DNA of 64,000 nt from Prostheceraeus crozeri. Taxonomy: Eukaryota; Platyhelminthes; Polycladida; Euryleptidae. Positions 1 to 64,000 of the stretch are shown here, in pieces. The stretch is from positions 124,001 through 188,000 of the forward strand of contig CAJQUW010006835.1 in NCBI GenBank assembly GCA_907163375.1, read 5' to 3'. The translations under genes were made by a program, and so were the position numbers. The notes under the pieces were generated by a model that saw only the letters and a list, made by a program, of their open reading frames with translations, made no database searches and was not told the origin of the DNA. Each line of letters opens with the position of its first letter. Within the stretch, counting starts at the first letter, position 1.

Positions 1-470
1 AATGAAGAAGGGTATTATAATTAATATTAAAACATCCCACCTTCAGTGACTATTCTTGAAAGCTAAAGCTTGAGAATCTTCTTTTCAATAAGTCCCATGT
101 AACTTTCTATCAACTGGAATTTCGTTTCAAGTGGGCATGATTTACAAACATCTGCTTTGAATCAATGAACGCAACTTACAATTTCTTCGTCAACAACTTA
201 CGACTGTGCTTTATCGAATGTTATTGTCAGTAATATGCTTGAAAGAAACGTCCAGAGCCAGAGATTATCGAAATTTAACTAACTAATTGGTCACAACTGA
301 TTGATCGTTGCTATCAAAGAGCTACAAGTAATGATTGGCGTCTTCTAATAATTGCAATTAATTGATTCATGGAAATTGACTGACTTGTGTTGTAATGAAG
401 AAGGTATTTAATTGATTAGTAAAACATCCCACCTTCAGTGACTTTCTTGAAATGCTAAGCTTGAGAATCT
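1..470. repeat. Direct repeat pair, ~80 bp, spaced ~393 bp
   Basis: Bases 1-80 and about 394-470 share a diverged ~80-bp sequence in the same orientation, both containing AACATCCCACCTTCAGTGAC and a GCTTGAGAATCTT block. The left copy begins at the window edge, so the unit may be longer. No coding potential is visible between the copies. This could be a two-copy local duplication or the edge of a larger array. Confidence 0.7.
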
Positions 471-649
471 TTTCACAGCTTTCAGGATTCTTATCAGGAT
501 CTCATTGGTGCATGGCGCATTCAACATATCAACGTGCATAACAATACTTTCATGATTACTTTCAAAACTTTTGTACTTTACTCTTTGAATTTTATGTTCT
601 GTTATCTAAGCACGTGTGATAATTCATTCAATTCATTTTTCAATAATTG

Positions 650-705
650 AATACATAGAAATCAGCAATGCCATAGAAAGTCTACTGTTATCTACTTCTG
701 TGATT
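650..705. repeat. Small dispersed hairpin repeat, copy 1
   Basis: A ~50-bp imperfect palindrome beginning CATAGAAATCAGCAATGCC and ending in CTACTTCTGTG. Related sequences occur at about 25843-25896 (inverted) and 32835-32893. The short open frame running through it is not evidence of a gene. It may be a very small MITE or the stem of a decayed one. Confidence 0.5.
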
Positions 706-819
706 GAATATTATGCACAGACTTCAATCGATCTAATCAATATTCGCATCCAATCAAGAGCACAGTCTATTAACGTATCCAAAATGACAAGCTATTATGC
801 GACTTGTTAGGTATGTAGG

Positions 820-2550
820 CCGATATGGCCCATTGAAATAACAGAGTGAAAAATTCGAAATCAGGAATTAATCTATTCAAACTTTGATGATAAATATTTG
901 CAGTCAATTGATTCCTTCATCCTGCAATTAAAATTAATTGAGTGCCTACCCTAACTAAATTGAAGTTAGTTTTTGACACCTCCTGATTAGAGCCATGATT
1001 TGGCTTGCCAGTAGTTTGAAACACTTTGTATTTACCAATTAAAAGCTCTTCGTCTTGTGTACTGTGTGTGATTTTATATAAGTTGATGATGGAATTTATT
1101 GTGTTTAAAGATTATTTAGAAATTTAAGCAATATATCTGCCATGAAGATTCACATCACCATTGTGCGCCGATTTTCTGTGGACTGTCTCAGCGGTTGGCA
1201 TTACAAGAATAAGAAAATCATCTGATAAAGCAAATTTGATCTTTGTTTTAAGAATTCTCACATGCTAGTTATTTCTGCGCGCTTTCTTTGTTCATCAAGA
1301 CATCGGTGTTTGTGAATCATATTGTATACATATTATATATATCATATTGTAATACAATCTTGGAATAATTTCGACAAGTAAACAAAGAAAGCCATTACCA
1401 TTATTTCAAGTCATCATCATGAGTTTCACAAGATCATAAAGCTTTCAGAAATATCCCTGGATGTAATATCATTAATTGGGCAGAAGATATTGTTTTCTAC
1501 GTGTATCCCAACTGGATCATTAACTTTCAGAAATCAATTTCCTTGTCTCCACAATTGTCCTGTACTAAAGAGAACCAAATATGCTGTCGAACCGCAGTTA
1601 AGGAGGCATTCCGCACCAGCTGTCCGGGATTGCTGGCCTTCTTTAAAGTTTTGTCAGTTATCAGTTGCAAACCAAACGTCTCTCTTGACATTTTGTTCGA
1701 CAGACGCTAGGAATTTTAGATCGGTAGATAGAACATTAAAACAATAATCACGTGATTCTCAGCAAAGTTTCTTGATCTGACCTCTTCTGGAATTCTATAT
1801 TTTACGATAGATGAGTGACCATTTATGAAATATGTTTTCATCAGAATGTCTTTACTAGATTTTATCTCACAGCAGAGATTAAATCATCTCACTCGTTGGG
1901 GCAGTGATTTTGCCACTTGATTTTATCATTCATCAGCCCTGATCTTCAAACTTGTTTTGCCAAATTATCCATCATATTGTAGCAGTCAATGTTTTATCTC
2001 CTCTTTTTGCGTACTTCCAGCTAGGGTAATTTTGCACGTGAAAGTTTATTGCTGACACTTTTCGATTCGTAATACGGTTAGTCAAAGAAGAGTAGAAACA
2101 ATGATGTGCCTTCAATAGTCGTGTTTCGTGCGTCATCAGATGGAATATAAACAATATATCAATGATGCTTGGATTTTGAAAGCATTAATACGTCGCAGAG
2201 CCGAGGCCGCAAAGCCCGGCGGAGGATGTAAGGATTATTGATGCTTGAAAAAGTCAGGTGTGATTGCTATTGTAGTGAATGCGTGCACATGTAGAAGTCT
2301 GTGGAAGTTTATGGCTACATACATAGATAGTGGTCTTTGATTCTGAATCCGGCAACAACGACGATTATTGCCGGATCAGGGACGGCATCAATTACCGCAC
2401 AGCTTTTACTATAATAGCCATTTAATAACTAGTAATAAGGAGAAATGCAGTGATCTCATCAGCTTATTGTCCTCTGAGTGTCAGTAAAAGGTGTCAGCAA
2501 CAAAATTAAACAAGGTGCAACTTAAACTGATGCATCTTAAGCTGTACATA
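820..2550. other. Mostly featureless stretch with a diverged repeat and a small hairpin
   Basis: No gene is supported here. Bases ~840-960 are a diverged relative of the end of the large inverted duplication (near 36860-36950 and 52780-52860), sharing the phrase for AAATTC, a TCTATTCAAAC block and ATTGATT-rich sequence. At 2346-2380 there is a short perfect stem of ATCCGGCAA and TTGCCGGAT. A GC-rich patch lies at 2196-2226. The rest shows nothing recognisable. Confidence 0.4.
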
Positions 2551-2556
2551 TACGTC

Positions 2557-3327
2557 ATGTACAGAGGACATGAGATAACTATAATAGCATTCTTCCGTCC
2601 ATAGAGGTCGGATATCTGTGTTGTATAGAGAGGACATGAGATAACTATGATGGTACTACTCCTCCGTCCATAGAGGTCGGATATCTGTGTTGTCTACAGA
2701 GGACATGAGATGACTATGATGGCACTCTTCTGTCCATAGAGGTCGGATATCTGTGTTGTGTAGAAGATATGAGATGACTATGATGGTTCTACTCCTCCGT
2801 CCATAGAGGTCGGATATCTGTGTTGTCTTCAGAGGACATGAGATGACTGTGATGGCACTCTTCTGTCCATAGAGGTCGGATATCTGTGTTGTGTAGAGAA
2901 GATATGAGATAAATATGATGGTACTACTCCTCCGTCCACAGAGGTCGGATATCTGTGTTGTGTAGAGAGGTCATGAGATAACTATGATGGTACTACTCCT
3001 CCGTCCATAGAGGTCGGATATCTGTGTTGTGTAGAGAGGACATGAGATAACTATGATGGCACTCTTCTGTCCATAGAGGTCGGATATCTGTGTTGTGTAG
3101 AGAGGTCATGAGATAACTATGATGGTACTACTCCTCCGTTCATAGAGGTCGGATATCTGTGTTGTGTAGAGAGGACATGAGATGACTATGATGGCACTCT
3201 TCTGTCCATAGAGGTCGGATATCTGTGTTGTGTAGAGAGGTCATGAGATAACTAAGATGGTACTACTCCTCCGTCCATAGAGGTCGGATATCTGTGTTGT
3301 GTAGAGAGGATATGAGATAACTATGAT
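2557..3327. repeat. Minisatellite, 67-70 bp unit, ~11.5 copies
   Basis: Tandem units contain GGTCGGATATCTGTGTTGT followed by a GAGGACATGAGATGACTATGATGG segment in pieces. Long units ending GTACTACTCCTCC and short units ending GCACTCTTCT mostly alternate, giving a dimeric higher-order period of about 136 bp. The array stops about 15 bp before the foldback element at 3342. The same unit reappears once and a half at 63597-63697, about 60 kb away. Confidence 0.9.
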
Positions 3328-3341
3328 CGGAAAAAGAATAT

Positions 3342-4237
3342 CAGTACGCGACAGCAAGTCTTAAACTTGGCATAAATCTACGGACACGTACATTTTTCAA
3401 CACCTTCTAAATTTTTGTGTTATTAAGAAATATCGACAAATTAATAATCATCTGAAAGAGAATTTTCGGATGTATCATTTGAATGTTGTTGAATTAATTG
3501 TTTCTGAGATTGGTGGTTCCTAGAGGCCCATAAACCTGAAAGCCCCAAATTTTCTTTGACTGGTTTTGACAAGCGCATAAATCAATTTGAAGCATTCTCC
3601 TTGTGATATTCAAAACCATCACAAGATTGGCTTTCAGAAAATATATAGTTTGAAAGTGTTTTCTCGAAGTTTATAGGCAATATTTTGAAAGTAGTATAAA
3701 TAGAAAATGTGGCGATTTTTTCATTGTCAGAATGTGTTGCGATAATAACAGAAATAACGCTGTTAACTAACTGGTGGCATTTATTTACCTCAAAGTTAGT
3801 GTTTTCTGCTTTTGTTGGGTAAATTTAAGGCCCTTCGAAGAAATATTCTGAAAATGAAAAAATCGCCACATTTTCTATTTATACTACTTTCAAAATATTG
3901 CCTATGAACTTCGAGAAAACACTATATAAACTATATATTTTCTGAAAGCCAATCTTGTGACGGTTTTGAATATCACAAGGAGAATGTTTCAAATTGATTT
4001 ATGCGCTTGTCAAAACCAGTCAAAGAAAATTTGGGGTTTTCGGGTTTATGGGCATCTAGGAACCACCAATCTCAAAAACAATTAATTCAACAATAGTCAA
4101 ATGATAGATCCGAGAATTCTCTTTCAGATGATTATAAATTTGTCGATATTTCTTAATAACACAAAAATTTAGAAGGTGTTGAAAAATGTACGTGTCCGTA
4201 GATTTATGCCTAGTTTCCAACTTGCTGTCGCGTACTG
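3342..4237. mobile_element. Foldback element with ~392-bp inverted arms
   Basis: Arms at about 3342-3733 and 3846-4237 are near-identical reverse complements around a ~112-bp loop. The outer ends read CAGTACGCGACAGCAAGT on the left and its complement on the right. TA lies next to both ends, which together with the CAGT terminus suggests a Tc1/mariner-type foldback, but no transposase is visible in the arms or loop. The loop itself contains a smaller imperfect stem. The high arm identity implies recent activity or gene conversion between the arms. Confidence 0.85.
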
Positions 4238-4782
4238 TATATTGCAAATGATTTTTCACCGCCCGAATTCTCAGCAATGAAGCACTCTCTAACCCCTTCT
4301 CTCTCTATCTCCCTCTCTACACGTCGAGATGGACAACATCATCTCAGAGCTCTCGCACACATACAGTTTGAACTGTCGGATCTCTCTCTCTCATTATATG
4401 AATCTCTGAGTGAAGAAATTCATTAGCACATTGAACGCACATTATCGAAATTACTTTCTCGCAGGAAATTATGAAATATAGAAGCAAGGGAATCCTTGCT
4501 TACTAATTGTTCAATACAGAAGGATTAAATGACTTGCATGTTTCACTCACCTCTGTATTCCCTCCCATTGACGTAATTACCGGTCCAGACAATTAATAAT
4601 CCTCTCAATGATGCAACTTTGTTGAAATCTGTCTAATTGATGTGAAAGGTCACAATAATGTCATCTCTCAACGTTACATGAGTATCCACCTGTAACTATC
4701 AATGTTACTGGAGAATGGAGATATCAGGAAAATTCAACTATTACCGAATCATCAAAGTCAAGTTGAATCACGGTTAGTGTGG

Positions 4783-4978
4783 CCAAGTGAAGAAGGTGTG
4801 AGCTGGTCTCCATCGCAGATGTCGGTTTGATTCCTGAGTCAGGCGAGGCCTTATGAGGAAGGTGCGAGGTCGTCTCCATCGCAGATGTCGGTTTGATTCC
4901 TGAGTCAGGCGAGGCCTTGTGAGGAAGGTGCGAGGTCGTCTCCATCGCAGATGTCGGTTTGATTCCTGGGTCAGGCGA
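4783..4978. repeat. Minisatellite, 66-bp unit, 3 copies
   Basis: CATCGCAGATGTCGGTTTGA starts at 4811, 4877 and 4943, exactly 66 bp apart. Units 2 and 3 are almost identical, and unit 1 has a few differences. Because 66 is a multiple of three, one minus-strand frame stays open across it. That is a consequence of the period, not support for a gene. Confidence 0.9.
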
Positions 4979-5745
4979 GAGTGGGTCGGGGAATCAAGGG
5001 TGTTAGTGTCTCAATAGCTTTCAGGTCCGGACTGAATATTGCAAGATTTAATTTAGATATTTACCTGTTCAACTCATGGTCGGTAACTGAATGCAATTGG
5101 TGATTCATATATCTCGAAATATGCAAACAGTAGGTCTAATTATAGGTCGCATCCGCAAAGGTCATTACCGTTCATAAAAATCTTTCCGTCATTTGTCACA
5201 GAGATCATTTGTCATGACTTGTTCTGCGCTGAGCGCGCTGTTAGAATCATTTTTTGCTAAATATAAAGCTATAATGGATAAGTCTTAGGAAATGTGTAAG
5301 GAACCTTATAGCATTTTTTAGCAACAACTCCAACAACAGCGCTCACGACAGACATGATTAAAAACCAAGCAAATTAAACTCAATTGTGCATTAATGAATG
5401 CAGTGTAAAAGAAATGTCAACCTTAGGAGGCCTTCAAGGACAATTGTCTGAAAGATAAATGGTCCTCAGACTAATGACGTATACTTTGGGAAAATATAAA
5501 AACTCCCCATAACGGAAATCTCGTTATATACGGTCGTCTCGTACCAGCGAATCTCAAAATAGCGAAGTCTCACAATACCGAATCTCAAAATAGCGAAAAC
5601 GTATTGCATAATCTTAAGAAGTCCTCGAGAAATTATGCTTGCTTGCTTGATTAGTAGATAACTTAAATGGCCATATCATCACTATCGTTTCATGGTCAAA
5701 ATACTCGTAAATAGAAGAAGCATATGCTTATTTTTTCTATTTCAG

Positions 5746-6052
5746 TATGGAATCACTATTCAACAGTGATGTTCGAACTACAAATCATTTGGAGGGATGG
5801 CGTCTGAAACTGAAAGATAATGTGGGAAGTGCCCATCCAAATGTCTTAAAGATCACGCATACATTCGTTGAGGAGCAGAAAATGTCAAACATTGAGATGA
5901 GTCAACTTGATTTTGGAGCACCAACAAAAAGGAGAAAGACGAAATATGTTGCTTTAAACGAAAGACTAGACCGATTGCGCGAACAATACATTTTAAATGA
6001 TCTCAGTCGCCAAGCTTATGCCAGGGCTGTCTCGTACATAATGGTTTTTTAG
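5746..6052 (+). pseudogene. MULE transposase C-terminal fragment
   Basis: The ~100-residue frame carries NHLEGW about 14 residues from its start, followed by HPNVLK and a VEEQ helix. This matches the conserved C-terminal region of animal MULE transposases (RTNNHLEGW, then HPNIW). A pyrimidine tract ending in CAG at 5743-5745 precedes it, so this may once have been a 3' exon. The DDE catalytic core is absent, and the whole fragment lies inside the paired inverted repeats 5534-5639 and 6780-6865. It cannot make an active enzyme. The family assignment is good, but whether it was ever spliced is inference. Confidence 0.75.
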
Positions 6053-6069
6053 AGAACATATTTTATATA

Positions 6070-6643
6070 CGAGGGGTGATTGATAAGTTCGCGGCCCGAT
6101 ATATAAAAAAGCATATTTCGCATACGATACATATTTATTTTTCGACATAATCGCCCCTACAATCAACGCACTTAGCCCAACGGTGCGGCAATGCGCTGAT
6201 CCCTTGCTCATAGAAGTGTGAGTCTTTGGGGTCCAGATACTCCTCAACGGCCTCCATGACGTCACTGTTGGATGCGAAGTGCTGACCACTGAGCTCCAAG
6301 TTCATTTTTGGGAAGAGATGAAAGTGCGATGGTGCCAGATCAGTAGAATAGGGTGGTTCCAACCATATCATCATGAATCTCCTTTGGTGTGAGTCCTTTC
6401 AAGCCGAGATAACGAATGACAGCTCGATTTGAAACGTGATCCATCTTACGCAACACTTATCTGACTAACTGACTGATAAGTTAGTAACTGAGGTTAAGTA
6501 GCTGTGGTTTACCAACAGTTCACCGGATCGACTGATCACTCGTCATGCGCCGTCAGCACATTCCATTGTATCAATCCACATGTGCATAATGGCCTGGCTT
6601 TAAGCTTTCTATGTCAGATCGCGAACTTATCAATCACCCCTCG
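6070..6643 (-). mobile_element. Internally deleted mariner element, TA target site
   Basis: Perfect 24-bp terminal inverted repeats begin CGAGGGGTGATTGATAAGTT on each side, and TA flanks at 6068-6069 and 6644-6645 fix the borders. The 574-bp element keeps both ends of a mariner transposase on the minus strand but has lost the middle. It sits inside a MULE derivative and so is younger than that element. Confidence 0.93.
6135..6444 (-). pseudogene. mariner transposase, deleted remnant
   Basis: Reading on the minus strand from ATG at 6444, the first ~28 codons resemble the mariner N-terminal helix-turn-helix (RAVIRYLGLKGLTPKEIHDD). The sequence then jumps, out of frame, to the C-terminal third, which contains PPYSTDLAPSHFHLFP and ends in GDYVEK. 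An intact family member is about 340-350 residues, so some 230 are missing, including the first two catalytic aspartates. The third catalytic position, normally D in SDFHLF, is H here. It is dead as an enzyme, but the TIRs could still be mobilised in trans. Confidence 0.9.
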
Positions 6644-6869
6644 TACATTCGCATTTTTTTCATATTTCACATACATCGTACAAGGTATATGTACAGTATA
6701 TATGGAAATTCATATCCTTGTCAGCGGTATGGATGATTATTTACTAATCCAATTAACTTTAATAAACTATATAAACATAATTTCTAGAGGACTTCTTAAG
6801 ATTATGCAATGCGTTTTCGCTATTTTGAGATTTGCTGTTATGAGACTGAGGCGTGAGGAGACGACGATT

Positions 6870-7822
6870 AGACAATGGGATAAATTGGTGCATTCACACT
6901 GGCAAGAATCAAGAATAGAATATTATAGAATATAAAATGCCTATTGTTCAAAAATTGAAATAAAAAAATAACGGATTACAGACTTGTGAAAGTATCTGAA
7001 GTGAGTTATAGTAAAATCATGCAGCTATAATAAATTATTCCAAAGAAAGAAATCTTCATACATTTGAGTGCGGATAAAATAACAGTAACGATAAAAATCG
7101 TTCATTTTAAGATATTGAAAGACGAATACAGCATTGATCTTAGATAGTTGGCGGTTAGATTGATTGCATCGAGGGAGACGATATGGAATCAGATCGTGGA
7201 GCAAATGACATTCATTCGTCACTATTTCAAATGTAGAATGCCATTTCACATTGGAACGGTTCACTTTTGGAGGAAGGAATTCTGCATATAATTCATGTAT
7301 TTTTTGAACTCAATAGAGGAAAGCTTAAGTTTAATCTATTTCATGAGTTTAACTGCCATGTGCTGCAAAAGTCCCCATTTTGGAAGGAATACATTATGGA
7401 CAACACGCGATATTGAGATTTGAGACGGATTTTAATTTCGGACACTATTTTCTTACACGCCGATCACTGTTCTGTAGGAAATTGTCACACTCTTCATGAC
7501 AAGAACATTATTTCCATAATAACCACTGACATGGCAGCGTGACCGAGCAGCCTCAGCTCAGTTCTTGCCTGCAGAGGTGTCATATCAAGCGATACAACAA
7601 GATACAAGTGAAGAAGTGATTTCCAAAGAAATCGGATAATGCAGTAATAAAGGACTCGCAAGGACACACACAAGGAAAACAATGCTGCGTCGTGGGTGTG
7701 CGCGGTCATGACAGCAACACCTCAGTTTTGACGGCTGTCAACAGCAGCTTTGAGTATGAACACATTTTGATGAAATACGCTGCACAACACCGTCCACAGA
7801 CAAGAATCTGCAATCATTGAAT
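6870..7822. other. No recognisable feature
   Basis: AT-rich single-copy-looking DNA between the MULE derivative and the first hAT-like MITE. Short open frames are present on both strands but show no family motif, splice context or repeat structure. Confidence 0.4.
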
Positions 7823-7830
7823 GTTACAGC

Positions 7831-8352
7831 CACAGAATTAGATTGTTTAATCGTATCACTTTGCTAGAAGTGCAAAGTGATTCAAAACAATGGCACATGC
7901 AGGAACATACTAAGTGGGCAAAAATAAATCTCTAATACCTTGCAGAGATAGGAAAAATAGTCGTGCGTCGCTTGCGGATTGGTCTGAATTCCTTCAAAAT
8001 GCTCCGATCGACACGACTCATTCAGATTCGAAGAATTCAGATCATTGCGCAAAAGTTTTCTCGATAATGTTGGGCCCTCCGATCATTATTAGAAAAATTA
8101 GCAGGCGCATGAAAAAACGTTCACAAACTTCTTTGTAGAACTTGACATCGTCTGTGTGTCTTTGCTGTGTGATCCGGTTGATAACAGTCACTGAAACTTT
8201 GCACAATTTGGCGTGTTTAATGTTGAACTGGTTCTTCACTGTTCGATTGCTATGGTAATTAGTCAGCAGATTGTGCCATTTCATTTACGTTACATGTTCC
8301 AATGTTTCCCTTCTAGTCAAACAGAAGAAAAGACGACCAGTCTAATTCTGTG
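7831..8352 (+). mobile_element. hAT-like MITE family, copy 1 (complete)
   Basis: The 522-bp element has perfect 12-bp TIRs, CACAGAATTAGA and TCTAATTCTGTG, and a perfect 8-bp TSD GTTACAGC at 7823-7830 and 8353-8360. The 8-bp duplication points to hAT or, less likely, P-type transposition. Other copies start at 16424, 29390, 56931 and 63698. It has a minus-strand open frame at 8042-8284 whose last ~55 codons align with the equivalent frame in the other copies. No transposase domain is recognisable. Confidence 0.93.
8042..8284 (-). CDS. Recurrent short open frame of the hAT-like MITE family
   Basis: This frame of 80 codons ends in FLIMIGGPNIIEKTFAQ. Equivalent frames occur in the other copies: 16537-16733 (+, one internal stop and an early frameshift), about 29655-29756 (+, partial), 57136-57283 (-) and 63811 to the window end (+). 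The shared part is ~65 codons, starting at an ATG AGC in two copies, with a hydrophobic stretch near the C-terminus. Comparing copy 1 with copy 5 by eye gives about four synonymous and sixteen or more nonsynonymous changes, which looks neutral. It may be a captured gene piece or a transposase remnant. Function unknown, translation unproven. Confidence 0.25.
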   Translation of the reverse strand: MKWHNLLTNYHSNRTVKNQFNIKHAKLCKVSVTVINRITQQRHTDDVKFYKEVCERFFMRLLIFLIMIGGPNIIEKTFAQ

Positions 8353-8397
8353 GTTACAGCAATTTCATCCAGCAACATAGATCAGTTCCTGACCGAG

Positions 8398-8960
8398 TAG
8401 CTGAAAATACCATCAACAAACAGCTGCTGTCCAATCTAGTTCCATTAACATATCCAAAGCGAGAAGCCGGATTTCTGTGGTGATTTCAATGCCTTCAATA
8501 GTAGTGCGAGACCAGTTGAATAAACGACGCTATTCATGCCTTTACATAGCACAAATCATAGGAATCCGCCAGTCTAAATAATTAATATATGACCACAACA
8601 AACAGCGATATTGAGAATAATAGAACGTCGCGGAAATGCATTGTCATGACAACGGTACCTAAACGATGGTGGTTTCCAGTGGCTGACAATAGGAAGTTAC
8701 CAGCAGCATATCTGTGTACTTTGCAAATAAATACTCACACTAACTATCATTTGTCTTTATATTCAAAAGCATTTTGATAGATTAACTTACAATGAATAGC
8801 TTTGCGGCAAGAATCTTAAACTGTTGCGGGTTTCAATAATTTGATTCTTCCAAAGATCTAGCAATGGTCGTATAGACGAGTGACTGAAAATGCCATCAAC
8901 AAACAGCTGTTATCCAGTCTAAGTCCCACTAACTTAAACAAAGCGAAAAGTCAGACCTCT
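8398..8960. repeat. Diverged direct repeat pair
   Basis: 8398-8470 and 8885-8960 share CCATCAACAAACAGCTG followed by similar sequence ending near CAAAGCGA. Between them, 8620-8870 is a diverged copy of 21395-21620 in the same orientation (shared TACCTAAAYGATGG and GGTTGACAAT-like blocks). These look like old interspersed repeats with no visible termini. Confidence 0.55.
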
Positions 8961-11900
8961 ATGGCACAAAGTATTTGTCATAGCATTCTCGGACGTGTGT
9001 TGGCTATACCGTAGAGATCCGACTTTTGTCTTTGTTTCTGCTTAGAATGGACAACAGCTGCTCGGTCATGCACCGATTGCGAGATATTTGGAAGAGGGAA
9101 TGTTGCTGAATCTCAAGGTGAGCCGAACTTGTACTTTTGTAACTTTCAATGTCCGTTCTACAGACCGTCCCAGGATCCGCTGTTCTCCCGTTCTTCAGAC
9201 CTCTAACAATATAGAAAATCGATTTTCTACGGGCTATGTCCTCAACAGGCAGAAGTGTTGCATTGCATGTTCGGCTGAATCCTTGTCGGAATTCTAACCT
9301 CCATCTGCGTTGACTTTTTCGATTGACAGCTGGATAAAGAGAGTGAGAGAAGTGAGCGACGAATATGAGGTATGAAATTGTCATTTCCCTTGTATCAGGA
9401 ATTAAAGACTCGCACATTTGACTTGCGATCAATACCTAGCAGTTGTTATATGGCCATCCCATTTCTCTCTCTTGACACTTGACGTGTGAGAATTCATCGT
9501 GTCATCTAGGAGAGTAGAGGGCGCATATTTGAAGGTTGAGAGTCATTTTTTTCATCTACAACACACTTTTTTCTTCATACTTTCTCTAATTGTAGTGATG
9601 AGGAATACTGCAAGTATGAGTGAAGGTTCCAACTCAATGTGTAAACGAGAACTTAATGCATACACAAATCATCTATTCGTCACATTTGTTATCTTTCACT
9701 AGAAATGCAAAAACTGTAACATGCCTTCATCGAAGTCTACGGTGGCATGAAACGGTTTGCAACAGTTAATAATGATTTGGGCATAGATTTTAATCAATCA
9801 TCATCTTGCACACGGTAGACATCTAATAGTACTTGGAAATCTAAATATTGTTGATTATACTACTTATTAAATATGAAAGTAGTAATGTCGCATTTTGAAA
9901 CATTGTGTTTCGTGAATTTTTCTTTTCATATGAAAAACTTCATGCAGTCTGTCTTCTATTAATTGCCATTTGAATGCCTTAGACCTCACCTGTCTGAAAA
10001 TGGAGGAATAAGTCAGTTTTTGCACCATGTCTGAAAACTTCAGAATATGTTCTTTGAACTATTTAAATTTAGTTCTGAAACCTGTAGAAAAATCAATCGA
10101 TTTCTATATATATAATATAATATTATATTATAATATAATATATAATATAATATTGAAATTCCTTGGTTTCCTTAATTTGCAAACTACTTACAAGTAGTAT
10201 AACTTGGATGATAGGATGCAAAAGTCCGCCAAGGGCAAGAATTTCGAAAACGCGTCCAAATAACAAATATTTTACCAATTGATAGAGAATATGAGCTTTT
10301 ACAAATGGCTTCAGATCAGTTTGTTGAAAGCTGCGGTAAAGATATTACTATTGAAGGATGTGGCATAGTTTTCGGAAAATTTCCCACATTCACGTGCGAA
10401 TTATCTGTATTCCATGAATAAATAGATGTTCTTATTACTGTCATAATGCTTCTCAGGACATTTTGATATTATAATCAGCGAAATTGAAGGGATTCACAAC
10501 CAAAATGTGCTAATTTGTACTTTTTGAAAAAATTATTGAGGAAGCCGAATGCTTATCTTTTGCTTCAAGATGAGAGGGAAGCAGCACATGAATACGACTA
10601 TTAGAAGAAGGTACGAAAGTATGTTGTGCTATAATTCCTCTTGCATTCTAGGCGATGCTTAAGTCCCTCTCCCCACCCCCAATCTTGATGCTTTCTAGAG
10701 CAATACCTGAATATGTTTCAATGAAAGGTTTCAAACATGGCCGTCCGTTCTCTTAGTGGGGCTGGGAATAGTGAAATAATAAACAATCTGTTTTATGAGA
10801 AGGGTTGTGACAATCGAACTGTCGGTATCGGATGATCGGTATCGGATCCAAAAAGTTGAGTGATTCACGAATTTTCTTTTTTCTGCATTTCTGCATTTTA
10901 TGATAATCAAATTAAAAACACGATAAGGTAAAAATTCGAAGGATCCAGGAAACGGAAGATACTAAAGTTAAACAACTACCCTAGTGCAGCATCCTGTAAG
11001 TAATTAGGTGACTTAAAGTGAAGAACGGATGAAAATAAATTAATACTAATAACCAGTGGCGTACCGTGCTTCAAACTGTTTCCGTGGCTAAAGTCAGTCT
11101 TGACATAGGTATACCTTATAGCATGCAGCATCTCTGCAAAGTACCCGTTGGGTTTAAATCTAGTTACTTTGACGTTTCAAATAATATGAAATAATGAAGA
11201 GGTTAAGGTATGCCTATGCATGTGTAAATAATTAGCTACGCGTTTGTCAGACACTCCGTGATTAGCTAGTCAGTGTGTCCAAGTGTAACTCGCAAAAAAT
11301 TCCCTGTCTTCGCCCGGGCTGAATCACACAGATGGATTGCATACAGTGGCCGCAACGAGCTGAAAGGCGTCGCCGAGCTGCTCTGGCGCGTGTGAACGGC
11401 ACATTCATAGATTGGCTGAGTTGTCGATGATATCAACGAGCCATTGCTGGTCATGTGTGGCTCGTGCTAGATTTTGGCCAATCGGTGCGATCTCGGCGAC
11501 ACTCCGACGACTGCCCTTGAGAGAGGAAGAGAGATAAAACCATCGACAGTTATACATGTAGTATATACATGCATCCGTTGGAAAGATGAAAAGAGACTTA
11601 AGATAAGATATAGCGTTTGGTCAGTGATGTACATGACTAAAAAATATGCGGCGAATTGATTCAAAGATACATTCGGGGCCCTCGAATGCCCCAATGAACG
11701 CTACGCCCCTGCTAATAACATAGAGTAACCTACTCCAATACAGAGTAGGAAATGAAATATGTATAAAGGCTAGCCGACCTAACTTAAGACGGGAAGAGAT
11801 ATAAACTAATATCAATTTTATTTTACAATCTAGGAACTGAAAGGACGGTTCGTCATGGACAACTCAAGAACCCAAGAAACCCAAGAAACTAATATGTTTG

Positions 11901-12667
11901 CTTTGTATGGAGTCATCAGGGAGGAACCATGTGGCTGCATGAAGCAAGGTTTGAGCCCCTAACCTATTTCCTCTTCTTTTCCTTGATTATATCAAAGACG
12001 GAAAGACGCTTCTACAAAGTCTGTGGTGAACATGTTTAGCAAAGAAATTATTTCCCTTTTCTAACTTGAACCAGAACTTCATTTAGTTTTGTTTAATGTT
12101 AGTTGAGTCAAACTTTATAATAATATTTTCTTTTCATTTCATCCAGGGGTGAATGCAAACATTAGAATAAGTTAAAGCTAATAAGTCGTGGATTATTTGA
12201 TGTTCTCACATCTGATGCGAATTCAGCGTTGATTAGTGGACATCACGGTTCATTTTCAGCTGAACAGCCTACTTTGCGATCCTTGCGATTGGAATTGATA
12301 GTGCTACATGAAGAGATGGACACCCATCGAAAATCCAAGCCACTTCTCTACTACATAGAACGCAAATTTCTTCATTTGGAATGTAACAAGCGTACTGACA
12401 TTTGAAGGATAATACAGACCCGATTACATTAATTCAAACGTTAATCAAACATGTTTTACGCAGGTAGCCACACTTGCTGATTATTTTCCACAAATTTCAA
12501 CAGATGCAAACACACGGCGAGAGGTTGACCGGTTTGTGATCATCAGACTGCCCTCCACATGCCTGCGATGAGCCACTGTCATACGGTGCTATCACAATTG
12601 AAAGCTTGAGTGTAGAAATTGAGCAATTGAGTAATCGGAGCACAGTCAATACTGATTTCATTGCAGT
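8961..12667. other. Long stretch without a supported gene
   Basis: Nothing with a family signature is visible. The longest open frame (9004-9432, minus, 142 codons) has no motif I recognise. At 10104-10155 there is an AT-only self-complementary run (ATATATATAATATAATATTA type) that could extrude a cruciform. At 11670-11690 there is a short GGGGCCCTCGAATGCCCC near-palindrome. The rest is AT-rich background. Confidence 0.4.
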
Positions 12668-13249
12668 CATAGTCCGGCAGCCACCTCGAGTTTCTGCAGG
12701 GAACAAGGCCGACAATGAGACTTTCACAGACTGATGTACACTAGTCCGGCAGCCAGCACGAGTTTGTGCAGGGAACAAGGCCGACAATGAGACTTTCACG
12801 CAATGATGTACACCTCATAGTCCGGCAGCCAGCACGAGTTTGTGCAGGGAACAAGGCCGACAATGAGACTTTCACAGACTGATGTACACTTCATAGTCCG
12901 GCAGCCAGCACGAGTTTGTGCAGGGAACAAGGCCGACAATGAGACTTTCACGCAATGATGTGCACCTCATAGTCCGGCAGTCAGCACGAGTTTCTCCAGG
13001 GAACGAGGCCGACAATGAGACTTTCACAGAATGATGTACACCTATGCCTACTACGAAGTCGTGCCTCTGCCGAATCCTACCTGGTTCCTCTTCATGCTTT
13101 GATCATGTGTCACAAGATGAGGAACTAATTGGACCTCGGCAGACGTGCAAATTCGTAGTAGGCATGAGATACGCATCATTCTGTGAAAGTCTCATTTTCG
13201 GCTTTGTTCCCTGCACAAACTCGTGCTGGCTGCCGGACTATGAGGTGTG
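12668..13249. repeat. 76-bp minisatellite locus 1: five direct units, core, one inverted unit
   Basis: Five tandem units of 73-76 bp run from 12668 to 13043. Each contains AGTCCGGCAGCCAGCACGAG and ends near GACTTTCACAGAATGATGTA. They are followed by a ~125-bp core whose own ends are inverted (ATGCCTACTACGAA at 13044 and TTCGTAGTAGGCAT at ~13154-13167). After the core comes one unit in reverse orientation (13170-13249). The same core and inverted layout occurs, much larger, at 27316-29092, so this is a mobile or templated structure and not a simple satellite. Confidence 0.88.
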
Positions 13250-14086
13250 CAAGAGCGGCAAAACAGTCCTATAGAGATCTGAGTAACATTGACGATTTCA
13301 GACAGCAACAATTCTCCGAGTTTAAGACACTTCTTCCTATAGAATGCGTGTCGGCGAACTCATCGGTATATTCGAATTGCATTTGACGACTCAGTGATCG
13401 GCAGTGGTGTAAAATAATCCTACCAGTGTTGCGTTCTCGAGGAATTCGCAAATGTCTCAACATTTGATATTCCGTTTCGAACAGTCTAGCTTGAGCCTTA
13501 AATAAACGGAGATTTCATTCATGCGTCGTGTAGTTTAGTCTGAGGGTCGGTGAATTCCCTGACGATATAGGCTTACTTGTCTGTCTTCAAACATGTTTTA
13601 GAAATTTCACAGTCAATCGAATACAAAGTGAATTACGAATAATCTCGCTGTATGGCTAAGAAATATAAGGTATTACAAAGTCTCGAAACTTCAATTAAGA
13701 ATAAATATGACAAAGAAGCGCAAAAATAGCAAGTGCAACTATAATCGTGAGATGTTAATTACACTCAGCGCCAGTCATTTTGTAGTACATTTACATAAAT
13801 AAACACACTCGATACATCCGATAGAAATGATGGAAATCATTATAGTTGATAACGAGATGGAACATTTATGAATACATGTCGGAGAAGACTGCCATGATTA
13901 TATCTTAGGTAAGACGGCTGCACACATAGACTGATGATGTTTACAGCACGCGCTTATCAGGCAAACGAAAGACTATTTTTAGAAAGTGAATTTTTCAAGG
14001 TCATTCATTATCAATAGAAAGAAAAATACATGCAACTAATGAAAGTACATATTCTTTTAAAGTCGTGTGAGAATTGAGAGAATTTT

Positions 14087-14391
14087 TCCAGAATTTTCGC
14101 CTTCCGGCTTTGTCAATGGAACATGTAGAAATGCAAGCAATGCAAATCGATGAAAAAAAACCAATGAAAAATCGAAAAAAAAAGAAATTCCTTTTCTTTC
14201 TTTTGTAAATAAGTCTTTTCCTTCATCTTACTTTTATTTGTATTTAGTAGTATTTACTCATTTTCGACTTCTGCTGTAAATTACTTTTTGAATGTTGCTC
14301 ACGCTGCACTACTGGTAGTGGCCAGATTTGCATTGCTTGCATTTCTACATGTTCCATTGACAAAGCCGGAAGGCGAAAATTCTGGAAAAAA
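14087..14391. repeat. Near-perfect 60-bp inverted repeat, ~178-bp loop
   Basis: Arms at about 14089-14149 and 14327-14389 are reverse complements with essentially no mismatches, containing TTCGCCTTCCGGCTTTGTCA and its complement. The loop holds a purine-rich run of A followed by pyrimidine-rich sequence, itself partly complementary. No TSD was evident. Candidates are a young foldback element or a recent local inverted duplication. Confidence 0.85.
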
Positions 14392-14399
14392 TTACATCT

Positions 14400-15990
14400 C
14401 ATTACGAGTACCCGAAGAAATTTTCGATTCTCTCAACGGTCTGTCCGGGTACGTGGAGAACCACATCATGCATTAGTGTGAGAATGAATGAAAGATATCA
14501 CAATTCAGCTTTAACTTTACAATCCTGAGTTTTCAGTGTTTTTAAATACTGGAAATAAAAGTTTTTGCCGTTTTGCCATGAAGGCACAGTGAGTAGTCAT
14601 TTTTCCGCTTTCTATATATCCTCAAAGCTAAGGGTGTCTCTAAGTCGTTTCTTCGTCTTTGTAATCATATTTGAAGTTACTTAGGACTGTATAAATGTAT
14701 CAATAAAAAATAAAGAAAATTCTTAATTCGGAACAACTCAACGTCGAACTTGCACAAAAATCAGATATTACTTTATGAAATGCTTTAAAAAAGAAAACGA
14801 ATTATAGAACCAATTGCCAATTATCTGCATATCCTGTAAACCGCAAGAAAATGTGTTTTAATTTGTCTTCAATGCCAACACTCTTATATTGGTAGCACCA
14901 TCCGACCACTCCAAGTAAGAATCAATGACCATGTTACCCGAGAAACATCGTCTGTCTTTAAACATCTCAAGAACTGTGACACCAACGACTTTAAGACTGA
15001 ATATTGAGCCATGAAAAAGATAGCACAAATCTATGACTTATGGAAGCACAATTGATACAGAAGTACCAACCGAAAATTAACTCAAGAGAAGAAAGAGGGC
15101 AATGCCGACAATTTCAATTCCTTCATGACCAAGGACCAATTATTTCATCATCAAGATGTCTTAGAATGCACTTGTCTTTCTATATAATTCCCTTCTGTCG
15201 TATCATCTCTATACTACTGACTCATATATCAATTTTAAAATTTGCGGTATGTTTGCAAAGTAGAAGCTCCCTTCCGTCTCTGATGTAGCCTGAGAAGGAG
15301 AACATTTAGGAGCGTTTTATGAAGACCTATAAATAGCACGGTTTTTGTTTTATTCATCGTCTACGGATAGCTATGTAATTTTTCGCTGCTTCATAGTTTT
15401 GACATAGATATTTATTCCCTTCCATTCCATATCTCAATAACATTCTCTTGTCAATTGCGATATCAAATAAAACTGCTTATAAGCGCTGGCTAAAAGGTAA
15501 TGTCATAGCTGTCGCCGCAAATCAACCACTGATTCCATACTTCCCATATATACTTACTTTTGTCTGCTTTGTTAACGGTTAGAACCGACCCCTTTCCACG
15601 TCGTTAGACGGGGGACTGCTCAGTGTGGATTGAATAAAACTTCTTTCAGCATCTGATGACTGTGGAGAGTCCTTGGCCGGAAAGCCCTCAAAGAGATTCG
15701 AATTTCTGTCGAGAGCTTGAATTCAAATTAGTGTCAATAAACCAGAAAAACAAATTGACAAGCAAGCGAATGATTCTACATGATATACTAATGCATATAT
15801 TTGCGAAGCACATCAATCTGAACAGCTCAAACAGATCGGAGATTGAAGGGAAATCAATATTTGTTTATCGAGACTGTCGTTCAAAGGAAGAATTGAATAT
15901 TGAAAACCGGGTGAAAATGTTGATCAACATAAATGTTCTGAAGATGACTAGAGTGCTCCATCTGCACCCAAGAGGCCATGCCTCCATCCT
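14400..15990. other. No recognisable feature
   Basis: AT-rich DNA. An open frame of 114 codons at 15656-16000 follows a pyrimidine tract ending in CAG (15645-15647), but it has no family motif and no donor near its end, and a SINE head begins just after it. I do not call a gene here. Confidence 0.35.
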
Positions 15991-16002
15991 GGATATGTGA
16001 AG

Positions 16003-16065
16003 TGTCCGCGGGGTGGAGTGTTCGTTCTGTTTCCGGGAGACCGCATGTTCGAACTGCGAGGTGGT
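16003..16065 (+). repeat. tRNA-derived SINE head, diverged
   Basis: GGAGTGTTCGTTCTG followed by CCGGGAGACCGCATGTTCGAACTGC in sequence resembles the tRNA-related head at 39669 (AGAGTGTTCGCTCTG, then a B-box-like GGTTC). The TGTTCGAACTG segment is the B-box equivalent. The A box is poorly preserved and the 3' body is lost. Confidence 0.5.
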
Positions 16066-16194
16066 TTATTAAGGCTATTTTTAGACTTTTATATGTGTCA
16101 TTTATTCATTGACTCAACAGGCAGTTTCTAAATAGTTTGTAGAGGAAGACTGAGCAGAGTAGCATTTCTAAGGCCTTTCATCTGGTCTCTTCAG

Positions 16195-16261
16195 AGAAAC
16201 ACCCAACAATGTACAGAAAAAAATGTCAAGCGATGGATACCAAAGTCAAAAAGTTAAATCG
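16195..16261 (+). CDS. Candidate internal exon (67 bp), weak
   Basis: A pyrimidine-rich tract ends in TCTCTTCAG at 16194, and AATCG is followed by a good donor, GTAAGATAA, at 16262. Only one frame is open across the interval. It starts with one base of a split codon and encodes ETPNNVQKKMSSDGYQSQKV plus two residues, ending exactly at a codon boundary (phase 0). The candidate exon at 61981 also starts in phase 0 on the same strand. The peptide has the low-complexity polar composition of a disordered linker. No homology is recognised. A chance pairing of splice-like sites is a real alternative. Confidence 0.35.
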
Positions 16262-16423
16262 GTAAGATAAACTCAAAAATGAATTCTTTTTGTCTGCACA
16301 GCGGTAAATCGAGCTTCTTAATGAACGTAGCTTCGTTGACGACCAGTGTGCCTTTTCAAACGTTTCTGCTTGGTTGCGTACAATAATGCGACTGTTTTTG
16401 TCTACAGATGATCACTGTTCAAG

Positions 16424-17926
16424 CACAGAATTAGACAGGTCGTCTCTTCTTCTGTTTGACTAGAAAGGAAGCATTGGAACCTGTAATACCTATAAAATGG
16501 CACAATCTACTGACATAATACCATAGCAATCGAACAATGAGCAGCCGTTCAATATTAAACACGCCAAATTGTGCTAAGTTTCAGTGACTGTTATCAACCG
16601 GATCACAAAGCAAAGAGACACAGTCGATGTCAAGATCTACAGACAAGTTTGTCAACGTTTTTTCGTGCGCCTACTAACTTTTCTAAAAATAATCGGACTG
16701 CCCAACATTATCGAGAAAATTTTTGCTCAATGATCTGAATTATTCGAATCTGAAGCAGTCGTGGCGATCGGAGCATTTTGAAGGAATTCACAGCAATCCG
16801 CAAGCGACGCACAACTATTTTTCCTATCTCTGCAAGGTATTAAAAATTTCTTTTTGCCCACTTATTGAGTTCCTGCATGTGCCATCTGTTTGAATCAGTT
16901 TGCAGTTCTACAGAGTTGATCATAAAAAACGGACCACCTAGATGTCGTTGACGTTCAATCGATTCTCATGCTTTACAATCGCATCGCACAACAACGTACC
17001 ATACATCATTCGAGAGCTGGTATTCTCAGCTTTAAAATTAGCTATGATAGACTTGCATCCGTTATTGGATTTGCTGAGCAGTGTTTAAAATATGAAAATC
17101 ACTCAATTTACAAATCCCAATTTTTCAAAATGAAAACGTGTGAGTATGAGAATGAATCATACACGAGGAGAAAGAGCATTTTCTCAGCTCTCTTTTGACA
17201 TGCTGGTCATCAAAATGGGAGAACTAATAAAAGCTTTCACAAAATCATGACCTTTTTGATTGAAAATGTTTTGTTCTCTATTTTTCATCAAAAGTGTTCA
17301 TGTTTGGTATCTTCAGAATCCTTGCGATGTGAGGAGTTCGAATGTGTAAGTTAGATTCATATAAGCTCAATAGTTCTTTTTCAAACTTCTTCAATATTTG
17401 TTTTCATTTCCTCAAAAGTACACAAATGATGAAGGTAAGCAAACTGCGGCTGCTTTGAGAGAACAAAGAGATGCCTTCGCTAATTGTCTTGTTTTGAACC
17501 TTCGTTCACCCTACATGTTGTCTGTGTACTTAGAGATACCAAACATGAACACTTTTGATGAAAAGGTCATGATTTTGTGATAACTTCACGATATCACTCA
17601 TTTTTCATTAATTCTCCGATTTTGATGAGCAGCATGTCAAAAGAGAGCTGTGAAAATGCTCTTTCTCCTCGTGTCTGATTCATTCTCATACTCACATGTT
17701 TTCTGATTGAAAAATTACGATTTGTAAATTGAGTGATTTTCATATTTTGAACACTGCTCAGCAAATCCAATAACGGATGCAAGTCTATCATAGTTCATTT
17801 CAAAGCTGAGAATATAATGCATTTGGAAAGCATGAGAATCGATTGAACGTCAACGAAACTTACGTGGTCCGTTTTTTATGATCAACTCTGTAGCAGAGTG
17901 ACACGCTTAAACAATCTAATTCTGTG
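16424..17926 (-). mobile_element. hAT-like MITE family, copy 2, split by a Tc1-type insertion
   Basis: The left end is CACAGAATTAGA at 16424 and the right end TCTAATTCTGTG finishes at 17926. Relative to copy 1 it is inverted. Host sequence runs 16424-16908 and resumes at 17893 with the family's last ~34 bp. Between them is a 980-bp foldback at a TA. The flanking octamers TGTTCAAG and AATTTAAG agree at only five of eight positions, so the TSD is diverged, as expected for an older copy. Confidence 0.88.
16911..17890. mobile_element. Tc1-type foldback element nested in the MITE
   Basis: Termini CAGAGTTGATCATAAAAAAC and the complement are flanked by TA at 16909-16910 and 17891-17892. Inverted arms of 360-400 bp (16911-17312 and 17534-17890) surround a ~220-bp loop. 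Both arms encode the same peptide tail when read outward-in, containing RGERAFSQLSFDML and then GELIK or GELMK. A related left terminus (CAGAGTTGATCACAAAG) lies at 34209 next to a Tc1-like transposase remnant, which may represent the autonomous relative. Confidence 0.9.
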
Positions 17927-17929
17927 AAT

Positions 17930-18560
17930 TTAAGCGCTTGGATACAGCGTTGGTACTTTTTTGTTCAGTCATTTAGACTTGAATGAAGATAAGACCTTCA
18001 TCTAGACCTCTTGAAGATATAACGGAAAAATGAAGACAATTGAAAATAAGGCCGTTGTTGAAAATAAAGCGTTCCTTATGAGCATCTCCTTGCTGTTGAG
18101 CCTTCGATATCAAAGTTGTGAGTTTGTGCCGTTTAAGACAATTCCGCTAATTTCAGATGCATCTTTAGGGTGCGTCTTTTTTGACGTTTTTGGCATATCT
18201 GCGCGGAAATCCTGCATTATTTTCAGAGGATGACACCGCGCCGGTTACAATCCATGTCGCTCTGAAAATTATTTGAATTAAATTTAACTTCAAGCGCTTG
18301 CTGTTCTCCTTTGATCTACCATGACAGCAGACAAGTGACAGACAGTTTCGCCTGGTATGTTGAAAATGATTCTCATTCCTATCAGATGAGTGCGGCAGAT
18401 AGTCATCATCCGAATATTCAAGTCAAATAACGCGCACTATAAAGTGAACCGCTCATAGTTCGCCTTCAGCTTTTGAGTTGCAGTAAATAAGGTAAGGACG
18501 TGATGCGTACGGTTCATTTTGCAGTGTTTGAGTAATCGGATGAAGAACAGCTGTTATACT
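17930..18560. other. No recognisable feature
   Basis: AT-rich sequence between the nested elements and the 105-bp array. No motif, repeat or splice-site pair found. Confidence 0.35.
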
Positions 18561-18561
18561 T

Positions 18562-18888
18562 TTCATCAGTGACACCAGCCAAGGCAGAGAATATCTTTCA
18601 CAGAAGGTCACTGTAATGATTTCACATCGGCTTGAGTGCGTCACACGCACCATAGAGATCCATGACATCATCACTGACAGCAGCCAATGCAGAGAATATC
18701 TTTCACAGAAGGGCGCTGTAATGATTTCACACCGGCTTGAGCGCGTCACCGCACCATAGAGATCCACACCATCATCACTGACACCAGCCAATGCAGAGAA
18801 TATCTTTCACAGAAGGTCACTGTAATGATTTCACACCGGCTTGAGCGCGTCACCGCACAATAGAGATCCACACCATCATCACTGACAA
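18562..18888. repeat. Minisatellite, ~103-108 bp unit, ~3.1 copies
   Basis: The CAGAGAATATCTTTCACAGA segment recurs after near 18592, 18696 and 18798, each followed by GTAATGATTTCAC and CGGCTTGAG. A fourth partial unit ends near 18888. Units differ by a few substitutions and a 1-5 bp length change. Confidence 0.88.
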
Positions 18889-19299
18889 CAAAAAGCAGCA
18901 ACCTTCGCATGCACTTCAAACATTGCTTATATCCCTGAAAATTAGAAGCGCCCTCGATGTCCGCGCCCAAAAATAGTCAGCTGTGTCACAAAAACGTTCA
19001 GCTGTGTCACAAAAACGTAACGAAAACAAATAGTTTTGCACACGCATAAATGAGCATTTGAATAACAAACCACCATTAGCAGCATGGAAGTCCTACTTTT
19101 CGCTTTGTCAAGTTCGTGGTGCTAGAATGGACAATGCCGCTTTGCTGACGATAACTTCAACTCCTCATTTAGGCCTTGATAAATGTCAATGTTTCTAGAT
19201 CTCAAGAAGAATCAAAAGACTGAAGCATGCAGCAGTTGAGGATTAAGGCGCTGCATTGGAAATGCTGTCATCACAAGACAATAACCATGAAGCAAATAG

Positions 19300-19385
19300 G
19301 ATAATTAAATTTTGAGCTGCATCTTCAGTTGAAAAATGGAAAGCTGCCATTTCGTCCAATATCAGGAATCATCAGCAGGCCTATA
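19300..19385. repeat. Interspersed repeat, inverted copy at 34120-34205
   Basis: This stretch contains TTGAAAAATGGAAA and TCCAATATCAGGAATCATC. The reverse complement of 34120-34205 contains the same two blocks with the same spacing. No termini could be set. Confidence 0.6.
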
Positions 19386-19437
19386 ACAACCGTGAACATC
19401 TCAAAAGCACTCTGACTAGTCACCAGTATTTTCTCAG

Positions 19438-19842
19438 TACCTTCTCAGGGAACGAGGCTAACAATGAGACTTTCACAGAATGATGTACACCTCATAGTCC
19501 GGCAGCCAGCACGAGTTTCTGCAGGGAACGAGGCCGACAATGAGACTTTCACAGAATGATGTACATCTCATAGTCCGACAGCCAGAGCGAGTTTCTGCAG
19601 GGAACGAGGCCGAAAATGAGACTTTCACAGAATGATGTACATCTCATAGTCCGGCAGCCAACACGAGTTTGTGCAGGGAACAAGGCCGACAATGAGACTT
19701 TCACAGAATGATGTACACCTCATAGTCCGGCAGCCATCATGAGTTTCTGCAGGGAACGAGGCCGAAAATGAGACTTTCACAGAATGATGTACACCTCATA
19801 GTCCGGCAGGCAGCACGAGTTTGTGCAGGGAACGAGGTCGAA
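19438..19842 (+). repeat. 76-bp minisatellite locus 2, ~5.3 direct units
   Basis: Same unit as at 12668 and 27316 (CATAGTCCGGCAGCCAGCAC and GACTTTCACAGAATGATGTA). Full-unit starts fall near 19497, 19569, 19645, 19721 and 19797. Unlike the other two loci there is no core and no inverted arm, so this is either a decayed element or a simple derivative array. Confidence 0.92.
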
Positions 19843-19927
19843 AGGAAACGTCATTGGGCATCGCATTTCCGTGGTTCGCATCATCATAACAATAGAGCCA
19901 AACTTCAAAATTTAGCCAATTAATGAC

Positions 19928-20160
19928 GAACGTATTATTCAAAGCCTTTGTACAGCGAAATGCAGCTTCTACGGCTGCCAAGGAATTTTCGTATTTAATC
20001 TGTTACTGTTTGAGGACATCTTTCTATTAAAAAATTAGATTGAAAAAATATATTTTCAAATGCAATTTGCGGGCGTTCTAGGCATCGTGAGAGGTCGGGA
20101 GTGGTACCATTAGAGCTACGTTGATACCGCGTTGATCTCTTCTTTAATTCAGTTACTTAT
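19928..20160. repeat. Two interspersed repeat fragments
   Basis: 19928-20030 matches 57575-57700, sharing GCCAAGGAATTTTCG and GACATCTTTCTA. 20045-20160 matches the interior of the piggyBac-like MITE at 46635-46745, sharing GCGGGCGTTCTA-like and CCATTAGA blocks. The second part is therefore likely a terminus-less remnant of that MITE family. Confidence 0.55.
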
Positions 20161-20169
20161 TTGGGCGAC

Positions 20170-23100
20170 CTAAGAGTTGCAGGTCGATTTTGAATAAAAA
20201 GTAATTAATGATTTAAAGTTGCTACTCGGCATTAATGGCTTAATTATGTACAAACACGTCATTCAAAAGTTGCGGAAACTCTTCTCATCAAGTCACATTA
20301 ACAGCGCAAAAATGATAACAAGTGAATTAATAGTAGAATTAGTCAGCTGTTTGTACCGTTCTCATCATTGCATTCATGCGCATGTAATTCACTCCTATTG
20401 TTCCTGTTATGCGTGACGTAATAAAGTCGGCATGGAAATATGCGATGTTCGCATTAATTTCATTGAAACAGAACTTTTCATCGAGACCAGAGTTTACAAA
20501 TGGCATAATAACGGGAATTTCTATTGTCACGCTATGTAAGTCTTTCTCTCGTTAGTGAAAAGGATTTATCGTCTGCGTCGATGTTAAACACCAAAATTAG
20601 GAAATACTTTCTTATTCATGTTTTCCCTTTCTTTCGTGGCAACATATTATGTTATCAGAAGGAAGGAGATTCTTTTGTTTTCAGATTGAAAGAACAAAAC
20701 AGCAGGATTTCCATTGGCTCTACGAGGTACATGCAGAGTTATTTCCATATATTTTCAATTAACTTGGAAGTTTGTCCTGCGCTTGATTCTCTCTCTGTCC
20801 AAAACTGTGTCATATACTTTTCTCAGTCTCTGAGTACGAAACACGCAGAACCCAGGAATTTGATGCAGTTTGATGTGATTATGAATACATATCGAAATTG
20901 CATAACAGATAGATGATATAACATGTTTATGCGTGAAAGTTCATCTGATCATGGAAATCATGAATGCTAAAATGCGGTACACAAGTGAGAAAGTGCAACA
21001 TACAGATTTCCTTTGTGGTTAATATCTGTTCATCATACGATAAGCAAATAAGGATACAAAAGAAGATAAAATATACTATAAATGTCGTCTGTCACTCCAA
21101 AAGACTGATTCGCATGTTTTTGCTCGTGTGATAGGCTTGAGTTGTGTGCATTTTTGTCATGTTGCTGTGTTTGATGAAGTTGCCGCTAGGAAGGTATAAG
21201 AGGATGCATGGGTTGTCTTATAGTGTTGAGAAGTTGTTGATCATCTATGCATGTGTATGTGGATGTGTCATCTTTGTGAGTATTCTTTCTTAATGAGCAG
21301 CTGAAAAACATCCTCGTCAACCTAGAGGGCATAGAAATCCTACACACTAGAACTATGACTAGAGCGGACATGAACATTGACAACAAAAGTGGACTGGCGT
21401 TGTCATGAGAATAGTACCTAAATGATGGCGGCTTCGAGTGGTTGACAATGGGAAGGCCCTGGGGCACCTCATCAGCGCATTTTGTAAATATTCACAAGTA
21501 TTATTATTTCCTTTGAAATCATTTTAATAAGATAACTTTTGGTAAACAGCCTTCCGACGGGAATCTACAGCAGTATCATGCTTCAATCCTTTGATTCTTC
21601 TTAAGATATATCAATATTGACCTAGATGCAACTAGTTCAATGTTTCAAATAGTTTACCGAAAATTACATTCATTCAGACGTTCGAAGGCATTGCTACTTT
21701 TCAGCAACGTGCGAAAGCTTCTCGACCGTGGAATTCCGAAACTGATTGATTGTGGAATCATTCGATCGAAAAGTGCATCTCAAAGGTTAGACAGTTGCAA
21801 AATTCTGAAGCCATACTGCACGTTATGAATTGATCTGTTATGTACGTTAAAATATACATATATATATAAATGAGAGCTACCGGTACTTCAAAACGTAAAA
21901 TGCCAAAAATTACCACCTAATACACAAAAGCGAACCGATGCCAATCCAAGACAATCAATAAAACGAAAGACAACACAAGCACAGAAGGAAACGATAACTC
22001 TAAGCAACCTCTTTATCTATCACCGAGCAATCACACATAATGTCGCACCTGCCCTGTACTTGAACCACATTCTGTATCATATTGCAAACAAGGGACATGT
22101 GATTGAATTATTTGATTCGGAGGACATCCCAGAGTTCATGTCTACCAACGAAACAAGAAAAACACTCAAAGTTCTCGCGAGCGCTTTCGACAGACGCCAT
22201 CTGCCATCCTCAAGCGACTCAGTTGCTTACGGAACACTACCATCATTCATAATGCATCTTGATTAATTATTGCTCATCTATTCGTGAAAAATTGTATCGA
22301 GAATTAGACGGGTGGAGGAGGGGACTTGGATGGACAGCAGATATGATACGGTGACACAGTAAGTCATCACACAGGCTTCAAGGTTCAGACCTGACCCGCA
22401 CCAGACACAGAGGACTGACCTGACCGGTAACTGAAGCAGCCCGTCCTGACCCTTCCGGGATTTCATCATTCTTAGATTTCTGATTCACAACATCGCTGTG
22501 CAGACTTCACATGGTTGATTCAATCACTTTGAGAGAAGACTCGCGTCAGAATCGATTTCATTCTTGAATAAAATTGTAATACATTTTTGACTTGAAGAAA
22601 TTCGACTTTAATTTCATATTTCCTAAAAAATGTCATCAAAACTAAAATGTCAAATAGAATTTCAAAGAGAACGTTTATGCAGAATTGAATCTATTTAATG
22701 TTAAAACAAGACCAGAAGGAACAATTGTTTGCTTATTCAGCAAATTTGCAGTCAAATAAACATGACACTTGATGCAAAACAGATGGGAATATACAGCTGA
22801 ATATTTTATAACTTACATCTCCCTAATTCACAAAGTACATCCCAGCTATACCTCCTACCAACGCTGTGGGTGCAGAATATGGCAGCGGTGAATTTATGAG
22901 GTCAAATCTCGCCGTGAAAGTTTCATCATTCGATCGACATTCACCGAAGTTCGCTCTCCCTTCAATCAGTCTGACATGCAAGAAAGCTTGTAAACATGCT
23001 ATGAAAGTGGGGTTTAAATATAGTCAATCCTCACAAATGCAAAGAGCACTGTTCCTAAACTTCCGTAGAATACACTAATTGATTGCGATAAATACGTTGG

Positions 23101-23450
23101 TTGAAACTCAGATAATCTATTAATTGATAATAGAAGTGCTCTCATGTAATTCCCGTATACTTGTATTCAGACGTTCTTTTGGCAAACGTAAATATATGCG
23201 TGAAATGCTTACTAACTATTACTTAGTTGTTTTGGTAAACGGAAGCATCTGCACTATAAGAGATGGGTTTTTGTGATGATCAAGAAGTGTTTTACGTCGA
23301 CCAAGAATGCTCGAAAATGTCAAAAATGTCAAAAATTTGAAAATTATGAAAATCAACAATACCTAGATTAGCTAATCATTGTTCGCTTTTGCAATATCAT
23401 GGAGAATAGAATTCACACCTCAATGTCTATGGCTTTCATGATTCTCAGCA
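20170..23450. other. Largely featureless, with one long open frame and one old repeat
   Basis: 21395-21620 is a diverged copy of 8620-8870. At 21873-22266 a plus-strand frame is open for about 130 codons but has no ATG until FMSTN near its end, no family motif, and a strongly A/C-biased first half. I leave it unassigned. A 130-codon frame at 20524-20916 starts at TTG and also has no motif. Nothing else stands out. Confidence 0.35.
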
Positions 23451-23465
23451 GACAATAGTTATTTA

Positions 23466-23612
23466 CACAACAAGTGCAAAGTATCCAGCTTCATTGCATT
23501 TTTTGAGATCAACATGTCTATGCACGAGCCCGAAGGGCGAGGGCATAGTTTGTTGATCGAGAAAAATGCAATTAAGCTGGATATCTTTGCACGAGTTCTG
23601 TAAGTAACTTTA
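23466..23612. repeat. ~145-bp hairpin element, copy A
   Basis: Imperfect arms (GTGCAAAGTATCCAGCTT on the left, AAGCTGGATATCTTTGCAC on the right) flank a loop with CGAAGGGCGAGGG. Related hairpins lie at 25225-25425 and 33060-33200, and the similarity between A and 33060 continues beyond the stem. Probably a short MITE, but no TSD was found. Confidence 0.65.
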
Positions 23613-23619
23613 TATTTCA

Positions 23620-25220
23620 CAGAACTACCAGAATCTATGATCATGATCCTTAACATGATTTGAAAATCAAACCAAAGCAATTTTGAAATCAGATAGCCTG
23701 CTTCTCTGTCCATTGTACATGCAAATTCTATGCATGATTTTCGTTGTAGAGGATGAAAAACTTTCTATGTGCTAATGTGTTTCAATGAAGGAGTGCAATA
23801 AAGACTGTTTATTGCACTCTTTGAAATTTATGCACACTGTGGAAAGCATAAACTATATTATGGAAGCAATAATCATAGAGATTATAGCACTGTGAAATAT
23901 AAACCCTTTTCCCGCATGATTGCCCCAGGAACGGGGCACATAGATATATCCTTTCCACCTCGTGAAAGCTAGAGACACCGAATGGTGAAGTCGATTCCCC
24001 GAGGTCGCTTGAAAGCAACTGCTATTGTCATGGAGAATAATATCTGCTGCAATCTTAAGCAATTTCCATACATTAATTAAAGTGACGATAACAATGTTTT
24101 CTGAGAAATGGAAGACAGACCTGCGCGACTGCTTTTACAAATCCACGTCACGTTTTTTCACTTTACTGCTAAGTAAACCTAATATCTCATTATTGACCAT
24201 CAATTTTGAGGCAATCAATTAATTTATGCATGAACTGTGAGACGGTCAAGTAATTGACATTGAATTTAAAGTCAATCAATTGATTTCCATTGAATATAGT
24301 CTGAATACTCATCTAAAGAAGACAAGAAGATGAAATCTTGAATTTTACCCTTTACAAAAAGAATGTGAACTTCTCTGAAACATTCCGAAGTTGCCTACAT
24401 TTGGATGCGTCTTGCTTGCATACATTCAGATCGATCTGCGGCTATCTACAGCGTTTCCTTTCAATTCAGGAATGTATGAGGTACATGTCTGTGTCTGTAA
24501 AAATACGATTTTGTGAAAAACTGGAACCAGACGTTGTTGACTATCCAATCATCAGACTGTTATCTAAATATGAGAGACATGATGAAGGAGATGAAACGAA
24601 ATATACATTTGCTTCAGACCGTGATCTCTGATCAAAATTTCCTCATTTGTGGCTGATTGATAACTTTCATTAGACGATGTGATGTTATTGCTATTTGCGC
24701 AACACTACGCAGATATCTTCAAACCTGAGGACAGATACTTTACATCTAAGCTTCAAACACGTGTCGTACAACTTCTACTCCACACTAATAGGGAGATTAT
24801 GCCAGCAGAATACATGTGGAAATCTATGCTTTTTCTTGAATTTTAGATGAAGCAGGTGTAGAATCTAGAGGCTGAAGGGTTTATTGACGAGCAGCTGTAA
24901 CAATATCGAATACAAACTGAGTCGTGGGCGAGGATTACATGCTGTTTTGTAGAAGCTGACGGACAGATTGAAAAATGTTGATTCCAGTCAACCTCAATCA
25001 CGAATGATTTTCAGGATTTGGAAAGGCCAAGTAAAAGTTGCTAGAATTTTAACTTTTTTCGATATTTTTCGGCTGTTCAGGTGCCGTGGCCATCATCAAG
25101 AAGACTGTGACTTGTATACAGATGGATCTTACATGAATGCAAAGCAAGCAAATCTCCCATAGAAGTCAAGCTATCCGCACATCGAAGATGGGAATTCAGC
25201 CAACCTCCGATTTCTACAGT
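23620..25220. other. No recognisable feature
   Basis: AT-rich. Two acceptor-like tracts near 25015 and 25080 are not followed by a convincing donor in an open frame. No repeats with other parts of the window were noticed. Confidence 0.3.
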
Positions 25221-25224
25221 CTAC

Positions 25225-25425
25225 AGCAGTGCTCCGCAACCCATGGGATGGTTCGCACTGATGCAGATAGGAAACATCATAGAGCTCGTGCATAAACATG
25301 TTGATCTCGAAAAATGCAATGAAGATGGATACTTTGCATCAGGGCTGTGGAGCCGGAGCCGAGCCGGAGCCGATGAGATAACGCATCGGCTCCACAGCCC
25401 TGCTTTGCACTTGTTGCGTACATGA
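25225..25425. repeat. Hairpin element, copy B, interrupted by a micro-hAT
   Basis: The right arm (GTTGATCTCGAAAAATGCAA, GATGGATACTTTGCA, then CTTGTTGCGTAC after the insertion) matches copies A and C in inverted orientation. The GAAGGGCGAGG loop is missing, so this copy is rearranged. It contains the 63-bp insertion at 25340-25402. Confidence 0.6.
25340..25402. mobile_element. 63-bp micro-MITE with hAT-type termini
   Basis: The termini are CAGGGCTGTGGAGCCG and its exact complement. The interior is little more than GGAGCCGAGCC repeats and a ~15-bp spacer. It is flanked by CTTTGCAT (25332-25339) and CTTTGCAC (25403-25410), a 7-of-8 match that fits an 8-bp TSD. The CAGGGCTGTGGAG start is typical of hAT-derived MITEs. 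Removing it restores the parent hairpin arm, which confirms that it is an insertion. Confidence 0.85.
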
Positions 25426-25429
25426 ATAT

Positions 25430-26240
25430 TACACACTCTTTTTCAAAATTAATGTTACAACTGTTGAAATATGTGAGCGTCTACAGCCGTTCAGTTTATT
25501 TGATTACAAAACTATCATTCGTCGACTGAAAAGTATTGATCTCCTCTTGAAGATTCAATATTATTACTGGCTGCATCTTTGCACGGTTGCATAAATCTAC
25601 TGCATAAAATTTTAAATGAAAATTTTGGCATCATCAGAAGTTAGAAAAATGAAAAGCAGATCAGTGTATAGACAAAAGAAAGTGATTTTAGAAAAGTATT
25701 TGGACTCACTCACAAGTCAATCATACGCGTAATTAAATACAGAATCATAACGAATGTTAAATTGCCCCGTTCATTTGTTAAGAAATTGGTAATATAAGCG
25801 TAATTTTCATTCAAATTTCAGTTCGTAACAATCTTATGCATAGAAGTAGACAATAGTGCACTTTCTATGATTTTGTTAATTTCTATGAATGCATATGCAC
25901 ATGCTTAGTACATAGATAGTGAGCCTTAGGTTATAATCTAACGTATAAATGCAGTACCACGGATATCACTCATCATTGTTTGCTTATTAATCATTTCATT
26001 ATCAATGAAAAAAGTCTTTTGTCATGGTGAATCGACAGACAGCGATTTTCTTATGGGATAGCTATTCGTCTAAGTGAAAGGCAGCTTACAACCAAAGAAA
26101 AGTGTAATGTGCTAAAATTTCAAGACAAACTCTCTGGATCGCTGACAAAGAGAATTTGTCATTAAGAAATGCAAAAATGGTATTCGATCAGGACGAAACA
26201 GATGTCCGGGGTGACATATGGTTTGGTTGGCGCTGTGAAC
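25430..26240. other. Small hairpin repeat copy 2 in otherwise plain sequence
   Basis: 25843-25896 (CATAGAAGTAGACAATAG to TTAATTTCTATG) is an inverted relative of the hairpins at 650 and 32835. Nothing else was recognised. Confidence 0.4.
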
Positions 26241-26246
26241 TTTACG

Positions 26247-26390
26247 TAATGGATAGAGGATGGCTATGCGATTCTCTGGGATATAGAGAGGGAAATTATT
26301 TGATGAATCCCGAGGGCTTTAGTTAGAGGGATATATCAAATAATTTCACGAGCTATGTCAGAGAATCGTATAGCTACCCTCTATCCGTTA
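26247..26390. repeat. 144-bp hairpin element
   Basis: Arms of about 65 bp: TAATGGATAGAGG and GCTATGCGATTCTCTG on the left pair with CAGAGAATCGTATAGC and CCTCTATCCGTTA on the right, with a few mismatches and a short loop (CCCGAGGGC). It is the size and shape of a small MITE. TA borders are possible but not unambiguous. Confidence 0.75.
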
Positions 26391-26394
26391 TAAA

Positions 26395-27310
26395 GTGTTT
26401 ATTGATGCCACAATCTTTTATTGACTCATTGATGCACAGAGCATGAATGATCGCATCTCATCAGTGACTACAGTTCGTAGAGATTTTAACCGATATTGAT
26501 CACTTGTTGACTTGAAAACATTTTAAATTAAAGTTCACAAGTGAATACACCCGTATGTAACATCAATTTTGATAAAGAGTGTATGTCAGATAATCTTTTT
26601 AAATGCGAGATTGTGCATGCATTTGATAAGCATCAGAGTCAGTGATCTGTGTGGCTGAAATGACGTTGCATACCACAATGAACCATGCTCCATTCCAATT
26701 TCAATTGACGCATTATGGGCAAGCTGTGTCTTGGATTACAGTCTAGGCCTACAGGTTTAACGGCATCACGCAGGAATTCTCTTAAGCGAAGTCAATGTTG
26801 CATACAGAGTTTGTTACATATGCAAATGTTTCTCCTTCCTTCATTGATTAATGCAAACTTTTTATCCTTCGACACAGAGGTGAAAAAGTCATTGCGTAGG
26901 GGTGAAGTACTTTTTAGAGAAAAACAAACATAAAATCTTAGTAACTCGGTTATACAAAGAAGTCTATTCATTTATCTTTTAGGCCGAAATACCATCATCG
27001 CGTGCACTTGCACACAACACGATAACTTTTTGTAAACATGAAAAGTTACAATGATGGAATCATTTCATCCGGTGAGCTGCAGAGATACAAAGATTCCTAT
27101 CATATAATTCATGTCGATATTATACAACATTTGACGACATTTATACAACCTACATAACAGATGACCTAGCGTCCAGACAAACAATTCAATACAACATTAA
27201 TATCTCTGAAGAGCACATGCAGATGTTTCTTAGTGGAGAAATTTCCTATTGTTTTATTTGTGACATTTAGAGACACCTCACAATCAATAAAAGTCTTGAA
27301 ATCTGGACAG
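26395..27310. other. No recognisable feature
   Basis: AT-rich DNA between the hairpin and the large palindrome. Short open frames only, without motifs. Confidence 0.3.
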
Positions 27311-27315
27311 CAATA

Positions 27316-29092
27316 TAGTCCGGCAGCCAGCACGAGTTTCTGTAGGGAACGAGGCCGAAAATGAGACTTTCAAAGAATGATATACACCTCATGGTCCGGC
27401 AGCCAGCCCGAATTTGTGCAGGGAACGGGGCCGAAAATGACACTTTCACAGAATGATGTGCACCTCATAGTCCGGCAGCCAGCATGAGTTTGTGCAGGGA
27501 ACGAGGCCAAAAATGAGACTTTCACAGAATGATGTACACCTCATAGTCCGGCAGCCAGCACGAGTTTTTGCAGGGAACGAGGCCGACAATGAGACTTTCA
27601 CAGAATGATGTGCACCTCATAGTCCGGCAGCCAGCACGAGTTTGTGCAGGGAACAAGGCCGACAATGAGACTTTCACGCAATGATGTACACCTCATAGTC
27701 CGGCAGCCAGCACGAGTTTGTGCAGGGAACGAGGCCGACAATGAGACTTTCACAGAATGATGTACACCTCATAGTCCGGCAGCCAGCACGAGTTTGTGCT
27801 TGGAACGAGGCCGACAATGAGACTTTCACAGAATGATGTACACCTCATGGTCCGGCAGCCAGCACGAGTTTTTGCAGGGAACAAGGCCGACAATGAGACT
27901 TTCACAGAATGATGTGCACCTCATAGTCCGGCAGCCAGCACGAGTTTGTGCAGGGAACGAGGCCGACAATGAGACTTTCACAGAATGATGTACACCCTAT
28001 GCCTACTACGAATCGGCACATCTGTAGAGTTCTAGTCAGTTCCTCTTCTTGTCAGACAAAAAATGCAATGAAACGCAGATTGCATTTTTTGACTAAAATG
28101 AAATTTTGTATGTTTTCTCTGATTAAACAAAAAGTACTAAGCCCAGACTCACAATTTTTGGCATGGAATTTCTTCAGGTTATTTCCTTTCATATTCATGC
28201 ACCGTCTATAAAGCTAAACACACTCAAATTTGGCGAGCCTCTTAATGTCGGCAAACATAAACATTTTGAGGAACTTTGACCTCATTCAACCACATTATCA
28301 CATGCATTGCCGATCATAGGCATGTTAATGCTATTCGTCTAATCAGAGAAAACATAGGAAATTTCATCTTAACCAAAAGCTTAAATCTGCGTCTCATGGA
28401 TTAACAGTGTTTCTATTTGATCGTGTCAAGAAGAGGAGCTAGATAGAGCTCGGCAGACGTGCAGATTCGCAGTAGACATAGGGTGTACATCATTCTGTGA
28501 AAGTCTCATTGTCGGCCTCGTTCCCTGCACAAACTCGTGCTGGCTGCCGCACTGTGAGGTGTACATCATTCTGTGAAAGTCTCATTGTCGGCCTCGTTCC
28601 CTGCACAAACTCGTGCTGGCTGCCGGACTATGAGGTGCACATCATTCTGTGAAAGTCTCATTGTCGGCCTCGTTCCCTGCACAAACTCGTGCTGGCTGCC
28701 GGACCATGAGGTGTACATCATTCTGTGAAAGTCTCATTGTCGGCCTCGTTCCCTGCAGAAACTCGTGCTGGCTGCCGGACTATGAGGTGTACATCATTCT
28801 GTGAAAGTCTCATTGTCGGCCTCGTTCCCTTCACAAACTCGTGCTGGATGCCGGACTATGAGGTGTACATCATTCTGTGAAAGTCTCATTGTCGGCCTCG
28901 TTCCCTGCAGAAACTCGTGCTGGCTGCCGGACTATGAGGTGTACATCATTCTGTGAAAGTCTCATTGTCGGCCTCGTTCCCTGCCGAAACTCGTGCTGGC
29001 TGCCGGACTATGAGGTGTACATCATTCTGTGAAAGTCTCATTGTCGGCCTCGTTCCCTGCAGAAACTCGCTTTGGCTGCCGGACTATGAGGT
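27316..29092. mobile_element. 1.8-kb palindromic element with head-to-head 76-bp arrays
   Basis: The left array (27316-27992) has nine units of ~76 bp in direct orientation, and the right array (28490-29092) has eight units in reverse orientation. They enclose a ~495-bp core. Core ends are themselves inverted: CCTACTACGAATCGGCACAT near 28003 pairs with sequence near 28465-28484, and TTTTCTCTGATTA near 28110 pairs with TAATCAGAGAAAA near 28340. Outer ends are TAGTCCGGCAGCC and its complement. The same architecture at 12668-13249 shows a heritable design. No coding capacity is evident. Foldback transposons with repeat-bearing arms are the closest known analogy. Confidence 0.85.
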
Positions 29093-29389
29093 GTGGATCC
29101 GCATTTTTCCTGTGGCCTTTTAACAACTTGCCTACTCCGCCTGACCTTTGTGGCTTCTAGTTTTTTTCGGAACGTAGGCCTACTGCTTTGAAGAACTAAA
29201 ATTTGCCACTTTTTCCAACCATTTTGTGTGACAACTTTTAACGAATCGCTTTCCATATGAGTATGAGTTTATGCGTCTATTGGAATAGTTCTTCATTTCA
29301 TGCATATACCGGTACATGTAGCTCAGTGTGTTTTGTATATTCTTTTAGGCCTATTATTGTGCGGTGAATTTCATGTGATTCGAATCAAC

Positions 29390-29942
29390 CACAGAATTAG
29401 ATTCATCTGCGCGCGCTTCGGTTTTCTAGAAAGGGAGGGTTGTATTTATCCTTAATGTCGAAATGGCACATCACAGAAGTGGACAACTTGCTCCTTCTCG
29501 AATAAATGTAATGAACAATAAGCTGTCAGCAGAGGACACCAGAGCCAGTGAGAGATGCGTGCGTGCTGTGATATCGCGTCGCACACACCAAAACACACAT
29601 CGATGCGTGGCTTCGATTCAGTGTATGCACTATGCAGTGAGCAATGCCGAGGAGAGGATGTGAAATCATCAAGTGAACTTATTTTCGCACGCCTGCTACT
29701 TTTTTTGACAATGATCGGGAGGGCCAACATTATGGAGAAAACTTGTGCGCAATGATCTGGATTCTTCGAATCTGAAGGAATTGTGGCAATCGAAGCAATT
29801 TGCTGGAACTCACATTAATCCGCAAGCGACGCATGACTTTTTTCCTATCTCTTTCAGGTATTAGGAATTCCTTTTTGTCCACTTAATAGGTTCCTCGATG
29901 TGCCGTCAATTTCGAATTGATCACACTTCTAGCAAACCGAAG
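29390..29942 (-). mobile_element. hAT-like MITE family, copy 3, truncated
   Basis: It starts with CACAGAATTAGA at 29390, in the same orientation as copy 2, and is recognisable through CACACTTCTAGCAAA at about 29922-29936. The last ~35 bp and the terminal TIR are missing where the DD37D element begins at 29943. A remnant of the short conserved frame ends at TGA 29754-29756. The expected continuation is not found at 32494, so the right end was deleted. Confidence 0.82.
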
Positions 29943-30030
29943 CAGGGTGCCCATTAAAAAAGGTAAATTAAGGCACATTCATTTCAAAATTTATCAAATT
30001 TCCATTGACTATCAACGCATGATAACAGCT

Positions 30031-31154
30031 ACCCTAGGTATTGAAGGTGACCACCGTCGACATCGAAGCATTTTTTAAGTCTTCCAATCCAAGAGTTTGC
30101 AGCTCTTTTTACCTTATCCATAGGGATGGCATCCCAAGAACCAACAAGACAAGTTTTCAGATCATCAATGTTCTGAATTTCAGTTCAGTTTCTTTGCACA
30201 TCTGATAGGAGTAAGGACCAGAGTAGTCCATCACATTCAAATCAGGACTTTTCGCTGGCCAAAGATCAGGGGAAATGAATTCAGGGCAATTTTCATCTAA
30301 CCATTGAATTGTTCTGCGTGCTGTATGAGCCTTCGCCCCATCCTGCTGCCAGCACCATGAATCACCATTCATCACATGATTAATGTCGTCGAACATTTGA
30401 GGCAACATCTCTTGCGTGTAAGTCTCTTGATTCACGGTTTTCTTTTTTCTTCGATATGCAGGTAAATGCTCTTGTCCTTCTGCATAACCTTCGACGAAAC
30501 GCAGTTCTGTCTTCCCGCACCAGGACATCGCACCGTAACACATAATCGTTTGTTGCTGCTTGTCCGACTCCACAACGAGATCTTCAGGCGGAATGTTTGT
30601 TTTGCAGGTGACAGATCGGTATATTCCTTCATTTTGATTGTTTACAGCAGGATGCAAGGAAAAACTGGCTTCATCTGAGAACCAAACACTATGCCATTGG
30701 CCTTCGAAGCGATTTATCAACTGCATCGACTTATGCTTTCTGGCATTTCTGTTCGTCTCGGTTAACCCTTGACACTGAACAGAACACGCTTACAGCATTT
30801 CAAATGAGATTCATCTTAAAAACTGTACTTTTCGAAATGTTCAGTTCATTGGCAATTTGCCGCTGACTGAAATGTCTTCTGCTTTTATCTGGTGGAGTAG
30901 CTAACTGCTAAAGTAACAATGGCTTCTCTCGTTGGTGAGGCAATGCATCGGCTTCGTCCACTTCCTTCTTTTCGACATTCTGCCACAGGAGATCCATATC
31001 TTTTAAGGTTAGAAACGACGCGGTCCATTTGTCTTTTTGTGATGTTACTGAAGAACTTAGGAAGCACTTCAGAGCATTTTGTTAAGCCCTATGTCGGATT
31101 TTCTTCTTTAAACAACAGTATTACTTTGCGCTGGAAGTCTGTAAGCTCTTGCAT
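30031..31154 (-). pseudogene. DD37D (maT-like) transposase, frameshifted
   Basis: From ATG at 31154 the N-terminal region reads MQELTDFQRKVILLFKEEN, meets a TAG at codon 22, and continues in the same frame through GRSRCIASPTREAIV to about 30885. After at least one frameshift the catalytic domain is open at 30157-30726. It contains WFSDEASF, WQQDGAKAH and SPDLNVMDYS. The second and third aspartates are separated by 37 residues, which defines the DD37D (maT) clade of the Tc1/mariner superfamily. A last frameshift gives a C-terminus ending near GHLQYLG at 30031. All three catalytic aspartates survive, but the stops make the protein non-functional. Confidence 0.88.
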
Positions 31155-31304
31155 TATTGCGAATTCGACTATCAATGATTTCTAGAACTTCAGTTCGCTG
31201 CTATAAATTTCAATACTTATCAGTTCTCTGTTTATTGTGTCGTCATAGGCCTAATGGTTTGATGGATATCTATAGTGACAAATTATTGAAAAATTTGAAT
31301 GCAC

Positions 31305-32377
31305 GAGAAATGCGTCGTTACTTGGTTGGATATCTATGATAATAGCAATTCAGTCACGCTTTCAATACACGAGAAAGCGTCGTTACTTGGTTGGATATCT
31401 ATGATAGTAGCAATTCAATCACGCTTTGAATACACGAGAAGTGCGTCGTTACTTGGTTGGATATCTATGATAATAGCAATTCAGTCACGCTTTCAATACA
31501 CGAGAAATGCGTCGTTACTTGGTTGGATATCTATGATAATAGCAATTCAGTCACGCTTTCAATACACGAGAAATGCGTCGTTACTTGGTTGGATATCTAT
31601 GATAATAGTAATTCAGTCACGCTTTCAATACACGAGAAATGCGTCGTTACTTGGTTGGATATCTATGATAATAGCAATTCAGTCACGCTTTCAATACACG
31701 AGAAAGCGTCGTTACTTGGTTGGATATCTATGATAGTAGCAATTCAATCACGCTTTGAATACACGAGAAGTGCGTCGTTACTTGGTTGGATATCTATGAT
31801 ATTAGCAATTCAGTCACGCTTTCAATACACGAGAAATGCGTCGTTACTTGGTTGGATATCTATGATAATAGCAATTCAGTCACGCTTTGAATACACGAGA
31901 AATGCGTCGTTACTTGGTTGGATATCTATGATAATAGTAATTCAGTCACGCTTTCAATACACGAGAAATGCGTCGTTACTTGGTTGGATATCTATGATAA
32001 TAGCAATTCAGTCACGCTTTCAATACACGAGAAAGCGTCGTTACTTGGTTGGATATCTATGATAGTAGCAATTCAATCACGCTTTGAATACACGAGAAGT
32101 GCGTCGTTACTTGGTTGGATATCTATGATAATAGCAATTCAGTCACGCTTTCAATACACGAGAAATGCGTCGTTACTTGGTTGGATATCTATGATAATAG
32201 CAATTCAGTCACGCTTTGAATACACGAGAAGTGCGTCGTTACTTGGTTGGATATCTATGATAGTAGCAATTCAATCACGCTTTGAATACACGAGAAATGC
32301 GTCGTTACTTGGTTGGATATCTATGATAGTAGCAATTCAATCACGCTTTGAATACACGAGAAGTGCGTTGAGACCAT
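31305..32377. repeat. 65-66 bp minisatellite, 16 units, five-unit higher-order period
   Basis: Units begin TACTTGGTTGGATATCTATG and end ACGAGAAATGCGTCGT. A one-base-shorter variant (ACGAGAAAGCGTCGT) occurs at about 31372, 31703 and 32033, spaced ~330 bp. It is always followed by the variant with ATAGTAGCAATTCAATCACG. This is a five-unit higher-order repeat, so the array grew by duplicating blocks of five. Long open frames across it follow from the 66-bp period and shift at the 65-bp units. The array lies in the 5' leader of the DD37D element. Confidence 0.95.
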
Positions 32378-32495
32378 AGTTTTGCATTTGGTAAGTTCGA
32401 GATTGTTCACAATAGTGATTTTGAATGAATTAAGGACACTAGGTTATGTTGATAAGTAAAAGCAAATTGTTACCTTTTTTAATGGGCACCCTGTA

Positions 32496-33055
32496 GTAAC
32501 AGGATCAACTTGGAATGAAAAACTGATACATGTAGTATCGTGGGAGAGACCATACCCAAAATAGCTATACCGTATTACATTATGGCAATGTTAATACGAT
32601 GTCTATACGACATTGAAAATGTAGAACGAGCGAAGGAAGTTCCGCACCTTTCAATGAGTAGAGACGAGTGTTAACATTGCTACCGTTGAATATAGACATC
32701 GCGATAAACCATAGAAATTACATTCAAAGCAGACATATCAATGAATTAGGCCATAGATTTACAGAGATATGTAGCCAAGATATCCATGAAATGAATATCT
32801 TTGGCATTGAAGTATTGCTCATCGGCGATATTTAGTTGAAGGCATAGAAATTAACAATACCATAGATAGTCTGTACTATTATCTACTTCTATGCTTGAAG
32901 GTGATGTCAAAAAGTTAATGTCAAATATCTAATGTCTAATATCTAATATCTAATATCTAATGAATTGCGATTTCAATTCATTCAATGTCAAAATCTATGT
33001 CAACAAATTAACATAGAAAATGTTAAATGTTCAATTACATTGATTAGATATTAGT
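32496..33055. other. Hairpin-rich AT sequence
   Basis: 32580-32700 is an imperfect inverted repeat (GCAATGTTAATACGATGTC against GAGTGTTAACATTGC) with a GAGCGAAGGAAGTTC centre. 32835-32893 is the third copy of the small CATAGAAATTAACAATACC hairpin. 32932-32962 holds four tandem copies of an AATATCTAAT-type unit. No coding sequence was seen. Confidence 0.5.
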
Positions 33056-33059
33056 TATT

Positions 33060-33200
33060 TACGCAACTAGTGCAAAATATCCGTCTTCATTGCTTTCTTC
33101 GAGGTCAACATATCTATGCAAGAGTCCGAAGGGCGAGGCCATAGAATGTTGATCGAGGAGAAAGCAAAAGATGGATATTTTGCACTAGTTGTGTAGGTAA
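33060..33200. repeat. ~140-bp hairpin element, copy C
   Basis: Arms GTGCAAAATATCCGTCTTC and AGATGGATATTTTGCAC flank a loop with CGAAGGGCGAGG, as in copy A at 23466. The preceding TTATTTACGCAAC phrase and the following ATTTCAC-like sequence are also shared with copy A. Confidence 0.65.
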
Positions 33201-33209
33201 TTTTATTTT

Positions 33210-34200
33210 TCACCGATATCATGACCATTATGACTAATCTAATTCTATGGTGTTTCATAAGTTACAATAATAAGCGGTTTTATATAATTCAATCGCATAT
33301 ATCTATATAGAAATCTACAATTCAACCAGTGCAATAATGAAAATATTACTGCACGCCCGTGTAGTAATCTGCTTTACGGGTAAAATAAAGTGACAGGATA
33401 TCTACATTATACGCACGGTGAAAAATAAAGACATATTCAACAGTATGTCATGTAAGTTAATGGTTTTTTGAAGATCTCAGGGGCCATAATGCACCTCCGT
33501 GAATAACAAGAAAAAGCTTGAGGCAAGTAGGGTTACAGTTATGAATGAAAGGAGTGAGAATGTGCGCGGCCATTTTCAGTGTGCATGTCATCTGTCTTAC
33601 ATAATTTCACTTCATTTCTTCTTCTATCTAAAAGTCAGAATTCAACCTCCGCTTCATTTCTTTCAGTAGTCATTTGTGCTTGTTAGGAATCGATAAAGTT
33701 GAAATTGAAGCTAGATGTGTGTAATCTGATGCAATGACTGTCTTCTTCAATCCATCAAATGTCTCTTTGATGTCATATCTGAGTGATTATTCAACAGTTA
33801 ATGTAAAATCATGAAGTCTTGTTGCATCTCCTCAGAGAACACGCTTTCCTCATCTTCTTTGTTAATTGGCACAGTTCCTTGTTTATCTCAACTCCTGCTG
33901 AGAATCACTGAGCTGTTGACAGAAGCAGACTTTGATTGACTGTCACATTTTACGTTTTTTAAACGGCAATTGTTCTCTTGATTGCAAGAATTAATTGCAA
34001 TTGGAGTAAGGACGGCCGGTGTTTGCGACTTTTGCTAACAACATTGAAAATGATTAATTAGTAAACAAAAGTGTAGATCCAGGGATTGGAAGAAAATTGA
34101 TTAAGAAGATGCAATGATGATGATTCCTGATATTGGATGAAATAGCAGCTATTCAGGTCTGTTTCCATTTTTCAAAGGAGGATGCAACTTAATATTTTAT
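33210..34200. other. No gene; one interspersed repeat
   Basis: 34120-34205 is the inverted partner of 19300-19385. An acceptor-like tract at 33650-33665 has no matching donor. No other signal was found. Confidence 0.35.
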
Positions 34201-34208
34201 TATACTAA

Positions 34209-35077
34209 CAGAGTTGATCACAAAGAGACGGACCACCTAAATTGTGTCAAATTTCAATCGATTCTCATGTCTTTCAATCGCATACTATGGTGACAAGCTA
34301 TACACCATGCAAGAGCCTATGTTCTCAGCTTTTCAATGAGCCATTGTACATTTGTATCAGTCAAGGTTTAAGGTGGATAGAGGTCGAAATGTGAAAACCG
34401 CCACTTTCAAAAATCTCAAATGCCAAGAGGCCCCTACAGGAAAACTGCCAACGTTGATAAGCAAAGGTTGATTCAATCTTTCGAACGCGGAGACGATTTC
34501 ATTGATCTTGCCCGACAATTGGGAATCAAACGCCAAATTGCAAGATCAATCATAATGAAGTCTCGAAAGATAGAAGAGTAAATCAGCATGGAGGACTTCG
34601 TTATCGCAAAGTTGATGATTCGATGAGAGGCGCACTGTTAGAGATAGTCAACGAAAAACCATTGGCTACTCTAAAAGAGATTAATGCTATTTTGAGACTG
34701 ATTTTGTAAATGAACTCAGTGCTATTGTGAGTGAAGAAGCTGCATTTTTTGCCATGGACAATTGCAAGTGTCATTTTCGTGCTATACCACCGAGAGAAAA
34801 TCATAAGATAATTTTTCTTCCACCATACTCACCATTTTTAAACCCTCAAGAGGGCGCATTTTGTCTTTCAATCGCATATTATGGTGACAAGCTATACACC
34901 ATGCAAGAACCTATGTTCTCAGCTTTTCAATCAGCCATTGTACATTTGTATCAGTCAAGGTTTATGGTGGATAGAGGTCGAAATGTAAAATCGCCACTTT
35001 CAAAAATCTCAAATGTCAATATGGAAGCATCTGAGCATGATAATAAATCAAACACAATTTCAAAGGGCTTTCTCTGA
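34209..35077 (+). mobile_element. Rearranged Tc1-like element with internal duplication
   Basis: The left terminus CAGAGTTGATCACAAAG matches the TIR of the foldback at 16911. Immediately inside it, 34272-34424 is a ~150-bp duplicate (by eye over 90% identical) of 34860-35020, which lies in the 3' part of the transposase remnant. No matching right terminus was found downstream. The arrangement suggests two partial copies joined, or an abortive transposition that brought a 3' segment next to the 5' end. Confidence 0.75.
34440..35077 (+). pseudogene. Tc1-like (DDE) transposase remnant
   Basis: The N-terminal part resembles the paired-like helix-turn-helix of Tc1-type transposases (RLIQSFERGDDFIDLARQLG, then KRQIARSI), followed by KVDDSMRGALLEIVNE. 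A stop and frame changes come next, and the middle of the catalytic domain, including the first aspartate, is missing. The frame open from 34727 carries AMDNCKCHF (second D) and FLPPYSPFLNPQE (third E). The D-to-E spacing is 30 residues and not the usual 34, indicating a further deletion. After QEGAF the duplicated block replaces the normal C-terminus. Not functional. Confidence 0.82.
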
Positions 35078-35079
35078 AC

Positions 35080-36798
35080 ATTCTTTTTATGTATTGCCTA
35101 TCGAAATCGGTACACCTTTAGAGAAGTTACGGTGTCCTAAATTCATTGCATAACTTTCTGTTTCTGTTGATTGTTGAAAAGTTGTTTTCATTTTGTGTGG
35201 GAGTGAAAAGATATCTCTCCCATGTAAACTGCCATTAAATAAAGGCAGGAAAAAATTAGCTTTTCAGTCCCACGGGATCAAAAAATTAACTTTTCCTCCC
35301 GCAAATAACTTTTCCAATGAAAACTCCTATACAAGACAAATCATAGAAGTGTATAAACAAATTGTGACTAGCCAGAGACTACCAAGATATCGATACAGTC
35401 CCTGGATTTGCTCATTCATAGATTTCGCGACGCAACCATCAATTTCATAATGAACAATAGACATCTATGAACCACAAAATGAAAAGCTACGTTCTTCCGA
35501 GAAGAAATAAACGTTTCCTCCCATAGCTATCTGTCCATCCTCTCTGCGCTCGGGCTGTACAAGATAGCTGCGGGAGGAAAAGTTGATATTTCCTCAAGAA
35601 AATAACTGTCACAGCTTCTGGCGCTAACAAGATCATTTTCCAATATCCATGGTGTCTAGACGTCTGCATAGCCAGATCAAAGCGTTGATCCAAAAGATCG
35701 GCAATGATAAAATGATATCATAAAAATGTTTGTTCCATTATATGTTTTCTTGAAGATTCATGAAGATTATATTTTATATGAAGCAAATTTTGTCTCTTTC
35801 GTTTGTTCTATCGCGTCCTTCCTCACTGGTTGATTAATGTAGCGAAGGCTATTGTCTTTCAGTCTGTCTATCATACAGATTGTCAAACAATTTTAGTTTA
35901 AAAACACCAGTTTAAATTTGTTTTTCTGAATTGTCTTAGTTTCCATAATACGAGTATAATATAAGCTTATGAATGAATTATTAACATGTTAAGAAAGGCT
36001 TTGAAATTTGGAAATACAGGTGCGGTCAAAGCTCGACATTTCGGACTTGGATAATTAAGATTCTCGCTAATAAAGACCGCTGTTTTCTGGGATTAGCTCT
36101 ACATGTGCAGCGTATATATCATATATTGGTATATATAGTAGGCCCATGATTGAACATTGAACTTATTAGTAACTGTCTTGATGTTTTTGAAGTCTTGACT
36201 GTGATCTAAATATTTTTGACTTTGTTTCGTACTTTAGATACTGTTGGCGTAACCAACTGCATGGTGTAGGCATATTTGTAATTCGAGTGTATGATGCTTA
36301 AATCAAAACTTGCGATGTCTAATGTATAGGCTATAGGCCCTACCGTAAGTTTTGATATACAAGAAGCTTTGTATGACTAAACTGCTTTCTTCGGCCTTCA
36401 ATTATTTGTGATATATCGATGCTACATGCACTCTAATTTCAACTTCATTGCTAAGAGCAGTAAAAGTAGCATGGTAGCAGTGCAAATCGAAACATTCGTA
36501 TGACTAAGTCTATTTACGGTGTAGGCCTACCCATATTTCACTAAAAAATGGCATGTTTTCAGTATTAAAAAATTAAATGACATCATTTTATATCATTTCA
36601 TAAAATTCGTAAAATGAAATCGCATTACATTATTTTAGAAAGAAAATGTTATCATTGCCGATCATAGGTTGACCCAGATGCGTTGCAAACAAAATTTTCT
36701 TTCGGTTTTGAATTCACACCAATTACGAATGTAGTTCATGCATTTAATGTAGGCTTTGATGGGTCTACTCAGGATACCATCCAAACTGATAGCCGCCA
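35080..36798. other. No gene; weak inverted motif
   Basis: A short inverted pair (TTAACTTTTCCTCCCGC near 35286 and GCGGGAGGAAAAGTTGA near 35573) spans ~300 bp and could be a decayed MITE. The remainder to 36798 is plain AT-rich DNA. Confidence 0.35.
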
Positions 36799-38192
36799 TT
36801 AATATCCATATAAGGCTATTTTGCGACTTTTGGTAGCCTAATAAGCAAAATTGAAATATGAGAGTGGAAAATTCAAAATCAAGAATTGTAGTCTATTCAA
36901 ACGATGATGATTAGCAATTGCAATTAATTGATTGATTGCCTAAAATTGATTGCAACTAATTCTTGGTAACCCTTGTTTGCAGTTAATTGGTTAAGCGGGA
37001 GGTCGTTCATGTACACGTAGAAATGTGCTCTCCGTTTAGTTTTGCAAAAATAAAAACTATGTTTACTGTCTTAGTTGCTCTCGTGGATGCTGCAGAATAA
37101 TACAAACAAACAACATGCAAAGTGAACGAAGGTTCAAAACAAAACAATAAGCGAAAGCTGTTCAGTTGTTCGAATCATCACCAACGTTCTCATCAATGTA
37201 TTCATGTAGCCATCTCAGACATTTTTTGACATTGCTCCACAGACGTTATCTTCGCGACTCTAATATTTCGTGACTCAGTTTCTCCTGTAGAAGTTGACAA
37301 CATGCAGTTTACATTTATTTTCAAAAGTCTTCATTTGAGCCGTATTCAGCACGGCTTGGGTATCACAATGCAATGAAGCACGCTCCAACATTGTCTCTAT
37401 GCTGCTTCATGTGAGAACTGTTCAATGCGCATCGTCTACTGTCAATTTTCAACAGATCCTCAAAAAATAAATTCTTCTAAAATGCTGACCGAGCGGGCAG
37501 AAACGTATGCCCTCATTAGACAGTTGTTTGCGACAGTTAATTGCATTGTAATTTTGGGGACTATTAGATAATACACTAGGTGAAATGCCACGCTCAATGA
37601 CGCGTAATTCCTGCGTAAACTACGCGTAATTACACATGACCCTAAACATCCGTGACTATGCGTGACATTCCTGCAACATCTGTCGGCAGTCCTGTTATAT
37701 AGACTTTGCGTCTCATGTGTCTGCATGTATCAGAGGCTAAACAATGTGATAGGACCTCAATTTCATGCTCAGGGAAGACAGAACATGCTTAGCGGTTCAT
37801 CCGAGGTTCAAGCGGCAACGCGGACAACCGTACAAGACGCACAAGCTATAAACGTTCGCCCGCACGTATTCATAAACATTCCCCATGTTTTAACAGCATC
37901 AGATCAAGTGATTTCTGACTCTTAGTGCAGCGCGCATGTACGCGCGTAGAAGTATAGAATGTCTTTTAGCACGGATGTTTGGGGTGTTCCGTAATTACGC
38001 TTGGCATGTCACGTAGTGTAGGATCATTGATGTCAGGCAAGATCCTTGGGATTTCGGAGCTCAAAACGGCCCGGGTATGATAAAATTGAGTGTCAAAATG
38101 GATTGACTGCTCAATCTTTTCATGTAATCAGAAATAATCATGCAGGAAAAGTGAAAGTCTTCTCACAAGAACTGTGTGTAAATACATGTATT
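36799..38192 (+). repeat. Large inverted duplication, arm 1 (~1.39 kb)
   Basis: It matches 51533-52921 in reverse complement over its whole length, with few differences and one ~45-bp gap (arm 2 has extra sequence near 51580-51625). Arm 1 begins TTAATATCC and ends TACATGTA. In arm 2 those two sites are exactly where a piggyBac-like element (TTAA) and a Tc1-like element (TA) adjoin. The open frames conserved between arms (for example 37460-37726 and 52026-52292) reflect recent duplication and are not evidence of a gene. Confidence 0.92.
37574..38018. mobile_element. CACTA-ended MITE, copy in arm 1
   Basis: The left end is CACTAGGTGAAATGCCACGC, and the right end is the complement of CACTACGTGACATGCCAAGC, with TA at 37572-37573 and 38019-38020. 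Subterminal CGTAATTACG-type palindromes occur on both sides, with CGCGTAATT repeated on the left. The second copy is at 51744-52178. CACTA termini suggest the EnSpm/CACTA group. A TA-specific group is the alternative. Confidence 0.75.
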
Positions 38193-38640
38193 TGTTTTGA
38201 CACTGATCAGGGTAAATTCTCAAGGATGAGATGATGCATTATCGGGTTCCGGGACTTAATTCTAGAGATGAATCAATTTTGTAAACAATCAGTTAAAACT
38301 CCAATCAGTTGCTAGAAAGTTGGTTGAAATGTTAAGGAAAGCTCTTTGCAATGTCCTCAATGGCAATTAAGAAGAACTGAATTTATGAAACCGGCCATAT
38401 CTTGTCTACGGAAAGCTGTTTATTGAAATTTGTTTGATCAAAAATATATTTGTAAAGAAATTATGATGATAAACGCGAATATATGCAACGTGCACCGACG
38501 TTATAATTATCAACCAATTGGAAGCCCGTTGGCATGACAACGCATGCCCACCACGCAGCATTGTTTTATGGATGTCCGCTCTAGTCCTCTTCATGATTAT
38601 TCGATATTAATCAAATAACAATCCTTGTCATGAAAAGCAT
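38193..38640. other. No recognisable feature
   Basis: Unique-looking sequence right of arm 1. If arm 2 was once longer, this is the sequence that should have continued across the Tc1 insertion there, but no match was found. Confidence 0.3.
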
Positions 38641-38647
38641 CATTGCA

Positions 38648-38895
38648 CACTGTAAACTGTACACCGTTAAATACATAATAGTCGCTAAACTTCACAGAAA
38701 ATATCCGTAAATGTCTTTTGAAATGATGACGTCACAGCATGATGAGTGATGACGTCACAACATGACGTAGCAGTTAAATTCCATCCATATCAGATAAAAC
38801 AAACGCCTGTCTTTACGGATATTTACAGTTCAGACTGTAAAACCGTGAAACTAATTTTAGCCGTTCATTTTAACGGATATTTACGGTTTACACTG
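38648..38895. mobile_element. ~248-bp MITE with CACTGTAAAC-type ends
   Basis: The left end CACTGTAAACTGTACACCG and the right end, read as complement, CAGTGTAAACCGTAAATATC are similar but not identical. CCGTTAAA and TATCCGTAAA motifs recur inside. Two TGACGTCA palindromes, the consensus CREB/ATF site, sit at 38727-38734 and 38750-38757. TGCA borders both ends ambiguously, so the TSD is unresolved. Likely a CACTA-type MITE. Confidence 0.65.
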
Positions 38896-38899
38896 CAGA

Positions 38900-39660
38900 T
38901 CTACAGCGACTCACTTTTGAAGCAGACCCTCTGTCCGGCCTGAGGACGAACAAAAATCAGATTCGATAAATAAAAAGATAGTAAAATCATAAAATTCATG
39001 AAAGCTATAAAAATGCATTTGTCATATAATTAGTAGGATATTGCATAATATTAGTAATGACGAAGGAGCAGATAAAATAGCAAAGCAGGATATTAACGAA
39101 TACATAATGATTTTATAACGCAGGGCATCCAATAATATTCTTAAAACAGACAGGTTATCACGTCACAGCATCACATTTATAATTGTAAAGTCTTCATAAC
39201 ACAATCATAACGTTTGGTTGGCATTTGCGAACAAAATAAATAGCTGCTGTCATTGATAATTCCTTCATGCTCACATGAAATAGTAGTAGGAGTCTCAACA
39301 TTCTCGGTGGTTCTTGCAGGCTTACAATCACGCCGACCTCGATGATCTGGGGAGCTTCTTCTGATGTAAATCACATGCCGAACTCCGCGGTGAGAGTTCG
39401 TATTTATCATGTGACAGCGTGCCGTCTCCTTCAATGACTGCATTATTCAATTTGCATTCGCCACAACTGCTCCAATTCTAAACAAACATCAGCAGGAAAA
39501 CATCCTGTTGTCGCTTTGCCAGCTGATCAATCGAACTCTTCAGACAATTGTCAAGGGAATGGCAAGATCTGTACTCGAATGCACTTATTTCTTACAGAAT
39601 GAGCGCTTGACAGTTCAAAGTTCTTTGCCATGACTTCACAATTAGGAAAGAAGTTCTTCA
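38900..39660. other. No recognisable feature
   Basis: AT-rich, with short open frames only. Confidence 0.3.
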
Positions 39661-39668
39661 TTCTGGTG

Positions 39669-39806
39669 CTGTGGCCTTGTGGTAGAGTGTTCGCTCTGCG
39701 TCCGAGAGACATTGGTTCTAATCGTGGTCGGGTTAAACCTAAGACTTTTAAAATAGGTACAATCTGCATTCGTCATAAACACTCAGCAATAAAAGAATGA
39801 GAGTGG
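39669..39806 (+). repeat. tRNA-derived SINE
   Basis: The head reads TGGCCTTGTGGTAGAGTGTT (A-box region), then GGTTCTAATCG at 39714-39724 (B box). A body follows with AAGACTTTTAAAATAGGTAC and ACTCAGCAATAAAAG. This order matches a SINE type seen in many marine invertebrates, in which the tRNA head is followed by a conserved GACTTTAAAATTGGTAC body. It is internally mutated and not flanked by an obvious target duplication. Confidence 0.7.
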
Positions 39807-40047
39807 GATAAATGACAACTCGGCTACATGGAAGAAAGGTGCTTAATGTGCTTCCTAGTATAAGCAACGTCAATTTATTAATTTTTTTCATTCACGTGAA
39901 GCGCTTGAGTCGACCATCAAATCTAATTGTGATCGAATCATTCCTCAAATTGGTTGGTCCACTTCAAATACAATGCATTTGGAGGGCAAAGACTAAAATA
40001 CGTCTCTGACAGATGCTGGCACATTAAGAGCAGATTTGTGGGAGGTG

Positions 40048-40563
40048 CGAAGGTCTTTGAAGTTGGTGTGATTCAGGGTTGCAGCAGACCACTGGGTGGT
40101 GCGACGGCCTTTGAAGATGGTGTGATTCAGGGTTGCAGCAGACCACTGGGTGGTGCGACGGTCTTTGAAGTTGGTGTGATTCAAGGCTGGATCAGGCCTC
40201 TGGGTGGTGCGATTCAGGACTAGGGCAGACCACTGGGTGGTGCGACGCCCATTGAAGTTGGTGTGATTCAGGGTTGCAGCAGGCCGCTGGGTGGTGCGAC
40301 GTCCTTTGAAGTTGGTGCGATTCAGGACTAGGGCAGACCACTGGGTGGTGCGACGCCCATTGAAGTTGGTGCGACTCAAGGCTGGATCAAGCCGCTGGGT
40401 GGTGCGACGGCCTTTGAAGTTGGTGTGATTCAAGGCTGGATCAGGCCGCTGGGTGGTGCGACGGCCTTTGAAGTTGGTGTGTTTCAGGGTTGCAGCAGGC
40501 CGCTGGGTGGTGCGATGGCCTTTGAAGTTGATGTGATTCAGGGCTGGATCAGGCCTCTGGGTG
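40048..40563. repeat. Minisatellite, ~54-bp unit, 9-10 copies
   Basis: Units contain CTGGGTGGTGCGACGGCCTT, TGAAGTTGGTGTGATTCA and either GGGTTGCAGCAG or GGCTGGATCAGG. The last two alternate, and some units are shortened (GATTCAGGACTAGGGCAGAC). The 54-bp period keeps a minus-strand frame open for 146 codons. I regard that as a by-product. Confidence 0.92.
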
Positions 40564-40569
40564 GATTGT

Positions 40570-41140
40570 TTCTACATCTGAAAAGCAATTAAATGACAAT
40601 AAAATTCTTGGCATCTGATGAAATCCTTGTTGCACAATCCTGAGAACAGTTAATTCATGATTCAATCAAAAATAAGATTAAATGAATAAATGAAACTTGC
40701 TTATACTTTTTACTAATTTTCTGGCTACCAAGCTTTACATTTAAAATTACATTTCATCCTCTGGAGTTGGTGAGGTCTGTCAAATCGATGTGATCATCAA
40801 CAGTATCATTCAATGTACTGACAACACTTTTTTCAAAGTACCTCCTATCATGAAAGATTCCTATCCCACCTGTTGTACTGCTGAAGTATACGTCGCTGTC
40901 TGACCGCTGCATTTACCAACCCACAGCGGTCGAAAAGTCCGGAGTGATCGTTCCTTCGGCACTCCAATTTCTTTGATTTGTTGTCGGACGGATCTCCGAC
41001 ACTCGGGGCTGCTCCAGCTCTTGTCACTGGCTGTGATTCGTAGAAACGCTCTGGCCTTTGACTTACGCAATAGTCTTCCTTCTGTGATGTATCCATTCGG
41101 TCAAAAGAATGAACTGTTTATGTTTACTGTTTGTCATTGT
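40570..41140. other. No supported gene; small GC-richer patch
   Basis: 40850-41090 is less AT-rich than its surroundings. A minus-strand frame from ATG at 40912 to TGA at 40754 (52 codons, including GGIGIF and DDHIDLTDLTN) is protein-like in composition. It has no homology I recognise and no clear splice sites, so it is left unannotated. Confidence 0.25.
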
Positions 41141-41142
41141 AT

Positions 41143-41600
41143 AGAATTTGAAAGTGGACTAATGTCACTTGTCTAGTTGTCAACATGAGCAAATCAAAAT
41201 GTATTCGCTATGGTAAACCTACTTCAATCTCACCCACTCTAAAACTGCAAAATTGTTCGCAAACAAGTTTTCTTGGTTTTAGAAACAGCAGTGATTTACA
41301 ATGGTCATCTCATGTACAAAGCATGATATGCAAAAAAGGCCAGTCAAAAGGATTTATCTCTTACAGTTACAGCTTAAAAATGATCTGATTTGTGTGTGCA
41401 GCAATTGTACAAGACCAGTGCAATTGCAGAGATGAACTCTAAAGAAACCGTCTAACTTGAAAGACTTCAAAACTGGTGCCATAGATTAGTATGTGAAAAG
41501 GGATGTAGCTGAGTGCAGCTTGTGACAATAAGCCATTCCTGAAGACAAGACAGTCCAATCACTTGCTAAATCAGTATTTTCCGAGACTTTTTAAGCATCA
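41143..41600 (+). pseudogene. Non-LTR retrotransposon (CR1/L2-like) reverse transcriptase, 3' fragment
   Basis: The translation LVVNMSKSKC, then FLGFRNSSDLQWSSHVQSM and KKGQSKGF, follows the pattern downstream of the catalytic motif in CR1/L2-type reverse transcriptases (K-x-N-x-x-K-[TS]-K, then [YF]LGv-x-I-x-x-DL-x-W-x-x-H). After a stop at 41386 the next expected block (LVRPQLEY-like, here CTRPVQLQR) is visible in another frame, then a decayed FKTGAID segment. The YADD active site and everything upstream are missing. This is a typical 5'-truncated dead LINE. Confidence 0.7.
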
Positions 41601-41925
41601 TTCTTCGTAGCTGGCTTTGCCAGAGAGGGAAGGAACGAATAAAGTTTTCTACGTATTCCGCAACTTTCCACCAATTTTGAATGACATCGACTTAAAACTC
41701 TCGTCACAATGAGATTTCACAAATTTCAATGTATGATTATTTTGCGCATTTGGGCCGATTTGTCAGAACACCTCAGTAGAGCGAGGGTCATGCAATGAGT
41801 TGCTTTCTTTAATATTTTATCTTGCTTCTTTCTTTGTAAACAACTTTGTAGGTCATTTTTGTAATGACTATTTTCATTCATTGAATACAAACATCATATG
41901 ATTGACATTAGCCTTGAATGCCAGA

Positions 41926-41950
41926 GGTCGGTGGTTCAAGTCCACCAGGA
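41926..41950 (+). repeat. tRNA-like T-arm remnant
   Basis: GGTGGTTCAAGTCCACC forms a T-arm-like stem-loop with a B-box core. No complete tRNA fold can be built around it: there is no acceptor stem or D arm at the right distances. Probably a SINE head remnant. Confidence 0.4.
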
Positions 41951-41959
41951 AGCGCAGTT

Positions 41960-42890
41960 CTTTTCCTTCTGCGAAAATCAATTGATTCAGTTTATCTATT
42001 GCTTTGGAATTCCCCGAGACAGAAATAGAATGAAAATTTTCTGATAAAAATCTCAAGACATTTAACCTGAAAAGAAATTGAGTTGATTGTCAAGAAAATT
42101 TCAGCGATTAAAGCCGTCATACATGTTACACAACTTTCATACATGTTTGAACAAGCTTACATGCCCATTCAAGCGGCTGTGTAATATTCAAAGACTGACC
42201 ACATCTCTGCAAGTTATTCAACTTTTGGAGACAGCATAATTTGTCCTCAACAAAGATATCGGACAATTTCAATGCATTAGAAGATAGGAGCTGTCATAGA
42301 TATTTTTGTGATCATCATAGACATCTCTAGTTTCCAATTTTCAGGTGAGTTTGCAGCCTACATCTTCCATTGTCTTCGGCTTCTTCTTCCTAAGACGTTG
42401 CATGAAGTGACTGCACATCATGACTTAGTCAATTTCTTTTTAATCGGTTGAAAGTGTTCTTCTCTCCGTCAAGAATGTTCGAGGGTTGCTTCATGCTGCA
42501 AATGACGACAACGATGGACCGTAGCAGCTCACTGACATGTCATGCTGGCACTGACCGCATTAAACGTCCCCCTTGTCTCGTAATCTGCCGTGATTCAGGT
42601 GCATCGGACACATGACCGCCACACAAGAATGCGTTATACATCGCGGTTATCGCAAATGAATGAAATCCGTTCCAACACAGTGAACTCTGCAATGCGCGCA
42701 AGTGGCTCAGTGATCTGCAAGAAGGGTTAGCGATATGCAAGGCCAGAGGTTCAAGGCGGAGCAGGGTAAGAACGGGACACAATCTGATAGACATCATGGC
42801 TCCAAGAACACTGACATCCATGTCAAGTCCCAAGCCAAACAATGAGAGCAGGTGAATGAGAGAAAACCAATGAATTCTGTTCCTGATCTC
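41960..42890. other. No recognisable feature
   Basis: A second weak B-box-like AGAGGTTCAAGGC lies near 42742. Otherwise nothing until the 30-bp array. Confidence 0.3.
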
Positions 42891-42892
42891 CA

Positions 42893-43845
42893 ATTTAAAT
42901 GAATTGATTGCTCTGAATTCCAGTTTCAATGAATTGATTGCTCTGAATTCAAATTTCAATGAATTGATTGCGGTGAATTCCTATTTCATTGAACTGATTG
43001 CTGTGAATTCCTATTTCATTGAACTGATTGCTGTGAATTCCAATTTCAATGAACTGATTGCTCTGAATTCCAATTTCAATGAATTGATTGCTCTGAATTC
43101 CAATTTCAATGAATTGATTGCTGTGAATTCCTATTTCATTGAATTGATTGCTCTGAATTCCAAATTCAATGAACTGATTGCTGTGAATTCCAAATTCAAT
43201 GAATTGATTCCTGAGAATTCCAATTTCATTGAATTGATTGCTGTGAATTCAAATTTCAATGAATTGATTGCTGTGAACTCCAATTTCAATGAATTGATTG
43301 CTGTGAATTCAAATTTCATTGAATTGATTCCTGTGAACTCCAGTTTCAATGAATTGATTGCTGTGAATTCAAATTTCATTGAATTGATTCCTGTGAACTC
43401 CAGTTTCAATGAATTGATTGCTGTGAATTCAAATTTCATTGAATTGATTCCTGTGAACTCCAATTTCAATGAATTGATTGCTCTGAACTCCAATTTCAAT
43501 GAATTGATTGCTGCAAATTCATTTTTCAATGAATTAATTGCTGTGAATTCCAATTTCAATGAATTGATTGCTGCGAATTCCTATTTCATTGAATTGATTG
43601 CTGTGAATTCCTTTTTCAATGAATTGATTGCTCTGAACTCCAATTTCAATGAATTGATTGCTCTGAATTCCAATTTCAATGAATTGATTGCTCTGAACTC
43701 CAATTTCAATGAATTGATTGCTCTGAACTCCAATTTCAATGAATTGATTGTATGAAATCCAATTTCAATGAATTGATTGCTCTGAACTCCAATTTCAATG
43801 AATTTATTGTCTGAAATCCAATTTCAATGAATTGATTGCTGAGAA
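42893..43845. repeat. Minisatellite, 30-bp unit, ~32 copies
   Basis: The consensus unit is GAATTGATTGCTGTGAATTC plus CAATTTCAAT. Variant units with TTTCATT and GATTCCTGTGAAC alternate at about 43230-43470, giving a local 60-bp dimer period. The 30-bp period is a multiple of three and the unit lacks stops in some frames, so both strands show long open frames (plus 42904-43755, minus 43131-43559). Two slightly shortened units near 43755 and 43810 break the phase. The unit is rich in GAATTC and AATTG, so partial self-pairing is possible. Confidence 0.96.
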
Positions 43846-43849
43846 TTCC

Positions 43850-44590
43850 TCCGTTGTGGAGGGGAACCGCATTTTCAGTCTCTGATAAGGCAGCGGAGAT
43901 TCCGTCCATGTGTTTCTCGTCGAGATTGATAACCCTCCGGCGAGATTCGCACTTTCACGTCCAATTTCACGGTTGGAAGTAGCGGTTTTGGTAATGTCTT
44001 TTGAGAGACAGGTCTTGACGGATGACTGAATCTCCACAGACGGTGAATGATCATTGTTATCTACTTATTCTTCATAAGAAACATCTTCTCATCGACCTGA
44101 TTCATTCTTTTCGGTTGGAAAGTACAGCTCACAAGAAATCCATAAATAGGCTTTCTTCTGAAATGAATTTCTTCACATAGGTGATGCTGACACATTCCCT
44201 AACAAGACAGATGGACATCACAAGGTTTCTTCGCTTCATCTGAAGATCATAAATGAAAGGATTTGAACATGATGGAACTGGAACTCACAACCCGCTTTGA
44301 AGGACTCAATTTTCCTTGATGACACCGTCTCTCACATTCAGGTGGCTGGTAGAGTGTCAAAAATTATAGCACAGTGAACATTTTTGTATCAAAACATTGT
44401 TTTTTCGGAAATTTTGTTCCTGAGTTCTAAAAGAATATTGATTGATTTTGCCAATTATTACTGCATTTACATACTAGAGATTTGATGCTTGAGATTGTGA
44501 TGTTTAAGTATTACGAATCTCAATAAGTAAACGAACGAATCGAGTGAATTTTTCTGTTTAGAATATTAAAACATTTAGTCTAAAAGGAAG
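43850..44590. other. No recognisable feature
   Basis: Unique-looking sequence after the array. 43850-44040 is less AT-rich, but no coding signal is convincing. Confidence 0.3.
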
Positions 44591-44594
44591 TTAA

Positions 44595-45309
44595 CACGTT
44601 GAGTGCTACGTCAGCCAGATGTGGCTGACACGCAGGTTTTCCGAAGAACCAGGTCAGCTGGCTGACACGCAGAAAAATAAGTACATGTCCGTCTTTTACA
44701 TACTAGATGACTTGTCGACTTTCTTCATGTATTTAGCGTTTACAGGACAGAACTTATAATTAGTAAAATAGTTTTCAAATGTATGTGTGAAAATTTGCTC
44801 CGGCGTCCGACATGTTTTTATTCATCAAATGAACTATATTGTAGCCTACTTTCTAAGCTTCTCTCAGAAAGAGTTACTATGTTTTATATTCTAAATTATA
44901 AAAATGATAACACCCCTTACCTCACAAATAGCCGTCAACATATTATTGTATACAATTGTCTGAACTACATGTATATATATCTTTCTATCATACAACTTCA
45001 GTTTCATTTACTAGTTACTAAGAAATTAATGACAATTCAAATAGTGTAATTAAGACAAGTAATTCTTAATTTTTTAGTGGTTTTCTCCTGAAGTTCTATC
45101 TGAAACTACAAATCTTTTTACTATACAGATGTTTAAACCTTGCACATGAAATTTTCATACAAAATACTAACATGTATTGAATAACTTCAGAACAGGAGAA
45201 ACCTTGTCTATAAAGAAACAACCACCGCAAATGCTTTCATTCAGACAGTGATGAACGTTCAATTATAGCAACACGTTTCTCACTGGAGAGACAAAGTTTA
45301 TCCAATGTG
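44595..45309. mobile_element. Possible piggyBac-like MITE, uncertain
   Basis: TTAA at 44591-44594 is followed by CACGTTGAGTGC and a GTCAGCCAGATGTGGCTGAC palindrome, a layout typical of piggyBac-like ends. The best partner is TTAA at 45310-45313 preceded by the complement of CACATTGG, which agrees for only about eight bases. The inner part has no recognisable gene. The left end is credible, but the right end is weak. Confidence 0.3.
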
Positions 45310-45494
45310 TTAAGTTAATTGCCATTGAGATTTCATTGACAGCAATGTGATTAAAATCTTCACGCAAAAGTTTGAAAATTTCCTCCTCTTGTCTCGGCTT
45401 TCGAGTTTGTTAACTTAGCAAATTTTGTCAATAACTTATTTTTCCAGCAGACGAAATTGAGCCGCTCTAAGCATACACTCGTACACTTAGCTGA

Positions 45495-46360
45495 TTATTA
45501 ATTAATTTCTCCGAAAGCGCAATTAACCATATAAATTTGTAAACCAAAAACGTCTTATTTTCATTAGCCTCGCTTGTTCTCTCGGATGAAATATAACAGG
45601 TGATGTGATATGGTAATACAATCGCTTCTAGCAGTAAAAACAGTTCTTTGGCGCAATGAAACAGGCGGCACAGACTTCGCAACCTCAGTGATAAAATTGA
45701 TATAAATGTCTGTGCGAACATCTTGAAGTGTAGATATAATGCATAATAAAAGATAAAATAAGAAACGAACAAAGACAAAATCATTCAACAATGCAAGATA
45801 AAATAGAGCATTTACGCATTTTTACAAATAATATAAAGTAAAGAAAAAATGACGTATACAATTTAAAATTACATAACGTACATAGAAATAAACTGTTTAT
45901 CTGAAGTTCGCTAGAATGGAAATTGACTCAAGGTCGCGGCACATCCGAGAGAACTAAGTTGGGCATGGATCACCAATGAAAGGCTTCGATTTACTCATGT
46001 GACTGATTCTAACCCAATGATACAGACGTTGGCAGGTGCATCTAAGTGAAAATGCGTGCGATTTATGTGCCGTTATTGTGCATTGCATGAAGCTTAATTT
46101 CCATTCTAGAGGTTTTATTGTTGTCAATTTCTATGATAAGGTATGAATTCAGAAAGGAAGTAAGTCAAAACCACCTCGAAAAGTGGAAATTCATCATGAC
46201 AGGAATACTAAAAAAGAGATTAGAATTATGATGCCAGTTTCATTGCGCCATATAACTGTATTTGCTGCTAGAAGTGATTGTATTACATCCAAGTGACAAG
46301 CGAGGCTAATGAAAATAACATGTTTTTGGTTTACAAATTTACATAATTATTAATTAACTA
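45495..46360. mobile_element. Foldback element, ~130-190 bp arms
   Basis: 45495-45665 and 46230-46360 are imperfect reverse complements, sharing AAATTTGTAAACCAAAAAC, TTTTCATTAGCCTCGCTTG and GGCGCAATGAAAC blocks. The left arm has ~40 bp that the right lacks. The ~560-bp spacer has no recognised gene. No TSD could be fixed. Confidence 0.7.
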
Positions 46361-46590
46361 ACAGAGTGAATTGTGACACAATAGAAGGCATTGTGAAGAA
46401 CTGAATTATAGATGTTTAATAAATATTAATAATTAAATAAAGATTCAATAAATCAAGCTTTATTTATTATTTGAATAATATTGTGATGAATTCCTTCAGT
46501 CTCAGGCAGTTTGTGCCATCACAGGCTCAGAAACTGCTCTTATAATCTGAGCTGATTCTTAGAATAATCACTTCCCTAAAAGCTAATTAA

Positions 46591-46817
46591 CCCTTTGATG
46601 CATGAATTATTTTCAAAATTAAAGTTTTTTTTGAAAAATAAACATTTTCTTCAAATGCAATTTTCGGGCGTTCTATGGATTGTACGAAGTCAAGAGAGGT
46701 GCCATTAGAAGCGCATTGATCTTCTCTTTCTTTTGGTTACAATTTTTTGCCGCTTTGGGGTCAACATTGGTCAAAATGTCCTCAAGAGAGTACAATATGC
46801 AAATTATGCATGAAGGG
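46591..46817. mobile_element. 227-bp piggyBac-like MITE
   Basis: TTAA at 46587-46590 and 46818-46821 flank ends CCCTTTGATGCATGAATTAT and, as complement, CCCTTCATGCATAATTTGC. TTAA duplication with CCC-starting TIRs is the piggyBac signature. The interior shares sequence with 20045-20160, a probable second, terminus-less copy. Confidence 0.85.
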
Positions 46818-46932
46818 TTAAATACCTTTCCAAGTGATGCATTGTCTCAAAGGATTTGTAAAATAACTATTCTTTACCCTGTTTTGCAAATATTTACTGA
46901 CCATTGCGGAGATACAGCTCAAATGTCAATGT

Positions 46933-47504
46933 TTGACCTGGGAGCCCTTTCTTCAGCAATATGAGAAAATAAAACACACATTTTACCCGAATTTTCGTAT
47001 ATTGCTCTTTCAAGGATGTTATGCTGACTGGATTACAAGGGTAATTGAAATTTGAAATAACAATATAGGATATATGACAAAGTGAGACTCACTGAAACAT
47101 CGTAGAGCTATGCTACAACAGAGAACATTGTAAAACATTGATAAGCAAGTAAAAAATGAAAGTCATCTGAGGCCTTAGAAAGCCTGCCAACAGATTGACT
47201 TATCAAAGGATGTAAAGGCTTAGACCCCCAACTTTTCTTTCCTGACTTTCTATTTCTTCCATTTCCTCTATTTAATCTTTTTTAATTACTTACTTATCAA
47301 TGTTTCTACGATGTTCTAGTTGTACCACAGCTTTACGATTTTTAGTGAGTCTCACTTTGTCCTATATCCTATCTTGCTATTTCAGATTTCAATTATCCTT
47401 CTAATCCAGTCATCATAACATGCTTGACAGAGCAAAATGCAAAAATTTGGATAAAATATTTGTTTTTCTTTATCTTATTGCGGAAGAAAGGGCTCCCAGG
47501 CCAA
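46933..47504. mobile_element. 572-bp foldback element
   Basis: The left arm (46933-47160) starts TTGACCTGGGAGCCCTTTCT, and the right arm (47277-47504) ends with the complement of TTGGCCTGGGAGCCCTTTCT. Arms share AAAGTGAGACTCACT and AACATTGATAAG-type blocks. The spacer is ~116 bp of T-rich sequence. No coding region or clear TSD. Confidence 0.85.
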
Positions 47505-47509
47505 ATATC

Positions 47510-50500
47510 TGTATTGCGGTTGTTTCTGCATTAATTGCTTTATCATGACAGTCAATTCCTTGATAATTTGCTCAAAACAGTAAAAGATGTAATTTCACAT
47601 GCGGTGAAGAGTTCATTTGATGAAATCGATACCGTCATCACATTGGAGATGCAATTAATCTCTCTACCTAAACACACCTCCTCTATGACTTCTAATAGCT
47701 AATTCATAGCCATTTCAAGACATCACTTGTATTTTTGGAATGTTTTATCCAATTTAGTGACAAATGTGGCAATTTATTGATACGCAAATGATGGAGGATC
47801 ATTTAACCGGTGACCTTGTTCCCTCTTGACTTGGGAAGACTTGTTACATCGCAAGAATCACACAGCGCATCAATTACATAGATAATCCGATGTATCGCTC
47901 TTGGTTGATTTGGTGTTACAATTCCTAATTGCTTCTGAATCTCTATTAGGACTCTGACCGCGGAGAATCACTTGGCTCAATTCTCTAATTTCAGGAAATT
48001 ATCCTTCAAGAACTACTGATTCTACAAACGCAATAATCTCTAGAATATTTACCCTATCATCGACGAAGTTCAATTACATGTTGCCAAAAATCTTGTGTAT
48101 GATATCAGCACTGAGATAGAAAAGTCAGGAAGATTTCTGAAATGAAATGTTGATGAACTTTGTTATATGCTAGGAATTGATGAACAACAAAGCCATTATT
48201 GATTTTGTATACAGGCCTACACGATTAAGCCTTGCTGTTTAATACTCATCGACTTCGATGCATTTACCGGTAGAAGTCACTTTATTGACAATACTCGCGT
48301 TCTATGATATTAGTAATGTACATAATTACGTACGTTAAGTTATGAAATACACATTATAACTAAAAAAGTTAATTATAACCAAAATAACTAATTCTCTGCT
48401 TCGAAATTCTTTCATAATTTCCATGTCAAAATTGAGTAATAGCAACTTTAGTATGTAACTTGTTGCTATTGCCAATCCGTGAATGTTTTTCCTGTTCTTA
48501 TGTTGCTTATTCATTTGATGTTGTCTTGCCTTAAAAATTTTACATTTTATTCAGTTCTTGTAAAGTTGAATGCCTCACAATTCCCAATATTGGGGCTTGA
48601 AATACATACTTCATGATTATTGTTATTAAACGAATAGAATGTAATGAAAATTACGACAAAATTGCATGCTGTATGCTATATTTTCGTCATGTTAGTCTTA
48701 TTCAACAAGTTGCTTGTATTGCTTTACCTACTTGTATTATAATATCTTATTCAGGGTTATTGATATTATCAAATCTGTCATTTTTTCATCTGTTATGCTA
48801 CCTTTGATGATTTTCAATTGATTATTTTAATGTAATAAATTATTCTAAGAACACATGACAAACAATGAAGTGCATCAATGAATCACTATTATCATTATTT
48901 TAGTTATTTCAAATACTCACTTTTGAATTCTTAACTTACGCATATGGGATGCCTGATATTTGATTGATGGATGATTAAAGAATTTCAATTCGTATGAAAA
49001 ATCGCTTCTTCTTCAAACAACGTCATATAGATCATTTGACTCATTTCATGCATTATAATTACGTGCCCTTTATCTTCCTGTTTTTTTCAAAATATATGTC
49101 ATTTGATCGATTCATCACTTATCCAATTAAAGTGATATTCAACAATTATAATGACATTGTTGATTACCAGAATTGAAATTGAAGTCTCGCACAAGGAAAT
49201 AATTAATAAAATGTTTAAAAAGTGAAGCAAGTTGTTAGGAGGGCAATGAATGAAAATGACAATGATCGAATATGTCTGGGAAGTGTTTCAAAAATTGCAG
49301 CAAATGTCTCGACACGACTGAACTTGTATTCCATGACAGAATTTCTTCAAATTGTCGGAATCGTCACGACATTGTGAGAGATGGTGACCGTTTGCGACTG
49401 CTATACCAGAAGGTCAAATGTCAAGCGGATTATCATCCTGGAAAACTTCGATCAAATTCAAAAATGAAGTGATGGGTCCAGCCACTTCCTGCTTCATTCC
49501 GAACTTAAAGATCCAAATTCAAAACAAAATACACCAAAAGAAAGTTTTCATCATGACTAGTCAGAATATTCCCTGTGGGAACGAATCTTGCGAAAAACTG
49601 GCGGATGTCAGTTGCAGAATATCATGCTACAGTTCAGTCATATTTGCGGCATATTCTCTGGCGAAGTTCGCCGGCAACAATTCGCGCTCTATATGCCACC
49701 TTTTACTTTTGACTTTCTCTCATTTTCTTTAGTAATCGGCCTCTACAGCCGAGGCTCTATTTTCTCCCTCACCGCCTCACTATCCCCCCACATGGCTAAT
49801 CTATCTAAGATATAAGTGCAGACTATCATTCTTTGATAATGATAAGAATATAGAGAATCCCCTTATATCAATTTTCATAACATCTCTTGACATTCAATAA
49901 TTTACAACAATGACAAATGTTTGAATAATATCATAGTATTTACTGCGACATTTATGGAAGATAAAAACCTTTTAGTTTAAGCCTTCTTGAATTAAAAAAG
50001 ATTCCTTTTTATCGGATCAGACTGAGTATGCAATATATTTTCATGTGAAAGTAATATACGAACATTACTACTTACCATTAATTAGTTGCTACAATATCCA
50101 CGATTTCGCCGGTTGGCGAAAAATCAGCTCGCATTATTAAACAAATATCTACCAACCAATTATAGCAACTTTTTCGCCACCTGTCGTTTTTTAATTTTAC
50201 ACAATGTTTTTGGATAGATGATGACCATTTTCATATGCGGAGATATCTTTTACACGAAAATGATGATTATCAGCAATCTCACAGGGTTATCATTGATCTG
50301 ATATTCAAGGTCATTGTGGAGGTCAAAGGTTAAAAAGATGATTTTTTACTATGATTACTATCTCTTGCCCTATCTCAGAAACCATTTGACAAAATTCAAA
50401 ACAAAATACGCTACATGAAAGCGCTTACGATTAAGAGTGAGAATGTCATGATGAAAAGATGCAAGGAAGTAAAACGTTGAGAATAGAATACCAATAAATA

Positions 50501-50900
50501 TTTTCAAGTTTGTATTTTGTAATCCGCTCCTATTAGGAAAAATTCACAATTTCAATTTTTGAATTTTGAATTCAAAACGTCAAAGTATAAATGGAATCTA
50601 CGAGGGAATTGTCATTTTCTGCTCGAGATGAAATGAGAACACTTTCTTTTATAATTTCGAATAGTTTTTATTTTATACGGACACCTGAAAAAATTAAAAG
50701 CGAAAATAGTGGAAAATTCGACAAATCTGCTGCTGTACATTCAAATTGTTGAAATCTCATTGTGACGAAAGTCATTCAAATTGTTATTAAAAATTGATGG
50801 AGAGCTGTGAAATACGTAGAATACGTAGAAATACGTACTCACCCTTCGTTGAGGAGCTAGATAAAATTTTGGTATGGAGGAAGCTAGAAATCGATCTCTT
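47510..50900. other. Long AT-rich stretch without a supported gene
   Basis: 49495-49535 and 50385-50430 share a diverged block with ATTCAAAACAAAATAC. 50110-50195 has two facing TTCGCC/GGCGAA motifs. The remaining sequence, including several short frames around 49272-49815, shows no family motif or splice pairing that I can support. Confidence 0.35.
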
Positions 50901-50918
50901 ACCGGTTGAAAACAATAA

Positions 50919-51375
50919 AAAGCACAAATGAACAATAACGAGATTTGGGCTGGCATTTGGACCAATGGCCGCTCTGAACTTCACATACAGCAAGGAACCA
51001 TGAATTCTGACGCTATGTGAATGTTTTACGAATGAACATTGGCCAAATGACAGATCAACTTGGTTATTTATGGATGATAATGCTACGTGTCACAGGAGTA
51101 GTAGAGTCAACTTATGCAAGTCTCAAATAGGGCTTAGGACATTATCTTGGCCAGCTCGTTCTCCTGATCTGAATCCCATAGAAAATGTATGGAGTTTTCT
51201 AAAACGTAACGTTCGTCGTTCACTGCTACCTACAGATGGCGTATCACAACTTACGTCACTGTTAAAAAGAGAGTGGAGAAAGTTAGATCAGTCAAAAATC
51301 AACGATATCATCGAATCAATGCCTAGACGAATTCGTAATGTCATTGACAATAAGGGTAGGGCCACAAAATATTAG
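50919..51375 (+). pseudogene. Tc1 DD34E transposase, C-terminal half
   Basis: The first frame reads EIWAGIWTNGRSELHIQQGT, then MNSDA, as in Tc1-type proteins before the second catalytic residue. It stops, and the next frame, open at 51070-51375, gives FMDDNATCHR (second D) and WPARSPDLNPIENVW (third E). The D-to-E spacing is 34 residues, the DD34E signature. The protein then continues to a natural-looking end at NKGRATKY. The N-terminal DNA-binding half and the first catalytic D are absent. Confidence 0.9.
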
Positions 51376-51532
51376 CTTCTCAAGAACCGTTACTGTATCA
51401 TAGCTTATCAGATTATATAAGGACATTTAAATATATTAGGGACATGAAAAAGCATGAAAAATGCTTTCTGTATCATACTTATGTTTTATTTATTCAAATT
51501 TTAAGATGATCCACTTTTTATGAAACGGACTG
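50919..51532 (+). mobile_element. Tc1-like element, 3' part with right terminus
   Basis: Coding remnants run from 50919 to 51375. The right end is the complement of CAGTCCGTTTCATAAAAAGT, finishing at 51532 with TA at 51533-51534. That TA coincides with the TACATGTA site at the edge of the inverted duplication, so the element inserted there. The left terminus was not found upstream, so the element is 5'-deleted or its left end has diverged. Confidence 0.8.
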
Positions 51533-52921
51533 TACATGTATTTACACACAGGTCTTGTGAGAAGACTTTCATTTTTACTGCATATACGACCTCGGTCTAT
51601 CATTCATTTTCCACATTGTGATGATTATTTCTGGCTACATGAAAAGATTGAGCAGTCAATCCATTTTGACACTCAATTTTATCATACCCGGGCCGTTTTG
51701 AGCTCCGAAATCCCAAGGATCTTGCCTGACATCAATGATCCTACACTACGTGACATGCCAAGCGTAATTACGGAACACCCCAAACATCCGTGGTTAAAGA
51801 CATTCTATACTTCTACGCGCGTACATGCGCGCTGCACTAAGAGTCAGAAATCACTTGATCTGATGCTGTTAAAACATGGGGAATGTTTATGAATACGTGC
51901 GGGCGAACGTTTATAGTTTGTGCGTCGTCTACGGAACAAACTGTTTGCCGCTTGAACCGCTAAGCATGTTCTGTCTTCCCTGAGCATGAAATTGAGGTCC
52001 TATCACAATGTTTAGCCTCTGATACATGCAGACACATGAGACGCAAAGTCTATATAACAGGACTGCCGACAGATGTTGCAGGAATGTCACGCATAGCCAC
52101 GGATGTTTAGGGTCATGTGTAATTACGCGTAGTTCACGCGTGAATTACGCGTCATTGAGCGTGGCATGTCACCTAGTGTATTATCTAATAGTCCCCAAAA
52201 TTACAATGCAATTAACTGTCGCAAACAACTGTCTAATGAGGGCATACGTTTCTGCCCGCTCGGTCAGCATTTTAGAAGAATTTATTTTTTGAGAATCTGT
52301 TGAAAATTGACAGTAAACGATGCGCATTGAACAGTTCTCACATGAAGCAGCATAGAGACAATGTTGCAGCGTGCTTCATTGCATTGTGATACCCAAGCCG
52401 TGCTGAATACGGCTCAAATGAAGACTTTTGAAAATAAATGTAAACTGCATGTTGTCAACTTCTACAGGAGGAACTGAGTCACGAAATATTAGAGTCGCGA
52501 AGATAACGTCTGTGGAGCAATGTCAAAAAATGTCTGAGATGGCTACATGAATACAATGATGAGAACGTTGGTGATGATTCGAACAACTGAACAGCTTTCG
52601 CTTATTGTTTTGTTTTGAACCTTCGTTCACTTTGCATGTTGTTTGTTTGTATTATTCTGCAGCATCCACGAGAGCAACAAAGACAGTAAACATAGTTTTT
52701 ATTTTTGCAAAACTAAACGGAGAGCACATTTCTACGCGTACATGAACGACCTCCCGCTTAACCAATTAACTGCAAACAAGGGTTACCAAGAATTAGTTGC
52801 AATTGCTAATCATCATCGTTTGAATAGACTACAATTCTTGATTTTGAATTTTTCACTCTCATATTTCAATTTTGCTTATTAGGCTACCAAAAGTCGCAAA
52901 ATAGTCTTATTTGGATATTAA
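51533..52921 (-). repeat. Large inverted duplication, arm 2 (~1.39 kb)
   Basis: Reverse complement of 36799-38192. Its outer borders are the TA at the end of the Tc1-like element and the TTAA at the start of the piggyBac-like element, so insertions abut both ends. It includes the second CACTA-ended MITE (51744-52178) at the same internal position, so the MITE inserted before the duplication. Confidence 0.92.
51744..52178. mobile_element. CACTA-ended MITE, copy in arm 2
   Basis: Ends CACTACGTGACATGCCAAGC and the complement of CACTAGGTGACATGCCACGC, with TA at 51742-51743 and 52179-52180. It is 435 bp against 445 bp in arm 1. The left terminus here corresponds to the right terminus of the arm 1 copy, consistent with inversion. 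Confidence 0.75.
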
Positions 52922-53886
52922 CCCTCAGAGACCTGAGCTTTTTCACACCCTCTGAGACCTGAGGAGGGTCCAGTGGACCCCTTTAATACATTCTTAGTTT
53001 ACCTGCTTAAATCGATATCCAAACATATTAAAAGTTGATTTTAAGTAAAACAATGATGTTTGCGTGTAGCAGGTCGGTATAACGATACCCTTGAGTGACT
53101 TTCAGCCTTCTCAGTAAACACGTGCGAAAATATGGTGTTTTTGTAAGTCAACCACATTTAGTACAGCATCATTTGTACTAGGAGGCGGCTTTACGATATC
53201 TGTGTCACCATAAAGCCTCAGATAGTTCATTTTGATGAAATTGATATAATTCATGCAGCTAATCCTTTCCATTTGTACATTACTTCAAATTTATCCAAAG
53301 CTATCAGAAATAGGCCTAAAATGAGTCAAAATTGCTGTACTTCTAGAACCAAAAACAGCTGTGGAGATCTCAAACTTATCATTACTGCTGTGAAAAGTTT
53401 GTCATCAATCAGATTTTGGTGCTCAACTATGAATATAATGATAGCTTTCATTTCGGACATCGATTTATGTCGAGTTGTTCATATAGGCCAACCAGTCACG
53501 CGAGATCATGTGCGAAAGCAAAATATTCACATTTTGCGATCTTCCAACACATTGCACATCTACGAGCATGATGCAAACAATGAATAAATGACTTTCACTC
53601 TTCATACACCATCGTGGACATGTTCGAAATCATTTTTCATCTAATTACAAAAATTTTGTGATGGAATTTCTACACCCTCTGAGACCTGAGGGGGGTCCAG
53701 TGGACCCCCTTGGCCTATCTGGCATACTTCTACTGATTCAATTGAAATGAAAGAAGACATGCAGATTCACTGTCAGAAATGATGATTTTGTATGGGCTTG
53801 AGTGGTTGATATATCGTCAGCGTAAAAAATGAAATAGAAAAATGTGGCTCCGGGGTCCACTGGACCCCCTCTCAGGTTTCTGAGGG
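52922..53886. mobile_element. 965-bp piggyBac-like non-autonomous element
   Basis: TTAA at 52918-52921 and 53887-53890 flank ends CCCTCAGAGACCTGAG and, as complement, CCCTCAGAAACCTGAG. The palindrome GGGTCCAGTGGACCC, or its GGGTCCACTGGACCC form, occurs at 52966, 53693 and 53853. A ~38-bp block containing CTCTGAGACCTGAGG is repeated directly at 52948 and 53672. The interior frame at 53273-53587 has no transposase motif. It is likely mobilised by a full-length piggyBac elsewhere. Confidence 0.88.
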
Positions 53887-53890
53887 TTAA

Positions 53891-54770
53891 ACCATGAAAA
53901 GATACTAATGATCCTCTGGTTATTTTAAAAATCTCGTATGAATTCTAATTGCACAATCGTTAGTTGAAAACCTTACAAATTACTTCACACGCACTTGGTA
54001 CAGCGGTCTTGTTTCCTACAGGCAGCCTTCCCAATGCTCTCAAATTAAGTTTCAAATTCTTTCCGTGACTAATTCAACTTTTTTACCTTTTATCTGTCGT
54101 TTTTCTCGTCTTCTCTGTCGAAGCAATTAATCTTCAGTTTGTCCTTCTTTATTCACGAAAAATGTCTCCCCTTGATGAACAAAATGTATTCTGCGTTCCT
54201 CCCTCGTTGCCGTATTTGTACATGTTCACAATCGCTGGAAAACTGATCAAATCTGCTGTAGCCTGTTGACAAGGGTTTTTAGTAGACAGAAGAAGATTGA
54301 AGGGAGAATGCCTGAAAATGTGCAGCTCTTGTGGAATATGACACGACAAGTGTGAAAGATAAGTCGATTTGGACTTGCAATCATGCCAGAATGTCAGATA
54401 ATAACATATTATTCCCATCTAATCTTCAAATGAAATGAATCTCTCTCTCTCTTTCATTCATGTCATTCTGAATAACATTAATTAAATTCTCTTTCTTTCT
54501 TCTCAACTACCTTAGAATATTATTCCCTGTCCTTGATTATGATACTACTAGTTAATCTATTTTATTAGTAGCATGATAAAGTATTGATAGATCTGATTGA
54601 CAGTTGTAAAACAGCTGATATCGGCTTCGTCATTGGCGTATTGATTTCATGAATCAGAAACGTCATCAATGTCATGTCTAAATCTGTCGTAAATAGATCG
54701 AGGCAGGTAATCATAAGTCGGCGTTGAAAGCAAGCAGAGTCAGTGTGTGTTAAATAACTTCATCTTTTCA
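53891..54770. other. No recognisable feature
   Basis: AT-rich. A short CT-rich run lies near 54440-54460. No other signal was found. Confidence 0.3.
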
Positions 54771-54773
54771 TCG

Positions 54774-54886
54774 TCAGCGACAGTTTTTGATCAGCAACTT
54801 CATTTTTTATCGCCATGGTGGGCGTGTCTTGGGAATAACGAGTCATTGAAGAACGGCCTCACGTGACTTCTGTACGACAGACGTGA
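54774..54886 (+). promoter_or_regulatory. Possible promoter region upstream of the candidate first exon
   Basis: This stretch is less AT-rich than its surroundings and contains GTGGGCGTG (54828 region, KLF/EGR-like) and CACGTG (E-box core, ~54861). No TATA box is placed convincingly. It is assigned only because an ATG exon with a donor follows. Chance occurrence of such short motifs is likely enough that confidence is low. Confidence 0.15.
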
Positions 54887-54994
54887 ATGTACAGGAAATT
54901 CTGTGAAGATCTGAGAACCGACATTTCAAAACCTGCTGAGATGTCAGAATTTTATCTTCCAGAGGAGGAGGTGGCCGTCAGCCCAGAAGAAAAT
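54887..54994 (+). CDS. Candidate first coding exon with phase-0 donor
   Basis: ATG at 54887 is directly preceded in frame by TGA, so translation cannot begin earlier. The 36 codons read MYRKFCEDLRTD, then an acidic segment with LPEEEVAVSPEEN. AAAAT is followed by GTGAGTATT, a good 5' splice site, in phase 0. The exon at 61981 needs a phase-0 donor, so splicing over a 7-kb intron would give one continuous frame. If unspliced, the frame runs to TAG at 55082-55084, with its end inside the first unit of the 38-bp array. The protein is not recognised, and splicing is inference. Confidence 0.35.
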
Positions 54995-55048
54995 GTGAGT
55001 ATTGAAGGGAAAGCTGCGAATTTCGCAGAACAGTTAACTCAGGAGAGA

Positions 55049-55733
55049 CTCCAACAGTTTGACATTCCAATCTCCAGCTTTTAGAGATTCCAGCTACTTT
55101 AAATCCCAACTCCAGCTGTTTTGAATTCCAGTCTCCAGGTGTAGAGATTCCATCTTTTTCGGAGATCCCAACTCCAGCTTTAGAGACTCCGACAGTTTGG
55201 AATCCCAAACTCCAGCTGCTTTAAATCCCAACCTCCAGCTACAGAGGCTCCTACAATTTGGAATCCCAAACTCCAGCTGTAGAGATTCAAGCAGTTTTGA
55301 ATCCCAAACTCCAGCTGCTTTAAATCCCAACCTCCAGCTGTGGAGACTCCGACAATTTGGAATCCCAAACTCCAGCTATAGAGACTCCGACAATTTGGAA
55401 TCCCAAACTCCAGCTGTAGAGATTCCATCAGTTTTGAATCCCAATCTCCAGCTGCTGAGATTCCATCAGTTTTGAATCCCAATCTCCAGCTGTAGAGATT
55501 CCATCAGTTTTGAATCCCAATCTCCAGCTGTAGAGATTCCATCAGTTTTGAATCCCAATCTCCAGCTGTAGAGATTCCATCAGTTTTGAATCCCAATCTC
55601 CAGCTGCTTTAAATCCCAAACTCCAGCTACAGAGACTCCGACAGTTTTGAATCCCAATCTCCAGCTGTAGAGATTCCATCAGTTTTGAATCCCAATCTCC
55701 AGCTGTAGAGATTCCAGCAGCTTTGAATCCTTG
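55049..55733. repeat. Minisatellite, 38-bp unit with shorter variants, ~17 units
   Basis: The dominant unit has TTTTGAATCCCAATCTCCAG followed by CTGTAGAGATTCCATCAG; starts are 38 bp apart through 55441-55590. Other units use GCTTTAAATCCCAA or CTCCGACAATTTGGAATCCC, giving mixed lengths. The most uniform block is 55430-55600, suggesting the latest expansion there. The first unit overlaps the read-through end of the candidate exon at 54887. Confidence 0.93.
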
Positions 55734-55739
55734 ATTTCA

Positions 55740-56920
55740 AGACTGAGGAATGATACATTTTGTAGAAGTTCAGGAAACCAATGAAATCACCTTCCTTCAT
55801 AAGATCGACAAAACAAATTCCGTCATTTCTTGCGAGTTTAATTTGTGAGACTGTTGAAGCCATGCTATGCTTGCATCTTTCATTGTGTGGTTGACCCTAC
55901 CAGTCACAGGCATGTTGTGCAATAAGAGCTCTCACTTAGTTTTAAAAGTTCAGTTTGATTAGAAAGCTGTTATTGGGAGTCAATCCTCCTTTCATTGTCT
56001 TGTTTTGTCCTATTGCATCATTTCCTGTTGAAAGTCATTGAAATCTCAAGATTCTAGCCTTTGCTGTTCAGTCACTTCCCTTCGCTATCATCCTTCTTCC
56101 TTGTCAATCGCGCAGGTTTCGCGTCCCAGACAATGAACTTTATCCCCATGCACTCTCTGAGCTTTGTACCTATCCGATTACCATGCATTCTGTCCGTCAA
56201 TCAAGATATTGAGTGTTTTTAGGTTGCGAAATCTCTTAAATTAAATCGGATGTTAATGAGCATCAAACAGCATCGACAGCAAAGAAATGAGAACGTTACA
56301 AACGCCGTCAGATGGGTTGCAGTAGGATTAGACCGACTTCGACTATGTCAGGAGGAAAAATCTGACATATCATTTCTATTTCTCAGATTTGATTCATCGC
56401 GAGATCTGCCAACATCTATGCCTAAACTATCAACTGAAATGATGATCGACAAAATTTGAGATTAATGGCTGGCTTTAATTCTAACCAGAAGACCAGAAGA
56501 ATTGAACCTCAGAAGATAAATCACATTAACCTCAAAATGAAGGCTGTAAAATTACAGAGATACACGTAAATTGCATAGTCCAGGGTTGTAGTTGAAGCTA
56601 AATGACTTCCAATCTTTCCAGAGAAAATGCACGGAAATCATGAATCAAACAGAACTTTGAATCTTCACAATCGGATCAATTGGGCAATTGATGTCTAACG
56701 TCATGATGTAGGCCTATGACTGCATGCATGCACGCACAGGTGGTGGAGTGCATGCTGACCAAAAGAGCAACAAGTTAGTAGGCTTCCCTATTAAATGTTG
56801 TCATTAAAGAATTGGAATTAGCTTTAGAAAGAGAGAATTTTCTTCTTCTTGCAGAATATTCCACAAATGAACGACAAATGAAAGTTTCAGGCAATACTGT
56901 CAAAATGTAATTCCAAAATA
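55740..56920. other. No recognisable feature
   Basis: A 69-codon plus-strand frame at 56250-56459 has no motif and no splice context that I can support. Otherwise nothing is seen before the next MITE copy. Confidence 0.3.
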
Positions 56921-56930
56921 ATATTCACAC

Positions 56931-57381
56931 CACAGAACTAGATTGTTTAAGCGTGTCACTTTGCTGGAAGTGCAAACTGATTCAAAATGATGGCACATGC
57001 AGAAGCTTACTAAAGGGGCAAAAAGACATTTTTAATATCTTTACAGAGATAGTCGTGCGCCTGGCTTGCGGATTACTGTGAATTCATTCAAAATGCTCCG
57101 ATCGCCACGATTCCTTCAGATTCGAAGAATTCATGTCACTGCGAGAAGGTTTTCTCGATAATGTTGGGCCCTCCGATCATTATTAGAAAAGTTAGCAGGT
57201 GCACGAAAAACCGTTCACAAACTTCTTTTAAGAATTTGACATCGACTGTCTCTCTTTGCTGTGTGATCCGGTTGATTGCTATGGTATTATGTCAGCAGAC
57301 TGTGCCATTTCATGAACGTCACATGCTCCAATGTTTCCTTTCTAATCAAACAGAAGAAGAGACGACCTGTCTAATTCTGTG
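56931..57381 (+). mobile_element. hAT-like MITE family, copy 4 (complete)
   Basis: TIRs CACAGAACTAGA and TCTAATTCTGTG and a perfect 8-bp TSD ATTCACAC at 56923-56930 and 57382-57389 fix the 451-bp element. Compared with copy 1 it lacks ~70 bp, including the start of the short conserved frame. The rest of that frame (57136-57283, minus, ending EKTFSQ) is open. The second exact 8-bp TSD in the family confirms the transposition mechanism class. Confidence 0.93.
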
Positions 57382-57389
57382 ATTCACAC

Positions 57390-60240
57390 TTTTGTGGAAT
57401 CGTGTGTTTAATGCGAGTGGGATAAAGACGTCATTATACGTCAGATACTAAATATTTCATGAACTATGCAATCAGATTCACACCATGACTCATAGAAAGA
57501 TATCTCATTAGAAAGATGTCTTCAGACTTGAACAAACTGTGCACGAAAATTCCTTCAGTTTGTTCAGCCATTTTAAGCTATGTTGGAGCATTCCAAGCCC
57601 TAATGACGAGCCCTTGTAGTGCAAAAAGCAGCATCTGCGTCTGCCAAGGAATTTTCGCGCTTAATTTGTTCAAGTCTGTGGACATCTTTCTAATGAGACT
57701 ACGCATTGATATCCTTTTATTCTTGCTGTGTTATCGGCAGTGATAAAGAGAGCAAAATGTTCATTCAAATGTGATGTGACACAATTAGGCCCATAGCTAA
57801 ATTTGCAGTCTTTGAATCTACGTTTCACAAAGCAACCAATGAGAAGTTTGCTGTCTCTAAACACAGGACAAAGTTTTGGTGGAAATTCCTCGTCAGGTCA
57901 TTTCCATGCTGTAGACTCTTGATGTTTAGGACTTTATCATTCCCTCTAATAATCTTCCAAAGAAGAAATAGCCCGCAAATTTGATCAAACATGTAGTAGA
58001 GAAAGTCTACCCAAAATAACAATTTCTACAAGTCTTCTTCTGAACCCAACTTTGTGTTCACTTCTGTTAATACAAAACGGATGCTGCAAAGCAAAGGTGT
58101 GGGATTCCCATATCACATGCCTATGTCATGTTGTGTGAAGGCAAAGCAATCAATTTTGAGAGTTAAAGCAGGCCGGACCCAAGCAGAAGGCCGTTGAACA
58201 TCTTCACTGCTTCTCTTCTTGACTTCATAATGGTATATTTTCATAATTAACAGTTCCTTAAATCATGCCTGTTTGACTCTACTATGTAATTTTCCTATGT
58301 ATACATGTATATGTGATAGTGACATGGAACATAAACACCTGAGAGGGATCTGTTTACTCGGATTTCTACAAATCAAGAATATCTTGGTTGATCAACGTCA
58401 AACAGACATGGTTTAAAACGGTTATATCATGCCTAAATCTAGTTCATAGCAGGCCCGGGGCTCTGTAAGTTATCCTTTATAATCACCTTTGAAGTTACCT
58501 AGAATTGTACAATGCCCTCTCCAAGATACAAAGAAAAAGTTACGTTCGGAGGAAAATCTTCCTTATTTTATGCACGTAAGCCTTCATTTGTTTACGTTTG
58601 TCGATGTTCAACAGAAATATGGTCACGGTGTCAGTTTTGATTTCATTCATCGCAAATTTTTCTCATTATTCAATCATTCTCAACCGACGCGAACAAGCCA
58701 CAATTAATTGTTGATGAGCATTACCATGTATGCAATAGAACTTGATTTCAAGTATGACTACTACACTGAGAATGGTCAGTGGAATCAAATCTGATACCAC
58801 AGCACACTGAAATTATAGTCATAAAAAGTGAATAATAGAATCATTCAAAAAACGAATAGTAGAAGAATTGACTCATTCGAAATCTACACATGAACAGCGG
58901 AATTGATGTACATAGATCTTGACACCTTGTTTCCTTCAATATTCTACGAGTCCGATGTCAGTTTGTTGTAAACGAAAGACGATATATCGTCGCGGCTGTC
59001 GGTGTACAGTGTTTATGAACGGCACACGTTCATGAGCATAGGTCGACACTGTTTATAGCTCCCCCTGTATGAAATGATGTTATATCATTCCTACTTTCAG
59101 TGCACGAAAAGTCATGTCAATGAAATAGGTCTTGCTGAAGTTTTAACGACTGAGTGAAGCATAAAAAGCAGGTGCCTCTGAATGAATCGAAAGCCTCATA
59201 CTCGATCAACGAGGATGCAAGAAAGGATTCTCTTATACATGTTTATTTTGATGTTGTCGAATATCGTGTCATGCTTGTGATTCCAAAGAAAGCTGTTGAA
59301 AATTCATTGATGTAAATTCCACCATTCAGTTTGATACACTTCGCATTTCTCAGCAGGCCTATAGTATATTAAACTATCATCAATATGGTGCAACAAATAT
59401 GGTAAATACATTTATGTAGAATGCATTCTTTGGAACATTGTCCGGATGTTGCTGCCGTATAACTATATTTTAGTAGCCATGACGATAGAGGATCCGAATC
59501 ATCAGGTGCTATGGTAAGAGTGGAGAATTTTATTAACTGGTGGATTTGCACGTGATTAAGGGTGATACAAACAATAGCAACATGACTAAATTACTCTGCC
59601 AACATGACGCGCTGTCAATATGCTAAAAATAGTAGTTAGATCTCCGAAAGACTTGCTGCAAAGACCAAGCTCGACACATCACACAGCACAGGGCAGGGAG
59701 GCCACAAAGTGACAGTGAAGAAATTCAACTCAGGTGAACGCATCCATTGTGAAGAATCATGTTGACTTTCTGTTACGGATTTCTTTATCTGATTTATTCA
59801 TGAATTCTCTTTCTAATATCAAAATCTGTACAATTGAAGATGTCTACGATAGTCAAAGCAAAAGAAATCTTGCAGAATCGTCATACAAAGCCCAACACAA
59901 TGAAAGAAGAATATGAGAATCGATGACAAAGGAATTGCGTCATAAGTGCGTCGTAAGAAATGTCCTTTTATAGTGTAATAATCGTGCACGTACTATGAGG
60001 AAGAATGAACCAAGATGTTATCTGCGATTATAAATAGATTACTCAATCACGTTCAGAAATCGCGGTGCTGGCGTCCAGCAAAGCATATTCTTTTATTAAA
60101 TTCGATGACAATTGGACATAAACAATCATAAATATTAAGTGAGCATAGTGAGTGTATTTGATCCCTTCTTAATGGAAAAAGCTTGGGTGTAATACTGCTA
60201 AATTATTTATCAAATCCACTACGAGACATGTTGAGCCTCA
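57390..60240. other. Mostly plain sequence with one interspersed repeat
   Basis: 57575-57700 matches 19928-20030. A possible exon at 58502-58575 (acceptor-like TTACCTAG, ATGCCCTCTCC, donor GTAAGCC) ends in phase 1 and cannot join the 61981 exon in frame, so I did not call it. No other feature was seen. Confidence 0.35.
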
Positions 60241-60246
60241 TCTTTC

Positions 60247-60322
60247 GCGGTTAGGTTCGAACCTGCGACGTTGGAGCTAGAGGACGTACAGGCATACCCT
60301 CTAGCCACAAGGCCACCGGACC
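60247..60322 (-). repeat. tRNA-derived SINE head, minus strand
   Basis: On the minus strand, TGGCCTTGTGGCTAGAGGG (A-box region, 60305-60315 core) precedes GGTTCGAACC (B box, 60253-60263) at tRNA-like spacing. The acceptor stem does not pair, so it is not a functional tRNA. The head resembles those at 39669 and 16003. Best read as a SINE promoter region. Confidence 0.65.
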
Positions 60323-60329
60323 ATCTGTT

Positions 60330-61970
60330 GAGAGCGTGAATGAGCCGCGAAGGTACTGCTTTAACGCAGACTTAATTAGGCGCTTCACGCAGGCGCTACT
60401 CATTAAAAGTTTCTCGCAAGTTACCAACGTAGGTGGTTCTAGCCTACCTACGACTGATAAGGTCCAGCAGGCCTAAGCATGAATATAAGAATATCACAAC
60501 GAATATTTTTCCAAGGAAAATACGTTAAGAGGTGATACAACGTGTCACCACAAGCATGTCTCGTGGTAGCTACATGTGTTGAGATTTGATAAATTTGTCA
60601 ATTGCCGGGTTACTTGTGAAAAAACAAATTATCTATTATCGCCTTGAGAAATGGTCAGAATCCGCCATTTATGTGACTAGTGAAGCTGTATGTAGCCAAG
60701 TAAGTTGAAGTGAAACATCAAACTGGAATATTCAGCATAACGAAGTAGTCTGTCTATTCAAGCGATAACCATGTGTAATTGCAATTAATTGATAGGCTAG
60801 CCCGATTCAGTTGCAATTTCTTTTTTGTGGCCCTTGTAGTAGCAAAACAACGCTAAATTATCTCAATACTTGCCGGTTAAAGAATTTTGGTGAATTGTAT
60901 TATGTATAGCTGGTTCGTGTTGCTGGACTTATATACAGATAGGCCTGAGATTTTTATGTACTGAGTGACATCACCTGGCCATCCAGTCCACTGAACTGGA
61001 AAAGACCTTTAGTGCAGGGCTCAAGCAATATAAGTTTCTTGTATCAATTTCTACTAAAATACATGTTAATTAACATTCAAAATGTTGGGACCTTGGTCTC
61101 CCACTAGGCCTACAAAGGGGTTGTACTCCACGATAAGAAGTTGGAATTCCGCGTTTTCCGTACTTTCATTGGAATGACATGCGAGCATTTTCTTCCATCG
61201 TCTTTTTCTCCTGCTGTAGAATTAGTATGTCGTCTGTGATCTTGGATTTCCTAATTCATCTATCTTTCTAGTAATCATGATGAGCGGCATTGTATTGATG
61301 TTATGAAAACACTTTCTCTTGACAGATCACCGTCAACCCGCTTAAGATAATCACACTTGATAAAATCATCAAATGCATTTGGAGGCCTCGGATATAATCT
61401 AATTTCGATTAAAGAAATCTGTCTCGTATTAACCGGACATAACGATGTGCCCCATAAAACTTGAAGATTTTCAACAGTGAACGATGTTCATGGCGTATTT
61501 GGTAATAACTAAAGTTGACCAGCATGTATCTAATCGTCACGTGGAGCGAACCGTCCTATCAGATAAATCCACCGTTGAAATAAATAGTTCTTTCAGTGCC
61601 AGTTGTGATTCGAAGCTCAGCAGACCAACAGTATCCAGTCCACACACTGCATTGCAGTGTAGATATCGAATCATCGACGCAATGAACTTTCCATTAACAT
61701 GAGGCTGCCTCTCAATTTGCAGTCAAAGCATTTAACTAATTTAACTGATGCCGAGAGGCCTTTTGGCCGACATTGCAGAAAGCAGATGCACCGTAAATGG
61801 AAAAACAGACTATTCGAACAGATTTCGTATAATTGACCGTAAGAGAATCTTTCCTCTTGCACATTTTCCTCGTCCTAAAGATGTCATTTTTCGTTCCATC
61901 TCCACATCTTCATAGATGAAATTTTGCAAGATGATGATCAGGATATATTGTGCAATTGACGATTTTTTTC
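60330..61970. other. Probable intron upstream of the 57-bp exon; nothing else seen
   Basis: No repeat or coding signal is supported. A 72-codon frame at 61484-61702 has no motif. The last ~30 bases (61950-61980) form the branch and pyrimidine-tract region of the exon that follows. Confidence 0.35.
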
Positions 61971-61980
61971 TCCGTTACAG

Positions 61981-62037
61981 AAATCCCATCTGAATGACGC
62001 ACTGGAAGCCATGCAACTTCATAGTGAACGAATGTCG
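61981..62037 (+). CDS. Internal coding exon, 57 bp, phase 0-0
   Basis: GATTTTTTTCTCCGTTACAG is an excellent 3' splice site, and ATGTCG followed by GTAAGTTCT is an excellent donor. The interval is exactly 19 codons, and only one frame is open: KSHLNDALEAMQLHSERMS. The other two frames stop within the first six codons. The peptide is helical and coiled-coil-like. It gives the host gene's orientation as plus. Possible upstream partners with phase-0 donors are 54887-54994 and 16195-16261, and the next exon is probably beyond the window. I cannot name the gene. Confidence 0.6.
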
Positions 62038-62043
62038 GTAAGT

Positions 62044-63590
62044 TCTCTCCTTATGTGTGATGTGCAGATTTGACATGAGGTCCTAAACGTAGAATAGACA
62101 CCCGCATTGAAGTTTGTTTGTTTCAATAGACGTCGTCCTAGTGACCTGGAACACTGCTGTACTGTTAATCATGTCCCACTACTGTATCAAAACATATGGG
62201 CCATGGTTTGACTCGTATCAGATTGCAATTATTCGGTTTAGAATTTCCGCTGCCACACGTAACTAAATAATTATTTAAGAAAATCTTTTTTTACTTATTA
62301 ACAGAATAAATCTGAAAGTTGTAGTACCATAGAGTAAGGAAATATAGGTAAAGTGTCGACTCAAAAAAGTATCTGTGTACAGTGTACATTATTATATCAA
62401 AAGATTTAGTTTTTACGGAGATTGTGTTCCTGTGGTCCAAAAAAATATTTGAGCAGCTTTGAAAAAGATAAATGTTTTGCAAATTTTTATACTGACAACA
62501 TGAAGGCCCTTTATAAGTAGTATGCAACAAGTTGGATATCAGGGGGAATGAATATTTACTGACAACCATCTTAATTAAGCGAAAATTAATCTGATGATCA
62601 AGGAAGTTTCATGAACTGCTTTATAATGCAAGTTCCTGCAGGTCTTCTAGTGCTTCTCAGCTGAGATGTCATGTTTTCAATTCAATTTCCAGCGGCATGA
62701 TTTTATGATTCACAAGGCGTCATTTCTGGAATCTGAATAGTAATGTGGACCCATTTACATCTGTTAAAGGTCATTGCAATCAGTTTCTTTGATTACGAGA
62801 TCACCCTTGAGAAAATAACCTTAAACCTGAGCTTTAATGGTAGCCCATCGAATTGCTAATTCAAAAAACCATATTACCTCTCCCAGTTGTCATGACATGG
62901 AGGATTTGTGGAATACTGTTCTTTATTCTGTATTGCTATCATGATCAGTCAAATTCGTGTACATTTCTCCAAAAGTGTACAAACTGCATATCTCACAGGT
63001 GGTCTCCACTTATGTTCATTGAATAAAATCGAAACTGTATAGACATTGGGGATTTAATAGATGCTAAGTTGCTACTGTACCTAATATATATACTATCTAG
63101 AACTGGTGGATATCTGGAATTGATCAACAATAGTAAGCTGAAACATTTACAACAAGTTATGCTCCAAAAACGGAAATTACTAACTAAAATCAGGTAACTC
63201 CAGGGGACCACTTTCAATTATCAGTCGAGGGCCACACTGTACGCATTGAAGAATTGAGTTATATAACTTCACATGGAAATAGTGAATGTCTGTTGAAATA
63301 GAAAACCATTCAGGTGATATTGAGTGACACGCATGAGAAAAATGTCAAGAGAATTCCGGAAAATGTCTTTCAAGTGCTGTAATGATATCACAAGAGACCA
63401 CAATGCCTCTGAATAGAACTTCACCCGCCACTTCAACACGCTTTTGTCTGGTGGGAATGTCTCATTGAGTGTCTCGGGGTGAAGAAAGCATCGTCGCCGA
63501 AAACAAAATGCCATTTCTGTATATAAGATGGAAACACGATCGGAGCCATTTGTACACAGGTGATCTGCAATCACATCGCAATTTGATCAT
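62044..63590. other. Probable intron downstream of the exon
   Basis: AT-rich. No further exon with paired splice sites and an open frame was found, and no repeat until the minisatellite fragment at 63597. Confidence 0.35.
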
Positions 63591-63596
63591 AGACAT

Positions 63597-63697
63597 GATA
63601 TCTGTGTTGTGTAGAGAGGACATGAGATGACTATGATGGCACTCGTCTGTCCATAGAGGTCGGATATCTGTGTTGTGTAGAGAGGACATGAGATGAC
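63597..63697. repeat. Second locus of the 67-70 bp minisatellite, ~1.5 units
   Basis: GATATCTGTGTTGTGTAGAG, GACATGAGATGACTATGATG and CCATAGAGGTCGGATATC reproduce the units at 2557-3327 nearly exactly. It is cut in mid-unit at GAGATGAC, where the hAT-like MITE copy 5 begins, so the array probably continues on the far side of that insertion. Confidence 0.9.
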
Positions 63698-64000
63698 CAC
63701 AGAATTAGAAAGGTCGTCTCTTCTTCTGTTTTGCTAGAAAGGAAGAATTGGAACATGTAGCGTTAATGAAATGGCACAGTCTGCTGACATAATACTATAG
63801 CAATCGAACAATGAGCAGCCAGTTCAACATTAAACACTACAAATTGCGCCAAGTTTTAGTGACTGTTATCAACCGGCTCACACAGCAAAGAGAGACAGTC
63901 AATGACAAATTCTGCAAAAAAGTTTCTGAACGTTTTTTCGTGCGATTGCTAACTTTTCTAATAATGATCGGAGGACCCGACATTATCGAGAGAACTTTTT
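63698..64000 (-). mobile_element. hAT-like MITE family, copy 5, cut by the window edge
   Basis: It starts CACAGAATTAGA at 63698, in the orientation of copies 2 and 3, and is still unfinished at 64000. The preceding octamer GAGATGAC lies within the minisatellite unit and is the predicted TSD. The short family frame is open from ATG 63811 to the edge (63 codons, including RFFVRLLTFLIMIGG). Confidence 0.88.
63811..64000 (+). CDS. Short family frame in MITE copy 5, partial
   Basis: Begins MSSQFNIKHYKLRQVLVTVI and continues without a stop to the window end, matching the frame at 8042-8284 along its length. The element-internal position and orientation are the same in all copies. Substitutions between copies look neutral, so a translated product is not established. 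No domain is recognised. Confidence 0.2.
   Translation, partial: MSSQFNIKHYKLRQVLVTVINRLTQQRETVNDKFCKKVSERFFVRLLTFLIMIGGPDIIERTF

Follow-up and report, generated by a model that had tools for sequence, protein, structure and literature searches.

TIR transposons with tandem-repeat arms of variable length have been described in Drosophila. In Tetris / DAIBAM of Drosophila virilis, the TIRs contain internal tandem repeats of ~220 bp, separated from the element end by a flanking domain of up to 866 bp, and one allelic pair carries 3 versus 4 of them (PMC4079207). The same report describes long satellite-like arrays of these repeats (up to 66 copies), a short MITE form with the same TIR ends, TSDs of 8-10 bp and three structurally complete copies with no transposase found, and it also cites the sea urchin foldback (PMC4079207). 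In Galileo subfamily F of Drosophila mojavensis, which belongs to the P-element superfamily, the TIRs expand and contract by two or three tandem repeats of ~210 bp placed ~264-467 bp inside the TIR, each arm independently of the other (PMC3573991); the Galileo copies with the longest TIRs are non-autonomous, and the tandem repeats carry extra transposase binding sites (PMC3573991, PMC3688188). The growth of transposon ends into repeat arrays is in this sense a general phenomenon already known in flies, and minisatellites and satellites have been proposed to arise, among other sources, from transposon ends. Galileo has a TSD of a length other than 3 bp. Foldback (FB) of D. melanogaster and TU of the sea urchin share with the elements described below their long inverted arms of tandem repeats and their foldback structure, and have much shorter repeat units and longer TSDs. 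MITEs with 3-bp TSDs (PIF/Harbinger, Zator and relatives) resemble them in being short, non-coding, palindromic and of high copy number with a 3-bp TSD; arm arrays are, to our knowledge, not part of the usual MITE.

We analysed a 64,000-nucleotide stretch (the window; GC 38.2%) of the flatworm Prostheceraeus crozieri, whose published assembly comprises 2,065,465,794 bp in 17,074 scaffolds with a GC content of 37.64% (PMC9469890). The repeat family that it contains is like Tetris in its TIR tandem repeats, its differences in repeat number between copies of one site and its satellite-like arrays (PMC4079207), and like Galileo F in that repeat number varies independently between arms (PMC3573991), so that the "unrecognised element class" of the earlier note is too strong a term. 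It differs from both in that the terminus itself is the repeat unit, that the TSD is 3 bp, and that 22,728 termini are present; from Galileo it differs also in unit number, with arms of up to 19 units. In the main text of the P. crozieri genome paper, MITE, foldback, minisatellite, satellite and inverted repeat are absent as whole words, and the plural "satellites" appears in its repeat summary (PMC9469890). A literature search with three strings of the terminus sequence found no paper.

The main locus of the window has a left arm of nine direct 76-bp units on the forward strand (27315..27996), each consisting of the terminal 73 bp of the element followed by a TCA joiner, a 485-bp core with palindromic ends (27997..28481, forward strand) and a right arm of eight reversed 76-bp units (28482..29089, reverse strand). 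The arm units have a period of 76 and are 90.8-100% identical to the unit consensus, and 27379-28054 and 28424-29099 form an inverted arm pair of 676 nt at 93%. This is the head-to-head arrangement that had been read from the sequence before, with a core of 485 bp where ~495 had been given. The core corresponds to the interior of the ~720-bp family element described below and contains no ORF of 120 aa or more. The outermost left unit opens at the end TAGTCC, preceded by the flank ..cagcaATA, whereas the right end is unclean, GGTGT of a next unit (29090..29094, unstranded) running straight into the unique flank ggatccgc. A second copy on the forward strand (12667..13251) has five direct units (12667-13042), a core (13043-13173) and one reversed unit (13174-13243), with the same CCTACTACGAA core ends, as had been described; at its right end, too, the first few bases of a next unit follow, and one of its units is shortened (72-bp spacing; copy L010 likewise has two spacings of 64). 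Its core, however, is a 131-bp deletion form of the 485-bp core, which contradicts the claim that only the repeat number differs between the two loci; that arm length varies does hold for copies of one site (see below). A third copy, which the earlier note had missed, is a solo array on the forward strand (19442..19841) of 5.3 units, four full and two partial, with neither core nor reversed side and broken mid-unit at both ends.

We searched an assembly of 2.05 Gb in 14,165 contigs with the 41-bp terminus TAGTCCGGCAGCCAGAACGAGTTTCTGCAGGGAACGAGGCC, allowing up to 2 mismatches, which yielded 11,320 + 11,408 = 22,728 matches; the same pattern read backwards yielded 0 + 0, which excludes chance. 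Among the matches listed (about the first 100 of the 22,728), there were at least 23 convergent pairs within 2 kb, 8 of which were exactly 686 bases apart and thus correspond to 727-bp elements. The basic form of the family is a ~720-bp non-coding, near-palindromic, MITE-like transposon starting with TAGTCCGGCAGCCA; copy L021, for example, is 720 bp long with 294-bp inverted arms at 93%, and shortness, TIRs and a high copy number (22,728 termini) are as in MITEs. A search with the core gave 7,765 first-look candidates, of which the best 40, ranked by similarity to the window core, were scored. All 40 had the unit on at least one side of the core and 37 on both, so that core and unit do recur together. 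No arm was longer than one unit at 33 of these best 40 places, which means that the array is not the defining form that it had been taken for and that elements usually carry a single unit on each side; the other 7 places have at least one multi-unit arm, and two sites occur twice among them. Counts of array-bearing copies given below refer to these best 40 of 7,765 places plus chance finds (the second element of L036, L044, L052 and L054). Their arms carry, among others, 9+8, 9+1, 1+15, 16+4 and 3+1 units, a variation of the foldback type.

To establish how the family inserts, we compared the flanks of 35 elements, 26 of which had an exact 3-bp duplication. After dropping three rows for duplicate sites (L019 and L038, the same as L020, and the first element of L036, the same as L035), the set comprised 32 insertions, 31 of the main family and a related element in L041; the window's copies, L002 (the same place as L041), L008, L013, L016, L025 and L028, whose ends are unclean, stand outside it. 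The 3-bp TSD was exact in 23 of the 32 insertions and had at most 1 mismatch in 28, compared with a mean of 2.0 and a maximum of 7 exact matches in 2000 shuffles; a 4-bp match occurred in 1/32. TSD sequences were varied, with A or T as the middle base in 30/32 left flanks, and two further elements in L053 had the exact TSDs AAC and TAT. An exact empty site was found for the related element, which is 748 bp long, palindromic and flanked by TAT/TAT (L041:1330-2077), with 105-bp termini 72-74% identical to those of the main family: the window reads gacaTATggttt there, with an unoccupied TAT target (26217..26219, unstranded) that is filled in L041. With these 3-bp TSDs, the 22,728 dispersed termini and the empty site of a related element, the suggestion of a mobile, foldback-like element stands.

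TSD length also bears on classification. Mutator-linked foldback elements (FB, Tetris; TSD of 8-10 bp) were rejected with an 8-bp match in 0/32 insertions and a 3-bp match in 23/32. PIF/Harbinger elements have a 3-bp TSD of the sequence TWA, and only 2 of the 23 exact TSDs are TWA, which eliminates a strict PIF/Harbinger assignment. Tc1/mariner, with its TA target duplication, does not agree with a TSD of 3 bp that in many cases contains no TA. Helitrons and Helentrons lack TSDs and TIRs and have asymmetric ends, so a minisatellite-bearing form of these was rejected on the presence of both TIRs and TSD. The 3-bp TSD fits Zator, for which 3 bp is reported (PMC10045372), among others, which makes Zator one candidate superfamily. 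No transposase or autonomous partner was found in the DNA of the fetched copies. Widely spaced termini among the listed matches had raised the suspicion of a longer, possibly autonomous element at C387 and C415; their sequences turned out to be an array (one unit, core and at least 13 units, cut off by the end of the fetched sequence) and two short elements distinct from each other. Likewise, L027 (1198 bp) is not a longer form of the element, the extra sequence interrupting its core: ~540 bp of other sequence, probably a nested insertion, lie just inside its left unit (L027:1469-2004). The window itself contains a decayed gene with broken frames on the reverse strand (30030-31090) that looks like a Tc1/mariner-type remnant, of IS630/Tc1-mariner transposase type by its sequence matches (Pfam DDE_3 at 21.1 bits, below the cut-off of 28.6; Sleeping Beauty chain 5cr4, E 2e-4); nothing was found that links it to the element ends.

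We therefore read the main locus of the window as an insertion of a high-copy, near-palindromic MITE/foldback-type transposon, both ends of which have grown into minisatellites (probability roughly 0.85). The family inserts with 3-bp TSDs, and the number of units varies between assembled copies of one insertion. The arrays are derived expansions of single-unit arms: every array unit opens exactly at the terminus and consists of the terminal 73 bp of the TIR plus TCA, in tandem. Across the fetched DNA, with three duplicate records set aside, a unit-junction pattern outside which shortened units partly fall matched 122 times, with a joiner of exactly TCA in 119. One of these 119 is the broken right end of the first element and not a tandem junction, and L041, which has the same flank, probably contributes a second, giving a corrected count of 117/120. 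Flanks of the array-bearing sites differ from site to site, and array units share bases that are rare in single-unit arms, with C in 51/56 mid-array units versus A in 48/50 single-unit arms at column 19, and C in 42/56 versus A in 50/50 at column 49. At column 28, the terminal-type C is kept in 9/10 outermost units versus 25/56 mid-array units; elsewhere the outermost units are mixed (6 A and 4 C at column 19, 3 A and 7 C at column 49). Because the arrays share one joiner and these diagnostic bases, a single origin is probable, and sequence comparison suggests that they trace to one founding duplication of an end, which later spread. In the mechanism that we propose, a transposase supplied in trans would mobilise the non-autonomous family by cut-and-paste. 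A single tandem duplication, comprising 73 bp of an end and 3 bp of flank, would have founded the first two-unit arm, after which unequal exchange or replication slippage would have made each arm longer or shorter independently of the other. Array-bearing copies would have spread by transposition or by conversion between elements, and some arrays would have lost the partner end and become solo minisatellites. Six arms were examined for block structure. L010 clearly shows a duplicated block of eight units (lag-8 identity of 0.963 versus 0.86-0.90 at other lags), the mark of unequal exchange, L041 a weak signal at lag 6, and the remaining four were flat or fell with distance.

Array-bearing copies have either moved or gained their arrays by conversion. 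Eight such insertions had both ends visible, and an exact TSD was present in 3 of them (L006, L035 and a second element in L036, L036b), compared with 20/27 single-unit elements; L010 had one mismatch, and L003, L054 and the window's two elements had no TSD. Transposition of arrays as such thus rests on few cases, and it is quite possible, though we hold it only tentatively, that gene conversion or recombination among dispersed copies is the main route by which arrays enter other insertions. Such exchange would account for arms as unequal as 1+15, 9+1 and 16+4 within one element, for the derived bases common to array units across loci alongside mixed outer units, and for the low share of exact TSDs, and the Galileo authors argue that copies undergo exchange (PMC3573991); the three array-bearing insertions with exact TSDs are, however, explained as simply by transposition. 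Decay or breakage also seems commoner at the outer ends of array-bearing copies. At three right ends (near 29089, 13243 and L054:1029), the sequence continues past the terminus for at least 6-8 bases of a next unit before unique flank begins, an overrun of uncertain length that may be 11-13 bases against unit variants; their break points are similar despite unrelated sites. A further array of 76-bp units (L044:3198-3555) is broken mid-unit on one side and runs beyond the end of the fetched sequence.

Less probable is that a transposase built the arrays by joining ends repeatedly, through tandem insertion or aberrant end-joining, with TCA as a fossil 3-bp target duplication and every unit a complete alternative end; we regard this as unlikely. 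The near-constant joiner has the length of the TSD (an agreement that is suggestive only), every unit opens exactly at the element terminus, and at column 28, one of four diagnostic columns, the terminal-type base persists in outermost units; these points are in its favour. Repeated insertion would, however, give varied joiners, whereas finding the same TCA at independent sites argues for a single founding event and ordinary tandem amplification thereafter; at columns 19 and 49 the outer units are mixed or array-type, and the block duplication of L010 is a signature of unequal exchange. A multi-ended transposon, in which each unit, being a full terminus with a TSD-length joiner, offers the transposase a usable choice of end, is conceivable but also rather unlikely. 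Were it true, units would be lost on moving, when an inner end is used, and gained in place, and the arrays would be kept up by transposase binding rather than by mere slippage. Since the unit is the terminus itself, the family permits a direct test of whether multiplied ends alter transposition or only feed satellite growth.

Copies of one insertion were compared where the assembly contains the same site more than once. L041 (contig C8700) aligns to window 25150-31240 at 89-95%, and for this insertion the window has 9+8 unit hits and L041 9+19 (8 left and 17 right under a stricter count requiring a good unit start); the right-end junction at 29090..29094 is identical in both assembled copies. 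In L042, from the same contig, the solo array at 19442..19841 has 14 hits amounting to 13.2 units over 1,004 bp, versus 5.3 units in the window. L035 and L036 carry 16+4 versus 2+1 units between flanks 96% and 94% identical. The variation of arm length that had been supposed from the two window loci is thus found at three same-site pairs (8 vs 19; 5.3 vs 13.2; 16+4 vs 2+1), while an array-free set (L019, L020 and L038) has 1+1 units in every copy. Same-site copies could be haplotypes or segmental duplicates; they diverge by 4-11%, more than the heterozygosity of 0.81-0.94% reported for the species (PMC9469890). Unit counts assembled from long reads may be wrong, the assembly being probably PacBio/Flye (PMC9469890), and the L041 arrays show indels typical of noisy long reads. 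That the differences in unit number are assembly artefacts nevertheless strikes us as improbable: they are large (8 vs 19, 5.3 vs 13.2, 16 vs 2), they appear at all three array-bearing same-site pairs found, and the arrays, at up to ~1.5 kb, are far below the reported read N50 of ~30 kb (PMC9469890). A rearranged satellite with no mobile element is barely credible, for although the solo array is coreless and broken mid-unit at both ends, the dispersed termini, the 3-bp TSDs and the empty site of the related element rule out a plain satellite. One genome shows all steps, from the single-unit element through expansion of one arm and of two arms to the solo array, and same-site copies differing in length accompany them.

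Further repeats were observed in the window. A separate dispersed repeat of ~556 bp lies to the right of the main element (29390-29945), with 5,769 first-look candidates in the assembly and 39 other scored places 86-91% identical. An 898-bp near-perfect, MITE-like palindrome with the ends AGTACGCGACAGC occupies 3341-4238; a 69-bp tandem array (2558-3327) ends ~14 bp away and was considered as part of its arms, but it only adjoins the palindrome. Two more long palindromes of different sequence, at 16908-17893 and 46910-47527, probably represent further foldback/MITE families. Among the fetched sequences, L051 (contig C6227) contains mitochondrial COX1 within a 612-codon open frame that opens far ahead of the usual start, with TGA read through and AGA inside the frame. 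ATA occurs at what we take to be conserved Ile positions and one AAA at what is presumably a conserved Asn position; this codon use fits the echinoderm/flatworm code (table 9), in which AAA seems to code for Asn.
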